Part shown: positions 1 to 49,683 of the stretch, in pieces
Numbering within the stretch: the first letter of the stretch is position 1
Layout of the letters: each line of letters opens with the position of its first letter
Assembly: GCA_020060385.1 (NCBI GenBank)
Contig: JAGVAH010000040.1
Location: forward strand, 1-49,683
Direction: 5' to 3'
From: Syntrophobacterales bacterium
GTDB lineage: Bacteria; Desulfobacterota; Desulfobaccia; Desulfobaccales; 0-14-0-80-60-11
DNA length: 49,683 bases
The notes under the pieces: model-generated
What the model was told of the DNA's origin: nothing
The model's input: only the letters and a program-made list of their open reading frames with translations
The model's database searches: none
Made by a program: the position numbers and the translations under genes

Positions 1-858
1 GGTGGGGCCGAAGAGGGCCACCACCCGGGTGCCCAGGGCCGCGGCCAGGTGCATAGGGCCGGTGTCCGCGGTCACCGCCAGCCGGGCCCGTTGCATGATC
101 CCCGCTAATTCCGCCAGAGAGGTTTGCCCGGCCAGGTTCCAGGCCTTTTCCCGCATCTGCCCCATTATTTGGGCGGCCAGGGCCCGGTCCCCGGCGCTGC
201 CGGTAACGACCACTGCCAGGGCCTTCTCCCGGCTGAGCCGGTCCCCCAACTGCGCCCAGGAAGCCGCCGGCCAGAGCTTGCTGGCCCAACGCGCGCCGGG
301 ATGCATCACCACCAGATCCCGCTCCCCAGGCAGCAGGTTATGGGGAAAAGCCGGAGTCAGTCCCAGCCGGAAACGGGGCAGGGTAGGGGGGGCCCCCAGG
401 TGCCGGGCCACATACAGGTAACGCCAGACCGCATGGACCTCCGGGTCATAGGGGGGCAATTTCTCCGTGAGGGCCATGTAGCTCAGCTCCCGGGTGCGGT
501 CATAGCCCACTTTGCGGGAACTCCTCGCCAGGGCCACCCACATGGCGCTTTTTAGCAATCCCTGGAGGTCGATGACCAGGTCGAAAGGGGTGGCCCGGAC
601 CAGACGCAGCAGTCGCAGAAGACGCAGCACCTTATCCTGCGTCACGTCCTGGCCCAGCCGCACCCGGGGCACGGCCCAGACCTCGTCCAACGCGGGATGG
701 CCGGTTAACAGGGGGGCGTAAGCCTCCTCCACCAGCCAGGTGATCCGGCCCTGGGGATAAAGGTCCCGGAGCGCCTCCAAGGTGGGGAGCGCGTGGAGCA
801 CGTCTCCGAAGGAGCTTAATTTTACCAGCAGAATCCGGGGTGAGTCAGGGAGCGTCAC
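1..858 (-). CDS. GT9-family LPS heptosyltransferase (3' end beyond window)
   Basis: The reverse strand reads from a GTG at 858 without a stop to base 1, giving 286 codons of a protein cut by the window edge. The N-terminus (RILLVKLSSFGDVLHALPTL) is the classic start of glycosyltransferase family 9 ADP-heptose:LPS heptosyltransferases, and the end seen here (TADTGPMHLAAALG...VALFGPT) is the conserved sugar-nucleotide site. The family transfers L,D-heptose from ADP-heptose to the inner LPS core on the cytoplasmic face. An in-frame TAA two codons upstream leaves the GTG as the first possible start, and a GGGGGA stretch lies upstream. WaaC (heptosyltransferase I) and other GT9 members are not separable by eye. 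It lies downstream of gmhB and the LpxK-WaaF fusion on the same strand, which supports an LPS-core role. Confidence 0.88.
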   Translation of the reverse strand, partial: MTLPDSPRILLVKLSSFGDVLHALPTLEALRDLYPQGRITWLVEEAYAPLLTGHPALDEVWAVPRVRLGQDVTQDKVLRLLRLLRLVRATPFDLVIDLQGLLKSAMWVALARSSRKVGYDRTRELSYMALTEKLPPYDPEVHAVWRYLYVARHLGAPPTLPRFRLGLTPAFPHNLLPGERDLVVMHPGARWASKLWPAASWAQLGDRLSREKALAVVVTGSAGDRALAAQIMGQMREKAWNLAGQTSLAELAGIMQRARLAVTADTGPMHLAAALGTRVVALFGPT

Positions 859-962
859 AGTTTAAACAATTCCCCCGATTTTAAGTTTGCCGTCTTGGTA
901 CCGATAATCTAGATGTCTGGATAAAATAACTTCCACATCAATCCGCAGGCAAGGTCCGGAAA

Positions 963-1439
963 ATGAAAGCTTTGGCCGCATCAATCTCCTCGCAAATACT
1001 CGCCAAGTTCACCAATGCCGTAGTCCCCAGAGAGATATTATTGCTGTTTGCTATTATTTTAATTGCAGTTATTATTCTTGCTCTTTTTTATAAAACAATT
1101 TGCCACATTTCAAAAAGTTATGCGCAGAAAAGTTACACTCGCAGCCGGTTAGATGAATATACCCAGACATTATTGCACCAACCGGGAGATTCTTGGACCT
1201 ATTTTCAGAAAGGCCTGGCCCACCAAGAGATGAAAGAACATGACCAGGCCATAGAATCTTTCCGGCTGGCCCTACAAAACCATAACGGCGCCAGTGGCGC
1301 GGATGAAATCCATTATCACCTAGGACTTTCTTATAACGCGCTCCAGGAAAAAGACCTGGCTTTTGCAGAATACAAGAAAATCCAAGCCCCCGATAAGGCC
1401 GGGGAACTTCTCAATATCCTCCTGGCCGTCAAGACTTGA
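963..1439 (+). CDS. membrane-anchored TPR protein, unknown function
   Basis: A 158-residue protein with one hydrophobic segment at about residues 27-45 (ILLLFAIILIAVIILALFYK), followed by a soluble domain with about two tetratricopeptide-like helical pairs (WTYFQKGLAHQEMKEHDQAIESF and IHYHLGLSYNALQEKDLAFAEYKK regions). This suggests an inner-membrane anchor presenting a protein-interaction module. It sits on the plus strand between two minus-strand LPS genes, and its codon use is visibly more AT-rich than theirs. The Shine-Dalgarno is weak (AAGG well upstream of the ATG). I do not recognise a named family; an adaptor for a neighbouring membrane complex is only an inference. Confidence 0.7.
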   Translation: MKALAASISSQILAKFTNAVVPREILLLFAIILIAVIILALFYKTICHISKSYAQKSYTRSRLDEYTQTLLHQPGDSWTYFQKGLAHQEMKEHDQAIESFRLALQNHNGASGADEIHYHLGLSYNALQEKDLAFAEYKKIQAPDKAGELLNILLAVKT

Positions 1440-1577
1440 GCGGCCCCGGGGACCTTTGCCGGCCAGCCGCCCCGCCTCAAGATCCCGGCGAAATTGTGAT
1501 AGCCTTCCAGATATGCCTTTCCTCTCAATTTTGAGACTTCCCGCATTCCAGATTAAGCAATTGATTATGCAGTTGCG

Positions 1578-2135
1578 TTATTTTTTGAGGTCTTTGATGA
1601 TCCACTCCGCCGCGTCCAGGAGGTCCCCGGCGATATGCGCGGGCTGCACCTCCCAGGTGCGTCCCCAATGCTCATATTCCCCCCGGCCGTAACCGGTGAG
1701 CACCAAGATCCCTTTGACGCCGGCATGCGCCCCCGTTTGCATATCCTTGTACCGGTCCCCCACCACGTAGGAACGGGACAGGTCAATATCCAACTCCCGG
1801 GCGGCCTGGAGAATCAGCCCCGGTTGGGGCTTGCGGCAGGCGCAGCCCTCTTGGGGACCATGGGTGCAGGTATAGAGGCCATCTAGATGCGCGCCTTCTG
1901 CGGCCAGCAGATTTTGCATACGGGCGTGCACTTCCTCCACCAGGGAAACAGGGAAATAACCCCGGGCCCCGCCGGATTGGTTGGTGACCACCACCACCTT
2001 GACTCCTGCGTCATTGAGGCGCTTGATGGCCGCGGCGGTGCGGGGCAGGAGCACGAAACGGCTCAGGTGGTTGATGTAGCCCATCTCCTCATTGATGGTG
2101 CCGTCCCGGTCCAGGAAAACCCCAATCTTTTTCAT
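1578..2135 (-). CDS. gmhB: D-glycero-beta-D-manno-heptose 1,7-bisphosphate 7-phosphatase
   Basis: A 185-residue HAD-superfamily phosphatase that removes the 7-phosphate of heptose bisphosphate in ADP-heptose synthesis for the LPS core. It starts MKKIGVFLDRDGTINEE, with the catalytic DxDGT motif (nucleophile Asp at residue 9), followed by the VVTNQSG motif II region, the Cys/His zinc loop CTHGPQEGCACRKP that marks GmhB, and the VGDRYKDMQ motif near the C-terminus. The ATG at 2135 overlaps the stop of the upstream LpxK-WaaF gene in an ATGA, indicating translational coupling. The frame extends 36 codons further upstream into that gene, but the family N-terminus fits the 2135 start. Confidence 0.93.
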   Translation of the reverse strand: MKKIGVFLDRDGTINEEMGYINHLSRFVLLPRTAAAIKRLNDAGVKVVVVTNQSGGARGYFPVSLVEEVHARMQNLLAAEGAHLDGLYTCTHGPQEGCACRKPQPGLILQAARELDIDLSRSYVVGDRYKDMQTGAHAGVKGILVLTGYGRGEYEHWGRTWEVQPAHIAGDLLDAAEWIIKDLKK

Positions 2136-4582
2136 AAATCTCCCTGCAGCCACTTCCGGGCTGCGTCGGTAACTTCCTCCACGCTGATATCCAGGAGGCA
2201 CTGGTACTCCCGGTCGCAGGTCCGCCTGAAGCAGGGACTGCAAGGCAGGGGATGGTGCAGCACCGTGGCCCGGGGGGTAAAGGGGCCGGTGGCCGCCGGG
2301 TCGGTGGAGCCGAAGATGGCGACGAGGGGCACGCCCAGGGCCGCGGCCGCGTGCATCAGGCCAGAATCATTGGTAATCAGCAACTTCAAGTGGGTCAAGA
2401 TTCCCAGGGCCTGGCGCAGGCCGGTGCGCCCCACCAGGTCCAGGGCCTCCGGGAGGCTGGCCTGCACCTGCGCGCCCGCGTCCCGGTCCTCCGGCCCTCC
2501 TAAAAGGACCAGGTGGGCGCCCCATTCTTTTTGCAACTCCCGGCCCAGGGCCGCGAAGCTCTCCGGCGGCCAGCGTTTGGCCGGGCCATAAGCCGCGCCC
2601 GGGCTCAGTCCCACCCAGGGCCCTGCCGGTTCACCGCTCTGCAAAAGGGCAGCCGCGGCCTGGACTTCCTCCTCCTGTAGATACAGTCGGGGCGGGGTGA
2701 AGGCGGCCACGCCGCCCAGACCCTGGAGCACTCCCAGGAGATAATACACCGTGTGCAACCCCGCCAAACTCTGTGCGCCGCTTACGGCCAAATTCAGCAA
2801 AGGCCCCCGGGCGTCGGTGTTGTACCCCACCCGGAAACGGGCCCCAGCCAGCCACAGGCCCAGGGCGGCTTCCCAGGAATTGGGCAGGGCCAGGCCCAGG
2901 TCGAAAGACGGTTTTCTGTTTTCTGTTTTCTGTTTTGTGTGGTCTGCCTGCCATTGGCGGAGGCGATAAAGAGTACGCCATTTCGACGAGCCGTGAGGAT
3001 ATTCCACCACCTCCGCCACCCCGGGGATACCGGGGAAAAGGGGGGCCACCCGGGGCGCGGCCAGGACCGTGATCTCCGCCTGGGGGCAGAGGGTCTGCAA
3101 CCCGGCCAGGGTGGGCAGGCCCATGACCGCGTCCCCCACCCAATTGGGCGCCCTGACCAGGATGCGCCGCACCGCGGCCGGATCACCGGCAAACCTCCCC
3201 CTTACCGTCAACTGCTGCCAGCGCTGCCGCACTTCGAGGGGGATGGGGTGAAGGGCTTGGCTTTGATCCTTCTGAGCAGCCCTGGAAGAATCTGTGAAGG
3301 TGGCGTTATCACCCCCCTTTTCTAAAGGGGGGTAGGGGGGATTATTATCAGCCCCTAATAATCCCCCTAAATCCCCCTTTAAAAAAGGGGGACTTAAAAA
3401 TTTCTTTTCGGAAGAATCAGAAAAATTACCATGCGACTTATGAAGTATATTGGCATAGACCTTCGCGCCCTGGCCGCGTCCGGTCTTCTCCGCCAAAACT
3501 TTTAAAATCCTCTCCCCTCCCCCCTCCTCCAGGCAGGCCTCCACCTCCAGCACGTACAGGGGCAGGGGGTGGGGCCACTTTTCCCCCAGGCGGGCCCAAT
3601 CCTTGGCGGTGGTGATCAGACCCGGGGCCCCCAGGGAGGCAGCCTTTTTTACCAGTGCTTCCAAGTCCTTAGCCTGAAAAGCATAATGGTCGGGGAAGTC
3701 CTGGCAGCCTGGTAGATCCACCCCCAGGTCCAGCAGGGTGTCATAAAAGACCCGGGGCCGGGCCAGGCCCGCGAACGCTAATAACTTCTGGTTTTTCAGG
3801 TTCTCCAGGGGTATTTCCCGGTCTGCCGGCAAAAGCCGGGCCCGGGTGGGGAGGATGGCCCCGGTGAGCACCAGGTGGCCGGGGAATTTCTCTTGGAGAT
3901 ACTCCAAGCGCTCCTGATGGCGGCCGTGCTGGAAGCGGGTGAGGACCAGGATGTCTGCCGCCTGTAGAGTACCCACCGGCTCCCGTAAGGGGCCCCGGGG
4001 CAGGAGGTGGCCGTTCCCCAAAGGCGATTCCGCATCCAAAAGCACCACGTCCAGGTCCCGGTGCAGTTGGAAGTGTTGGAAACCGTCGTCCAGCAAAAAG
4101 AGGTCGGGCTGCACCTCCCGCCAGGCTGCCAGACCCGCAGCATAGCGCTGTGGCGCGGTATAGACCGCCGCGCCGGGGAGTTCCCGGGCCAGCCAGTACG
4201 CCTCTTCCCCTACCTCCGGGGGTTTTTCGTAAATTTGCCTGCCGTCGGAGATGCGGGTCACCCCTTTGGCCCGGCCCCCATAGCCCCGGCTGAGGATGGC
4301 TATTTTGTAACCCTGGCCCTGAAAGAGCCGGGCCAGGCAGGCCGTTATGGGAGTCTTGCCCGTGCCCCCCACGGCGAGGTTGCCCACGCTGACCACCGGC
4401 GCGGGGAGGCGTCTGACCGTCAGCCAGCTCCGGGCATAAAATGCCCGGCGGGTCCGGGCCCCCAGGCCGTAGCACGCAGCCAGGACCCCGGCCGCGGCCT
4501 TGAGGGGCAGGCCGGGCCGCGAGGCCTCATCCCGTTCCTGGAGGCGATCAAAGAGGTGATGGCAAGAAAAGAGCATATCCAA
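2132..4582 (-). CDS. lpxK-waaF: LpxK-WaaF fusion: tetraacyldisaccharide 4'-kinase joined to heptosyltransferase II-like GT9 domain
   Basis: One uninterrupted 816-codon frame joins two LPS enzymes. Residues ~1-370 are LpxK, the lipid A 4'-kinase, with its P-loop at residues 67-78 (GNLAVGGTGKTP) and the SRGYGG motif after it. Residues ~455-816 are a GT9 heptosyltransferase close to WaaF (VRAPNWVGDAVMGLPTL, LSPGAAYGPAKRWP, TNDSGLMHAAAALGVP). The joining segment (~residues 376-445) contains SPPFLKGDLGG and NNPPYPPLEKGG, which are encoded by a palindromic DNA repeat that also occurs between genes at 8961-9048. A second short insertion in the WaaF half (QKTENRKP) is encoded by a 7-bp tandem repeat. 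Separate translation of WaaF from an internal GTG cannot be excluded. The gene is coupled by ATGA to gmhB. Confidence 0.88.
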   Translation of the reverse strand: MDMLFSCHHLFDRLQERDEASRPGLPLKAAAGVLAACYGLGARTRRAFYARSWLTVRRLPAPVVSVGNLAVGGTGKTPITACLARLFQGQGYKIAILSRGYGGRAKGVTRISDGRQIYEKPPEVGEEAYWLARELPGAAVYTAPQRYAAGLAAWREVQPDLFLLDDGFQHFQLHRDLDVVLLDAESPLGNGHLLPRGPLREPVGTLQAADILVLTRFQHGRHQERLEYLQEKFPGHLVLTGAILPTRARLLPADREIPLENLKNQKLLAFAGLARPRVFYDTLLDLGVDLPGCQDFPDHYAFQAKDLEALVKKAASLGAPGLITTAKDWARLGEKWPHPLPLYVLEVEACLEEGGGERILKVLAEKTGRGQGAKVYANILHKSHGNFSDSSEKKFLSPPFLKGDLGGLLGADNNPPYPPLEKGGDNATFTDSSRAAQKDQSQALHPIPLEVRQRWQQLTVRGRFAGDPAAVRRILVRAPNWVGDAVMGLPTLAGLQTLCPQAEITVLAAPRVAPLFPGIPGVAEVVEYPHGSSKWRTLYRLRQWQADHTKQKTENRKPSFDLGLALPNSWEAALGLWLAGARFRVGYNTDARGPLLNLAVSGAQSLAGLHTVYYLLGVLQGLGGVAAFTPPRLYLQEEEVQAAAALLQSGEPAGPWVGLSPGAAYGPAKRWPPESFAALGRELQKEWGAHLVLLGGPEDRDAGAQVQASLPEALDLVGRTGLRQALGILTHLKLLITNDSGLMHAAAALGVPLVAIFGSTDPAATGPFTPRATVLHHPLPCSPCFRRTCDREYQCLLDISVEEVTDAARKWLQGDL
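2911..2938. repeat. heptanucleotide tandem repeat (GTTTTCT)3-4 inside the WaaF domain
   Basis: Three exact GTTTTCT units and a fourth GTTTTGT unit lie in the coding sequence of the fused heptosyltransferase. They encode the QKTENRKP insertion between an alpha helix and the conserved FDLGLALPNSW strand. The unit length is not a multiple of three, so gain or loss of one unit would shift the frame. Confidence 0.9.
3312..3392. repeat. CCCCCTTTTCTAAAGGGGG-type palindromic repeat inside a coding region
   Basis: This stretch contains two hairpins, CCCCCCTTTTCTAAAGGGGGG and CCCCCTTTAAAAAAGGGGG, joined by GGGGGATTATTATCAGCCCC and AATAATCCCCC. Its left half nearly matches the intergenic copy at 8961-8991. 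It is read in frame as the linker of the LpxK-WaaF fusion, so a normally intergenic repeat has been incorporated into a gene. Confidence 0.85.
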
Positions 4583-4833
4583 TTCGACTAGCAGATCAGG
4601 AAGATTCTCTGGTTTTTATTGTAAAAACATTTAAGCACAGGCGGGACGCCTGTGCCACCAGCTTTATGGGAACCGGAAAGTCTTGATTCTCAATTATCCT
4701 TTATGTCTGGGGGGTTGGGAGGAGAGGGCGGGGGACCCGCTGCTTCCCCGGTCTTTCCCTCAATTCCTTTCTTCCTTAAGCGGGGCCGCTTTTCCATCAG
4801 TCCGCATGTCCTTCATATCGCCCGCAAAACTTT
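4583..4833. other. intergenic, one GC-rich hairpin
   Basis: The gap between the small membrane protein gene and lpxK-waaF holds a perfect 9-bp stem at 4635-4655 (GCACAGGCG, GGA loop, CGCCTGTGC). The same hairpin type recurs at 15604-15625. No run of T follows on either strand, so it is a repeat rather than a clear terminator. I see no gene here. Confidence 0.6.
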
Positions 4834-5271
4834 TCAATAAAACTTCCGGAAGATCTCCTCAAAATAGACCAGGGACCAGAGAAAATAGACCGCCCCCAAG
4901 ATCGCGCCCAAAGGAAAGGTAAAAAACCAGAGAAGGGTGATTTGCGGTTTTTCGAAGCGCAGGCTGTTGGCGGTGGTCATCACATTGGCATAGACCATCC
5001 AAAAGCTGGCCAGACCGGTGAGATAATAACCCAGCCCCCACCCCCAAAAGATGAGAATGATGCCGGTCAAGGTCACCGGCACGGCCACCGCCAGGTCCGC
5101 CACCGCCAGGCCGTAGAAGACCTTCTGTTCATGCCAATCATCCGCCGTGCCGTCGGGGTTCTTCATAGCCCGGCCCTTAAGAACCAGCAACTGCCAGGGC
5201 CAGACGATGACCGCCATTAAGCCCATGAGCAGGAGATCGGTATAGAGGATGATCTTGCTGAGCAGAGGCAT
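4834..5271 (-). CDS. small polytopic inner-membrane protein, unknown
   Basis: A 145-residue, strongly hydrophobic protein with about four membrane segments: residues ~8-32 (ILYTDLLLMGLMAVIVWPWQLLVL), ~52-78, ~80-98 and ~112-135. A short soluble loop (KGRAMKNPDGTADDWHEQK) follows the first segment. The gene starts 6 bp after the msbA stop with an AAGAAG ribosome-binding sequence, so it is almost certainly co-transcribed with msbA. No catalytic motif or known family is visible. Placement inside the lipid A export/assembly block suggests an envelope function, but this is inference from position. Confidence 0.75.
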   Translation of the reverse strand: MPLLSKIILYTDLLLMGLMAVIVWPWQLLVLKGRAMKNPDGTADDWHEQKVFYGLAVADLAVAVPVTLTGIILIFWGWGLGYYLTGLASFWMVYANVMTTANSLRFEKPQITLLWFFTFPLGAILGAVYFLWSLVYFEEIFRKFY

Positions 5272-5277
5272 GTCTTC

Positions 5278-7089
<1,812 letters not shown>

Positions 7090-7170
7090 TATCGCCCAGA
7101 CACCAACAACTACCTTTATTTTCTCAAGATATACTCCATACTCCGGAATATTGCCAGGGGAAAGGTGGGT

Positions 7171-7267
7171 CAGTGAGCAGTGAGCGGTGAGCAGTGAGCA
7201 GTGAGCAGTTAAAGGAGAGGGCTGGCCACATTTCTTACTGCTTACTGCTTACTGCTCACTGCTCACT
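7171..7267. repeat. opposed arrays of 7-bp repeats (AGTGAGC / TTACTGC) forming a large inverted repeat
   Basis: From 7171 to 7210 there are about six AGTGAGC/GGTGAGC units. From 7235 to 7267 there are TTACTGC and TCACTGC units, which are the reverse complement of GCAGTAA/GCAGTGA. A 24-bp spacer separates the arms, so the RNA or single strand could form a long hairpin. The right array includes the stop codon and last codons of waaA. Confidence 0.85.
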
Positions 7268-8562
7268 CCCTTAATCAATCCCACCACCAACTCTGCCTGG
7301 CGGCGGGCGGCGCCCTGATGGGGGGTGAGCGCGTCTTGGGCCCGTTGGCCCTGGACCCGGCGCCGCTCCGGGTGCTCCAGAAGGTCCCGGAGCGCGGCAG
7401 TCAGGGAAGGGGCGTCCTGGATCATGATGCCGGCTTTCCCGGATGCCAAGATGGCCTGTGCCCAGCGGAAGTTATTGATATGTAGGCCATAAATGGGGAC
7501 CAAGCCCCAGGCCGCGGGCTCCAGGATATTTTGGCCGCCATGGGGGATTAGGCTGCCTCCCACGAAAGCCGCGTCCGCCAGGCCATAGAGGGAAAAGAGG
7601 TCCCCCACGGTATCGATGAGGACCACGGGGGCAACCCGGGTCTCCTGGCGGGACTTGAGGCGGCTCCAGAGGTGGAAGGGGAGACCGTGTTTGTCCAGCA
7701 AGCGTCCCAGCTCCGGGGCCCGTTCCGGATGGCGGGGGGCCAGGAGGAGCAGGAGGGCAGGGTGGGGGTCCCTTAATTTTTGATAGGCCTCCAGGACCGC
7801 TTCTTCTTCCCCGGGGTGGGTGGACGCGGCCAGGAAGACCGGGGCCGGTCCGGGCTCCCCGGGGGCTTGGATCAGAAGACGGAATTCTTCGATATTCACC
7901 GTTTTCCGGGAGTCCAGGAGGCGGTCGATCTTCAGGTTGCCGGTGAGGTGGAGCCTGCCGGGGGGGAGTCCCAGGCTGCGAAAGCGTTCGTAATCCTGGG
8001 AGGAGCCCGCGGCTATTAGCTCTATATTATTAAGTATATCAATTAAATACCGACCATATTTAACATATCTTCTGAAGCTTTTGTCCGACAAGCGGGCATT
8101 GACCAGGGCCAGGCGCACCCCCCGGGCCCGGGCCTGGGTCAGAAAGTTGGGCCAGATCTCCGAATCCAGGGCCACGAAGAGGTCCGGGGACAGATGCGCC
8201 AGGTAACGGCGCACTGCCCAGGGCACGTCCAGGGGGAAGTAGCAGACCTCTGCGCCCAAGGGTTCAAAATGCCGGCGGGCCACGGCCTGGCCGGTCTCCG
8301 TGCCGGTGGTGACGATGAACCCGGCCTGGGGCAGCAGGCGTTGCAGTTCCAGGAACAGGGGCTGCGCGGCCAGGATTTCCCCCACGGACACGCCGTGGAG
8401 CCAGATGCGGGGACTGCCGGGCGGGGGAGGGGGGGGCAGCCTTAATCCCAGGCGGGGCCAAAAACTCTCCCCCCGGCCCCGGCGCTTGAGGTGCCAATAG
8501 AAATAAGGCCAGCCCAGGAGGCCGGCCAGGGTGGTGAGGGCTTGATAGAGGCGTAGGAGCAT
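7249..8562 (-). CDS. waaA: 3-deoxy-D-manno-octulosonic acid (Kdo) transferase
   Basis: A 437-residue GT30 glycosyltransferase that adds Kdo from CMP-Kdo to lipid IVA at the inner membrane. Diagnostic stretches are the N-terminal hydrophobic anchor, IWLHGVSVGEILAAQPL (the Glu is the conserved catalytic-base region), TTGTETGQAVA, the VNARLSDKSFRRY motif, LTGNLKID, and the C-terminal GGSLIPHGGQNILEPAAWG sugar-nucleotide site. The ATG at 8562 is preferred over a TTG nine bases upstream; neither has a strong ribosome-binding site. The stop lies within the 7-bp repeat array. It heads the minus-strand LPS block. Confidence 0.93.
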   Translation of the reverse strand: MLLRLYQALTTLAGLLGWPYFYWHLKRRGRGESFWPRLGLRLPPPPPPGSPRIWLHGVSVGEILAAQPLFLELQRLLPQAGFIVTTGTETGQAVARRHFEPLGAEVCYFPLDVPWAVRRYLAHLSPDLFVALDSEIWPNFLTQARARGVRLALVNARLSDKSFRRYVKYGRYLIDILNNIELIAAGSSQDYERFRSLGLPPGRLHLTGNLKIDRLLDSRKTVNIEEFRLLIQAPGEPGPAPVFLAASTHPGEEEAVLEAYQKLRDPHPALLLLLAPRHPERAPELGRLLDKHGLPFHLWSRLKSRQETRVAPVVLIDTVGDLFSLYGLADAAFVGGSLIPHGGQNILEPAAWGLVPIYGLHINNFRWAQAILASGKAGIMIQDAPSLTAALRDLLEHPERRRVQGQRAQDALTPHQGAARRQAELVVGLIKGVSSEQ

Positions 8563-9045
8563 GAGGTACAATTTTATTTGTTAGTAGTAGGGTGCGTTGC
8601 ACGCACCATTTGTGGCTGCGGGGGGTATGCCACAGCCTCGGGTTCTCCACTTTTGGGAACCCCCTTTAGATGCCAAGCTGTGCTTGGCAAGCCCTTTCTA
8701 GAAATTGGGCACCCATTGATTTTCAGAGGTGCCCAAGCCCAGCTTGGGCGAAAAATCGCCGTTCCCAAGTGCAACTTGGGAACGAGAAATGAAAGTAGTA
8801 GGGTGCGTTTCACGCACCATTAAGGGCTGGTGAAAATATACCACAATCCCTGTTTCGCCTCTTTCCTCCCTCTACCCCCTTGGGGGGAGAGGGCCGGGGT
8901 GAGGGGGGGATTGGGAATGAAAAATGTAACCTTTTCAGCTCCTTTCTCAGTACTTAAAGTCCCCCTTTTCTAAAGGGGGATTTAGGGGGATTTAAAAGCG
9001 CTTCTACAATCCCCCGCGCCCCCCCATTTAGATAAGGGGGGAAAA
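8563..9045. other. intergenic region packed with palindromic repeats
   Basis: No gene is visible. It holds GGTGCGT hairpins at 8591-8607 and 8802-8818, a GCCAAGCTGTGCTTGGC hairpin near 8674, the AAGCCCAGCTTGG / TTCCCAAGTGCAACTTGGGAA pair at 8729-8790, a CCCCTTGGGGGGAGAGGG/GGTGAGGGGGG element at 8866-8912 and the CCCCCTTTTCTAAAGGGGG element at 8961-9048. Such clustering suggests a landing zone for repeat elements between convergently unrelated genes. Confidence 0.8.
8729..8790. repeat. intergenic repeat with CCAAGCCCAGCTTGG and CCCAAGTGCAACTTGGG hairpins, copy 1
   Basis: Two adjacent stem-loops, followed by ACGAGAAAT. A nearly identical unit lies at 10810-10870, sharing the hairpin pair, spacing and the trailing ACGAGAAAT. 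Confidence 0.85.
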
Positions 9046-9048
9046 TCA
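8961..9048. repeat. CCCCCTTTTCTAAAGGGGG-type palindromic repeat, intergenic copy
   Basis: It begins CCCCCTTTTCTAAAGGGGG followed by ATTTAGGGGGATTT, then a degenerate opposite arm ending ATAAGGGGGG. It matches the repeat found inside the lpxK-waaF coding region at 3312-3392 and ends at the stop of the methyltransferase gene. Confidence 0.85.
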
Positions 9049-10683
9049 TAACAGCGACTCCTGCTTATCCCCCGGGGACCCCCGGCGGCGGGCCGCCTTT
9101 TTGAAGGTGCCCGAGGGCGCGAAGCGGGGGTACTCCAGTTCTTTGCCTCCCAGCAACTCGGCGATGGTCAATATCTGCAACCGGGGGAAGCGGTGGCCGG
9201 GGAAATGGGCCGGCTCGTAGAAGCCCGCGGCCGCGGCCTCCTCCTGCATGGGCCGGGTGGGGGGCTTGAGGCTCAGAAGCGCGCCGATGGGGGCCTTTTC
9301 CCGCTCCAGCACCCCCTTCAGGTCCCGCACCTGGGCCGCCGTGACGTGGCCGCTCTTCACCTGGATGACCACTTTTTTGTATTTGCCGGAGTTGTCGTCG
9401 TCGAAGTGGATGACGCCGTCCACCCCGGAATCCGGGCCCTTTTTCTTGTCCTGCGCTGGGCGCGCGTCCACCAGACCCAAGGCCCACCACTCGAACTGGT
9501 GGCGGTTGACTGCCGCCAGGGCCTGGGCGCTGGTCAGGTCCGCGGGCTCGCCGATGACCTCATAGGCCGCGAGCTCCGGACCGAAGGTGTCATGGAGGCG
9601 GTTTTTAATCAGAGTGATGGCCAGGTGGGTGATGTCGATGCCCAGCCAGCGGCGTTGCAGCCGCTCCGCGGCGATGAGCGCGGTGCCGCAGCCGCAGAAG
9701 GGGTCCAACACCAGGTCTCCTTCGTTGCTGGAGGCCCGGATGATGCGCTCCAGCAGGGCTTCGGGCTTCTGGGTGGGGTAGCCCAGGCGTTCTTTCGCTT
9801 GGGAGTTAATTGGAGGTATATCATTCCATGAATCTTGACTTGGGACCCCTTTAACTTCATCCAAATATCGCTTATATGCCGGCCAGCCACCACTAGGTGG
9901 CCAATAAATCCTTCCTTCGGAATCCAATCTTTCCAATGTTTCTATTGAAAATTTCCAATGGTTCCCTTTAGCAGATACATCAAATCCACGCCATGATTGA
10001 CCTGATGACCCTTTCCGTATTCCCATTGCTGTGAGGTTATCCGACCTCCAACGCCGTCCATCTGAATCAATTTGAGAATAATGCGATTTAAGATATTTTT
10101 GATCATATTCAGTGTATGAAGGATTCCAAATATACTCAGAAGACTTTGTATAGAAGAGGATTACATCGTGAACCGGACCATAACGCTTGGCGCTACTATG
10201 GGCGCTGGTTCTCTTCCAAATAATTTCATTCCGGAAATTGACAGGACCGAAAATTGAATCAAGGAGCATCCTTAGATAATGACTCGCAGTGGGATCACAA
10301 TGCAGATAAATACTCCCTGTGGGCTTCAGGACCCGGTGGAGTTCCACCAGGCGCACGGCCATCATGGTCAGATAGGCCATCATGTCGTTGGTCCCTAAAA
10401 AGCTGCGCAGCGCCTGGAGGAGGTCGGAGAGCTTCCGTGGTCCCAGGGTCACCACTTCATGGTACGCGGCCTCGGATTCCAAGCCCCAGTGCCAGGTGTC
10501 TTCGAACGCGGTGATCTGGGCCGCGGACTTCTCCCCGCTCTTTTCCGCGAACAGCACGTTGTAGGTGGCCTTGGAGTTGAAAGGGGGGTCCAGGTAGATG
10601 AGGTCCACGCTGGCAACCGGGATGTGCTCCCGGAGGATCTCCAGGTTGTCCCCGAAAAAGAGCTGGTTCTTCCAGGCCGTCAT
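9046..10683 (-). CDS. DNA methyltransferase (beta-class, DPPF) with C-terminal Mrr-like PD-(D/E)xK nuclease domain
   Basis: A 545-residue protein. The amino-methyltransferase catalytic motif DLIYLDPPF is near residue 30, and the AdoMet motif DPFCGCGTALIAAERL is near residue 325; this order (motif IV before I) defines beta-class N4-cytosine/N6-adenine DNA methylases. The stretch between them is the target-recognition region. The last ~130 residues hold GVDGVIHFDDD (about 421) and VVIQVKSGHV (about 440), a D...QxK pattern typical of Mrr-like restriction nuclease folds. I chose the ATG at 10683 because AGGAG stands 7 bases upstream; a start at 10713 lacks this. It has no neighbouring restriction or specificity gene, so modification and cleavage may be combined in one chain, or the nuclease domain may be regulatory. 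DNA for the middle section is far more AT-rich than the ends. Confidence 0.87.
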   Translation of the reverse strand: MTAWKNQLFFGDNLEILREHIPVASVDLIYLDPPFNSKATYNVLFAEKSGEKSAAQITAFEDTWHWGLESEAAYHEVVTLGPRKLSDLLQALRSFLGTNDMMAYLTMMAVRLVELHRVLKPTGSIYLHCDPTASHYLRMLLDSIFGPVNFRNEIIWKRTSAHSSAKRYGPVHDVILFYTKSSEYIWNPSYTEYDQKYLKSHYSQIDSDGRRWRSDNLTAMGIRKGSSGQSWRGFDVSAKGNHWKFSIETLERLDSEGRIYWPPSGGWPAYKRYLDEVKGVPSQDSWNDIPPINSQAKERLGYPTQKPEALLERIIRASSNEGDLVLDPFCGCGTALIAAERLQRRWLGIDITHLAITLIKNRLHDTFGPELAAYEVIGEPADLTSAQALAAVNRHQFEWWALGLVDARPAQDKKKGPDSGVDGVIHFDDDNSGKYKKVVIQVKSGHVTAAQVRDLKGVLEREKAPIGALLSLKPPTRPMQEEAAAAGFYEPAHFPGHRFPRLQILTIAELLGGKELEYPRFAPSGTFKKAARRRGSPGDKQESLL

Positions 10684-10809
10684 GGGTCTGCTCCTGTGGT
10701 CCGCAAGTGCCATTATAATAAAAAGAAATTAATCGGATAATCAAGAGGTTATTTAGATATTTGTCCGGTTTCCAAGGGAGGCTTGTTGAATCTTTCCCTT
10801 TTATCCAAG

Positions 10810-10870
10810 GTGTCCAAGCCCAGCTTGGACGAAAAAAAGCCGTTCCCAAGTGCAACTTGGAAACGAGAAA
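10810..10870. repeat. intergenic repeat with CCAAGC and CCCAAGTGCAACTTGG hairpins, copy 2
   Basis: Same paired stem-loops and trailing ACGAGAAAT as the copy at 8729-8790, with a few substitutions. It lies between two copies of a ~36-bp direct repeat. Confidence 0.82.
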
Positions 10871-10933
10871 TTAAATGGATTATCAAGAGGTTATTTATAT
10901 TTCCCCCTGGTTTTTTGGAGGAAAGCAAAGACT

Positions 10934-11021
10934 TGTCATTCTGAGGGAGCGGAGCGACCGAAGAATCTAGCGTTGGGGATGTTTAGATTCGCAACGAAGC
11001 TTCGCTCCGTTCAGAATGACA
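10934..11021. repeat. TGTCATTCTGAG inverted-repeat element, copy 1
   Basis: An 88-bp element with TGTCATTCTGA at one end and TCAGAATGACA at the other, and inner arms GGAGCGGAGCGACCGAAGAATCT versus GAAGCTTCGCTCC. Related copies occur at 18903-18973 (degenerate), 33599-33671, 41740-41811 and 42323-42413. Confidence 0.88.
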
Positions 11022-11098
11022 AAAAAACGGCAGGCGCAGGCTTCAGCATTCTTTACAATAATAAATAGTTAAAGAATATTATTAATAGTGATTATCAA

Positions 11099-11557
11099 TT
11101 ATTTCTCCTGCCACTCCCGGCGCACTTTTAAATAATCCGCCAGGATGCGGGCGTGGTCGAAGGCCAGGAACTCCGGCAGTTTATCCGGGGCCAAGACCGC
11201 CAGGGAGCGGGCGTCGCTCGCGGCCCGGGGCGAACCAAAGCCCCGGGCCACATACACGGTGGTGATGGTGTGCTGCCGGGGGTCGCGCTCAGGATCGGAA
11301 TAAGTGTGGAATTGCCCCAGGAGTTCCACCGTAAGTCCCGTTTCCTCCCGGGCCTCCCGGCGAGCCGCGTCCTCCAGGGACTCGCCGTACTCCACGAAGC
11401 CCCCGGGCAAGGCCCAGCCCCAGGGGGGCTTGGCCCGTTCGATCAGGACCAGGCCCTGGTCCCGGTATTCAATGATGATGTCCACCGTGGGCGCCGGATT
11501 GCGGTAGCGCAGAGAGCGGTGACCGCATTGGGGACAGATTTCTTCCACCTTCGCCAT
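11099..11557 (-). CDS. NUDIX hydrolase with N-terminal zinc-ribbon-like cysteines
   Basis: A 152-residue protein with a complete NUDIX box at about residues 53-75 ([21 protein letters not shown] then TG), matching GX5EX7REUXEEXGU, where the glutamates bind the catalytic metal. Members hydrolyse nucleoside diphosphates linked to another moiety; the substrate cannot be read from the motif, though the [13 protein letters not shown] context resembles ADP-ribose pyrophosphatase-type members. The N-terminus has a [14 protein letters not shown] half zinc ribbon. It is a single gene on the minus strand with repeats upstream on the left and a DUF2939 gene on the right. Confidence 0.9.
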
Positions 11558-11633
11558 CTGCTTTTTTTTTGCCTGGAACCTCAGGGCGGATCCCTGGGTC
11601 CCCCCCAGGTCTTAGTTTACATAATATATATTA

Positions 11634-12230
11634 TCAGACGTTATCTTCTTGGGGAGAAATCCCCAAAAATTCCTTTTTCAAAAAAGGTTTGAAATCCTCA
11701 TAGGTTAAAGAGATGATGCGCCAGTCGCCCCCTCCCGGGGCCCGGCGCATGCGAAAGCGCAAGGGAGCCTTGGTCTTGGGATCATGGATGGTCACCAGGG
11801 CCTCATCCCCCTGCACTTCAATCTTGGCGGTGGTCACGGCCGCGGTCAGGGCCAGGATTTGGGTATTGGTGAGATCGTGGAGATAGGATTTGATGAGGCT
11901 GCGAATCTGCTTCTCAAAATTATCATAGAGTTTGGGAAAGATATGACGGGCAAACTGGCGTCCCAGGTGGCGGCTGAAGCGGGTCCAATCGTCCGCCCCC
12001 CGGTCGTTCCTGGGCGTCTCCCGGGTGGAATCCTCCAGGAAATTATTGAACACCTCCTTTAAATCCACATGCCTGAAAAAGGTGTCCAGGTTCCGCTCCT
12101 TGAGGGACAGGGCCATCTGCTGCAAGGCATAGCGGGGGGAATCATGCCACCTCTGGTATAAAACCCCGGCTAAGATGGCGCCGGCCGCCAGAGCAATGAC
12201 GATAATGATGAAAATGAACGGTTTCCGCAT
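11634..12230 (-). CDS. single-pass membrane protein with DUF2939-like periplasmic domain
   Basis: A 198-residue protein starting MRKPFIFIIIVIALAAGAILAG, one signal-anchor helix at residues ~4-24. The following SPRYALQQMALSLKERNLDTFFRHVDLKEVFNNF matches the opening of DUF2939 domains (short periplasmic domains in which paired helices precede a repeated beta strand region). The frame remains open 35 codons upstream, but AAGGAG stands 5 bases before the ATG at 12230. Function is unknown. It is transcribed divergently from the gene at 12306, with an AT-rich 75-bp region between them that carries two overlapping TATAAT sequences. Confidence 0.78.
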   Translation of the reverse strand: MRKPFIFIIIVIALAAGAILAGVLYQRWHDSPRYALQQMALSLKERNLDTFFRHVDLKEVFNNFLEDSTRETPRNDRGADDWTRFSRHLGRQFARHIFPKLYDNFEKQIRSLIKSYLHDLTNTQILALTAAVTTAKIEVQGDEALVTIHDPKTKAPLRFRMRRAPGGGDWRIISLTYEDFKPFLKKEFLGISPQEDNV

Positions 12231-12251
12231 GCAGTCTCCTTGAGGCTGATC

Positions 12252-12283
12252 TTGCTTTGGAATAGAATTGACTATAATATAAT
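12252..12283 (+). promoter_or_regulatory. possible promoter for the gene at 12306
   Basis: TTGCTT at 12252-12257 is followed after 15 bases by TATAAT at 12273-12278, overlapping a second TATAAT at 12278-12283. The spacing is shorter or longer than the ideal 17 bases, so this is tentative. Confidence 0.35.
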
Positions 12284-12305
12284 TCCGGCTTGCGGGCAAA
12301 TCGAT

Positions 12306-12692
12306 ATGAACCCTGAGAAAATGCTCTCCCGGCACCCCTTGAAGAACGCTCTGGCCCTGGAATTCTGGGACCGGTCCCGGCCCATGCTGGGGGACCGCTG
12401 GCAGGTGGTGGTGGAGGCCCGGGTGGCCGTCCCCGTCAGCGAAGATACCCTGCCCCCTGAATTACACTCCCAATCCAGCCAGGTGATCGCGGCGCTGGGA
12501 AAAGAAGTGGTTTTCGCCCAACAGGAAGTGCGAAATTTTGTGGACACCGGGGAAATGGCCGGTCTTCTCCAGCAGATAGAGGAGCAGCTCCTGGCCTCCC
12601 TCCAGGCTTATCTGGGACATCCCCAGTTCCCGGCCAGGTTTATCCGCAAAAAATTCGCAGACCAGCAAAGGGAAAAGGGCTGGTATCATTGA
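12306..12692 (+). CDS. conserved-looking hypothetical protein
   Basis: A 128-residue soluble protein rich in Gln, Glu and Leu, predicted mainly helical in its C-terminal half (QVIAALGKEVVFAQQEVRNF and GLLQQIEEQLLASLQAYLG). No signal peptide, metal-binding or catalytic motif is visible. The third-position GC bias is strong and matches flanking genes, supporting real coding. The start is uncertain: an in-frame ATG at 12240 would add 22 residues, but it lies upstream of the possible -10 region, so the internal ATG is preferred although it lacks a clear ribosome-binding site. I do not recognise the family. Confidence 0.65.
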   Translation: MNPEKMLSRHPLKNALALEFWDRSRPMLGDRWQVVVEARVAVPVSEDTLPPELHSQSSQVIAALGKEVVFAQQEVRNFVDTGEMAGLLQQIEEQLLASLQAYLGHPQFPARFIRKKFADQQREKGWYH

Positions 12693-12777
12693 TAAATTAG
12701 CGGGGTAGGGCCGGTGGCCGGCATTTTTTCCTGCTCCTACCCCCTCCCCTGCCACTGGCCACTGAACTGGAGGATTA

Positions 12778-13944
12778 ATGCCCCATCTCCCGGAGGTGCG
12801 CCTCACCGCCAAAGGCTGGCGTTGGCAGCGCACCGGCCACCCCTGGATCTACCGGGACGACCTGGCCGCGCCCCCCGCGCTCCCGGGCGGTGAGTTGGTG
12901 CGGGTCCTGGACCACCAGGGCCGCTTCCTGGGCCAGGCCTTCTACAGCGCCAAGTCCCGCATTGCCTTAAGATTCCTTACTTATACGGACGAAGAGGTGG
13001 ACCGGGGCTTTTGGGAGCAGCGCCTGGGGCGGGCCGCGGCCTACCGGGCCCGGGTGGTGGGGGATAGCAGCGCCTTCCGCCTGATTTACGGGGAGGCGGA
13101 CGGTTTCCCGGGCCTGATCGTGGATCATTACGCCGGGCATTTCGTCTTCCAGGTCCTGCACCCGGGTATGGAGCGGGCTCTCCCGGTGATCATCGAGGCC
13201 CTGAAAGCCAACTCCCCCCGCTCCCTCACCCTGCGGAATGACGTGGAGGTGCGCACCCTGGAGGGGCTGCCCCTGGAGGTGGCCACCATCTGGGGGGAGC
13301 TGCCCCCCCTGGTGGAGGTGCGGGAAGGCGGCGTGCGCCTGTGGGTGGACATCCGGGGGGGGCAAAAGACCGGGCTCTTCCTGGACCAGCGGGAGAACCG
13401 CGTCGCGGCCGGGGCCTACGCCCAGGGCGAGGCCCTGGACTGCTTCGCCTACCAGGGGAGCTTCGCCCTGCACCTGGCCCCGCGCTGCCAAAAAGTCACG
13501 ATGGTGGAAAGCTCCGCCCCGGCCCTGGCCCGGGCCCAGGAGAACGCCCGGCTCAACGGGGTGGACAACCTGGAGCCGGTCAAGGAAAACGTCTTTAATT
13601 ACCTGAAAAACGCGGCGAAGGGGGGCCGGCGCTTCGACCTCATCGTCCTCGATCCCCCCGCGTTCGCCAAGAGCCGCCGGGAACGGCAGGCCGCGGCCAA
13701 AGGCTACCATGAAATCAACCGCCGGGCCTTCCAGCTTCTTAACCCAGGCGGTGTACTCATCACCTGTTCCTGCTCCTACAACTTGAGCGAGCCGGAATTC
13801 CTGGAGATCGTCCGCAAGGCCGCGGCGGACGCCCACCGCCAGGCCCGCCTCATGGAGCGCCGGGGCGCGTCCCGGGACCATCCGGCCTTGCTGTCCCTGC
13901 CCGAAAGCCTCTACCTGAAGTGTTTTATTCTGGAAGTCCTATAA
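12778..13944 (+). CDS. rlmI: class I rRNA methyltransferase, RlmI-like (23S rRNA cytosine-C5)
   Basis: A 388-residue protein with an N-terminal PUA RNA-binding domain (residues ~1-75; PEVRLTAKGWRWQRTGHPWIY) and a Rossmann methyltransferase. Motifs are the GQKTGLFLDQRENR signature of the RlmI/RlmK family, AdoMet motif I ALDCFAYQGSFALHLA, motif IV FDLIVLDPPAFAKSR, and the catalytic-cysteine segment LITCSCSYNLSEPEF. In E. coli RlmI makes m5C1962; the same site is assumed here. GGAGG lies 4 bases before the ATG. It follows the gene at 12306 by 85 bp. Confidence 0.9.
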   Translation: MPHLPEVRLTAKGWRWQRTGHPWIYRDDLAAPPALPGGELVRVLDHQGRFLGQAFYSAKSRIALRFLTYTDEEVDRGFWEQRLGRAAAYRARVVGDSSAFRLIYGEADGFPGLIVDHYAGHFVFQVLHPGMERALPVIIEALKANSPRSLTLRNDVEVRTLEGLPLEVATIWGELPPLVEVREGGVRLWVDIRGGQKTGLFLDQRENRVAAGAYAQGEALDCFAYQGSFALHLAPRCQKVTMVESSAPALARAQENARLNGVDNLEPVKENVFNYLKNAAKGGRRFDLIVLDPPAFAKSRRERQAAAKGYHEINRRAFQLLNPGGVLITCSCSYNLSEPEFLEIVRKAAADAHRQARLMERRGASRDHPALLSLPESLYLKCFILEVL

Positions 13945-14060
13945 TTGGCAAAACTCTAAAAAAACTACCCAACTGAAAAAAAACTGCCCCAAGGCCGATG
14001 ACGAGGAGGTAAATGAGTCTTATCTTTTATATTAATGATCTCAACGCAGGAGGACTGGCT

Positions 14061-14240
14061 ATGTCCAGCGAGAAAAAAACCCAGTGCGATATCGATCCGG
14101 TCTGTAAAATAGACTTGAAAGAGATGCACGGCAAGTTTATGTATGATTTTGAAGACGAGGTCTATCATTTCTGCTCCGAACTCTGCAAAGACAAGTTTGA
14201 GGCCGAACCCCGGAAATATGTGAAAAAAGAAAAATCCTAG
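14061..14240 (+). CDS. YHS-domain small metal-binding protein
   Basis: A 59-residue protein: CDIDPVCKIDL, YDFEDEVYHFCSELCKDKFEAEPRKYV. The DPVC start, the F/YHFCS.xCxxxF core and terminal PxxYV fit a YHS domain, a small Cys-rich module tied to heavy-metal or copper handling. AGGAGG stands 7 bases before the ATG at 14061. A second ATG in frame at 14013 also has a GAGGAGG before it and would add 16 hydrophobic residues (MSLIFYINDLNAGGLA); this makes a short alternative leader possible. No metal transporter is adjacent, so the metal is unknown. Confidence 0.8.
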   Translation: MSSEKKTQCDIDPVCKIDLKEMHGKFMYDFEDEVYHFCSELCKDKFEAEPRKYVKKEKS

Positions 14241-14388
14241 GGGAGCCCCCAGCCTTTTCCGGCTCCCGGCTGCGCCCATTATTTTGAGGGAGGGCAGAGG
14301 AGTCCTGGCTCCCCGGCCCTCCCCTTTAACTTCCTGCCCTTATCCCCTGGCAATTGACTCCGGGGTTGCCTTCCCATAGAATACTCCC

Positions 14389-15465
14389 ATGCCTCTCCGG
14401 TCTGCTTTTTGGTTATTGACCGCCTGGGCGCTCCTGGCGGGGTGGCTCTGGGCCCCGGCAGCAACCGCGGCTGATTCCGGCCAACCCCCCTCCCCTCCCC
14501 GCATTCTGGAGACCTCCCAGGCCCCCCAGGCCGCCAAGATCATGCAGCAATTGGCCCTGACCTACGACCCCCAGATGTCCCCCCAAGACCGGGACCGGGA
14601 TTTTCTCACCAAGGTGCGCCGGGCCAAAAGGCTCCTGGGTGTGGGGCGGCTGGTGGAACTGCGCCACCAGACCCTGAACCTGCGGCCGCTAATGGGTGAA
14701 GTCTCCTGGGAGGATCTGCGCCGCCGCCGTTTCCCCCGAGGCGACCAGGTGGGGGTGACCTTGAGCGTGCCTGTCTGGGTGCCCGCTGGCGCCCAAAAGA
14801 TCAAGACCTATTGCGGTTTCGAGAAGAAATGGCAGACCGTGGCTGCCTCCCCCCACCGGCCTTGCGGCTATGTCTGGCACGTGGGCAAGATGGCGGCCAT
14901 TAACGATAAGGGCAATTACCGGGCGGCGCGCCTGCAGATCGAAATTAACAGTAAATTCGCGCCCTTGGCCGGACTGTTCCTGGAATACATCTTCCGGGAG
15001 GGCTGGTACGATGTGCACCGCCGGGTGCCCCTGTTGGTGGTGCGGGGGGGGGAGGACACCTTCTCGGCCAAGGCCGGCGGCGCGCCGGTGGCCGCGGAGT
15101 GCCTCTCTTTCCCTGATGAAACAGGCAGTTCCCTGACCCCCACCGTGGCCCTCTGCCAGTTCCAGGACTGGGCCGCCATGTACCACGGCCGCCACTCCCC
15201 CGGCTCCAACCACCGCCTGGGCCTGGCCCTGGACCTGAACGACTATAATTTCCGGGGCAACGGCGTCAAGGACGGCTCCCCCAACCCCATCAGCGACGCC
15301 ATCCGCCAGTACAACCGGGGAGCCATGCACAAACTGGACGCCCGCAATATGCCCGGCTGGGTCTATACCGCGGCCAAATGGCTGGGCTGCCGCCTGCCCC
15401 AGGAATGGTTCTACTATAACTTCAACACCACCGACTGGGAACACGTGGACGTGGGCACGAAGTGA
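14389..15465 (+). CDS. exported M15-like zinc metallopeptidase (putative D,D-carboxypeptidase type)
   Basis: A 358-residue protein with a signal peptide (FWLLTAWALLAGWLWAPAATAA, cleavage near residue 28). The C-terminal third contains SNHRLGLALDLND with His275 and Asp282 in the HxxGxAxD arrangement, and DWEHVDVG with His352. These are the three zinc ligands of peptidase family M15/VanY-like enzymes, which cut peptidoglycan stem peptides in the periplasm. The middle region carries Cys residues and no other motif I know. About 240 N-terminal residues lie before the catalytic part, so this is a larger, atypical member. No strong ribosome-binding site is visible. Substrate is inferred only from the fold signature. 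Confidence 0.72.
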   Translation: MPLRSAFWLLTAWALLAGWLWAPAATAADSGQPPSPPRILETSQAPQAAKIMQQLALTYDPQMSPQDRDRDFLTKVRRAKRLLGVGRLVELRHQTLNLRPLMGEVSWEDLRRRRFPRGDQVGVTLSVPVWVPAGAQKIKTYCGFEKKWQTVAASPHRPCGYVWHVGKMAAINDKGNYRAARLQIEINSKFAPLAGLFLEYIFREGWYDVHRRVPLLVVRGGEDTFSAKAGGAPVAAECLSFPDETGSSLTPTVALCQFQDWAAMYHGRHSPGSNHRLGLALDLNDYNFRGNGVKDGSPNPISDAIRQYNRGAMHKLDARNMPGWVYTAAKWLGCRLPQEWFYYNFNTTDWEHVDVGTK

Positions 15466-15804
15466 GGGGTCAGGGGGGCAGGGGTCAGGGGGCAGTGATC
15501 AGTGGCCAGAGGTCGTAGGTCGTAGGGGCGGGCATCTCGCCCGCCAGCCGCAAAATATTGGTAGCGCAGGCTTCATTAGCTTGGGAGCGGAGAAAAAGCG
15601 GTAGCACAGGCTTTCCAGCCTGTGCGGAATATCGAGGCGGGCGAGACGCCCGCCTACGGACAGGAGCCTTCTTTTTTGTGATTCATTAGTAATGTAGGGT
15701 GCGTCTCACGCACCACTTTTGGCGCGTAAGACGCTCCCTACGAAGAAAATAAGAAATGGCGGGCAGTGCCCGCCCTGCATTCTGACCACTGGCCACTGAC
15801 CACC
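15466..15804. other. intergenic region with several hairpin repeats
   Basis: No gene is visible. It contains GGCGGGC/GCCCGCC hairpins near 15530 and 15640, a GCACAGGCT-TTCC-AGCCTGTGC stem at 15604-15625 and a GGTGCGTCTCACGCACC stem at 15698-15714. The words CACTGGCCACTGACCAC just before 15805 are another short-repeat motif also seen near 12750. Confidence 0.7.
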
Positions 15805-18702
15805 ATGCTCCAAGACTTCATCCATTCCCTGAGAAACTCCGCGGAACACCGGGATATTCTCACCCATTACCATTATCTGCCCGATAAGGCTGCGGACTAT
15901 GGCAACTCCAGCCTGGCACCTTCGATAGTCGCGGCCCTGAAGCGCCTGGGCATCCCCCGGCTCTATAACCATCAGGCCCAGGCCCTGGCCGCCATCCGCG
16001 CGGAGAAAAACATCCTGGTGTCCACCCCCACGGCCAGCGGCAAGACCCTGATCTACAACCTGCCGGTCCTGGAGGCGTTGCTCAAAGACTCCCAGGGCCA
16101 CGCGCTTTACCTCTTTCCCCTGAAAGCCCTGGAGCAGGACCAGCTCAAAGCCCTCAAGGAACTGGACGCGGCCCTCCCCTCCCCTTTTTTAAGGGCCGGG
16201 ATTTATGACGGTGACACCCCCCCCGGGGACCGCCAGGCCCTGAAGGCCAAACCACCCCATGTCTTGATCAGCAACCCGGACATGCTGCACCTGGGGATTC
16301 TCCCCCACCACGGCGCGTGGTCGGATTTTTTTAAACGCCTGCGGTTCGTGGTGGTGGACGAAGTGCACACCTACCGGGGCATCACGGGCAGCCACATGGC
16401 CCAGGTGCTCCGGCGCCTGCGGCGCCTCTGCGCCCACTATGGAGCATCCCCCCAGTTCCTCTTCTCTTCGGCCACCATCGCCAAACCCGAGGATTTTATC
16501 CGCAAGTTGACGGGCCTGGAGGTGGAGATCATTGCCGAGAGCGGCGCGCCCCAATCCGGCCGCCATTTTTTGTTCCTGAACCCCCCCGCGGGCGCGCCCA
16601 CGGTGGCCGCGCAGATCTTTGCCCAGGCCATCCGCCAGGGCCTGGCCACCATCTGCTTCACCCAGGCCCGGAAACTCACGGAGCTGATCCACCTCTGGTC
16701 CCAGCGCCTGGTGCCGGAGCTGCGGCGCTACATCAGCTCGTACCGGGCCGGGTTCCTGCCGGAGGAGCGCCGGGAGATCGAAAGCAGCCTGGCCTCGGGC
16801 AAAATGCGGGGTGTGATTTCCACCAGCGCCCTGGAAATGGGTATCGACATCGGCGGCCTAGACGTCTGCATCCTGGTGGGCTACCCCGGCACCATGGTCA
16901 CCACCTGGCAGCGGGCCGGCCGGGTGGGCCGCCAGGGCCGGGACTCCCTCATCGTCCTGGTGGCCCAGGCCGACGCCCTGGACCAGTATTTCATCAAGTA
17001 TCCGGACCAGTTCTTCGGCCGGCCCCTGGAGACCGCGGTGGTGGACCCGGACAACCCTTACGTGGTCAAGGAGCATCTCCCCTGCGCGGCCCAGGAGCTG
17101 CCCCTCAAGGAGGATGACCCCTTCTTTGACCTGAAGGTCCATGACCCGGTGCTCCAGGAACTTACCCAGGAGCGCCACCTCCTGCAAAGCGCCGCGGGGG
17201 ACGCCTGGTTCGCCCGGGCCCGCTTCCCCCAGAAGGAAGTGAATATCCGGGGCATGGGGGAGAGTTTCTCCATCTTTCTGGAGGGCAAGAAAAAGCCCCT
17301 GGGTTCCGTTGACGGCCACCGGGCCTTGCGGGAGTGCCATCCGGGCGCGGTCTACCTCCACAAGGCCAGAACTTACGCGGTGCAGCGCCTGGACCTGGAG
17401 CGGCGCAACATCTGGGTGGAGCCCATTGAGCCCAATTATTTCACCCGCATCCAGACGGACAAGGACACGGAGATCCTGGAGGTGCGGGAAAAGCGGCGGA
17501 TGGCCCAATTCATCGCCTGCACCGGGCGGCTGAAGGTCACGGAGAGATTGCTCAGCTACGAAAAGAGGCGGCTGCCGGGCCAGGAACTCATGGGCCTGGT
17601 GCCCCTGGAACTGCCCCCTTCCATCTTTGAGACCGTGGGCATGTGGCTGGAGATCCCCGACGACGTCAAGGCCGCGGTCTACGGGCAAGGCCGCCACTTC
17701 ATGGGGGGCATCCACGCCCTGGAGCACGTGCTCATCAGCATGTTCCCGCTCTTTGCCCTGGCGGACCGCTACGACATCGGCGGCATTTCCCATCCCGCCC
17801 ACCCCCAGGTGGGACAGGCGGCCATCTTCATCTACGACGGTTATCCCGGGGGGGTGGGCCTGGCGGAACGGGCTTACGAAATCCTGGAGGATTTGCTGAA
17901 GCGCACCCGGGAGCTCATCGACGCCTGCCCCTGCGAAGACGGCTGCCCCTCCTGCGTCCATTCCCCCAAGTGCGGCTCCGGGAATAAACCCCTGGATAAG
18001 GAGGCCGCGATCCTGACCGCGGATCTTCTGTTGGGGCTGGCGACACCCGAGGCCCCGGCGGCGACACCGCCGGACCTGCCCCCCCTACCCTCCCCCGAGC
18101 CCGTGGTCATCGGAGAAACCTGGCTCAATGCCCGGAAAGTGGGTTTTTTGGACCTGGAGACCTGTTGCTCCGCGGCCGACGTGGGGGGCTGGGGCCAGTG
18201 CCACCGCATGGGCGTGTCGGTGGCGGTCCTGGGGGAGACCCAGCCGGCCCAGGTGCAGGTTTACCGGGAAGCGGACCTGGAGCGCCTGGCCCAGCGCCTG
18301 AAGGAGCTGGACCTGGTGGTGGGCTTCAATATCAAACGCTTTGATTACCGGGTGCTCCAGCCCTATACCGCGGTTGACCTGGCCGCACTGCCCACCCTGG
18401 ACATCCTGGAGGAAATCCAGAAAAGCCTGGGGCACCGCCTCTCTTTGGGCCACCTGGCGGAAAAGACCCTGGGCGAACAAAAAACCGGGGACGGCCTCCT
18501 GGCCCTGGAGCTTTACGCCGCGGGCAAATGGGAGGAACTGGAATCCTACTGCCGCCAGGACGTGCTCCTCACCCAGCGGCTCTTCGCCTTCGGGGTGGAA
18601 AAGGGCTATCTCCTCTACCAGCACCGCCAGGGCGCGCTGGTGCGCATCCCGGTGGATTGGCAGGAGGAACGCCTTTTGGGAAATAGAGATGGAAGCAGGT
18701 AG
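15805..18702 (+). CDS. mrfA: MrfA-type DEAD/DEAH helicase (DUF1998) fused to MrfB-like DEDD exonuclease domain
   Basis: A 965-residue protein. Residues ~50-400 form a superfamily 2 helicase: Walker A STPTASGKT (about 72), DEVH box VVVDEVHTYRG (about 185), SSAT motif III (about 222), and the helicase C motifs STSALEMGIDIGGLD and QRAGRVGR. Residues ~600-735 are a DUF1998-type domain with four cysteines, CPCEDGCPSCVHSPKCGSG (about 707-724). This is the MrfA/YprA/Hrq1 class. The last ~190 residues are an RNase H-fold exonuclease of DEDD type: FLDLETC (about 781), NIKRFD (about 845) and YCRQDV (about 915), as in MrfB/YprB. In Bacillus MrfA and MrfB are separate and act in mitomycin C crosslink repair. 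The frame stays open 13 codons upstream; the ATG at 15805 gives the family-like start. Confidence 0.88.
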   Translation: MLQDFIHSLRNSAEHRDILTHYHYLPDKAADYGNSSLAPSIVAALKRLGIPRLYNHQAQALAAIRAEKNILVSTPTASGKTLIYNLPVLEALLKDSQGHALYLFPLKALEQDQLKALKELDAALPSPFLRAGIYDGDTPPGDRQALKAKPPHVLISNPDMLHLGILPHHGAWSDFFKRLRFVVVDEVHTYRGITGSHMAQVLRRLRRLCAHYGASPQFLFSSATIAKPEDFIRKLTGLEVEIIAESGAPQSGRHFLFLNPPAGAPTVAAQIFAQAIRQGLATICFTQARKLTELIHLWSQRLVPELRRYISSYRAGFLPEERREIESSLASGKMRGVISTSALEMGIDIGGLDVCILVGYPGTMVTTWQRAGRVGRQGRDSLIVLVAQADALDQYFIKYPDQFFGRPLETAVVDPDNPYVVKEHLPCAAQELPLKEDDPFFDLKVHDPVLQELTQERHLLQSAAGDAWFARARFPQKEVNIRGMGESFSIFLEGKKKPLGSVDGHRALRECHPGAVYLHKARTYAVQRLDLERRNIWVEPIEPNYFTRIQTDKDTEILEVREKRRMAQFIACTGRLKVTERLLSYEKRRLPGQELMGLVPLELPPSIFETVGMWLEIPDDVKAAVYGQGRHFMGGIHALEHVLISMFPLFALADRYDIGGISHPAHPQVGQAAIFIYDGYPGGVGLAERAYEILEDLLKRTRELIDACPCEDGCPSCVHSPKCGSGNKPLDKEAAILTADLLLGLATPEAPAATPPDLPPLPSPEPVVIGETWLNARKVGFLDLETCCSAADVGGWGQCHRMGVSVAVLGETQPAQVQVYREADLERLAQRLKELDLVVGFNIKRFDYRVLQPYTAVDLAALPTLDILEEIQKSLGHRLSLGHLAEKTLGEQKTGDGLLALELYAAGKWEELESYCRQDVLLTQRLFAFGVEKGYLLYQHRQGALVRIPVDWQEERLLGNRDGSR

Positions 18703-18736
18703 CTGGAAGTAATTACTTGAGTTTCCCCAAGTTTTT

Positions 18737-18858
18737 ATACCATTTCGCAATCAAAAGACATTGAACTGTAGGGGCGAATCTTGTATTCGCCCTGTGCGGG
18801 CGGGCGAACACAAGGTTCGCCCTTACAAGAAGAATGCCGTTAGATTGCGACTTGGTAT
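18737..18858. mobile_element. MITE-like 122-bp element with TIRs ATACCANNTCGCAATC, copy a
   Basis: The left end ATACCATTTCGCAATC and the right end GATTGCGACTTGGTAT are inverted repeats matching at 14 of 16 positions. The interior carries GGGGCGAATCTTGTATTCGCCC and GGGCGAACACAAGGTTCGCCC hairpins. No coding capacity. The copy at 31474-31595 has the same length and nearly the same sequence. Confidence 0.85.
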
Positions 18859-18902
18859 TAGACATCAGGAAAATTGCCGCCCCTCTGAACTTCCCTTCCA
18901 GG

Positions 18903-18973
18903 GTAATTCCCGGGGAGCGTAGCGGCCCCAGGATCTCCTAAATATGAGATCCTTCACTGCCCTCAGGCTGACA
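18903..18973. repeat. TGTCATTCTGAG-type element, degenerate copy
   Basis: GTAATTCCCGGGGAGCGTAG at the left and GATCCTTCACTGCCCTCAG plus GCTGACA at the right align with the inverted-repeat element at 10934-11021, with several substitutions in the terminal arms. Confidence 0.6.
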
Positions 18974-19005
18974 AACTGGTTGTTGGCAAGTAACTAGCAT
19001 TATTA

Positions 19006-20814
19006 CTAACTCTGTGCTCGATTAGATAAATGGAGTCGGCTGGGGGCCGGTCCGGCGTTTTCCTGGGTTACATCGGCGATGACCACCTGGTTGCGTCCCC
19101 CGGCCTTGGCAAGATAGAGCGCGGCATCCGCGGCCCGAATGACATCCTCCATATCTTCCCCATGCTCAGGGCAATTGGCCACTCCAAAAGAAGCAGTGAT
19201 CTTTCCTAGAGAAAGCCCCAAATGCTTGACATCAAACCGGGCGATGATCTCCCGCAATTCTTCTGCCCGCCGATAAGTATTTTCCAGGTTGGCGTCAGGC
19301 AAAATCAGCAAAAACTCCTCCCCCCCGTAGCGGCAAGGGACGTCCTCCCGGCGAATCTGCTTTTTGAAAAATCCTCCCAGAGCCGCCAGCAGGGTATCCC
19401 CCGCCTCATGGCCGTAGGTGTCATTAATGCGCTTAAAATAATCGATATCCATCAGGATAATGCCGATGGGAGCTTCCCGGCGCCTGGCCCGGTAGATTTC
19501 CCGGTTCAGGGTCTCTTCCATATAGCGCCGGTTATACAAGCCCGTCAGGGGATCGATAATGGCCTGGATATGCAGACTTTCCCGGAGGCTCAAGTTAGCC
19601 AGGGCCATGGAGATTTGCTTGGCCACGGTTACCGCTAATTGCTGTTTATGGATTAACAAGGTATGAGCCTCATCTGCCACGGTCTCCGCGCCATTGTCCG
19701 CCGCAGCTTGCATGTAGATCAAGCCCAGAATCTCACCCTGGGCAATTAAGGGAACACATATATAATCAGCAGAGGAGGCGGGTAGATGTTTGCAAATCAA
19801 ACCGGAAGAATAATTCTTGCCGATGTGCACCCCGCCACGGCGTAAGGCCCAACAATCATCCAGGGTGAAGATTTTTTCCTCGATATGGACCTCTCCCCAG
19901 CCGGCCACCGCCTGTAAAAACACGCTTTTCCGAGGAGTGACGATAAAGAGGATGCCTGCCAGGTCAGGAAACAAACGGGGAACCACCTCCGTAATGCTTT
20001 GGTAGGCCTCCTGCAGGGTGAGGCAAGACTGGAGCAATTCCCCCATTTCGTTCAGGAGAGAGATTTGTTGGCTATGGTTATTTATTTCCGTAACCGTATC
20101 CTCGAGTTGGGCCATAGTTTCATGCAATTGGGCTTCCATCTGCCGTTTTTCGGTAACATCAAAAAACACTCCACTGACATGTTTGATCTTATTTTCTAGA
20201 TCGCAGATAATCCGGCTGCGCTCTTGCAGCCAAATAGATTGTCCATTTCTATGGACGATCCGGTATTCCCTGGTATAAGCCATATCATTTTCCAGGGCGT
20301 CCACGAAGGTCCTCTTGGCCTTTTGCCAGTCTTCGGCCACCACAATATCCGACCAATTCTTTCGATTCGTCTCGAATATTTCTCGAGGATAACCGGTAAT
20401 ATCTAAGACTTTGTTATCATAGAACTTGACGCTGCCGTTCTTATATCCTGTAAAGACTATGGCGGGAATATTGTTGACCAATAATTGAAATTCTTCCTTG
20501 CTTTGGGCCAAGCGCCTTTTATCCCCATCAACGGCCAGAAATAGGGGTCTAATCAGGGCCACCCCCAGGAGCATTAAAGCGGAAATTCCCAGGGTTGTGA
20601 CCGCGGAGGCCAGGTCGGTGGCAGAGATGGAAGCATCAGAAAGCCCACTATAAAAGGTCAGACAGCGTCTGATGGCCATGAACAAGTTGGCCATGGCGAT
20701 GAAGCTCCAGGCGACGATGCGGCCGGTAAGGGGGATGAGCCGGAAGGCCAAGAAGGCGGCAGCAAACTGCAATAACACCGATACCACGTTAATGATTTTG
20801 AAGGCTACTTCCAT
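19006..20814 (-). CDS. membrane-bound PAS-GAF-GGDEF diguanylate cyclase
   Basis: A 602-residue signalling protein that should make c-di-GMP from GTP. Three hydrophobic segments fill residues ~5-100, followed by a PAS domain (~110-235; FQLLVNNIPAIVFTGYK to FFDVTEKRQMEAQL), a coiled-coil linker, a GAF domain (~265-420) and a GGDEF domain (~435-595). The active-site motif is GGEEF, preceded at the canonical distance by RRED, the RxxD product-inhibition I-site, so feedback control by c-di-GMP is likely. No EAL domain is present. The ATG at 20814 begins just before the first membrane helix; an in-frame TTG at 20853 would add 13 residues. It is a single gene with no obvious partner, and the ligand of PAS/GAF is unknown. 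Confidence 0.9.
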   Translation of the reverse strand: MEVAFKIINVVSVLLQFAAAFLAFRLIPLTGRIVAWSFIAMANLFMAIRRCLTFYSGLSDASISATDLASAVTTLGISALMLLGVALIRPLFLAVDGDKRRLAQSKEEFQLLVNNIPAIVFTGYKNGSVKFYDNKVLDITGYPREIFETNRKNWSDIVVAEDWQKAKRTFVDALENDMAYTREYRIVHRNGQSIWLQERSRIICDLENKIKHVSGVFFDVTEKRQMEAQLHETMAQLEDTVTEINNHSQQISLLNEMGELLQSCLTLQEAYQSITEVVPRLFPDLAGILFIVTPRKSVFLQAVAGWGEVHIEEKIFTLDDCWALRRGGVHIGKNYSSGLICKHLPASSADYICVPLIAQGEILGLIYMQAAADNGAETVADEAHTLLIHKQQLAVTVAKQISMALANLSLRESLHIQAIIDPLTGLYNRRYMEETLNREIYRARRREAPIGIILMDIDYFKRINDTYGHEAGDTLLAALGGFFKKQIRREDVPCRYGGEEFLLILPDANLENTYRRAEELREIIARFDVKHLGLSLGKITASFGVANCPEHGEDMEDVIRAADAALYLAKAGGRNQVVIADVTQENAGPAPSRLHLSNRAQS

Positions 20815-21257
20815 GATCTTGTTTTCTTTTATACGTAAGATATTTTGCAGCAATGCAACAACTATACCCTGGTCTGGTAATAGGGTTATCTTTCTAAAAA
20901 GTATCGAAAAACTCTAAGCAAGTAAGGTCAGTTTTGGTTAGGCAATATAACGCCGGGCGTCAGCTTTTTTTCCAGGTTGTAAAGATCAAACAATTCAAAT
21001 GGTTGCCCTTTCCAGGTTACCCCTCACAAGTTCATTGCTTCTTGTTAAAGTTTTTCTCCTAATCTTCTTTTTTATTTATTACCTTATACGTCGATTCAGC
21101 CAGCAGGCGCATGAGGATTTTGTAACCTTTTAACCCCAGCGTTCCCGCCTCCTTTCCGAACTCCATACCTCCCCCTTCTCTCCCAAAACCTATTCTTTTC
21201 TTGCCCTTTGGCCCCGCATAATTTATCATTTGCCAAAAACCTGGAAAGGGGTGTGCA
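20815..21257. other. intergenic, AT-rich, no gene seen
   Basis: This divergent gap between the cyclase (minus) and the thioredoxin gene (plus) probably contains both promoters. I see no convincing -35/-10 pair, no strong hairpin and no coding signal. Confidence 0.5.
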
Positions 21258-21821
21258 ATGAAGCGGAAAAGCCGGTGGTTAGCCCTGGGGTGCTGCCTAT
21301 CGCTGGTGATCATGGTGGCCGCGGTCTCCCTGGCCGCGGATGTGGAGCCCAAAGTCGGACAATCGGTAGGCAACTTTAAATTCCCCGCGCCCTTGGATGA
21401 TGCGGACGCCAAATACCTGGGTCTGGCCAAGGCCGCAGCCTTCACCTTGAAGGAAGTCAAATCACCCTATGTGCTGGTGGAACAGTTCAACACCACCTGC
21501 CCCCACTGCCTGGTTCAGGCTCCCATCATGAACCAGCTTTTCGATAAGGTGGAGCAAGACGCAGCCCTTAAAGGAAAGATAAAATTTGTGGCGCTGGGTC
21601 AGGGAAACGATGGAAATGCCGTAAAAATGTGGAAGGCTTTTCAAAAGATCAAATTTCCCGTGATTGCGGATCCCCAGAGTTCCTGGGGGGATGCGGTGAA
21701 TTTCCATCCCTACCCGGTGAGTCTGCTCCTTGATAAATCCGGCAAGGTCGTTTGGGTCCACATCGGCAGCTTTGAGAACGCGGATGAAGTCCTCAAGGAG
21801 TTGAAAAAGATCGCCAAATAA
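21258..21821 (+). CDS. periplasmic thioredoxin-fold (TlpA-like) protein with CPHC active site
   Basis: A 187-residue protein with a basic N-terminus and signal peptide (SRWLALGCCLSLVIMVAAVSLA, cleavage near residue 27). The mature part has the thioredoxin fold: VLVEQFNTTCPHCLVQAPIMNQL holds the CxxC active site as CPHC, and the later HPYPVSLLLDKSGKVVWVH contains the cis-proline strand. Such proteins act in thiol-disulfide exchange in the periplasm, for example in cytochrome c maturation, but CPHC is also the DsbA dipeptide. AAAGGGG precedes the ATG by several bases. The gene for the multiheme cytochrome is 12 kb away, so no partner is fixed by position. Confidence 0.85.
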   Translation: MKRKSRWLALGCCLSLVIMVAAVSLAADVEPKVGQSVGNFKFPAPLDDADAKYLGLAKAAAFTLKEVKSPYVLVEQFNTTCPHCLVQAPIMNQLFDKVEQDAALKGKIKFVALGQGNDGNAVKMWKAFQKIKFPVIADPQSSWGDAVNFHPYPVSLLLDKSGKVVWVHIGSFENADEVLKELKKIAK

Positions 21822-21949
21822 TAGACCGCCAGACATCGCCTCTAAATGCCCAGGGGCAGACCCGGGGAGGTTATCCCATCCCGGAGCTGCCCCTGCCACG
21901 CCCCAGCCGAGGTCCCCTGCTTGACTGACCGTCGTAAAGGATTGGAGAA

Positions 21950-22420
21950 ATGGACCTGAACACCATTCTGATGGCTACGGATTTCTCCGAGGGCTCGGGG
22001 GCAGCCTTCCAAATGGCCCAGAAGCTGGCCAAAAGCCTGGGGGCCAGAATCGTTCTCCTCCATGTGATCAACCAGAAACTGGTGAAGCGCCTGGCCGAAT
22101 ACCTGCAGATGGAACCTGACTCTATTCTGCCGGAGCTGCGGGAGCGGGCCCAGAAGCAGATGAGCGCGTTCCTGGACCGCTGGCAGAGCGATGGTCTGGA
22201 AATGGAAAGCATGGTCACCGTGGGTCTGCCTTTTCAACAGATCGCGGTCATCGCCCGGGACCTGGCCGTGGACCTGGTGGTTATGGGCGGTTACGGCCGC
22301 ACCAGCGGGGCCCGGCCCCTGGAAGACCTCTTCTTCGGCTCCACCGCCGAAAAGGTGGTGCGCCTCCTGCCCTGCCCCGTGCTCTGCGTGCCCCTGGGGG
22401 AAGGCCAGGATAAAGACTAA
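21950..22420 (+). CDS. universal stress protein family (UspA), ATP-binding type
   Basis: A 156-residue single-domain Usp. It starts with the family strand NTILMATDFSEGSGAAFQMA and ends with the nucleotide-binding pattern MGGYGRTSGARPLEDLFFGSTAEKVVRL, matching GxxG(x9)G(S/T), then PCPVLCVP. Members of the ATP-binding subgroup are stress-linked cytoplasmic proteins of indirect function. GGAGAA stands just before the ATG. A perfect palindromic terminator follows the gene at 22463-22500. Confidence 0.92.
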   Translation: MDLNTILMATDFSEGSGAAFQMAQKLAKSLGARIVLLHVINQKLVKRLAEYLQMEPDSILPELRERAQKQMSAFLDRWQSDGLEMESMVTVGLPFQQIAVIARDLAVDLVVMGGYGRTSGARPLEDLFFGSTAEKVVRLLPCPVLCVPLGEGQDKD

Positions 22421-22545
22421 CCACCAAGACACCAAGAACACCAAGAGTCGCCAAGAAATGCATTAGGCTTTGGCGCCCCGGCGCCAAAGCCTAATTTTTT
22501 CCTTAGTGAAACTTTGTGTCTTTGTGTTTCAGTGGTAAATCTTTT
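22421..22545. repeat. large palindromic element flanking the siroheme decarboxylase gene, right-hand copy 1
   Basis: A ~125-bp imperfect inverted repeat with outer arms ACCACCAAGACACCAAG and CTTTGTGTCTTTGTG and a central GGCTTTGGCGCC palindrome. It is related to the element at 23046-23176, so the gene between is bracketed by two copies. Confidence 0.8.
22463..22500. terminator. strong bidirectional intrinsic terminator
   Basis: A perfect 15-bp stem (TTAGGCTTTGGCGCC and its complement) with a 2-base spacer is followed by six T on the plus strand, placed between convergent uspA (plus) and the siroheme decarboxylase gene (minus). On the minus strand the downstream T run is weaker. Confidence 0.75.
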
Positions 22546-23021
22546 TATACGGGAAAATCTACTTTGATTTTAAATACCTCCTGGGCCGGCAGACTCAAGA
22601 TTTCCTGGACGCCGGTGGCCTGGGAGATCTCCTGGAGGATCTGGTGCAATCTTTCCGCAGACGGGGCGATGAGGGTGAACCAGACGTTGAAATGGTGGCG
22701 CCGCAGGTAGTTGTGGGTCACTCCGGGGTAATGGTTGACCGCGTCCACAAAAGGGTCCAGCAGTTCCTCGGGCACGTGCGCGGCGCACAGGGTGCTGGTA
22801 TAACCCAGCTTCCGGGAAGTGAAATTGGCGCCGATGCGGCGGATGACGCCATTCTCCACCATGGCCTGCACCCGGGCCAGGACCTCCTCCTCCGAGGCCC
22901 CTACCCTTCTCCCCATCTCCGCATAGGGCCGGGAGACAATGGGAAAATGGGATTGGATTTCGTTCAAAATGGCCTTGTCCAGTTCGTCCATCTGTGGCCG
23001 GGGAGATTTATGGGATTCCAT
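22545..23021 (-). CDS. siroheme decarboxylase subunit (AhbA/AhbB, Lrp/AsnC-like)
   Basis: A 158-residue protein with an N-terminal winged-helix of Lrp/AsnC type (MDELDKAILNEIQSHFPIVSRPYAEMG, EEEVLARVQAMVENGVIRRIGANF) and a C-terminal ferredoxin-like domain containing VTHNYLRRHHFNVWFTLIA. The YxRxHxxNxWFT stretch is typical of AhbA/AhbB, which decarboxylate siroheme to 12,18-didecarboxysiroheme in the alternative heme pathway of sulfate reducers and archaea. The neighbouring AhbD-type gene on the same strand strongly supports this over a plain transcription regulator. AhbA and AhbB normally pair; only one is in this window. Which of the two it is cannot be decided by eye. Confidence 0.85.
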   Translation of the reverse strand: MESHKSPRPQMDELDKAILNEIQSHFPIVSRPYAEMGRRVGASEEEVLARVQAMVENGVIRRIGANFTSRKLGYTSTLCAAHVPEELLDPFVDAVNHYPGVTHNYLRRHHFNVWFTLIAPSAERLHQILQEISQATGVQEILSLPAQEVFKIKVDFPV

Positions 23022-23045
23022 GGAAGTGTCAGCTCCCTAATTTTA

Positions 23046-23176
23046 AAACTTCACCATAGAGACACAAAGGACACAGAGTATCACAGAGGAAAAGATTCTT
23101 GCTTTGGCGTTTTGCGCCAAAGCAAAATTATTATCTCTGTGTAACTCGGTGATCTCTGTGTCTTTGTGGTAAATTT
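23046..23176. repeat. large palindromic element flanking the siroheme decarboxylase gene, copy 2
   Basis: Outer arms ACCATAGAGACACAAAGG and ATCTCTGTGTCTTTGTGGT pair imperfectly, with a central 11-bp stem TTGCTTTGGCG / CGCCAAAGCAA at 23099-23125. Same family as 22421-22545. It lies between the siroheme decarboxylase and ahbD genes. Confidence 0.82.
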
Positions 23177-23177
23177 T

Positions 23178-24242
23178 TTAGCCAACAGGCTCATACGGGC
23201 AGATGGGGTCCGCCCCCAGGACGTCGCCGGTCAGGGCATAGGCCCGGGCCCGGCAGCCGCCGCAGACTTTTCTATACTGGCAGGAGTGGCACTTGCCCCG
23301 GTAGTCGTCCACCCGCCTAAGTTGCTGAAACAGTGCGGCATTGGCCCAGATTTCCGGAAAGGGTGTCTCCCGGATGTTGCCCGCCACCAGTTCCAGATAG
23401 CCGCAGGGCTGCACTTCCCCTTTATAGGAGACAAAGGCAAAGCCCTGGCCCCCTAAACAGCCCTTGGTCATGGCCTCCATGCCATGGGTGGCCGGGGTGA
23501 TCTTCTCGCCCCGTGCCGCCGCGTCCTGGCGCCAGAGGCGGTAAAATTGGGGGGCGCAGGTGGGTTTGATAAAGAGTTTCCCCTCCTTTTGCCGCGCCAA
23601 CAGCCAGCCCAGGGTCTCTTCGTACTCCTCCGGGTGCACCAGTTGGTCCCGGATCTCCTCGCCCCGGCCCGTGGGCACCAGGACAAAGACGTGGTGGGCC
23701 GCGGCCCCCAGGGAAATGGCCAGCTCGTGGATGGCCGGGAGTTCGGTCCGGTTGGCCCGGGTGACGGTGGTGTTGATCTGGAAGGGCAACGCCCCCTCCC
23801 GGCAGGCGGCGATGCCGGCCAACGCGCCTTCATAAGCCCCGGGCACGGCCCGCAAGGCGTCGTGGCTGGCCGCGGCGGCCCCGTCCAGGGAGATGGACAC
23901 CCTCTGAATGCCCACTTCTTTTAAGCGCCTGGCGATAGCCGGGGTGAGGAGGGTGCCGTTCACGGCCATGACCATGCGGTGGCCGCGGCCCGTGCCGTGC
24001 GCGGCCAGCTCAAAGATGTCGTCCCGGAGCAGGGGTTCGCCGCCGGTGAGGATGACCACCACCTGGCCCATGGTGGCCAGGTCGTTAAGGAGCTTGACCC
24101 CTTCTGCCGTGGTCAATTCCCCGGGATAAGGCCCCGTGCCGGCCGCGGCCCGGCAGTGGAGGCAGGCCAGGTTGCAGCGCCGGGTGGTCTCCCAGGCCAG
24201 TAGCCTTAAGGCCGGGGCCTTCTTGGTGGTTTCGTGAGGCAT
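23178..24242 (-). CDS. ahbD: radical SAM heme b synthase (AhbD type)
   Basis: A 354-residue radical SAM enzyme. The CX3CX2C cluster motif is in WETTRRCNLACLHCRA, followed by the GGEPLLRDDIFELAAHGT motif. The C-terminal auxiliary cluster region has KGCLGG, CGYLEL, CHSCQYRKVCGGCRARAYALTG and ends with CPYEP, a pattern I associate with AhbD, which converts Fe-coproporphyrin III to heme b by oxidative decarboxylation. AhbC and NirJ relatives share much of this, so the exact step is likely, not proven. The adjacent siroheme decarboxylase supports the Ahb pathway. The ATG at 24242 matches the family start (MPHETTKKAPALRLLAWE); the frame is open to an ATG at 24314. No clear ribosome-binding site precedes either. 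Confidence 0.87.
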   Translation of the reverse strand: MPHETTKKAPALRLLAWETTRRCNLACLHCRAAAGTGPYPGELTTAEGVKLLNDLATMGQVVVILTGGEPLLRDDIFELAAHGTGRGHRMVMAVNGTLLTPAIARRLKEVGIQRVSISLDGAAAASHDALRAVPGAYEGALAGIAACREGALPFQINTTVTRANRTELPAIHELAISLGAAAHHVFVLVPTGRGEEIRDQLVHPEEYEETLGWLLARQKEGKLFIKPTCAPQFYRLWRQDAAARGEKITPATHGMEAMTKGCLGGQGFAFVSYKGEVQPCGYLELVAGNIRETPFPEIWANAALFQQLRRVDDYRGKCHSCQYRKVCGGCRARAYALTGDVLGADPICPYEPVG

Positions 24243-24362
24243 AAAATATTTTATCAATTTTTGGGCCCCAGGTATAGGGCCAGTATTCCTGCCGCTCTGG
24301 CACAAGCCATGCAAATTATCTACTTTAGTTTATCCCCATTACCGGAAAAATCTCTCTTGGGC

Positions 24363-24486
24363 GTTAGGTTATCTCCTGCATTCCCAGAGGGATGGCGGTA
24401 ATACCGGAGGCCAGATCCGGATGAAGCCAGGTGGCAAAGATTGCCTTCCCCGGCAAGTATTGCCGCACCCGGCGGCGCGGCCTAAC
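24363..24486 (+). ncRNA. candidate structured 5' leader RNA of unknown class
   Basis: GTTAGG at 24363-24368 can pair with CCTAAC at 24481-24486, closing a 124-nt domain upstream of the gene at 24561. Inside are short stems: CCGGA/TCCGG near 24405-24421, GGCAA-AGA-TTGCC near 24433-24445 and GGCAA-GTA-TTGCC near 24452-24464, plus the sequence GAAGCCAGG. Downstream, AAGGGG-TTTT-CCCCTT sits just before the ribosome-binding site. I could not match it to a known riboswitch consensus. Confidence 0.35.
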
Positions 24487-24560
24487 AAAAAATCCGGAGC
24501 AGGCCTCCGTGGAAGTCAAAGGGGTTTTCCCCTTCACACCTTTTCCCTAAGGAGAGGGGC

Positions 24561-25013
24561 ATGTTGGTAACCGGAGTATCTTTCAGTTTCGGTCAAAACC
24601 GGATCGGTCCCCAGCCAGGTCTGCAGCCCAGCCAGAATAACCTCCAGGGCTTGGCCCAGAATCTCAAATCCGGGGATCTCTCCGGGGCTAACCAGGCCTT
24701 CGCAGCCTTGCAGAAAGAACTGCAAAATGTGCAAAGCAGCCAGGAGGTCAACCAAATATCCACCTCCAGCAACCAGTTGAGCACCGATGTGCAGGGATTG
24801 GCCCAAAGTCTCCAATCCGGGGATCTGGCCGGGGCCCAAAAGGCTTTGGCCGCCTTGGAGCAAGACCTGCAAAATGCTGGATTAATTCATCCCGGAACTC
24901 ACCACCTCGCCGTCGGCCCCAGCCAGGCCGCGGCGGCCTATTCCCATGGCAGCAACGTCACCGCTAATTACGGCCTGTTAGCCCCTGGCAGTAATCTCCA
25001 GGTGAGCGCCTAG
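24561..25013 (+). CDS. small Gln/Leu-rich protein with two internal repeats
   Basis: A 150-residue protein with two near-identical blocks: residues ~28-54 (LQGLAQNLKSGDLSGANQAF...) and ~77-103 (VQGLAQSLQSGDLAGAQKAL...), separated by a Ser/Gln-rich linker. Each block reads as a helical hairpin with the sequence SGDLxGAxxAxxALxxxLQN. No signal peptide or catalytic motif is visible, and the C-terminal 45 residues are Ala/Ser/Gly-rich. AAGGAGAGG stands before the ATG. I do not recognise a named family; it resembles small repeat proteins of unknown role. Confidence 0.75.
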   Translation: MLVTGVSFSFGQNRIGPQPGLQPSQNNLQGLAQNLKSGDLSGANQAFAALQKELQNVQSSQEVNQISTSSNQLSTDVQGLAQSLQSGDLAGAQKALAALEQDLQNAGLIHPGTHHLAVGPSQAAAAYSHGSNVTANYGLLAPGSNLQVSA

Positions 25014-25056
25014 GCAGGCTGAAGGCAAAAACCGCGCCGCCACCTCTAAGGTCTAA

Positions 25057-25092
25057 GGGGTTAGCCGCTTCCGGCTAACCCCCTGTTTCTTT
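25057..25092 (+). terminator. intrinsic terminator after the repeat-protein gene
   Basis: An 11-bp perfect stem GGGGTTAGCCG / CGGCTAACCCC with a CTTC loop ends at 25082 and is followed by CTGTTTCTTTCC. It lies 44 bp after the stop of the gene at 24561. Confidence 0.7.
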
Positions 25093-25213
25093 CCCGGCAG
25101 CAATGAGGAGATGAGGGCAGGGGTCAAAAGATTTTCCTGTTCTCCAGGTGTTGGCCCCCGGGGCATTTTATGGTATTGAACCTAAGTAAATTACCCCCAG
25201 TTGGAGATCTCTT

Positions 25214-25942
25214 ATGGCCGACTGCCGCACTCTGTCCCAGGACCTGGTAACCACCCTGGCACTCAAATATGCGCCCGTGGGCGTGACTCTCCACCAGGAG
25301 ACGGACCCCCTGCCCCCTGGGATGCCATTTACGGAGGGAAAATTCAAAAGCTACTGCCAGGCCCTGGTGTTAGCCGGGGAAGGCCGGAGCCTGCTCCTGG
25401 CCAAAGACCAGATGGGCTGCAAGCTGGGCACCGCGGTCCTGGGCTTCGAGAAGGGCCGGGAATTGGAGGAGTTCCTGGACGACGGGGTCCTGGAAAAATA
25501 CGGGGTGGGCCTCTACGGCAGCGAGGAGGCCTCCGCGGCCACCATCCGCAAGGCCCTTTATTTGGAGCCGGGGAAGACCCGGGCCGCGTGCATCGCCCCC
25601 TTGGCGTCTTTTACCGACAGTCCCCAGGTGGTGGTCTTCACCGCGAACAGCGAGCAGGTGATGTGGCTCCTCTATGCGGTGAACTACGAAAGGGGGGGCA
25701 GGATGGACCTGCCCCAATCCGGGGGGGCCTTGGGGGGCTGCTCCGATATTACCGTGCTGCCCCTCTTAGAAAAGATTCCCAACCTCACCTTCCTGGGTCT
25801 GGGCTGCCGCCTGAAAACCGGTCTGGACCCCTGCCACCTGATGCTGGGCCTGCCCTTTAGCGCCCTGGAGGCCACCCACCGGCACCTCCTGGACATGGCC
25901 AAACCCATCGCCATGCTCCAGAAGGCCCGGGCCGGGGCATGA
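25214..25942 (+). CDS. DUF169 family protein
   Basis: A 242-residue soluble protein of the DUF169 (COG2043-like) family, recognised from KYAPVGVTLHQETDPLPPG near the N-terminus, the CQALVLAGEGRSLLLAKDQMGCKLGTAVLGF segment, and the later CIAPLASF...PQVVVFTANSEQVMWL, GGCSDITVLP and GLGCRLKTGLDPCHLMLGLPF. The conserved Cys residues (for example in YCQA, GCKLG, GGCSD) hint at a metal or cofactor site. The family occurs in many anaerobes without an assigned function. GGAG lies 8 bases before the ATG. A partial MITE-like repeat follows the stop. Confidence 0.87.
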   Translation: MADCRTLSQDLVTTLALKYAPVGVTLHQETDPLPPGMPFTEGKFKSYCQALVLAGEGRSLLLAKDQMGCKLGTAVLGFEKGRELEEFLDDGVLEKYGVGLYGSEEASAATIRKALYLEPGKTRAACIAPLASFTDSPQVVVFTANSEQVMWLLYAVNYERGGRMDLPQSGGALGGCSDITVLPLLEKIPNLTFLGLGCRLKTGLDPCHLMLGLPFSALEATHRHLLDMAKPIAMLQKARAGA

Positions 25943-25950
25943 GGAACTAG

Positions 25951-26013
25951 TGTAGGCGGACGAACACCAGGTTCGCCCCTATAAAAAAATTGCTTTTGGA
26001 TTGCGACTTGGCG
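25951..26013. mobile_element. partial copy of the ATACCA/TCGCAATC MITE-like element
   Basis: Only the right half is present: GGCGGACGAACACCAGGTTCGCCCC through GGATTGCGACTTGG, matching the right arm of the copies at 18737 and 31474. The left arm is missing. Confidence 0.7.
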
Positions 26014-26103
26014 TCAGAGGGGAACAGGCAGAAAAGAACCGGGGACCAAGAGATTACCAGCTGCTCAGCCACTAACCACTGATTATTGATTACTGATCAT
26101 TGG

Positions 26104-28095
26104 CTACTCATTGCTGGCTGCTGAACGGCAGGCGTTTAAGATCTCCCGGATCTTGAGGACCAGGACGTTGACCTTGAAGGGTTTCTGGAGAAATCCCACG
26201 TTATCCTTGAGGATGCCATTATTGACAATGGCGTTTTCGGTATAACCGGACATATACAGCACCTTCATGCCGGGCCGCGTTTCCTCCAACCGTTCCACCA
26301 GTTCCCGGCCGCTCATCTGGGGGAGCACCACATCCGTCAAAATCAGATCAATGGGGGCTTTGCGCTTTTCGCAGATCAGCAGGGCCTCGCCGCCATTGGC
26401 AGCCTCCAGCACCCCGTAGCCGAACTTCTTCAGGCCCTTGGAGATTACCTCCCGCAAGGCCTTATCATCTTCCACCACCAAAATGGTCTCCCGGCCTTTC
26501 AGGTCGGTGACCATGGGGGGCTTGATCTCGCTGGTGTCCAGGTCCTCATCCACCCGGGGCAAATAGATCTTAAAGGTGGTTCCCTGTCCGGGCTCGCTGT
26601 AGACCCAAATATATCCCCCGCTCTGCCTGACAATGCCGTAGACCGTGGCCAAACCTAAGCCGGTCCCCTGCCCCATCCTTTTGGTGGTAAAAAAAGGTTC
26701 AAAGGTATGGGACTGGGTGTCCAAATCCATACCCATGCCATTATCGCTCACCGCCAGCATCACGTAAGGTCCGGGCTTGACCTCCAGATGTCTCTGTTCA
26801 TAGGTCTCGTCCAAAAAGGCGTCGGCCGTTTCAATGGTGAGCTTCCCCCCGTGGGGCATGGCATCCCGGGCATTGATGGCCAGGTTCATGATGATCTGTT
26901 CAATCTGCCCCTTATCAGCCCGCACGGCCCCCAAATCCGGATCAATCTTGGTGACCAACTCGATATCTTCGCCGATGAGGCGCCGCAGCAGCCTTTCCAT
27001 GTTGCCCACCAGGTCGTTGATGCTGATCACCCGGGGTTGGAGAATCTGTTTGCGGCTGAAGGCCAAAAGCTGTTGGGTCAGGTTGGAGCCCCGGGTGGCG
27101 GTCTTCATGATTTCTTCGGTGTAATAATAATGGGGATCTTTCCTATCCAGATCCATTTTCATGAGCTCGCCATATCCCAGGAGCGCGGTGAGCAGGTTGT
27201 TAAAGTCGTGGGCGATGCCGCCGGCTAGAATACCGATGGCCTCCATCTTCTGGGACCGGGCCAGTTGGTCTTCCAGGCGCCGGCGTTCAGTGATGTCCAT
27301 GAAATAGCCGATGGTGGACTTTTTCCCATTAAAGGAGGTGGTGGTGACCGATTCCATGGCCCACTTGATCTCCCCCTCCCTGGTCTGGAACTGGTATTCA
27401 TAGGGGGATGATCTTTTGCCTTTCAGCATCTGGATGGCATTAACCCTGATCTTCTCTTTAAATTCATTGGTGGCCAGGGTTAAACAATCCTTTCCCAGCA
27501 ATTCATCTTCGTTATAGCCGGTAATCTTTAGGAACCCGGGATTGACCATCTTAAATTTGCGGTTCTGAACGATGAAAATGCCGATGGGGGCGTAGAAGAA
27601 CAGATCCCTGAAGGCTTCTTCCAGACGCCGGCGCTTGGTAATATCGATCCCCAGCCCCACCAGGTAATTTTCGCCATCCACCGTCACCCGGCGACCGGTC
27701 AGGAGATAGGGAGTCTTGCTCTGGTCCTTGGCCAGCAGGTCAGCTTCCACCGTAGCTTTACCATCATTAAAAACCTTTTTGGCACTGGCCTCTACCTTGC
27801 TCCTATCCTCCTTCCCGAAGAAATCCAGCAGGTGTATCCTGGCAATCTCTTCGGCAGAGTATTGAGTAATTTCTTCCAGAGCCTCATTCCACCGCACCGG
27901 CTTTCCTTGATCATCGAATAAATAGAAAATGCCAGGCAAGCTTTCTATCACTGCTTCAGAGAGGATTTTTTCCGTCATCAGCCGGTGGGCCAGGTTCTTT
28001 CGTCTCTTCTCCGCCCTCTCGATTTCCAGCAGTTGCAGGCGCACCTCTTTTAATTCTTCTATGAGTTGCTCCCTGCTCTTTTCTTCGTCCTTCAT
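26104..28095 (-). CDS. hybrid sensor histidine kinase (PAS-PAS-HisKA-HATPase-REC)
   Basis: A 663-residue signalling protein without membrane helices. An N-terminal coiled coil (residues ~1-45) precedes two PAS domains (~45-150 and ~160-275; each ends with a typical DITKRRRLEE/DITERRRLED linker). The dimerisation domain has the phospho-acceptor His296 in GGIAHDFNNLLTALLGYGEL. The ATPase domain shows AVSDNGMGMD and GTGLGLATVYGIVRQSGG. A receiver domain follows with Asp588 in LILTDVVLPQMSG. Such hybrid kinases pass phosphate internally and on to a separate partner; no response regulator is adjacent. The ATG at 28095 is chosen because GAGGT lies 6 bases upstream; a TTG at 28107 would overlap that site. 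Third-position GC is lower than in the neighbours. Confidence 0.92.
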   Translation of the reverse strand: MKDEEKSREQLIEELKEVRLQLLEIERAEKRRKNLAHRLMTEKILSEAVIESLPGIFYLFDDQGKPVRWNEALEEITQYSAEEIARIHLLDFFGKEDRSKVEASAKKVFNDGKATVEADLLAKDQSKTPYLLTGRRVTVDGENYLVGLGIDITKRRRLEEAFRDLFFYAPIGIFIVQNRKFKMVNPGFLKITGYNEDELLGKDCLTLATNEFKEKIRVNAIQMLKGKRSSPYEYQFQTREGEIKWAMESVTTTSFNGKKSTIGYFMDITERRRLEDQLARSQKMEAIGILAGGIAHDFNNLLTALLGYGELMKMDLDRKDPHYYYTEEIMKTATRGSNLTQQLLAFSRKQILQPRVISINDLVGNMERLLRRLIGEDIELVTKIDPDLGAVRADKGQIEQIIMNLAINARDAMPHGGKLTIETADAFLDETYEQRHLEVKPGPYVMLAVSDNGMGMDLDTQSHTFEPFFTTKRMGQGTGLGLATVYGIVRQSGGYIWVYSEPGQGTTFKIYLPRVDEDLDTSEIKPPMVTDLKGRETILVVEDDKALREVISKGLKKFGYGVLEAANGGEALLICEKRKAPIDLILTDVVLPQMSGRELVERLEETRPGMKVLYMSGYTENAIVNNGILKDNVGFLQKPFKVNVLVLKIREILNACRSAASNE

Positions 28096-28749
28096 TCTGG
28101 ACCTCAAAGCCTGAATTTCCCGCCGTCATTAGAGCTGGCAGGCGCCTGGCCATAATTAATCAATGCATGGAAGTATTCTGAGGGGAAAAAGAAAAGGAGA
28201 TTTCTTGCTGTAACGATTCTCAGAGGACAATATTCTTTCGCCGCCATCTCTTCCACAAGTATGCCTCGTGAGGGAGTGCAATTCTCGGGAGTATCCAGGA
28301 GGTAGCTAAGTTTTCAATGTAAATTTATTGGACTGACCTTGATTAGTTAATACACCCTATTATCGGTAAGATAGCCTTTTTCCATAAATTAATTCCCCGG
28401 CATCCTACGATAAATAAAATTAAATAACAATAATTAATTATTAAAATATTCATGGTGTAAAATATAACGGGCGATAATCACATAATATTCTCTTTCTAAT
28501 TCCTGAAGGGGACGACATAAGTTAATCTGCCCATTTTGTTCCCCAGGCCTGGTTTTAGAACTGCCACTAGGGGGAGGCTTCCCCTTGGCGGTGGGCCAGA
28601 AAGACCCCCAAGGAGGCGGGAGGGCGCCAGGCTTCCCGGGATGTTCCGGGAGGGCAGGGACAAAAAACCTGGCCCAGGCGAGGTGCCTGGGCCAGGTTTT
28701 ATTGATCAGCATTGCGTCTGTTTCTGGAGATGAGCATAAGGGCAACGGC
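28096..28749. other. intergenic, partly AT-rich, no gene seen
   Basis: The left part (28100-28520) is AT-rich with TAATTAATTAT-like runs near 28425-28445. The right part is GC-rich and contains the strong hairpin at 28664-28700. I see no convincing coding frame; short frames here lack ribosome-binding sites and codon bias. Confidence 0.5.
28661..28700 (-). terminator. strong intrinsic terminator of the lipoprotein gene
   Basis: A 16-bp perfect stem (AAAACCTGGCCCAGGC and its complement) with a 5-base loop. Read on the minus strand it is followed by six T, and it lies ~50 bp beyond the stop of the gene at 28750. Confidence 0.8.
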
Positions 28750-28980
28750 TTAATATCTTCCTTGAGATTTCTGGTACTGGTCGTAAACGTAACCGCCCAG
28801 AAGGCCGGCCCCGCCCCCCACCGCCGCGCCGATGGCCGGGGATCCGGCGGCCAGGCCGATGAGCGTCCCGCCGCTCGCGCCTATGGCCCCACCGCTTAAC
28901 ACCCGCTGTTCGGTGGCAGACATGCCGGCGCAGCCGCTGATTACCAGAGCCAGAACCGTAATTGCCAAAGTCTTTCTCAT
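28750..28980 (-). CDS. small glycine-zipper lipoprotein
   Basis: A 76-residue protein. Residues 1-17 form a lipoprotein signal (MRKTLAITVLALVISGC) with the lipobox ISGC and Cys17 as the lipidation site. The mature part is a glycine zipper: GGAIGASGGTLIGLAAGSPAIGAAVGGGAGLLGG, a GxxxG-patterned helix pair that inserts in or associates with membranes, followed by a short polar tail (YVYDQYQKSQGRY). GGGGGAG precedes the ATG. Related small proteins are often envelope-stress or osmotic-response lipoproteins; the exact role is unknown. Confidence 0.88.
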   Translation of the reverse strand: MRKTLAITVLALVISGCAGMSATEQRVLSGGAIGASGGTLIGLAAGSPAIGAAVGGGAGLLGGYVYDQYQKSQGRY

Positions 28981-29401
28981 TTTGCTCTCCCCCTTTCCGC
29001 CGCCGCGGCGGCAGTCGTGGCTGCTTCTTGACTATTAGAGGCAAGAATCAAACTAACATTAACAAAATTAAACTTAGAAATTTCTTCAGAATTGGGGCAA
29101 AAAGACCGATTTTAAGAAAAAGGGATCGGGAAACTTCTTATTTTTCTATGTTTTTTCCGCCACTTCCAGGTCCTTTGGAGAGAAATAGGAAGTGTCCCCC
29201 TTTCTCTCCATTTTTTCAGAAACCTGGCCAGAGGCCCTCTCTTAAGGGGAGCCTGACAGTCAGGACCGATACCGGGAGGATTTTTCCCTTGGATACCTTT
29301 CTCCAGCAGCCATTGGCCATTTTGCTCACGGGTTTATGGATCTTCTCCATACTATTGGGTAGGAAGATTGGATGTAAATGTGGGGTTAGTGCGAAACGTT
29401 A
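28981..29401. other. upstream region of the toroid/DUF362 pair
   Basis: A divergent gap that should carry promoters for the lipoprotein (minus) and the gene at 29402 (plus). A frame reading through it ends in a TAA that overlaps the next ATG (TAATG at 29400-29404) and finishes with a hydrophobic stretch (LAILLTGLWIFSILLGRK), but it lacks a ribosome-binding site and codon bias, so I do not call it. No repeat or hairpin stands out. Confidence 0.45.
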
Positions 29402-30301
29402 ATGGGTATCTATGACCAGACAATATCTTCTGGGATTAGCCAATTAAAGGAAAGGGAGCTGGAGAGCGGCGGGTTCGCGCCGCGACCTCGCGGCCCTTAC
29501 CGGCCGGAGGCCACCTGCTGGGCCATCCTGGCCCTCTTGGATGATCCGGGGAGTCAGCCATTGATCCAGCGGGCCCGCTCCCGCCTGGGTGCGAGCCAAC
29601 TTCCTGATGGCCGGGTCTGCCTCTCTCCGGACCACCCTGAGGCCTACTGGCCCACCTCCCTGGCAGTCTTTGCCTGGCACCGCTCCCCGGAGTTCCAAAA
29701 AAACCAGGCCCTGGCGGTACAGTTTCTCCTTACCAGCAGCGGCAGGCACTGGCCCCGCCGGGCTGATTCCCCCGTGGCCCACGACACCAGCATCACAGGA
29801 TGGTCCTGGATTGCCGGGACCCATGCGTGGGTGGAGCCCACCGGCCTGGCCATGATGGCCCTGAGAATTGCCGGCTATGGCGACCATCCCCGGATGCGGG
29901 AGGGCGCGCGCCTGCTTCTGGACCGGCAATTGCCCCATGGCGGTTGGAACTATGGCAATACTGCAGTTTTTGGGCAGGAATTGCGCCCCATGCCTTTGAG
30001 CACGGCCATAGCCCTCAATGCCTTAAAGAGTGAAACCCCCAGGGAAACGGTGCAGGTGAGCCTGGCCTATTTGCACCAGAAGGTGGCAACCTTCAAGACG
30101 CCCCGCTCCCTGGGTTGGAGTCTCTTGGGGCTGGGGGCCTGGCAGGCCCGGCCGCTTCCGGCCCGGGACCTGATCTATCAGTGTCTCGCCAACCAGGAAA
30201 GATTTGGAGATTATGATACCTCCTCCCTGGCCTTAATGCTGACGACCTGGAGATTGCGGGGCGGCCTGGAGGATATTTTTGCGGGAACCCCAAGGCCATG
30301 A
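29402..30301 (+). CDS. prenyltransferase/squalene-cyclase-like alpha/alpha-toroid protein
   Basis: A 299-residue protein built of repeated helical pairs: RPEATCWAILALLDD, EAYWPTSLAVFAWHR, VEPTGLAMMALRIAG, LPLSTAIALNAL-like and RSLGWSLLGLGAW segments, with a QW-like turn QLPHGGWNYGN. This is the pattern of the squalene-hopene cyclase/prenyltransferase beta-subunit superfamily. It lacks the class II cyclase DxDD motif and is half the size of a cyclase, so it is probably not a functional terpene cyclase; a binding role or another enzyme activity is possible. No signal peptide is visible. The stop overlaps the start of the DUF362 gene (ATGA), so both are translated together. Confidence 0.75.
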   Translation: MGIYDQTISSGISQLKERELESGGFAPRPRGPYRPEATCWAILALLDDPGSQPLIQRARSRLGASQLPDGRVCLSPDHPEAYWPTSLAVFAWHRSPEFQKNQALAVQFLLTSSGRHWPRRADSPVAHDTSITGWSWIAGTHAWVEPTGLAMMALRIAGYGDHPRMREGARLLLDRQLPHGGWNYGNTAVFGQELRPMPLSTAIALNALKSETPRETVQVSLAYLHQKVATFKTPRSLGWSLLGLGAWQARPLPARDLIYQCLANQERFGDYDTSSLALMLTTWRLRGGLEDIFAGTPRP

Positions 30302-31332
30302 CGTCTGAGCAAAGCCAAAATTCAACCCCCAAGAAGGGGCTTACCCGGCGGGAGTTTGTGGCCATGGGACTGGGCGGCGCGGCCCTGGCCGCGTGCGGCC
30401 TTTACCTCTGGCCCCGCTTATCCAGACCCAAATGGCGCGAGCAGACTTTTATCGGCAAAGTGCCTGATTACCGGGCCGATATTACCGGGGTCATCCTCTC
30501 CGGATTTAAGGAATTGGGGATTTCCCCCGGGGAAATCCGGGGTAAACGCATATTATTGAAGCCCAACCTGGTGGAGACCGACCTGGGAGCCATCCATATC
30601 AATACCCATCCCGCGGTCATCCACGGGGCGGGCCAGGCCTTTCTCAAGCTGGGGGCCGCCCAGGTGATCGTGGGGGAAGGACCGGGACATTGCCGGGATA
30701 CTCTGATGCTCTTGGAAGAATCGGGCCTGGCGGCAGTGCTCTGGGAGGACCGCATTCCCTTTGTGGACTTGAATTATGATCCGGGTTACACCATTAGGAA
30801 CCCGGGCCGTTATTCATCCCTGACGCAGCTGACCTTTCCCGAGACTTTGCGCCAGGTGGATTGGGTGGTGTCCCTGGCCAAACTGAAAACCCACCATTGG
30901 GCAGGAGTGACCCTGTCCATGAAGAATCTCTTCGGGGTCATGCCCGGAAGCTATTACGGCTGGCCCAAAAACGTCCTGCATCATGCAGGCATAGAGGGGT
31001 CGATCCTCGACATCGTCTACGCCCTGAAACCCCAGTTGGCCATCGTCGATGGCATTGTGGGCATGGAAGGGGACGGGCCCATCATGGGCGCCCCCAAGCA
31101 GGCCGGAGTATTGGTCATGGGGCGCAATCTCCCGGCCGTGGATGCCACCTGTGCCCGGGTCATGGGCATCGACCCCCGCCGGGTCAAATATTTGGCAGCA
31201 GCCGAGCGTTTCCTGGGCCCGATCCGGGAAACAGAAATCGTCCAGGTGGGAGAAGGAGTGGCCGGGGTCCGGAGCCCTTTTCAATTGGTGGACTTCATTC
31301 CCGCCCATAAGGCACTGCTCCCTTTGATCTAG
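30298..31332 (+). CDS. Tat-exported DUF362 domain protein
   Basis: A 344-residue protein with a twin-arginine signal (TRREFVAMGLGGAALAACG, residues ~15-34), implying export of a folded, possibly cofactor-containing protein. The body is a DUF362 domain: KRILLKPNLVETDLGAIHINTHPAVIHG, VVSLAKLKTHHWAGVTLSMKNLFGVMPG, IVDGIVGMEGDGPIMGAPKQ and VLVMGRNLPAVDATCARVMG. The family is widespread in anaerobes and lacks a defined biochemical role; in many members it is fused to [4Fe-4S] domains, which are absent here. The ATG overlaps the stop of the toroid gene by four bases, so the two products probably act together. Confidence 0.88.
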   Translation: MTSEQSQNSTPKKGLTRREFVAMGLGGAALAACGLYLWPRLSRPKWREQTFIGKVPDYRADITGVILSGFKELGISPGEIRGKRILLKPNLVETDLGAIHINTHPAVIHGAGQAFLKLGAAQVIVGEGPGHCRDTLMLLEESGLAAVLWEDRIPFVDLNYDPGYTIRNPGRYSSLTQLTFPETLRQVDWVVSLAKLKTHHWAGVTLSMKNLFGVMPGSYYGWPKNVLHHAGIEGSILDIVYALKPQLAIVDGIVGMEGDGPIMGAPKQAGVLVMGRNLPAVDATCARVMGIDPRRVKYLAAAERFLGPIRETEIVQVGEGVAGVRSPFQLVDFIPAHKALLPLI

Positions 31333-31473
31333 ACGCCAGCAGAGAATAATATGCATTTTATTATCAAGATCATCTCTGGAGCTTACCCAGACTGGCAAAT
31401 CGGCGGGGCTTGGCGCCTGCTCAAGGCTTTTTGCAGTTAGTCCAGCGGGCCCTTTGCCCCAGGTTGCCGTCTC

Positions 31474-31595
31474 ATACCATTTCGCCATCAAAAGACATTG
31501 AACTGTAGGGGCGAATCTTGTATTCGCCCTGTGCGGGCGGACAAACACAAGGTTCGCCCCTACAAGAAAGTTGCCCTTAGACTGCAACTTGGTAT
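31474..31595. mobile_element. MITE-like 122-bp element, copy b
   Basis: Left end ATACCATTTCGCCATC and right end GACTGCAACTTGGTAT form imperfect terminal inverted repeats. Length equals copy a (18737-18858), and the interior GGGGCGAATCTTGTATTCGCC and CACAAGGTTCGCCC hairpins are the same. Confidence 0.87.
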
Positions 31596-31756
31596 CAGAT
31601 TCTTTGGATTGCGTTGATACTTAAAAAAAATCCCTGCGACTGGCCAGAAAAGTTCCCCCCACCCCAAAGTTCAGCCGCTAAAAAGCCGATGTTAACATGC
31701 AAACGTGGTATATCTTTGCCGATGGATATTTGGTAAAGGTTGCCTCATAATCTCGC

Positions 31757-31762
31757 TATAAT
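31757..31762 (+). promoter_or_regulatory. possible -10 box upstream of the secreted protein gene
   Basis: TATAAT 26 bp before the start at 31788, followed by GAGGAGG as the ribosome-binding site. A matching -35 element is not evident. Confidence 0.3.
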
Positions 31763-31787
31763 CAGTTACCAATAGAGGAGGCTCTCC

Positions 31788-33341
31788 ATGCAGCAATATC
31801 AGCGGAATGCTCCTGCCCCTGGCTTGACTGACTGTAAAAGGGTGGGGATCAAATTGTGGCTCGCGGCCTTGGTGGCGATGGGTCTGATGGCCTTCACTCA
31901 GGGCGCCTACGCCTTCACCCTGCTGTTTGATCAAAGTGCCTACACTGGCAGCGTTTGGATTCAGGTTCAGGATGGAAACCAGTCTTTTGCCGCCACTTAT
32001 GCCAATGGGACGCAGTCCATTAATTTCAATGACACCAGCACCCCCCCCAATAGGTTGTTGATGTCCGTGCCGGTCAATCTCTCGGATATCGGGGCCGGCG
32101 GCTTGAATATCACCTTCTCGAATAGTGCCGTCATTTATGTGTTTTACGACAACCCCACCGGCAACTCCCGCACGGCTGCCCCCGCGTTTATGGTTTCAAC
32201 CCAGCGCTTTCAGGGTTTTGAACTCACCATGCAAGGATTAGCCGGCGATTATGGCAATCTGACCGCCATCAATTATTTTACCGCGCCGCTGAGCATCCGC
32301 AGTTACGATGCCAGTCAAACGCTGTTGCAGCAGGCCGGCTGGGGGAGTACCACCTCTCAGCTCGGCGCGCAATTTGCCAATGCCTCCGACGGTAATCCCC
32401 AAGTAGTGGTGCAAGATGCCAAGGGGAAAATTATCCGTTACCTCGGGCCCAGCAATACTTTCAAAGACGGGCATGGCAACATCATTGCTCCCTGGCCCTC
32501 TTTCATTCCCTACACGCAGGCCATCAACCAAGCCGGTCAGTCCACCGCCATTCAGCCCAATCCCCAAGGGTTCCATTTTCCGGGTGAGCCCCTGCCGGTA
32601 TACCAGTTCGGGACCAACATGACCGCCACCGCCGCCGCCAATGGCAGCCTCAACTTAAACGGCAGCATCACCGCGTCGGTGAATGGCTCGATCAAGCGCG
32701 GCAATCCTGACCTTCCCGCCGGTGGCGCCTGGACCGGGGCCACAATGACATTTTCGACGACAGATATAAATGCGTTCAACAGCGCCATCTATGGTTCGGT
32801 TCAGACCAGCGCCGTCACCATTACCGGCTGGGACGCCTTTCAAACCTTTTGCCAACAGACCCTGCAGGATCCAAGCAAGCCCCATGACCCAAATACCAAC
32901 CCCTCGCTGTATGACTATGTGCCAAACCAGCCTTTGAACGCCTATAACACCGCTCTCAACAATCTTATTGGGGAAGTCACCACCGGTCTGCTGGGGGGAT
33001 TTTTCAACAGCAATTACATGGTCGGAGGCGTGGCCATCAAGAACATGGCCAGCAATCAATGGTGGTCGCTGAACCCCATGGTGGCTTTCGCCACGATTCA
33101 GCCCCTTTATCCCTACTACGACCCTTACAGCAATGTGGTGTTCAACGACTCCCAAAACACCGTATACGGGGTGCCCTACAGTGACCGCTTTCAAAATACC
33201 AGCAATAATCCAGCGGTCTATACCGTGCAATATACAAAACAAGGGGTGACCTACAATGTGGCCTCCTGGGTAGTGGGTATCGGGGTGCCGCTCCCCGGTA
33301 CTACCAAAGCCCTGGCCGGAATGCTGCTGCTGCTGCAATAA
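31788..33341 (+). CDS. secreted protein, possibly beta-1,3-glucanase (GH64/thaumatin-like) related
   Basis: A 517-residue protein with a signal peptide at residues ~22-43 (LWLAALVAMGLMAFTQGAYA, then FTLLF). The mature sequence is rich in Asn, Thr, Ser and aromatic residues, as in beta-sandwich extracellular proteins. The segment RFQGFELTMQGLAGDYGNLTAINYFTAPLSI resembles the FEFT...NxTxVDxFGxPL core of GH64-type glucanases; this is a weak, eye-level match. The C-terminus (IGVPLPGTTKALAGMLLLLQ) begins like a PEP-CTERM sorting signal (VPLP) but lacks the transmembrane and basic tail. GAGGAGG stands before the ATG. Substrate and activity are unproven. Confidence 0.72.
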   Translation: MQQYQRNAPAPGLTDCKRVGIKLWLAALVAMGLMAFTQGAYAFTLLFDQSAYTGSVWIQVQDGNQSFAATYANGTQSINFNDTSTPPNRLLMSVPVNLSDIGAGGLNITFSNSAVIYVFYDNPTGNSRTAAPAFMVSTQRFQGFELTMQGLAGDYGNLTAINYFTAPLSIRSYDASQTLLQQAGWGSTTSQLGAQFANASDGNPQVVVQDAKGKIIRYLGPSNTFKDGHGNIIAPWPSFIPYTQAINQAGQSTAIQPNPQGFHFPGEPLPVYQFGTNMTATAAANGSLNLNGSITASVNGSIKRGNPDLPAGGAWTGATMTFSTTDINAFNSAIYGSVQTSAVTITGWDAFQTFCQQTLQDPSKPHDPNTNPSLYDYVPNQPLNAYNTALNNLIGEVTTGLLGGFFNSNYMVGGVAIKNMASNQWWSLNPMVAFATIQPLYPYYDPYSNVVFNDSQNTVYGVPYSDRFQNTSNNPAVYTVQYTKQGVTYNVASWVVGIGVPLPGTTKALAGMLLLLQ

Positions 33342-33569
33342 CCCTCGAAGAAGTGGCGGGAGACGAGGAACCAAATAAGAAGGTCTTTCTCTTGGGCCTT
33401 CTCCGGTGTCCCCTCGGGCAAAACCGAAAGGGCGGTAAGACTCTTGGCCCTGGGCGCGCCTCCTGCTCAGCGTCCTTCACTCGGGATAGAGGCGGGAGTT
33501 TGCCTATGATCGCCAATCTTCCTGCGCCCCGCTGTCTCAGGGCCCAAACGCGGCCAGGGGGCGCGATTG

Positions 33570-33705
33570 ATACCAAGTTGCGGTCAAACGAGTAATTTTG
33601 TCATTCTGAGGGCAGCGAAGAATCTCAAAATACGAGATTCTTCACTCCGCTGCGCTCCGTTCAGAATGACAGCTAAAGATTACTTCTTTGATGGCAACTT
33701 GGCAT
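33570..33705. mobile_element. nested element: MITE-like outer arms around a TGTCATTCTGAG core
   Basis: ATACCAAGTTGCGGTC at the left and CAACTTGGCAT at the right are the terminal repeats of the 122-bp family, but the interior is a TGTCATTCTGA...TCAGAATGACA element (33599-33671). The normal GGGGCGAAT hairpin interior is absent. Confidence 0.75.
33599..33671. repeat. TGTCATTCTGAG inverted-repeat element, copy inside outer arms
   Basis: TGTCATTCTGAGGGCAGCG to CGCTCCGTTCAGAATGACA, with the inner stem GAATCTC-AAAATAC-GAGATTC. Same family as 10934-11021 and 42323-42413. Confidence 0.85.
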
Positions 33706-33797
33706 GAGTGGTGTCGGGCAGGCAGAAAGACTGGCGTCGGCTATTCTCCTCTGATAAGGTGAATTATTGATTTCCTTATCTCCTTATCCTCAGGATC

Positions 33798-36209
33798 ATG
33801 GCCCATTCCCCGAAAAACCCGGCCTTGGCGATCTGCCTGGCAGTCCTAATCCTGGCGGGGGCTTCCTGGTGGCGGTCACCAGGAGCGTCGGCTACCCGGG
33901 AGCCGGCGGCCTCCCCGAAACAATCCCCGGGTTACGCCGGCTCGGTGAGCTGCCGGGAGTGCCACGAGAAGTTTTATAGACTGTGGGCCCCTTCCCACCA
34001 TGGGCTGGCCATGCAGCCGGTGACCCCGGAGTTTCTGAAAACCCAGGTGGAGCCCCCAAAAACCCCCATTACCATCAATGGCCTCCGCTACCAGGCCATT
34101 TTTCGCCACGGCCAGGCTTTTGTCCGGGAACAGGGGAGCCAGGGGGAGAAATCCTATCCCATGGCCCATGCCTTGGGGGGGAAAAACGTCTACTATTTCC
34201 TCACCCCTCTGGATAAAGGCCGCCTCCAGGTCCTGCCCGTGGCCTATGACGTCAGAAAACAAGAGTGGTTTGACACCACGGCCAGCATGATCCGGCACTT
34301 TGCCGGAGGGGCCCGCAGCGAGGCCCTGTCCTGGCGGGACCCGCTGCTGACCTTCAACACCGCCTGCCATTCCTGCCACGTCAGCCAGATCGCCCTCAAC
34401 TATGACCTAGAAACCGACACCTATCACACCGTCTGGGCCGAGCCGGGCATCAACTGTGAGACCTGCCACGGCCCGGCCGCGGCCCACAACCGCGTCTGCC
34501 GGGAAGCTCCAAAAGGTACCATCCCCAAAGATCTGCAAATCATCCGGGGCGGGCGGGACTTCACGGTGGCCCAGAACAACGCCACCTGCGCGCCCTGTCA
34601 TGCCAAGATAATGCCCCTGACCACCTCCTTTGGGCCCGGAGAGCGCTTCTTTGACCACTTCGACCTGGTCACCCTGGAAGACCCGGATTTTTATGCGGAC
34701 GGCCGGGATCTGGGGGAGAACTTCACCGAAACCCTCTGGCGCTTAAGCCCCTGCGTCCGCAGCGGCAAGCTCTCCTGCCTCCACTGCCACACCTCCAGCG
34801 GCCGCTACCGTTTCAAGGACGAGGCCAAGGCCAACCAGGCCTGCCTGCCCTGCCATCAAAAGAGGGTGGAGCAGGCCGCGGCCCACATCCACCATCCCGG
34901 GGACAAACCAGGGGCGCCCGGCAAGTGCATCGCCTGCCACATGCCCACCACCGAGTTTGCCCGCATGCGCCGCACCGACCATTCCCTGCGGCCGCCAGCC
35001 CCCGCGGCCACCCTGGCTTTCAAGTCCCCCAACGCCTGCAACCTCTGCCATCAAGACCAGGATGCCAGATGGGCGGACCAGCAGGTAAGGAAATGGCGGG
35101 CCAGGGATTACCAGGGGCCCATTCTTTATCAGGGGGGACTGGTGGACGCGGCCAGAAAATGGGATTGGAGCAGGCTGCCGGCCATGCTCAAGTACCTCGC
35201 CAGCCCCCAGCGGGACGAGATCTATGCCACTGCTCTTATCCGCCTCCTGGCTTTCTGCCCGAATAACCGGAAATGGCCGGCCATCCAACAGGCCCTCCAG
35301 GACCAATCCCCCCTGGTGCGGGGGGCCGCGGCCGCTGCCCTGGCCGGGCGCCGGACCCCGGAAACCGCGGCGCTTCTCCTGGTCTGCCTGGATGACAGCT
35401 ACCGGCTGGTGCGGATCAGGGCCGCGGCCTCCCTGGCCCCCTATCCCCGGGAACGGCTGAGCGCCGCCCAACAGCAACGCCTGGCAAAAGCCACCCGGGA
35501 ACTGCTGGCTGCCCTCCTGGCCCGGCCTGATTACTGGACCTCCCATTACAACCTGGGTAATTTTTACCTGGAGCGGCAGGACTTTTCCCGGGCTCTGGAA
35601 GCCTTCCAAACCGCCTCCCGCCTGCAACCCGCATCCATCCTGCCCCTGGTCAACGTCTCCATGGCCTACGCCCGCCTGGGCCAAAGTGGCGAGGCCGAGG
35701 CCGCGTTGCGCCGGGCCCTGCAGATCGACCCGGATAACGCTCCCGCCAACTTCAACCTGGGCCTGCTGCTGGCCGAACAGGGAAAACTGCCGGAGGCTGA
35801 GACCGCGCTGCGCACGGCCCTTAAGCATGATCCCCAGCTGCCCGAAGGGGCCTACAATTTGGGGGTGCTCCTGGCCAAAGACCGCCTCCCCGAAGCCTTG
35901 GGCTATCTCCGCCAAGCCCAAAAGTTGCGTCCCCAGTTCCCCAAGTACGCCTTCACCCTGGCCTTCTATCTGCGGCAACAAGGGGATTCGGCCGGCGCCA
36001 TCGCCCTGCTGGACCGACAGGTGCACGAAAACGCGGCCAGCGCCGACATTTACTTCCTCCTGGGGGATCTCTACGAGAAGACGGACCGGCCAGAGGCGGC
36101 CCAAGGAATCTACCGGCAGGCCCTGGCAGATGAGGGGCTGCCCCCGGGCGTCAAGTATAATTTCCAGGCCAAGCTCCGGGCCCTCAAAACTACGAAAAAA
36201 CGCCAATAA
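33798..36209 (+). CDS. octaheme c-type cytochrome with HEAT and TPR repeats
   Basis: An 803-residue exported protein. A signal anchor (ALAICLAVLILAGASWW) covers residues ~9-25. Eight CxxCH heme-binding motifs follow between residues ~51 and ~417: CRECH, CHSCH, CETCH, CAPCH, CLHCH, CLPCH, CIACH and CNLCH. HEAT-like repeats occupy ~430-560 (LVRGAAAAALAG, LVRIRAAASLAPY), and at least five TPR units occupy ~570-790 (WTSHYNLGNFYLERQDFSRAL, PANFNLGLLLAEQGKLPEAE and others). The heme part should carry electrons in the periplasm and the repeats should bind partner proteins. AGGATC precedes the ATG. No reductase gene adjoins it, so the electron partner is unknown. Confidence 0.9.
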   Translation: MAHSPKNPALAICLAVLILAGASWWRSPGASATREPAASPKQSPGYAGSVSCRECHEKFYRLWAPSHHGLAMQPVTPEFLKTQVEPPKTPITINGLRYQAIFRHGQAFVREQGSQGEKSYPMAHALGGKNVYYFLTPLDKGRLQVLPVAYDVRKQEWFDTTASMIRHFAGGARSEALSWRDPLLTFNTACHSCHVSQIALNYDLETDTYHTVWAEPGINCETCHGPAAAHNRVCREAPKGTIPKDLQIIRGGRDFTVAQNNATCAPCHAKIMPLTTSFGPGERFFDHFDLVTLEDPDFYADGRDLGENFTETLWRLSPCVRSGKLSCLHCHTSSGRYRFKDEAKANQACLPCHQKRVEQAAAHIHHPGDKPGAPGKCIACHMPTTEFARMRRTDHSLRPPAPAATLAFKSPNACNLCHQDQDARWADQQVRKWRARDYQGPILYQGGLVDAARKWDWSRLPAMLKYLASPQRDEIYATALIRLLAFCPNNRKWPAIQQALQDQSPLVRGAAAAALAGRRTPETAALLLVCLDDSYRLVRIRAAASLAPYPRERLSAAQQQRLAKATRELLAALLARPDYWTSHYNLGNFYLERQDFSRALEAFQTASRLQPASILPLVNVSMAYARLGQSGEAEAALRRALQIDPDNAPANFNLGLLLAEQGKLPEAETALRTALKHDPQLPEGAYNLGVLLAKDRLPEALGYLRQAQKLRPQFPKYAFTLAFYLRQQGDSAGAIALLDRQVHENAASADIYFLLGDLYEKTDRPEAAQGIYRQALADEGLPPGVKYNFQAKLRALKTTKKRQ

Positions 36210-36603
36210 CATTAAGACCTGAGCCAACCTCAATGGAATTTCACTGCTATTATTGGAAGCTATCCATACCCCCAAAAAATTTCCTCTGCAAGCCGCTTCC
36301 CCCTGAACTCTGACGCTCAGGGGCCTAGTATTGTGTCCAAAAATACCTTACATTAGTCATACTAATCTTTCCCCCTCCCCCTTGAGGGGGGAGGGTCGGA
36401 GTGGAGGTGGCGTCTTATCTCTGATTACAGCCACTTAGCCAAGATAGCCATAGTCGCCCCCCTCACCCTAACCCTCTCCCCCGAGGGAAGAGGGAATAAT
36501 GTTAGACATGCCCATAGCTGATATTTTGTAACTTATTCCTGGGACGCCACACTAGAAGCGCCAACCTAGGTCCTGACATTTCTGCGTTCAGGGGAAGGCG
36601 GCT
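36210..36603. other. intergenic with CCCTCTCCCC-type palindromic repeats
   Basis: No gene. It holds CCCCCTCCCCCTTGAGGGGGGAGGG at 36371-36395 and CCCCCCTCACCCTAACCCTCTCCCCCGAGGG near 36457-36490, the latter found in opposite orientation at 8866-8912. Other parts show no structure. Confidence 0.65.
36366..36500. repeat. paired CCCTC/GAGGG palindromic repeats
   Basis: Two arms, CCCCCTCCCCCTTGAGGGGG and CACCCTAACCCTCTCCCCCG, flanking about 60 bases. A reverse-orientation relative lies at 8866-8912. Confidence 0.7.
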
Positions 36604-37239
36604 TTACCGCCCCCGGCCCATGCCTCCGCCGCCCATCATGCCGCCCCCCATCTGGTCGGCATCCCGACGTCCGCGGTTGGCCCTGTCGGCGCCTGGTCCC
36701 CCTGATTGTTGCTCTTGCTTATAAAGCGGCATACCCTGCTCATCCAGCAAATCCAGGGTCTGGTCCTGCTTCTTCACCTTGGCCGCGAAAAAAGCGGGCT
36801 TATCTGCGTGCATGACTTTGAAGCCTTTTATCTCCAGGGTCTCGTTCCTCTGGAGCGTAAACTTTTGTTTGGTCAAATAGGCGGGGGGCCCCAGATAAAC
36901 CTCCATATTCCCCTGTGGGGTCTTGAGGACCAATCCCTGGACCGCCATGCCCGGTAAAGAGTGCCAACTGGCCGACCCGTAGCTTCCCAGGCTCTCCACC
37001 TGGCCGGTAATGGTGATCGCCCGGCGGAGATCGAACCTGGGAGGCCCCTTCCGTCCCTGGCCTCGACCGGGGCCGGGACCTCCCTCTCCCCCCCTGGGTC
37101 CGCCCATGCCACCCCCCATAGGTCCCCCCATGCCGCCCCCCGGCCCCTGGGCCCCTGCGGGTGCGGCCAGGGTCAGGACCATGACGAGAATCAAAGGGGT
37201 CACCCATGCACCTGATGGTCCCATCTCAGTTTGCCGCAT
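36604..37239 (-). CDS. exported glycine-rich protein with a central OB-like domain
   Basis: A 211-residue protein with a signal peptide (AWVTPLILVMVLTLAAPAGAQ). Gly/Pro/Met-rich tracts (GGGMGGPMGGGMGGPRGG near the N-terminus and QMGGGMMGGGGMGRGR at the end) frame a folded core, residues ~75-165: RRAITITGQVESLGSYG, GLVLKTPQGNMEVYLGPPAYL, LQRNETLEIKGFKVM. The five-strand pattern resembles an OB fold that might bind a cofactor or metal. The start at 37239 has GGGAGG upstream and overlaps the stop of the outer-membrane channel gene by 14 bases, so it is the last gene of the exporter operon. Confidence 0.75.
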   Translation of the reverse strand: MRQTEMGPSGAWVTPLILVMVLTLAAPAGAQGPGGGMGGPMGGGMGGPRGGEGGPGPGRGQGRKGPPRFDLRRAITITGQVESLGSYGSASWHSLPGMAVQGLVLKTPQGNMEVYLGPPAYLTKQKFTLQRNETLEIKGFKVMHADKPAFFAAKVKKQDQTLDLLDEQGMPLYKQEQQSGGPGADRANRGRRDADQMGGGMMGGGGMGRGR

Positions 37240-38746
37240 TCTTTAATCCTCCCTGTTTTTGTAATTCCTGATTAAAAGGCCCCTTCTGCTCTGCTGGAGC
37301 TTCTGCCATCCTGATCTCCGCGGCGTTCCAGCCCCCGCCCAGGGCCTTGTACAACGAGATGAGGTCGGTAAGGAGATTCGCCGCGGATTTGCTCAGGTTG
37401 CTTTGGGCGGTGTAAAGGGAGTTTTCCGCGGTCAACACGTCCAGGAAACTGGTGAGCCCCCGGCGGTAGCGCTCTCTGGCCAAGGCCACGGCCACCTCAT
37501 TGGCCTTAACGGACGCGGCCAGGATCAGACGCTTCTGCTGTTCCCCATAGTAGGCCGCCAGGTAGTTCTCCACCTCTTCCAGGGCCTGAAGGAAGGAGGC
37601 CCGGTAATTGGCGAGTTTCTCCCGGTAGACTGCCTCCTTATTTTTCACCGTGCCCCGGGCTTTGCCGCCGTCGAAGAGATTCCAGGTGACCCCCGGGACC
37701 AGGGACCAGTAGCGGCCGCTGGATACCTTCAGGAACTTTGACATGTCGCTGCCTTGTAAGCCCAGGGCCGCGGTCAGGTCGAACTTGGGATAGAGTTCCC
37801 CGGTGGCCGCGCCGATATCCGCGGACGCGGCCGCGAGCTGCCGCTCCACCTGCCGCAGGTCGGGCCGCCGGGCCAGCAGATGGGAGGGCAAACCCGCGGC
37901 CATCACCCCGGGGGCCGGGGGCAGAGGCCGGATCGCCGCCAACCGGGCCTTGAGGGCGTTGGGCTCCCGGCCCAGGAGGAGGCCCAGCCGATGAATGGCT
38001 TGTTTGATGGAGGCCTCCAGGGTGGGGAGGTTCGAGGCGGTGGCGGCCTGCTGGGCCTCCGCCTGGGCCACGTCCAGATAAGTGGTCAGCCCCAGCCGGT
38101 AGCGCTCCCGGGTGACCTCTACGGTTTGCTCCTGGGAGGCCACGTTGGCCCGGGTGATCTCCAGTTGGGCCTGGTCGGCCCGCAGGTCGATATAGTACTT
38201 GGCCACGTCCCCCAGCAGGGTCAGCAGCGTGGCCCGCAGGTCCTCGACGCTGGCCGCCAGTCTGGCCCGGGCGGCCTCCACGCGGCGCCGGGTGCCGCCG
38301 AAGACGTCGATCTCCCAACTGGCATCGAACCCGGCCTGGAAGATGGTGCCCGACGCGGTGGCTAAAGATTGGGGCGCGGCAGAGCCAGAGGTAATGGTGC
38401 TGGTTCCCCCCTGGCTGCGGGTGATGGAACCGGCGCCCGTAACTGACGGCCAGGCCGCGGCCCCGGCCACCAGGACGTCGGCCCGGGCCTGGGCGATCCG
38501 GGCCCGGGCCTGTTCCAGGTCGAGATTGGTCTTCGCCGCCTGTTCCATGAGGCCATTGAGCACCGGATCACCGAAGGCCCGCCACCAGGCGATTTCTGCC
38601 AGCGCCAGGGCAACTCCGGCTTTCTCCCGGCTTTCCGTCCATTGGGACGGGGCTTCTAGGGCCGGGCGCTGGTAGTCCGGCCCCACCGCGGCGCACCCCC
38701 CCAGGAGTGCCGCCAGACAGATGGCCACCCAGGTCCTGCGCTTCAA
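37226..38746 (-). CDS. outer-membrane efflux lipoprotein (TolC/OprM/NodT family)
   Basis: A 506-residue protein with a lipoprotein signal (MKRRTWVAICLAALLGGCAAVGPDYQRP; lipobox LGGC) and the two repeated helical-hairpin domains of the OprM family: LEQARARIAQARADVLVAGAAAWPSV, DVAQAEAQQAATASNLPTLEASI, WSLVPGVTWNLFDGGK and DVLTAENSLYTAQSNL. Trimers form an outer-membrane channel extending into the periplasm. It overlaps the membrane-fusion gene by an ATGA (38743-38746) and works with the ABC permease/ATPase below, so it is the exit duct of a tripartite exporter. Confidence 0.92.
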   Translation of the reverse strand: MKRRTWVAICLAALLGGCAAVGPDYQRPALEAPSQWTESREKAGVALALAEIAWWRAFGDPVLNGLMEQAAKTNLDLEQARARIAQARADVLVAGAAAWPSVTGAGSITRSQGGTSTITSGSAAPQSLATASGTIFQAGFDASWEIDVFGGTRRRVEAARARLAASVEDLRATLLTLLGDVAKYYIDLRADQAQLEITRANVASQEQTVEVTRERYRLGLTTYLDVAQAEAQQAATASNLPTLEASIKQAIHRLGLLLGREPNALKARLAAIRPLPPAPGVMAAGLPSHLLARRPDLRQVERQLAAASADIGAATGELYPKFDLTAALGLQGSDMSKFLKVSSGRYWSLVPGVTWNLFDGGKARGTVKNKEAVYREKLANYRASFLQALEEVENYLAAYYGEQQKRLILAASVKANEVAVALARERYRRGLTSFLDVLTAENSLYTAQSNLSKSAANLLTDLISLYKALGGGWNAAEIRMAEAPAEQKGPFNQELQKQGGLKNAAN

Positions 38747-39732
38747 TTCCCGCCTCCTGCCCCGGCCGCAGAAGCCTCTCGGGCCACGGAGACCTGGTCC
38801 CCGGGCGTCTCGATGAAGACGTCCATCTGCTGCCCCACATAGACGGGCAGGACGTGCCGGTCAAAGCTAAAGATCACCTGGAGCACCCTGGTGTCCACTT
38901 TTTCCGTGCTGCTGCCGGTGAGGGAGGTCTTGGGGGTGACGTAGGGCTCCAGCCGCACAAATTTAAGGTCGGCCTTGAGGTCCCGGTTGCCCCGGAGAAA
39001 GGCCACGGCCCTGGTCCCGGACTGAAAGCGCCAGGCGTCGTTTTCGTCAATGTCCACCCGGATGTGGAGCCGGTCTAGATCACCTAGCCGTATTAACGGC
39101 GTGGACAAGACCCCCGTCTGGGCATATTCTCCCGGGCGGATGTTCACCTGCAGGACTTCGCAATCCAGGGGCGCGCGCACCAGCAGACGGTCGATGGAGG
39201 TCTGGGTGGCCTGGAGTTCGGCCGCGGCCGCGGTCACCGCGGCCCTGGCGCTTTTCAGTTTGGCCCGGGCCAGCTCGGCGGCATAGCGCCGTTTCTGGAC
39301 ATCATCGACGCTGACCGCGCGCCGGTCCGTGGCCGCCCGCACCAGATTATATTGGGCCTGGTAATCTTTCAGGGACGCCTGGGCTTCCGTCACCGCGGCC
39401 CTGGCCTTGACCATGCTGGCCTGCCTGACCAGCAAATCCGCGCGCAGTTCCCGGTCGTCGATCTGGAAGAGGGGCGCGCCCCCCTTGACCTTATCCCCCA
39501 CCTCCACGAAGACCGTTTTGACGATCCCCGGCAGGGAGGTGCCGATGCTGATGTTTTGGGTCCGGGCCTCCACCAGACCGGCCCCGCCGATGTAGTTTTT
39601 GAAGGGCGCCTGGGCCGGCTGCGCCACCGGCTGGGCCGGAGGGGTCTCTCTCTGGGAGTGCACCGCCACGGCAATGGCGATCAACAGGCCGATGGCCGCG
39701 GCTGCAGGCAGGATTTTATTTTTCCAAGTCAT
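38743..39732 (-). CDS. membrane-fusion (HlyD/DevB-like) adaptor protein of the ABC exporter
   Basis: A 329-residue periplasmic adaptor. Residues ~5-24 (ILPAAAAIGLLIAIAVAVHS) form an N-terminal membrane anchor. Then come a lipoyl half-motif (GIVKTVFVEVGDKVKGGAPLFQID), a long coiled-coil hairpin (~100-185), the second half-motif LLVRAPLDCEVLQVNIRPGEYA and a beta-barrel domain. It bridges the ABC permease with the outer-membrane channel. The ATG at 39732 is preferred over an in-frame codon at 39831 because it begins the membrane anchor. It overlaps the ATPase gene by 17 bases, as expected in a coupled operon. Confidence 0.9.
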   Translation of the reverse strand: MTWKNKILPAAAAIGLLIAIAVAVHSQRETPPAQPVAQPAQAPFKNYIGGAGLVEARTQNISIGTSLPGIVKTVFVEVGDKVKGGAPLFQIDDRELRADLLVRQASMVKARAAVTEAQASLKDYQAQYNLVRAATDRRAVSVDDVQKRRYAAELARAKLKSARAAVTAAAAELQATQTSIDRLLVRAPLDCEVLQVNIRPGEYAQTGVLSTPLIRLGDLDRLHIRVDIDENDAWRFQSGTRAVAFLRGNRDLKADLKFVRLEPYVTPKTSLTGSSTEKVDTRVLQVIFSFDRHVLPVYVGQQMDVFIETPGDQVSVAREASAAGAGGGN

Positions 39733-40450
39733 GCTTTTCTCTCTTGGGGCGGTTGTTGGTTTGGATGTCGACGATGCGGCCGTCATCCATGTGGGCGATG
39801 CGGTCCGCGAACTCAAAGATGCGGGCGTCATGGGTGACGATGATCAGGGCCCGGTCCTGACTGACCGCCAGGCTCTTGAGTACCTCCAGGACCCGCCTGC
39901 CGGTCTGGTGGTCCAGGGCGCTGGTGGGCTCGTCGCAGACCACCAGCCGGGGGTTGTGCACCAGGGCTCGGGCAATGGCCACCCGCTGCTGCTGCCCCCC
40001 GGAGAGCTGGGTGGGCAAAGAGTCCTCCCGCCCTTTGAGGCCAATTTCCCCCAGGCGCTCCCTGGCCCGGGCCACAGCCTCCGCCATTTTGACGCCGTTG
40101 ATCAACAGCGGGATGGCGGTGTTCTGAGCGGCGGTCAGGGTGGGCACCAGGTTGAACAACTGAAACACGAAGCCGACATTTTGGCCCCGATAGACCACCC
40201 GCTCCTTCTTCGAGAACTGCCGCAGGTCCCGGCCATAGAGGACACATTCGCCGCCGTCCTGGTGGAGAATGCCGGCGATGACGGAGATGAGGGTGGTCTT
40301 GCCGCAGCCGGAGGGCCCCACCAGCATGAGGAGCTCCCCGGGACGCACCTCCAGGTCGATCCCCTGCAGGGCTTGCACCTGCATCTCCCCGCGGCCGAAG
40401 GCCTTGGTAAGGCCGCGGCAATATACGGCCAGGGTTTCCGGGCGGTCCAT
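39716..40450 (-). CDS. ABC transporter ATP-binding protein (DevA/LolD/MacB-like)
   Basis: A 244-residue ATPase with Walker [14 protein letters not shown] (about residue 44), Q-loop ending in [12 protein letters not shown] (typical of the LolD/MacB/DevA subfamily), signature [15 protein letters not shown], Walker [13 protein letters not shown] and the H-loop [11 protein letters not shown]. It powers the FtsX-type permease encoded immediately upstream. The gap between the two genes is 2 bases. The substrate is not visible from sequence; DevA systems export glycolipids and MacB systems export peptides and macrolides. Confidence 0.92.
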
Positions 40451-40452
40451 GA

Positions 40453-41616
40453 CTAGCCCTTGAAGACCTCGGCCGGTTCCAGCTTCATGACCTTGCGGAT
40501 ACTGAAGAGCGCGGCCAGGAGCACGATGAGCAGCACGGCCGTGCCGCTCCCCAGGAGCAACTGCCAGTTGAGATGCATGGTGAGGTCATTGCTGTGGAGG
40601 GTGGCCGCGGCAAAGACGCCGCAAATGCCGGCCCCCAGGCCAAAGCCGATGAAGCCCACCAGCAGGGCCTGGAGCATGATCATCCGCAAGAGCAGGCGGT
40701 CGGTGGTGCCCATGGCCTTGTAGACCCCGAAGTAACGCAAATTGTCCAGGGTGAAGTTGTAGAATATCTGGCCGGTGACCGCCGCGCCCACAATAAAGCC
40801 GATGATGACCACGAAGCCGAAATTGACGAGGATATTGGTATTATTAAGGAAATACTGCAAAGACTTCTCCTTGAACTCCTCTGCGGTATAAGCGGCCAGG
40901 CCGGTCTGCCGGGAGATGCGCCGGGCCACGGCCCGGGGCGCTTCCCCGGCCTTGGATTTGACCAGGATGAAAGAGAGGAGCTTGCGTTCACTCAGGGCAT
41001 AATTCTTGGCCCGGTTGTAGGTAGTATAGAGTATGGGCTGGGACTGAAAAGTGGGGGTCCCCCGGGCGATGCCCACCACGGTGGCCCGCTTGTCATTGAT
41101 CTCCAGCACGTCGCCGATCTTCAGGGGAATGGACTTGCCCCCTGGCGCGGCCGCGGCCTTGGCCAACCGGCCCCTGGCGCCGTCTTCATTGACGATAACG
41201 CTGTCCGGCAGGCGCAAGTCGGCCAGCCGGCCCTCAATCATGACCGCGGGGCCGCCGATAAGGGTGGCGTCATCAAGGCCGATCATGATACTCCCCACCG
41301 TCTCGCCGTTGGCCAGGCGGACGCGCTGGTTGCCCTTATAAAGGGGCATGGCCCACTCCACGCCCTGGACGCCCCGCACCTGATAGAGCTGGGTGTCCAG
41401 GAGGGGCTTGGAGTCCTCGATGAATTGCACCTTGGGGTCCATGACCCAGATGTCCGGCAGATTGATGTCGGAAATGAAGCTATAGGTGTGGCTCAAAATG
41501 GAAATCAAGATGCCCGGCTGCTGGATCATGATGAGGGAGGCCAGGGCAATGCCGGTAATGATGCCCAGATACTTCCCCCGATCCCCAAAGAGCATTTTCA
41601 AGGCGATATGAAGCAC
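40453..41616 (-). CDS. FtsX/DevC-like ABC transporter permease
   Basis: A 387-residue membrane protein with one N-terminal transmembrane helix (YLGIITGIALASLIMIQQPG), a large periplasmic domain (residues ~40-260) and three C-terminal helices (LVNFGFVVIIGFIVGAAVTG, ALLVGFIGFGLGAGICGVF and VLLIVLLAALFSI regions), the topology of FtsX/MacB/DevC exporters. It closes the ATPase-adaptor-channel set, so the four genes form a mechanotransmission-type efflux system. As first gene of the operon it should lie behind the promoter, somewhere in the repeat-rich 41617-42490 gap. Confidence 0.9.
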   Translation of the reverse strand: MLHIALKMLFGDRGKYLGIITGIALASLIMIQQPGILISILSHTYSFISDINLPDIWVMDPKVQFIEDSKPLLDTQLYQVRGVQGVEWAMPLYKGNQRVRLANGETVGSIMIGLDDATLIGGPAVMIEGRLADLRLPDSVIVNEDGARGRLAKAAAAPGGKSIPLKIGDVLEINDKRATVVGIARGTPTFQSQPILYTTYNRAKNYALSERKLLSFILVKSKAGEAPRAVARRISRQTGLAAYTAEEFKEKSLQYFLNNTNILVNFGFVVIIGFIVGAAVTGQIFYNFTLDNLRYFGVYKAMGTTDRLLLRMIMLQALLVGFIGFGLGAGICGVFAAATLHSNDLTMHLNWQLLLGSGTAVLLIVLLAALFSIRKVMKLEPAEVFKG

Positions 41617-41739
41617 GAAGATTGTCTCCTATTCTGCAGCCGCGGGTTATCAGAAGAAAAACCGGAAAGCAGCTTTATCCAGCCGGGAAATTCTGCAGTA
41701 CCACTAGCAGCTATGGCAAAGCCTCCTTATCTGCCCATT

Positions 41740-41811
41740 TGTCATTCTGAGCGAAGCGAAGAATCTAGTAATTTCAATGACTAGACCCTTCACCTGCGGC
41801 TCAGGGTGACA
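41740..41811. repeat. TGTCATTCTGAG inverted-repeat element
   Basis: TGTCATTCTGAGCGAAGCG at the left and CGGCTCAGGGTGACA at the right; the right terminal arm has diverged from TCAGAATGACA. Confidence 0.75.
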
Positions 41812-42055
41812 AGGTAAATAGGTTTGGCAATAGCGTCTAATACCCCTAGCGGGACTATTATTCTGCCACTTTAAACCTGGGCCTGGGCTCTGGGGGGCTG
41901 CGCCTTTGACTATCCCCGCGGCTAAAGGAACTGTAGCAGGCAACTTTGGAGAAAATATGGAGATCCTATGAATTGAATGTGCAGGCGGCCCAGTCTGGTT
42001 GACCGGGGGGTGGGGCAGAGGCCGCGCCGGGGATGACCTTTACGGGTTTAGGGGT

Positions 42056-42177
42056 GAAACCCTGTCCCCGTCAAAAAGCATTAAAATGTGGGGGCGAATC
42101 TGGTATCCGCCCAGTGCGGGCGGGCGAACACCAGGTTCGCCCCTGCAAAAGAATTGCTGTTGGATTGCGGTTTGGTA
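42056..42177. mobile_element. MITE-like element, copy d (degenerate left end)
   Basis: Right arm GGATTGCGGTTTGGTA matches the family; the left arm (CCTGTCCCCGTCAAAAAGCA) is degenerate. Interior GGGGCGAATCTGGTATCCGCC and GGGCGAACACCAGGTTCGCCC are conserved. Confidence 0.8.
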
Positions 42178-42295
42178 CCAAGTCGCAATCTAATGACGAG
42201 GAATCGTAGGGGCGGACCCATGTGTCCGCCCTAAAAAGGGGGCACACGCGGGTGCGCCCCTACAGAAAAATTGCCGTTAGATTGCGACTTGGTAT
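42176..42295. mobile_element. MITE-like element, copy c, abutting copy d
   Basis: TACCAAGTCGCAATC at the left and GATTGCGACTTGGTA at the right are perfect 15-bp inverted repeats. The left end shares the bases TA with copy d, so the two elements meet head to tail. The interior hairpins differ (GGGGCGGACCCATGTGTCCGCCC). Confidence 0.88.
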
Positions 42296-42322
42296 GAGAA
42301 CTCTGTGAAAGTCCTTATAATT

Positions 42323-42413
42323 TGTCATTCTGAGGGAGCGGAGCGACCGAAGAATCTCGCATTAACTGTAAATACGAGATTCTTCACTGCGCTTCGCTCC
42401 GTTCAGAATGACA
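42323..42413. repeat. TGTCATTCTGAG inverted-repeat element
   Basis: TGTCATTCTGAGGGAGCGG and GCGCTTCGCTCCGTTCAG with terminal AATGACA; the inner arms include CGAAGAATCTCG and CGAGATTCTTC. Close to the copy at 10934-11021. Confidence 0.87.
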
Positions 42414-42490
42414 GAAGAGAGATGTGCCCAGAGGTCTCGATTTGCTATCAAAGGCAGGCTCTTGTTCCCCTGCTTAAGGGGCACTCCCCG

Positions 42491-44098
42491 TTACCGGGCT
42501 TTCTTCAGGGCTGCGAACAGGGCCATCACCCGGGCCGCGGCGCCGCTGGCCTGGCAGACGGTTTCGGAGATATCCTTGGGCCCCTGGCTGGTCCCCGCCA
42601 GAAATACCCCGGGGGTGGAGGATTCCAGGGGATGGAGGATGGCATGGCGGGGCCGAAAAAAGCCGCTGGCGTCCCTCTCCGGGGGGCCATCGTGGAATGG
42701 CAGCGATGCTGAGGGGGCTTTAAGCCCCACCGCCAACACCGCCAGGTCCACGACTAGTTCCCGGCGGCCGCCCTGGAGCAGGTCTTCGTAGCAGACCACC
42801 GCCCTACCCTCCCCGTCTTCTTTAATCAACCCCGGCAAACCCTTGATAAAGCGGACCCCCGCCCGTTGGGCCCGGCGGTACAGCTCTTCGAAACCCTTGC
42901 CCGAGGTGCGGAGATCATTGTAGAAGATGGTCACCCCGGCCCCAGGCTGGTGCTCCAGGGCAATCACCGCCTCCTTGATGGACGCGGTGCAGCAATACCC
43001 GGAACAGTAGGGGAGAAAACGGCGGTCCCGGGAGCCCACACATTGGATGAAGGCCAGGCTCTCCACCTCCCGGCCCTGGACGGTGACCAGCGCCCCCTGG
43101 GTGGGCCCGGTGGCGCAGATCAGGCGCTCATACTCCAGGTTGGTGATCACCCCGGGGATGCGGCCATAACCGTATTCGCTTTTGATGGAGGGATCAAAGG
43201 GCTTGGCGCCGGTGGCCAGGACGATGGCCCCCACCCGAAGGCGCCGGGAACGGGGCGCGTCTTTCAGCTTGATGGCCCCCCGGTCGCAGGCCTCGGCGCA
43301 CATACGGCAGTCAATACAAAAATCCTTTTCAATGGTGGAGCGCAAAGGCACGGACTGTTCGAAGATGATGCGGATGCATTTCCGGGGCTTGAGCCCCAGG
43401 TTCCAGCGGCTGGGGACAATCACCGGACAGACTGCGGCGCAGCGGCCGCAGCCCACGCACTTGCTCATGTCCACAAAGCGGGGCTTCAGGGTCACCTCCA
43501 CCTGGAAGCTGCCGGCCTGGCCGGAGATCTGATCGATTTGGGCATAGGTCAGGAGTTCGATGCGGTCGTGGGTGGAAACCTCCACCAGCTTGGGCCCCAA
43601 GATGCAGATGGAGCAATCCAGGGTGGGGAAGGTCTTGTCCAGTTGGGCCATGGCGCCGCCGATGCTCAGGGAGGAATCGGCCAGGTACACCTGGTAACCG
43701 GCATTAGCCAGGTCCAGGGCCGCCTGGCAGCCTCCCACGCCGCCGCCAATGACCAACACCTCCTGGTGCAAAGGCGGAGTTGCCTGGGGACGCCCCCCCG
43801 GGCCCTCCAGGGCCAGCAGGATGACCCCCAGCGCCTCCTCCAGAGCGGCACAGCCCCGCACATTGATGATCTGCGGTTCTTTCTTAAGATGCCGGAACCA
43901 ACGGGCCTGGGCCGCAGCCTCGCAGGCCCCGAGCAGCCATTTGCCCTTTTTCCCCAACAGGGTGGACGCCTGTTTGAGGCCCACGGGCGTGCACACGGGC
44001 GGGGTTAGGTGCACCTGGCAGCCCCCGGCGGCCAGCTGCCGCACCATCTCCGGCAGGTCAAAGGGAATCTCCGGGCACTGGCAAAGGAGCAGCTTCAT
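42491..44098 (-). CDS. HdrA-like FAD/iron-sulfur protein (QmoA/HdrA family)
   Basis: A 535-residue flavoprotein. A Cys-poor N-terminal region (residues ~1-105) precedes the FAD-binding GGGVGGCQAALDLANAG (about 114), the HdrA-specific PTLDCSICILGPKLVEV (about 159), a ferredoxin pair CVGCGRCAAVCP (about 211) and CIDCRMCAEACD (about 259), and the second FAD segments IVLATGAKPFDP and FLAGTSQGPKDISETVCQASGAAA. In HdrA this FAD bifurcates electrons; in QmoA it links APS reductase to quinone. Here the partners are the HdrA-MvhD-like protein and polyferredoxin upstream. The ATG at 44098 overlaps the stop of that neighbour (ATGA). Confidence 0.9.
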   Translation of the reverse strand: MKLLLCQCPEIPFDLPEMVRQLAAGGCQVHLTPPVCTPVGLKQASTLLGKKGKWLLGACEAAAQARWFRHLKKEPQIINVRGCAALEEALGVILLALEGPGGRPQATPPLHQEVLVIGGGVGGCQAALDLANAGYQVYLADSSLSIGGAMAQLDKTFPTLDCSICILGPKLVEVSTHDRIELLTYAQIDQISGQAGSFQVEVTLKPRFVDMSKCVGCGRCAAVCPVIVPSRWNLGLKPRKCIRIIFEQSVPLRSTIEKDFCIDCRMCAEACDRGAIKLKDAPRSRRLRVGAIVLATGAKPFDPSIKSEYGYGRIPGVITNLEYERLICATGPTQGALVTVQGREVESLAFIQCVGSRDRRFLPYCSGYCCTASIKEAVIALEHQPGAGVTIFYNDLRTSGKGFEELYRRAQRAGVRFIKGLPGLIKEDGEGRAVVCYEDLLQGGRRELVVDLAVLAVGLKAPSASLPFHDGPPERDASGFFRPRHAILHPLESSTPGVFLAGTSQGPKDISETVCQASGAAARVMALFAALKKAR

Positions 44099-46443
44099 GG
44101 CCCTTCCCCCTTTTCCCCGCCGGGCAATTGGGCGGCCATCTCCTGGACCACCCTTTGAAAGGCCCGGCCCTCGGTGGCGGAGATCCACTCCAGGCGCAGG
44201 CGGGCCGGGTCAATGCCTTTCTTCTCCAGCTTGGGCCGCAGCTTATCGATGCGCGTCTGGGCCTTGAGATTGCCGGAGAGGTAATGGCAGTCCCCCGGGG
44301 GGTGGCAGCCGGAGACCAGCACCTGGGCGGCCCCCATTTCGAAGGCATGGAGAATGAACTTGGGGTGGATGCGGCCGGCGCACATGGTGCGGATGATGCG
44401 GATGGCCGGGGAATACTGCATCCTGGAGACCCCGGCAAAGTCCGCGCCGGCATAAGAACACCAGTTGCAGCAGAAGACCAGGACCTTCTTTTCCGGCTCC
44501 GCGGCCAGGGCCGCGTCGATCTGGCTGAAAATCATCTCGTCGGTGAAGCCCCGGGCAATGAGCGCGCCGCTGGGACAGGCCCCAGCGCAGGCCCCGCAGC
44601 CTTTGCAGGCCGCCTCAATGATCCGGGCTTTTTGCTGCTTGCCTTCGCCTACCATCTGCACGGCTTGATAAGAGCATTCCTGGAGACAGGTGCCGCAGCC
44701 CACGCACTTTTCCTGGTCCACGGTGCAGATGACGCTGTCCAGGGTGATGGCCTCGTGGGCAAAGAGCCCCAGGACCTTGGCGGCCGCGCCGCTGGCCTGG
44801 GCCAGGGTCTCGGCCAGATCCTTGGGCCCCTGGCAGGCCCCGGCCAGAAAGACGCCGTCCAGGACCGTCTCCAGGGGCCTAAGCTTGGCGTGGGCTTCCA
44901 GGAAAAAGCCGTCATTGCCCGTGGGCAGTCGCAATGCTTCCTTCAAAGGCAGGCCGTTTCCCGGCGTCATGCCCACGGCCAGGACCGCCAAATCCAGGCG
45001 GTCTTCGCCTGCACAGCCCATAAGTTCGTTGTTGGCCCTAAGGACCAGCCGGCCCTCCCCATTCTGGCTGATGCCCCCCACCTCTCCCTTAATAAAGAGG
45101 ATGCCCGCTTCCCGGGCCCGGGTATAAAGCTCTTCCCAGCCCTTTTTGGTGGTACGGATATCCCGGTAATAGATGCGGATGCGGGCCTCCGGGAAACGTT
45201 CTTTCAGTTCCAGAGCCTGCTTCAGGGCGGTGGGGCAGCAGACCCGGGAGCAATAGCGGTTCCCCTCTTCCTCCCGGGAGCCCACGCAGAGGACAAAGGC
45301 CGCATCCTGGGGGGCAACTTCCCTGCCGGCCACCAGAAACTTGCCCCCGGTGGGACCATAAGGGTCCAGCAGCCTCTCCAGGGCCACGGTTGTGAGGACG
45401 TTATCCAGGGCGGCCCAGGATTCGTAGCGGCTTTCCTGGGGCGCAAAGGGGAGAAAGCCGGTGGCCACCACCATGGCCCCCACCTCAAGGGTTTCGAGGG
45501 TCTCACGTGCTGCCAAATCTAGGGCCTGCCGGGGACAGGCCGGCACGCACAAGCCGCAGCCGTCACAGTGCTCCCGGTCCACCACATACCGGGCCGGAAA
45601 GGCCCGGGGGGAAGGAAGATAAATGGCTTTGCGCGGGCTTAGTCCCTCCTCCATCTCCGCGGGCACCACCTGGGGGCAGACCTGAGCGCAGGCTCCGCAC
45701 AGATCGCAGTCTCCGGTCACCACTGCCGGAGCCCGGCGCACGGTCACCTGAAAATTCCCCACGTAGCCGGAGACCGCGGTCACTTGGCTGGCGGTCAAGA
45801 CCCGGATGCCGGGATGGAGTGTCACTGCGGCCATCAAGGGATTGATCAGACTCAGCGCGGTTTCCCCTTCAGGAAAGGTGCGGTGCAGCTTGTTGGCCAT
45901 GCCCCCCAGGACGGGAGAGCGCTCCACCAGGACCACCGGAAAGCCCGCGTCGGCAATATCCAGGGCGGCCCGCAAACCCGCGGGCCCGCCGCCGATCACC
46001 AGGGCCTGCCGGGTCACCGGCACCTGCCGGGCCGGCAGGGGCTCGGCGAACCGCACCTTGGCCAGGCCCATGTTGATCAATTCCAGGGCCTTAACCTGCG
46101 CGGCCGCCGCTTCCTGGGCGTGCACCCAGGAGCACTGCTCCCTAATGTTGACCATTTCCAGGAGATAGGGATTGAGGCCGGATTCCACCAGCAGGCGGCG
46201 GAAAGTGGCTTCATGGAGCTTGGGGGAGCAGGCCGCCACCAGCAGGCGGTTCAGCTTATGCTTCTGGATATCCTTCTTGATTTCCAGTTGCCCGGCTTCG
46301 GAGCAGGTATAGAGATGATGGCGGCAGACCGCCACCCCCGGCAGTTTCTTCCCCTGGGCCTCCAGGGCTTCGGGGTCGAGGACCGCGGCAATATTCAGGC
46401 CGCAATGGCAGATATAGATTCCCAGGCGGAGTTCTTCAGTCAT
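44095..46443 (-). CDS. QmoB-like protein: HdrA-type FAD domain with C-terminal MvhD domain
   Basis: A 782-residue protein. The N-terminal HdrA domain has YICHCGLNIAAVLDP, CSPKLHEATFRRL and NIREQCSWVHAQE, typical of HdrA/QmoB cluster-binding domains. The FAD motif GGGPAGLRAALDIADAG follows (about 150), then 4Fe-4S pairs CDLCGACAQVCP (about 243) and CDGCGLCVPACP (about 294), and a second pair CVGCGTCLQECS and CKGCGACAGACP (about 579 and 610). Residues ~650-770 are an MvhD/FrhD-like delta domain: FCCNWCSYAGADFAGVSRMQY and GCHPPGDCHYLSGN. This fusion is the QmoB architecture. The HdrA hallmark DCSxCIL is absent here and present in the neighbour, so the two HdrA-like proteins differ in role. Confidence 0.92.
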   Translation of the reverse strand: MTEELRLGIYICHCGLNIAAVLDPEALEAQGKKLPGVAVCRHHLYTCSEAGQLEIKKDIQKHKLNRLLVAACSPKLHEATFRRLLVESGLNPYLLEMVNIREQCSWVHAQEAAAAQVKALELINMGLAKVRFAEPLPARQVPVTRQALVIGGGPAGLRAALDIADAGFPVVLVERSPVLGGMANKLHRTFPEGETALSLINPLMAAVTLHPGIRVLTASQVTAVSGYVGNFQVTVRRAPAVVTGDCDLCGACAQVCPQVVPAEMEEGLSPRKAIYLPSPRAFPARYVVDREHCDGCGLCVPACPRQALDLAARETLETLEVGAMVVATGFLPFAPQESRYESWAALDNVLTTVALERLLDPYGPTGGKFLVAGREVAPQDAAFVLCVGSREEEGNRYCSRVCCPTALKQALELKERFPEARIRIYYRDIRTTKKGWEELYTRAREAGILFIKGEVGGISQNGEGRLVLRANNELMGCAGEDRLDLAVLAVGMTPGNGLPLKEALRLPTGNDGFFLEAHAKLRPLETVLDGVFLAGACQGPKDLAETLAQASGAAAKVLGLFAHEAITLDSVICTVDQEKCVGCGTCLQECSYQAVQMVGEGKQQKARIIEAACKGCGACAGACPSGALIARGFTDEMIFSQIDAALAAEPEKKVLVFCCNWCSYAGADFAGVSRMQYSPAIRIIRTMCAGRIHPKFILHAFEMGAAQVLVSGCHPPGDCHYLSGNLKAQTRIDKLRPKLEKKGIDPARLRLEWISATEGRAFQRVVQEMAAQLPGGEKGEGP

Positions 46444-46475
46444 ATTTACAGCTATCAGCTTGCAGCTTGCAGCGT

Positions 46476-47321
46476 TTAGTCATTACCCACCAACTTGGTT
46501 ACCGCCTCCGCCCAGGCCTGGGAAAACTTGCCGGGCGTGGCCACCACTTCCTTTCTGATCAGGGTGATGGCCTCCTCGTCGCAGATGTTGCGGCAAACCC
46601 CGCAGTAGCTGCACCGGTCCACCTTGAGGAAGACCCGGTCGCCCTCCCGGACGATGGCCTTCACGGGGCAGAGGTCGATGCATTTCCGGCAATCCGGCGG
46701 GCACTTCCGGTCATCAATAATCACTTCTCCGGCAAATTGGGGGTTGACCTCAATGGAATCATACCGGCACACCCCCAGGCACTGGGTGCACCGCAGGCAA
46801 AAATCGGGCTGGGGCAGGGTCTGCCCTCCGGTCTCGTCCAGAACGATGGCCTGGCGCGGACAGGCCTCCAGACACTTGTGGCAATGCTTGGGGCACTCTT
46901 CCAGGGCGTTGGTGATCAACTGCAACTGCTGGCGGCACCAGTGGACTTCCCCTTCGGGCTGGGGGGGGCAGGGTTCCGGGCACTTGCTTTTGTCCATCTG
47001 CATCTTGGGCAGGAAGGGGGCCAACCCTTGATTGGCGGCCATGATGGCCTTAGCCTGGCCGTTATAGGTCAGGGTCACCGCCCCCAGGGGGCAGAAATGG
47101 GCGCAGACCTCGCAAAGCACGCAGCGCCGGGGGTCGATGTCGATGTCCAGGTCGGTCTCCCCGGGGATGATGGTCACCGCCTGCCGGGGGCAGACCAGGG
47201 AGCAGATGTCGCATTTGATGCAGACCTGTTTATCCAGGCGCAGCTGCACCTGCTCCACGTACATCTTGAGGGTCAATTCCAGGCTGTTGGCCTTTTCCCG
47301 TTTGCTTACCTGGGGAAACAT
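46476..47321 (-). CDS. polyferredoxin with six [4Fe-4S] motifs
   Basis: A 281-residue protein with six cysteine quartets: CIKCDICSLVCP, CVLCEVCAHFCP, CPKHCHKCLEACP, CLRCTQCLGVCR, CPPDCRKCIDLCP and CSYCGVCRNICD. Motifs 3 and 5 have a CX3CX2C spacing rather than the usual CX2CX2C. Extra cysteines (CPEPC and HWC) lie between the second and third, so a seventh cluster is possible. No membrane helix is visible; it should be a soluble electron wire, like MvhB or FwdF-type polyferredoxins, linking the HdrA-like proteins. It lies 32 bases before the QmoB-like gene. Confidence 0.9.
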   Translation of the reverse strand: MFPQVSKREKANSLELTLKMYVEQVQLRLDKQVCIKCDICSLVCPRQAVTIIPGETDLDIDIDPRRCVLCEVCAHFCPLGAVTLTYNGQAKAIMAANQGLAPFLPKMQMDKSKCPEPCPPQPEGEVHWCRQQLQLITNALEECPKHCHKCLEACPRQAIVLDETGGQTLPQPDFCLRCTQCLGVCRYDSIEVNPQFAGEVIIDDRKCPPDCRKCIDLCPVKAIVREGDRVFLKVDRCSYCGVCRNICDEEAITLIRKEVVATPGKFSQAWAEAVTKLVGND

Positions 47322-47387
47322 AGGCTCCCTAAATCCCGTAAAGCACCAGTATGCCCGTCAATACGGCTTTTTTTGCAGCCCGGGCAA

Positions 47388-47816
47388 TTATTTCTCTTTT
47401 CCCTGGGTTTCCAGGCGGCGGTGAAATTCCCGGGCTTTATACCGGAGTTGCCGCCGGCGCAGTCGGGCCTTCAGATCCGGGAACTCCACCATCAAAAAGT
47501 CGAATTTATCGCAGGGCTTCAGGTCCGGGCACTGGTAACAATGGTCCACCCCCCGGGCCAGGGCGCAGCGGCGAATGGGGCAATCCTCATGGCCCCGGCC
47601 ATTCTTGCAGCCCGGACACTCCCCGTGGGTCTGGAACCATTCCAGGCCCTTGCGCAGTTCCCCGAAACTAAAACCTTCCTCCCCGGGGAAACAATGGAGC
47701 CACCAGTTGCTCCGGAAGCGGCGCAGGTATTCCTGGAGCTGGGTGACCGTTTTTAAAAACGCGGGGTTGCCCAGTTGGCAATCGTCACATAAACCGCAAA
47801 AACTTGCCCTCAACAT
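47388..47816 (-). CDS. DUF3795 cysteine-rich protein
   Basis: A 142-residue protein with paired cysteines: FCGLCDDCQLG at the N-terminus, CPGCKNGRGHEDCPIRRCA in the centre and CYQCPDLKPCDKF after it, the pattern of DUF3795 proteins. The Cys pairs suggest bound zinc or an iron-sulfur cluster. No signal peptide. It sits between the HdrA tandem protein and the polyferredoxin on the same strand, with gaps of ~65-80 bp, so it is likely part of the redox operon; its role is unknown. Confidence 0.85.
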   Translation of the reverse strand: MLRASFCGLCDDCQLGNPAFLKTVTQLQEYLRRFRSNWWLHCFPGEEGFSFGELRKGLEWFQTHGECPGCKNGRGHEDCPIRRCALARGVDHCYQCPDLKPCDKFDFLMVEFPDLKARLRRRQLRYKAREFHRRLETQGKEK

Positions 47817-47895
47817 GGCTTTCTCCCCTAGCGGTTACTATCCCGGGGCCTGCCGGCAAGCCCCGGCGCCGCTAAGCTTTTTGTGTTGCCCATTA

Positions 47896-49683
47896 TTAAT
47901 CTAAGGCCGCAGCGATCTGGGCCTCCAGTTCCGCTTCTGTATAGCGACTCAGGCTGATGGCCTCTGCCGGACACTCCGCGGCGCAGGTCCCGCAACCCCG
48001 GCACAGCTCCTCCTTGACCTGCGGATGGCCGCTGGCATCTACTCTCACCGCGCCATAGGGACAGAGCTCCACGCAAGTCAAACAACGGCGGCACCTGCCG
48101 GGCTCAATGCGGGCGGTGATTTCACCGCCGGCCAACTCCGTCTGGAAGAGGATGGCCGCGGCCTGCGCGGCCGCAGCCTGGGCCTGGGCCACGCTTTCCC
48201 CCAGGCTCTTGGGATAGTGGGCCAGGCCGCAGAGAAAAATACCCTCCGTGGCCGTCTCCACCGGGTGCAGCTTCTGGTGGGCTTCCAGAAAGAACCCCTC
48301 CAGGGTCAGGGGGATACCCAGTTGCTGGGACAGGCGCACATTATCCCCGGGCGGCTCGATGCCCGCGCTCAGGATCACCAGGTCCGCGGCCAGGCCCACT
48401 TCCTCCTGCAAAAGCCCGTCCCAGACCTGCACCCACAAGGGCCGCCGTTTGGCCGCCGTCACCCGGGGCGGCCTCTCCGGGTCGAAGGGGAGGAACTTCA
48501 CCCCTTTTTCCTTGGCTTCCCGGTAATAATCCTCCCGGAAGCCGTAAGCCCGGATATCCCGGTAAAGGATGGTGATATCCAGCAACGGGTAGCGTTCCTT
48601 GAGCAAGAGGCTGTTCTTGATGGCTTCGCTGCAACAAATACGGCTGCAATAGGGATGATCCGGCTCCCGGGAGCCCACGCACTGGAGAATCACCAGGCGG
48701 CGGGCTTCCTCCAGGCGGGTGTCCTGTTGATAGATCAGCTCCTCCAGTTCCAATTGGGTAAGAACGCGAGGGTCCTGGCCGTAAAGATGGAGCCCCTCCG
48801 GGCGAAATTCCCGGCCGCCCACGGCCACCAGCACCACCCCGTGCTCCAGGAGGCGCTCCCTGGTGCGCCCTCCCCTTCCCCTCCTGACCCTACTGCGGAA
48901 ATTGCCCGCGGACCCTTCGCAACTGACCAGTTCGCAAGAAGTGAGAACCTCTATATTCAGATGGCGGTAAACCCGGGCCTCCAACTCCTGGACGAACCTG
49001 GGGACGTCCAGCCCTTCCAGGGAAAAGCGCAGCCGCTGGGCTACTCCCCCTAAACGGCCGGAACGCTCTATTAGATAGGTATGAAACCCCTGATCCGCCA
49101 GGCAGACCGCGGCGCTCATGCCCGCCACCCCGCCCCCCAGCACCAGGGCCCGGGGAATGACCGGCACGGTCTTGGAGGTGAGGGGGCGCAAGACCCGGGC
49201 CCGGAGCACGGCCATGGTCACCAGATCCAGGGCCTTTTCCTGGGCCGCGGCTGGGTCCTCCTGGTGGACCCAGGCGCACTGTTCCCGGATATTGGCCATG
49301 GTGAAGTACCCGGGGTTCAGGCCCGCGGCGGCCACCACCTCCCGGAAGATGGGCTCATGGGTCCGGGGCGTGCACGCGGCCACCACCACCCGGTTCAGGC
49401 CCAGGGTGCGGATGGTGGCTGCCAGGCGTTGGGTGGATTCCACCGCGCAGGTGAACATCTCGTCTTCCACGTGCGCCACCCCGGGGAGCTGCCGGACCTG
49501 GGCCGCCAGTTGCGGCAGATCAATGGTCCTGGCGATGTTGGTGCCGCAGTGGCACAAAAAGACCCCGATCTTCAGGGCAGCGTCCGGCGCGGCCCCGGGC
49601 ATGGGGGGACGGGGCTGGAAGGCCCGGCGGCTAACGCTCAACAACTGCGTCGCGGCCTGGGCCGCGGCCCCCGCGCTGGTGAC
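47896..49683 (-). CDS. HdrA-like protein, tandem-domain, 5' end beyond window
   Basis: The reading frame is open to the last base of the window, giving 595 residues of a longer protein. The first ~20 residues (VTSAGAAAQAATQLLSV) look like the end of a preceding HdrA FAD domain, so this appears to be a two-unit protein. The second unit has IGVFLCHCGTNIARTID, CTPRTHEPIFREV and NIREQCAWVH (HdrA N-domain), GGGVAGMSAAVCLADQG (FAD), and at the C-terminus two [4Fe-4S] motifs, CRRCLTCVELCP and CRGCGTCAAECP. It lacks the internal ferredoxin insertion present in the two downstream relatives. A start at 49644 (TTG) is possible but unlikely given the upstream homology. Confidence 0.85.
   Translation of the reverse strand, partial: VTSAGAAAQAATQLLSVSRRAFQPRPPMPGAAPDAALKIGVFLCHCGTNIARTIDLPQLAAQVRQLPGVAHVEDEMFTCAVESTQRLAATIRTLGLNRVVVAACTPRTHEPIFREVVAAAGLNPGYFTMANIREQCAWVHQEDPAAAQEKALDLVTMAVLRARVLRPLTSKTVPVIPRALVLGGGVAGMSAAVCLADQGFHTYLIERSGRLGGVAQRLRFSLEGLDVPRFVQELEARVYRHLNIEVLTSCELVSCEGSAGNFRSRVRRGRGGRTRERLLEHGVVLVAVGGREFRPEGLHLYGQDPRVLTQLELEELIYQQDTRLEEARRLVILQCVGSREPDHPYCSRICCSEAIKNSLLLKERYPLLDITILYRDIRAYGFREDYYREAKEKGVKFLPFDPERPPRVTAAKRRPLWVQVWDGLLQEEVGLAADLVILSAGIEPPGDNVRLSQQLGIPLTLEGFFLEAHQKLHPVETATEGIFLCGLAHYPKSLGESVAQAQAAAAQAAAILFQTELAGGEITARIEPGRCRRCLTCVELCPYGAVRVDASGHPQVKEELCRGCGTCAAECPAEAISLSRYTEAELEAQIAAALD

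Follow-up and report, generated by a model that had tools for sequence, protein, structure and literature searches.

Can an intergenic palindromic repeat become the joint between two enzymes, and is it what brought them together? The question is raised by a minus-strand frame in the window analysed here (the whole stretch of 49,683 nucleotides), which is uninterrupted for 816 codons at 2132-4582 and in which the original prediction had placed a fusion of LpxK and WaaF. The fusion is real: both domains are intact and it recurs in related genomes. The outermost start codon is TTG (4582); translation probably begins with the ATG of 4576-4574, which gives 814 aa and at whose position the relatives within the genus also begin. 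Profile matches identify the neighbouring genes as encoding MsbA, a Kdo transferase and a heptose bisphosphate phosphatase, and the locus is therefore an LPS gene cluster (Table 1). Repeats of AGTGAGC type lie as inverted arms at 7172-7267, between msbA and the Kdo transferase gene. A DNA methylase (N6_N4_Mtase) is encoded at 9046-10713, with a C-terminal part matching Mrr_cat and NA-iREase1 (Pfam); by these domains the product is possibly a one-protein restriction-modification enzyme.

Table 1 Features of the lpxK-waaF locus and of the palindromic element, in window coordinates
Feature	Position	Strand	Remarks
lpxK-waaF fusion gene	2132..4576	-	814 aa from ATG 4576; open to 4582 with TTG
LpxK domain	3497..4486	-	aa 33-362; P-loop GGTGKTP intact
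Linker	3260..3475	-	aa 370-441; predicted disordered, pLDDT <50
Three-hairpin palindromic element in linker	3312..3398	-	87 bp; read in frame as LSPPFLKGDLGGLLGADNNPPYPPLEKGG
Probable remnant of second interspersed repeat type	3266..3292	-	GATTCTTC...GCTCAG; by eye
N-terminal extension of WaaF (HPIPLEVRQRW...)	3173..3250	-	conserved in fused and split relatives; predicted folded
WaaF (heptosyltransferase II) domain	2150..3166	-	aa 473-811
Second in-frame insert, inside WaaF (DHTKQKTENRK)	2909..2941	-	short CAGAAAACAGAAAAC-type repeats; pLDDT <50
Second copy of element	8954..9041	+	intergenic; opposite orientation to linker copy
MsbA	5278-7089		profile match; neighbour of fusion gene
Kdo transferase	7249-8571		profile match; neighbour of fusion gene
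Heptose bisphosphate phosphatase	1578-2243		profile match; neighbour of fusion gene

The Pfam LpxK profile (PF02606) matches residues 33-362 (E 4e-85, 286 bits vs. a cut-off of 27) and NCBIfam TIGR00682 (lpxK) gives 207 bits vs. 92; the other half of the frame is matched by NCBIfam TIGR02195, heptosyltransferase II (221.9 bits vs. 134.6), and by Pfam Glyco_transf_9 at residues 556-790. A structure model of the fusion, built from 16 sequences, has a mean pLDDT of 80.5 and contains two confident domains, whose placement relative to each other is unsettled (pTM 0.52). Its LpxK half superposes on the solved LpxK 4ehy with Z 36.1 (307 residues, rmsd 2.0) and its WaaF half on the solved WaaF 1psw with Z 33.9 (316 residues, rmsd 2.5), and pLDDT falls below 50 at residues 1-4, in the linker (370-441), in the second insert (548-558) and at 782-791. 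In an alignment with Aquifex LpxK, whose catalytic residues we take to be Asp99 and His261, the P-loop GGTGKT and His299 line up and the position of Asp99 is occupied by Glu126 (codon at 4205-4207), where G013 and relatives from genus g5 have Asp. An insert related to the DHTKQKTENRK of WaaF is present in six of six members of the genus, and the WaaF of G013 has a different insert close to this position.

Throughout the taxonomic order lpxK and waaF adjoin in this constant order, and a stop-to-stop ORF check was used to call the state of their junction in each genome. Among 22 genomes of the family the junction is fused in 11 (G000, G003, G004, G005, G006, G012-G016 and G021), split in seven (G008-G010 and G017-G020) and undecidable in four, owing to a contig end in G001 and to a missing or partial gene in G002, G007 and G011; all seven genomes of the sister family have separate genes. 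The fused genera are g1 (that of the window), g3, g4, g5 and g9, and the split ones g2, g6, g7 and g8. Six of 80 named loci examined are fused, all six already among the fused family genomes, and no frame spanning both domains was found in the rest of the phylum in 20 candidate loci examined among the matches listed. The element lies inside the linker, in frame, in all six g1 genomes that have the locus, and the alignment of relatives proposed with the original prediction thus finds both the fused junction and the repeat-bearing linker conserved in related genomes. Six fused genomes, belonging to g3, g4, g5 and g9, have no such element in the linker; in G021 the linker has, by eye, two other repeat types in frame. 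Split genomes have repeats here as well: the gap of G009 and G010 (g2) contains, by eye, a repeat of the same CCCCCTTT...AAAGGGGG kind as the element, with stops present, and other gaps contain, by eye, another type (G008) and yet another (G017 and G020). Judged from these sequences, the lpxK-waaF junction is a site of interspersed palindromic repeats in split and fused relatives alike.

The three-hairpin element is found in two copies in the window. It is present at both places where a repeat had been predicted, although 3312-3392 and 8961-9048 take in the cores only; the full copies, at 3312-3398 and 8954-9041, are 93% and 86% identical, respectively, to a consensus taken by eye from aligned copies. 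The unit of about 86-87 bases folds into three stems or one long stem, with z-scores of -5.5 as DNA and -4.6 as RNA. RNAalifold prefers one long hairpin to three, and covariation in the stems is weak (a double change at 2 of 24 pairs, in one sequence each). Rfam was searched for a described RNA family; each of the three matches was to a miRNA family and scored far under the gathering threshold. A search of the organism's own genome, also proposed at the outset, located the element, with at least 85% identity, in at least 40 places including the linker (the best 40 of 187 candidates being scored). Dozens of copies have 85-93% identity, and all 12 further genomes searched contain the element, G012 with one match among the matches listed. 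The fold z-scores and the high copy number in the genome show that the element does not arise by chance. The window also holds five copies of long interspersed repeats (69-126 nt, GTGCGGGCGGGCGAACAC...GTTCGCCC; 18737-18862, 25950-26018, 31474-31599 and 42057-42299) and copies of a GTAGGGTGCGTNNCACGCACC palindrome at 8583-8653, 8794-8864 and 15694-15723, two of them close together.

Frame and translation bear out the claim that the linker is repeat-coded, in frame and free of stops. Of 60 loci given to a frame test, two dispersed ones were dropped for want of an anchor match; the frame of the linker is open in all four linker copies scored and in 15 of 54 dispersed copies, so that an open copy is uncommon, not rare. 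The linkers of G003 and G006, which are outside these four, are open by translation. By eye, the linker copies of G000, G004, G005 and G001 have a centre one base longer than that of the commonest dispersed form, which meets a TAG in the last stem when read in this frame. Only five of the 54 dispersed copies sit in ORFs of at least 120 aa, none of the five with a Pfam match, and no further recognisable gene carrying the element in frame was found among the 54. The putative remnant of a second repeat type is less degraded in the linkers of G001 and G003, and probably derives from an interspersed repeat, GAGATTCTTC...TCAGAATGACA. This latter repeat is seen at 10978-11022, 33628-33672 and 42370-42414.

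The linkers of the six g1 genomes comprise 78 to 113 codons (that of G001 ends at the contig end), with neither stop nor frameshift, and their lengths change by multiples of three only. By its pN/pS of 0.86, vs. 0.35 for LpxK and 0.30 for WaaF, the 5' part of the linker is evolving almost freely. A neutral simulation of the linker frame, run with an open start, a star tree and one rate, returned small probabilities, a result overstated by these settings; chance open linker frames are less rare in high-GC relatives, e.g. g5. The 5' stem of the element has a pS of 0.11; every one of the 329 WaaF and 350 LpxK segments of equal length has a higher value. The centre has a pS of 0.51, similar to the surrounding gene. 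At the one control locus, an intergenic copy orthologous among G000, G004 and G005, the stems are conserved and the length differs by one base. The low pS of the stem and the conserved stems of the intergenic copy therefore suggest that this DNA, besides coding for the tether, is retained in its own right; from these comparisons, the conserved stems seem attributable to the element and the conserved frame to the gene.

It is possible, at somewhat less than even odds in our judgement, that the near-identity of the stems results from gene conversion by dispersed copies or from repeated re-insertion, and not from selection on the linker copy. Dozens of copies at the identities given above could serve as donors, and the stems of the orthologous intergenic copy are conserved too, but the linker copy of G000 is without several bases of the centre and loops that most copies in its own genome have, its longer centre is common to the linker copies of G004, G005 and G001, and in G004 the orthologous linker copy ties as its best match. 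Conversion confined to the stems would be compatible with these differences.

Whether the repeat made the fusion depends on the order of events. A tree of RpoB, part of RpoC, LpxK and WaaF (28 rows, 2568 columns) groups g1 with split genera (support 100/99) and demands two changes of state, either one old fusion and one loss or two fusions; from LpxK and WaaF alone the origin of the fusion is not settled. As g1 groups with split genera, it either retained an old fusion, since lost in the others, or became fused independently, and the repeat could have bridged the genes only in the latter case. The original prediction had the repeat removing the stop and the start between two adjacent genes. 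As a general cause of fusion this was rejected, six fused genomes having no element and G009 and G010 being split despite a repeat in the gap; within g1 the order of events may be either. There, insertion of the element, or recombination through it, would have removed the lpxK stop and the waaF start and joined the frames. Such an event seems to us doubtful, even though independent fusion in g1 is as parsimonious as retention (two changes each) and the split g2 genomes G009 and G010 have a repeat of this type between the genes: fusion occurs without the element in six genomes of four other genera, and 39 of the 54 dispersed copies are closed in the frame of the linker, so that the element brings a stop more often than it removes one. 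In g1, the element may have been cause, passenger or later arrival.

We consider that the frame encodes one bifunctional protein (probability about 0.75), in which a flexible stretch of about 75 residues tethers the LpxK kinase to the WaaF heptosyltransferase; as far as sequence can tell, it would function as a single polypeptide. An ATG found 41-49 codons upstream of the WaaF core motif in nine of 14 split genes is absent from all 12 fused or probably fused ones, which favours one polypeptide. The one frame might instead yield two proteins, by an internal start for WaaF or by a cut in the linker after translation. The linker is predicted to be disordered and therefore accessible to proteases, and G000 and G001 have a GTG in frame, six codons upstream of the WaaF core, whose ribosome site is weak; further in-frame GTG candidates occur in G003, G006 and G016. 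We regard this as improbable, since no internal start conserved across the fused genomes was found, in G004 and G012 no internal GTG has a ribosome site matching at four bases, and the ATG of the split genes is lacking. An artefact of assembly or sequencing can be practically dismissed: the fused kin are known from metagenome assemblies, but the same junction is found in assemblies of different names and on different contigs at 70-74% protein identity. Of the combination named beforehand as speaking against the fusion, relatives with separate genes together with a sequencing error, the former do exist, and the latter is excluded by the conservation of the fusion in related genomes.

For a single bifunctional protein the following course of events can be proposed. 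Read-through of the lpxK stop would have made the fusion possible; in g1, as the comparison of its genomes shows, one copy of the dispersed 87-bp three-hairpin element has been inherited within the fused frame. Repeats may be tolerated in the tether because only the frame needs keeping, the peptide itself being of little weight. Whatever conserves the stems would act on them as nucleic acid, and on the intergenic copy too, and the DNA would therefore be under two constraints, its own and that of the frame. LpxK and WaaF are inner-membrane enzymes of the LPS pathway, and their steps are non-consecutive because Kdo transfer and addition of the first heptose come between them. The tether would keep two membrane-associated enzymes together and in equal numbers. 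It is also conceivable, if rather unlikely, that the element is selected as an mRNA or DNA hairpin at the domain boundary in addition to coding for the tether, e.g. by slowing ribosomes during folding of LpxK. If this were true, a former selfish intergenic repeat would now work as the joint of an LPS enzyme.

By profile and fold, the two halves are members of LpxK (PF02606) and WaaF (TIGR02195), which to our knowledge are known only as separate proteins, and a literature search found no LpxK-WaaF fusion in print. Nor do we know of an enzyme fusion of this kind among the small mobile repeats of enterobacteria. These are described in PMC2759123 as having open reading frames and intragenic copies, with units of 103-168 bp; the present element resembles them as an intergenic repeat translatable within a gene, and differs in hosts and unit length. 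Rickettsia palindromic elements (RPEs) occur inside protein-coding genes (Ogata 2000, 2002, via PMC10969869) and, according to passages of that review, are about 150 bp long and found in many unrelated genes. The element is likewise dispersed, palindromic, in frame inside an intact gene and also intergenic. Unlike RPEs as these passages portray them (the comparison being one of descriptions), it is about 87 bp long and lies between two whole enzymes, and five of its 54 scored dispersed copies sit in ORFs of at least 120 aa, in contrast to the many unrelated genes given for RPEs (PMC10969869). REP palindromes, put at 20-40 bp in PMC3733652, share with it short length, palindromic structure and high copy number, the element being a longer unit with three stems. 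The features of the RPE kind seen here are many dispersed palindromic copies and a position in frame within an intact gene. Translated palindromic repeats are best known from Rickettsia, where, according to the review (PMC10969869), what they contribute to novel or altered proteins is still unexplored.

The present case places a translated palindromic repeat in uncultured bacteria of a phylum other than that of Rickettsia, within one family whose history can be read, the same junction being fused or split, with and without repeats. It shows a route by which DNA not selected for coding can link the enzymes of neighbouring genes, and it offers a natural test of whether the nucleic acid or the peptide is the reason why a coding hairpin repeat is retained. 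For the LPS pathway of these bacteria, the fusion pairs the kinase of lipid A with a later step, one of core-sugar addition, rather than with the next one.

Follow-up and report, generated by a model that had tools for sequence, protein, structure and literature searches.

Among the known systems closest to the gene studied here is the MrfAB pair of Bacillus subtilis, in which MrfA (YprA) is a 3'-5' helicase and MrfB (YprB) a 3'-5' exonuclease (PMC12458937). MrfB is a DEDDh enzyme with H258 four residues before D262, TPR repeats after the core and a long N-terminal part. A two-hybrid contact between MrfA and MrfB has already been reported, and the repair ascribed to the pair is that of mitomycin monoadducts and/or intrastrand crosslinks (PMC11194089), so that the 'crosslink repair' label in an initial annotation of our DNA was a loose one. 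YprA helicases 'fused to' MrfB/YprB homologs were already mentioned in a 2025 preprint (PMC12458937), and the fusion as such is therefore not new.

We analysed a stretch of 49,683 nucleotides from a Syntrophobacterales bacterium (the window), in which a helicase and an exonuclease are encoded by one gene with the following features:

15805..18702, + strand: fusion gene, a single uninterrupted frame of 965 aa (translation)
15967..16491, + strand: DEAD/RecA1 domain (Pfam PF00270, residues 55-229, 8e-30)
16024-16047, + strand: Walker A motif TPTASGKT in DEAD/RecA1
16357-16368, + strand: DEVH motif in DEAD/RecA1
16468-16476, + strand: SAT motif in DEAD/RecA1
16633..16938, + strand: RecA2 / Helicase_C domain (Pfam PF00271, residues 277-378, 4e-13)
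16909-16932, + strand: motif VI QRAGRVGR in RecA2 / Helicase_C
17041..17256, + strand: winged-helix domain of the HRQ1 type (WHD_HRQ1; Pfam PF22982, residues 413-484, 9e-13)
17719..17973, + strand: MZB/DUF1998 zinc domain (Pfam PF09369, residues 639-718, 4e-25)
17926-17973, + strand: cysteine cluster CPCEDGCPSCVHSPKC in MZB/DUF1998, five Cys, compared across clades
18001..18138, + strand: Pro/Ala-rich linker from zinc domain to exonuclease, of variable length across fused proteins
18139..18621, + strand: predicted DEDDy 3'-5' exonuclease domain (AlphaFold2, PDB matches, conservation, phrog_403 at 1e-14)
D783 18151, E785 18157, D847 18343, Y915 18547, D919 18559, + strand: catalytic codons, assigned by conservation

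Frame, Pfam matches and motifs confirm at the sequence level that one predicted polypeptide joins a YprA-family helicase to a DEDD exonuclease with intact active-site residues, as the initial annotation had claimed. The motifs it had listed as LDLET, IKRFD and YCRQD are present in the tail (DLET 783-786, NIKRFD 842-847, YCRQD 915-919), which RNase_H_2 (PF13482) matches weakly (residues 823-927, 4e-6, 27 bits, Pfam). An assembly artefact or frameshift join was ruled out, since 27 of the 28 order members sampled carry the same single ORF, which a contig end cuts short in a few cases. The ATG at 15805 is kept in relatives (context ATGCTCCA[A/G]GA) while the sequence 5' of it diverges, and this start, chosen from the outset, is therefore preferable to the mechanical GTG at 15766. 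A clear Shine-Dalgarno sequence was not found in the region just before 15805. The gene is apparently its own transcription unit.

The helicase half belongs to the YprA family: PF00270, PF00271, PF22982 and PF09369 all score over their cut-offs and in this order, and the B. subtilis YprA/MrfA structure 6znp matches residues 35-720 (E=2e-156). The description 'MrfA-like' thus holds for the family, but not for the clade. In the helicase tree, B. subtilis YprA joins the mrfB-linked helicases of the phylum (support 100). The fused helicases stand apart in a clade of their own, whose nearest neighbours are YprA helicases free of a nuclease, and the window helicase is not part of the clade that holds B. 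subtilis MrfA together with all mrfB-linked helicases but one. The zinc cluster points the same way. Wherever the cluster can be read in fused helicases (63 of 63), it takes the form CxCxxGCPxCxxSPxCGxxNKPLxK, including a fifth Cys (SPKC in the window protein, where four had been counted at first), whereas the cluster of MrfA-type helicases ends in CPxCVGP and lacks the fifth Cys; judged on these sequences, this residue is diagnostic for fused as against MrfA-type helicases. The separation of the two branches is imperfect: one genome (G050) has, immediately upstream of a YprA helicase with the fused-type zinc cluster, a fragment of an MrfB-type DEDDh exonuclease (L070:2-2670), possibly an intermediate arrangement.

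The best tree recovered unites the fused helicases in a single clade (p-AU 0.63); the contig-truncated row L140, near-copies and a long archaeal branch had been taken out beforehand. When L140 was labelled unfused, a single clade was rejected (p 4e-6), most likely because of that label: L140 is a gene truncated at a contig end (contig C362 ends at base 4961) and nests among the fused rows. A single clade would be consistent with one fusion event.

The tail was modelled with AlphaFold2 from an alignment of 15 sequences that included stand-alone viral homologues, and the model has a DnaQ-like exonuclease fold (pLDDT 91, pTM 0.87); the reservation, made initially, that the tail might lack such a fold does not hold. 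Within the PDB, Foldseek places the model closest to the proofreading domains of archaeal family-B and T7 DNA polymerases; among viral proteins, its top hit is a stand-alone one of 214 aa (E=2e-14). D783, E785, D847, Y915 and D919 are essentially invariant among 65 tails (a few of which are the same gene fetched twice), and Tyr occupies the 915 position in all 64 readable ones. The tail thus carries the DxE, FD and YxxxD motifs of DEDDy enzymes of the DnaQ/polymerase type on a DnaQ fold. Among PHROGs it matches phrog_403, 'DNA polymerase exonuclease subunit', at 1e-14, whereas MrfB reaches only 1e-5. Profile comparison with phage exonucleases (hhalign) gave 99.5% and 4e-23, and in the exonuclease tree tails and viral rows group together (99/97), apart from MrfB (100/99). 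One stand-alone homologue on a viral contig (L160:4956-5546), 41% identical to the tail and sharing its VGGW motif, nests among the bacterial tails. Sequence and model together identify the tail as a predicted 3'-5' exonuclease domain of the DEDDy, phage/proofreading type.

Between the two halves, from NKPLDK to DLET, lies a linker of 45-73 residues that is unconserved and consists of 47% P/A/S/E/T (47 fused proteins). A long and variable linker keeps the halves close but sets no fixed geometry, and the expectation that the fusion would predict how helicase and nuclease are arranged is not borne out. MrfB itself has been modelled as docked on the winged-helix side. AlphaFold2 of the whole protein from a single sequence reached pLDDT 36. 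In one family (f41), two fused proteins (L082 and L083) are 1169-1210 aa long and have an N-terminal extension of ~100 residues; their linker spans about 130 residues.

The fusion occupies a syntenic chromosomal locus in nearly all of the order. A peptidase-like gene upstream and a thioredoxin-like and a Usp gene downstream are kept across the family, which argues for a vertically inherited chromosomal housekeeping locus and not a defence island. The thioredoxin-like gene is the next gene downstream of the fusion in relatives; in the window, a PAS-GGDEF diguanylate cyclase gene (19006-20853, - strand) stands between the two and looks like a lineage-specific insertion. The intergenic region 15466-15804 consists of short units, inverted and repeated (CTCGCCCGCC / GGCGGGCGAGACGCCCGCC, GTAGCRCAGGCTT), that resemble dispersed REP-type elements. 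Elsewhere in the window, a single ORF (9046-10710, - strand) combines an N6/N4 DNA methylase with an Mrr-type restriction endonuclease domain and is possibly a single-chain restriction-modification enzyme.

We lean, with somewhat better than even confidence, to the view that the protein is a YprA-branch (SftH/Hrq1-like) SF2 helicase flexibly tethered to a DEDDy 3'-5' exonuclease, and a stand-in for MrfA-MrfB that was built independently. What sequence and model show of this is the domain order, the intact active sites, the exonuclease subfamily, the helicase clade, the vertical conservation and the mutual exclusion with mrfB. The predicted motor would load on a 3' single-stranded tail and move 3' to 5' (a polarity taken from MrfA and SftH), and the tethered exonuclease, if active as we infer, would degrade that same strand from its trailing 3' end. 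Unwinding and removal of damaged or displaced DNA could then be combined in a single step, and this reading would imply a part in DNA-damage repair. As to origin, we give about even weight to a single capture, in which a nuclease-free YprA helicase acquired a phage-type DEDDy exonuclease and the single-chain machine so formed took over from the unrelated MrfAB in much of the phylum.

The distribution of the two systems was analysed in 247 genomes of the window's own phylum. The tail-type exonuclease was found in 70 of them, in 68 cases inside the helicase frame (the default cut-off gives 72 exonuclease genomes, two of which are marginal matches in frames of 820-828 aa), and MrfB in 32. None of the 247 genomes has both the exonuclease tail and MrfB (hypergeometric 1e-5), and none of the 27 families with the exonuclease is among the 12 with MrfB (hypergeometric 0.008); shared ancestry within families weakens these statistics. 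No MrfB was found in the window's own genome when it was searched. The same genome encodes, on another contig (C12, L038:1243-1992), a separate 250-aa RNase_H_2 protein with DIETT, FNGSQFD and YNREDV motifs, which matches PF13482 far better than the fused tail does (110 bits) and is neither MrfB nor the fused tail. A scan of genome contigs returned near relatives and one archaeal unfused helicase, and a search of plasmids only one partial match. Over half of the genomes sampled from the phylum lack both systems, which implies that the job of these systems is dispensable.

That two similar pairings occur in complementary sets of genomes suggests substitution, at least for the genomes compared, but mutual exclusion could also follow lineage history alone. 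The main alternative starts from this point: the fusion may act in a pathway other than that of MrfAB, for example in 3'-end trimming or flap removal during recombination or replication restart, with the exclusion of mrfB a product of lineage history. Stand-alone YprA helicases such as SftH and Hrq1 have other or broader roles, the fusion locus lies among non-repair genes, the family-level exclusion reaches only p 0.008 and many genomes do without either system. We nevertheless regard this alternative as unlikely, if worth serious attention, since the unusual pairing of a YprA helicase with a DEDD 3'-5' exonuclease appears to have arisen twice and the two forms never occur together in the genomes compared, which suggests a shared job.

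A second alternative is that two Bacillus-type proteins were joined in a true MrfA-MrfB fusion, the tail having diverged from MrfB. In its favour, the broad superfamilies of both domains are the same, PF13482 is matched above its cut-off by the tail as it is by MrfB, and fused nucleases were grouped as MrfB/YprB homologs in PMC12458937. Classical MrfB genes do occur in the same phylum, usually directly adjoining an unfused YprA gene; they have the His in 30 of 30 examined (DEDDh), and a profile built from them hits the MrfB crystal structure 8UN9 at 1e-48. The tails, by contrast, have Tyr in place of His throughout. With the tail profile, no MrfB structure (8UN9) was matched in the PDB at E<=1; the tail shows no convincing TPR match and no N-terminal extension, consisting of an exonuclease fold of ~165 residues alone. 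Direct comparison with MrfB (hhalign) gave 83.7% and 8e-6. Since, in addition, the tail falls among phage exonucleases rather than with MrfB and the helicase lies outside the MrfA clade, we consider a true MrfA-MrfB fusion decidedly improbable. The initial description of an MrfB-like domain was thus mistaken. With a tail that is not MrfB and a helicase off the MrfA clade, the fusion offers no Rosetta-stone evidence on MrfA and MrfB, and the claim that it supports a direct complex of the two falls as well.

Least probable by far is an anti-phage defence protein: although YprA helicases are the core of DISARM, Druantia and ARMADA systems, several with C-terminal nucleases (PMC12458937), we rejected a defence origin on the merely partial, motor-level PADLOC matches and the conserved housekeeping neighbours at a locus syntenic in nearly all of the order, and the nuclease, with its intact active site, is neither Vsr nor PLD nor the inactivated RNase H of TALON.

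For the stand-in reading that we prefer, the prior record is partial. The initial annotation had allowed that such a fusion might already be known, and the architecture is indeed recorded in PMC12458937; but in that preprint and the other literature searched we did not find it stated that a distinct, DEDDy phage-like nuclease sits on a distinct helicase clade and excludes MrfB. The MrfAB route, whose loss causes mitomycin sensitivity and whose alleles are reported to be species-specific, is little understood, and with a single-chain analogue the coupling of helicase and nuclease could be studied directly in a single purified protein. Such an analogue would also separate the requirements of the pathway (a YprA motor and a 3'-5' DEDD exonuclease) from features peculiar to Bacillus. 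If the capture reading is true, the same helicase-exonuclease repair unit was assembled convergently from different parts. The analogue also urges caution, in that a nuclease joined to a YprA helicase should not automatically be called MrfB.

Compared with known systems, the fusion shares with B. subtilis MrfA/YprA (6znp) the domain order up to the MZB zinc domain, but MrfA has a CPSCxG cluster in place of the five-Cys SPKC form, falls in a separate clade and has its nuclease encoded by mrfB, not fused in cis. With MrfB/YprB (8un9) it has in common the DEDD 3'-5' exonuclease superfamily, PF13482 and the partnership with a YprA helicase, whereas MrfB is DEDDh with TPR repeats and a long N-terminal part and the DEDDy tail has neither of these and no profile match. 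The phage DNA-polymerase exonuclease subunit (phrog_403) and the stand-alone viral exonucleases (L160-L174) provide the best sequence match of the tail and have the same DEDDy active site; they are, however, stand-alone or polymerase-linked, not helicase-fused. The SftH / Hrq1 'YprA-only' helicases (TIGR03817) share the HRQ1-type winged helix and the domain set but have no nuclease tail, and the fusion, at 739.9 bits, stays under the TIGR03817 (SftH-like) cut-off of 874.1. Finally, TALON YprA helicases (PMC12458937) also carry a C-terminal RNase H-fold domain, but theirs is reported to be inactivated and lies in a TOTE-like defence operon, whereas the active-site residues of the fusion are intact and invariant and its neighbours are housekeeping genes.
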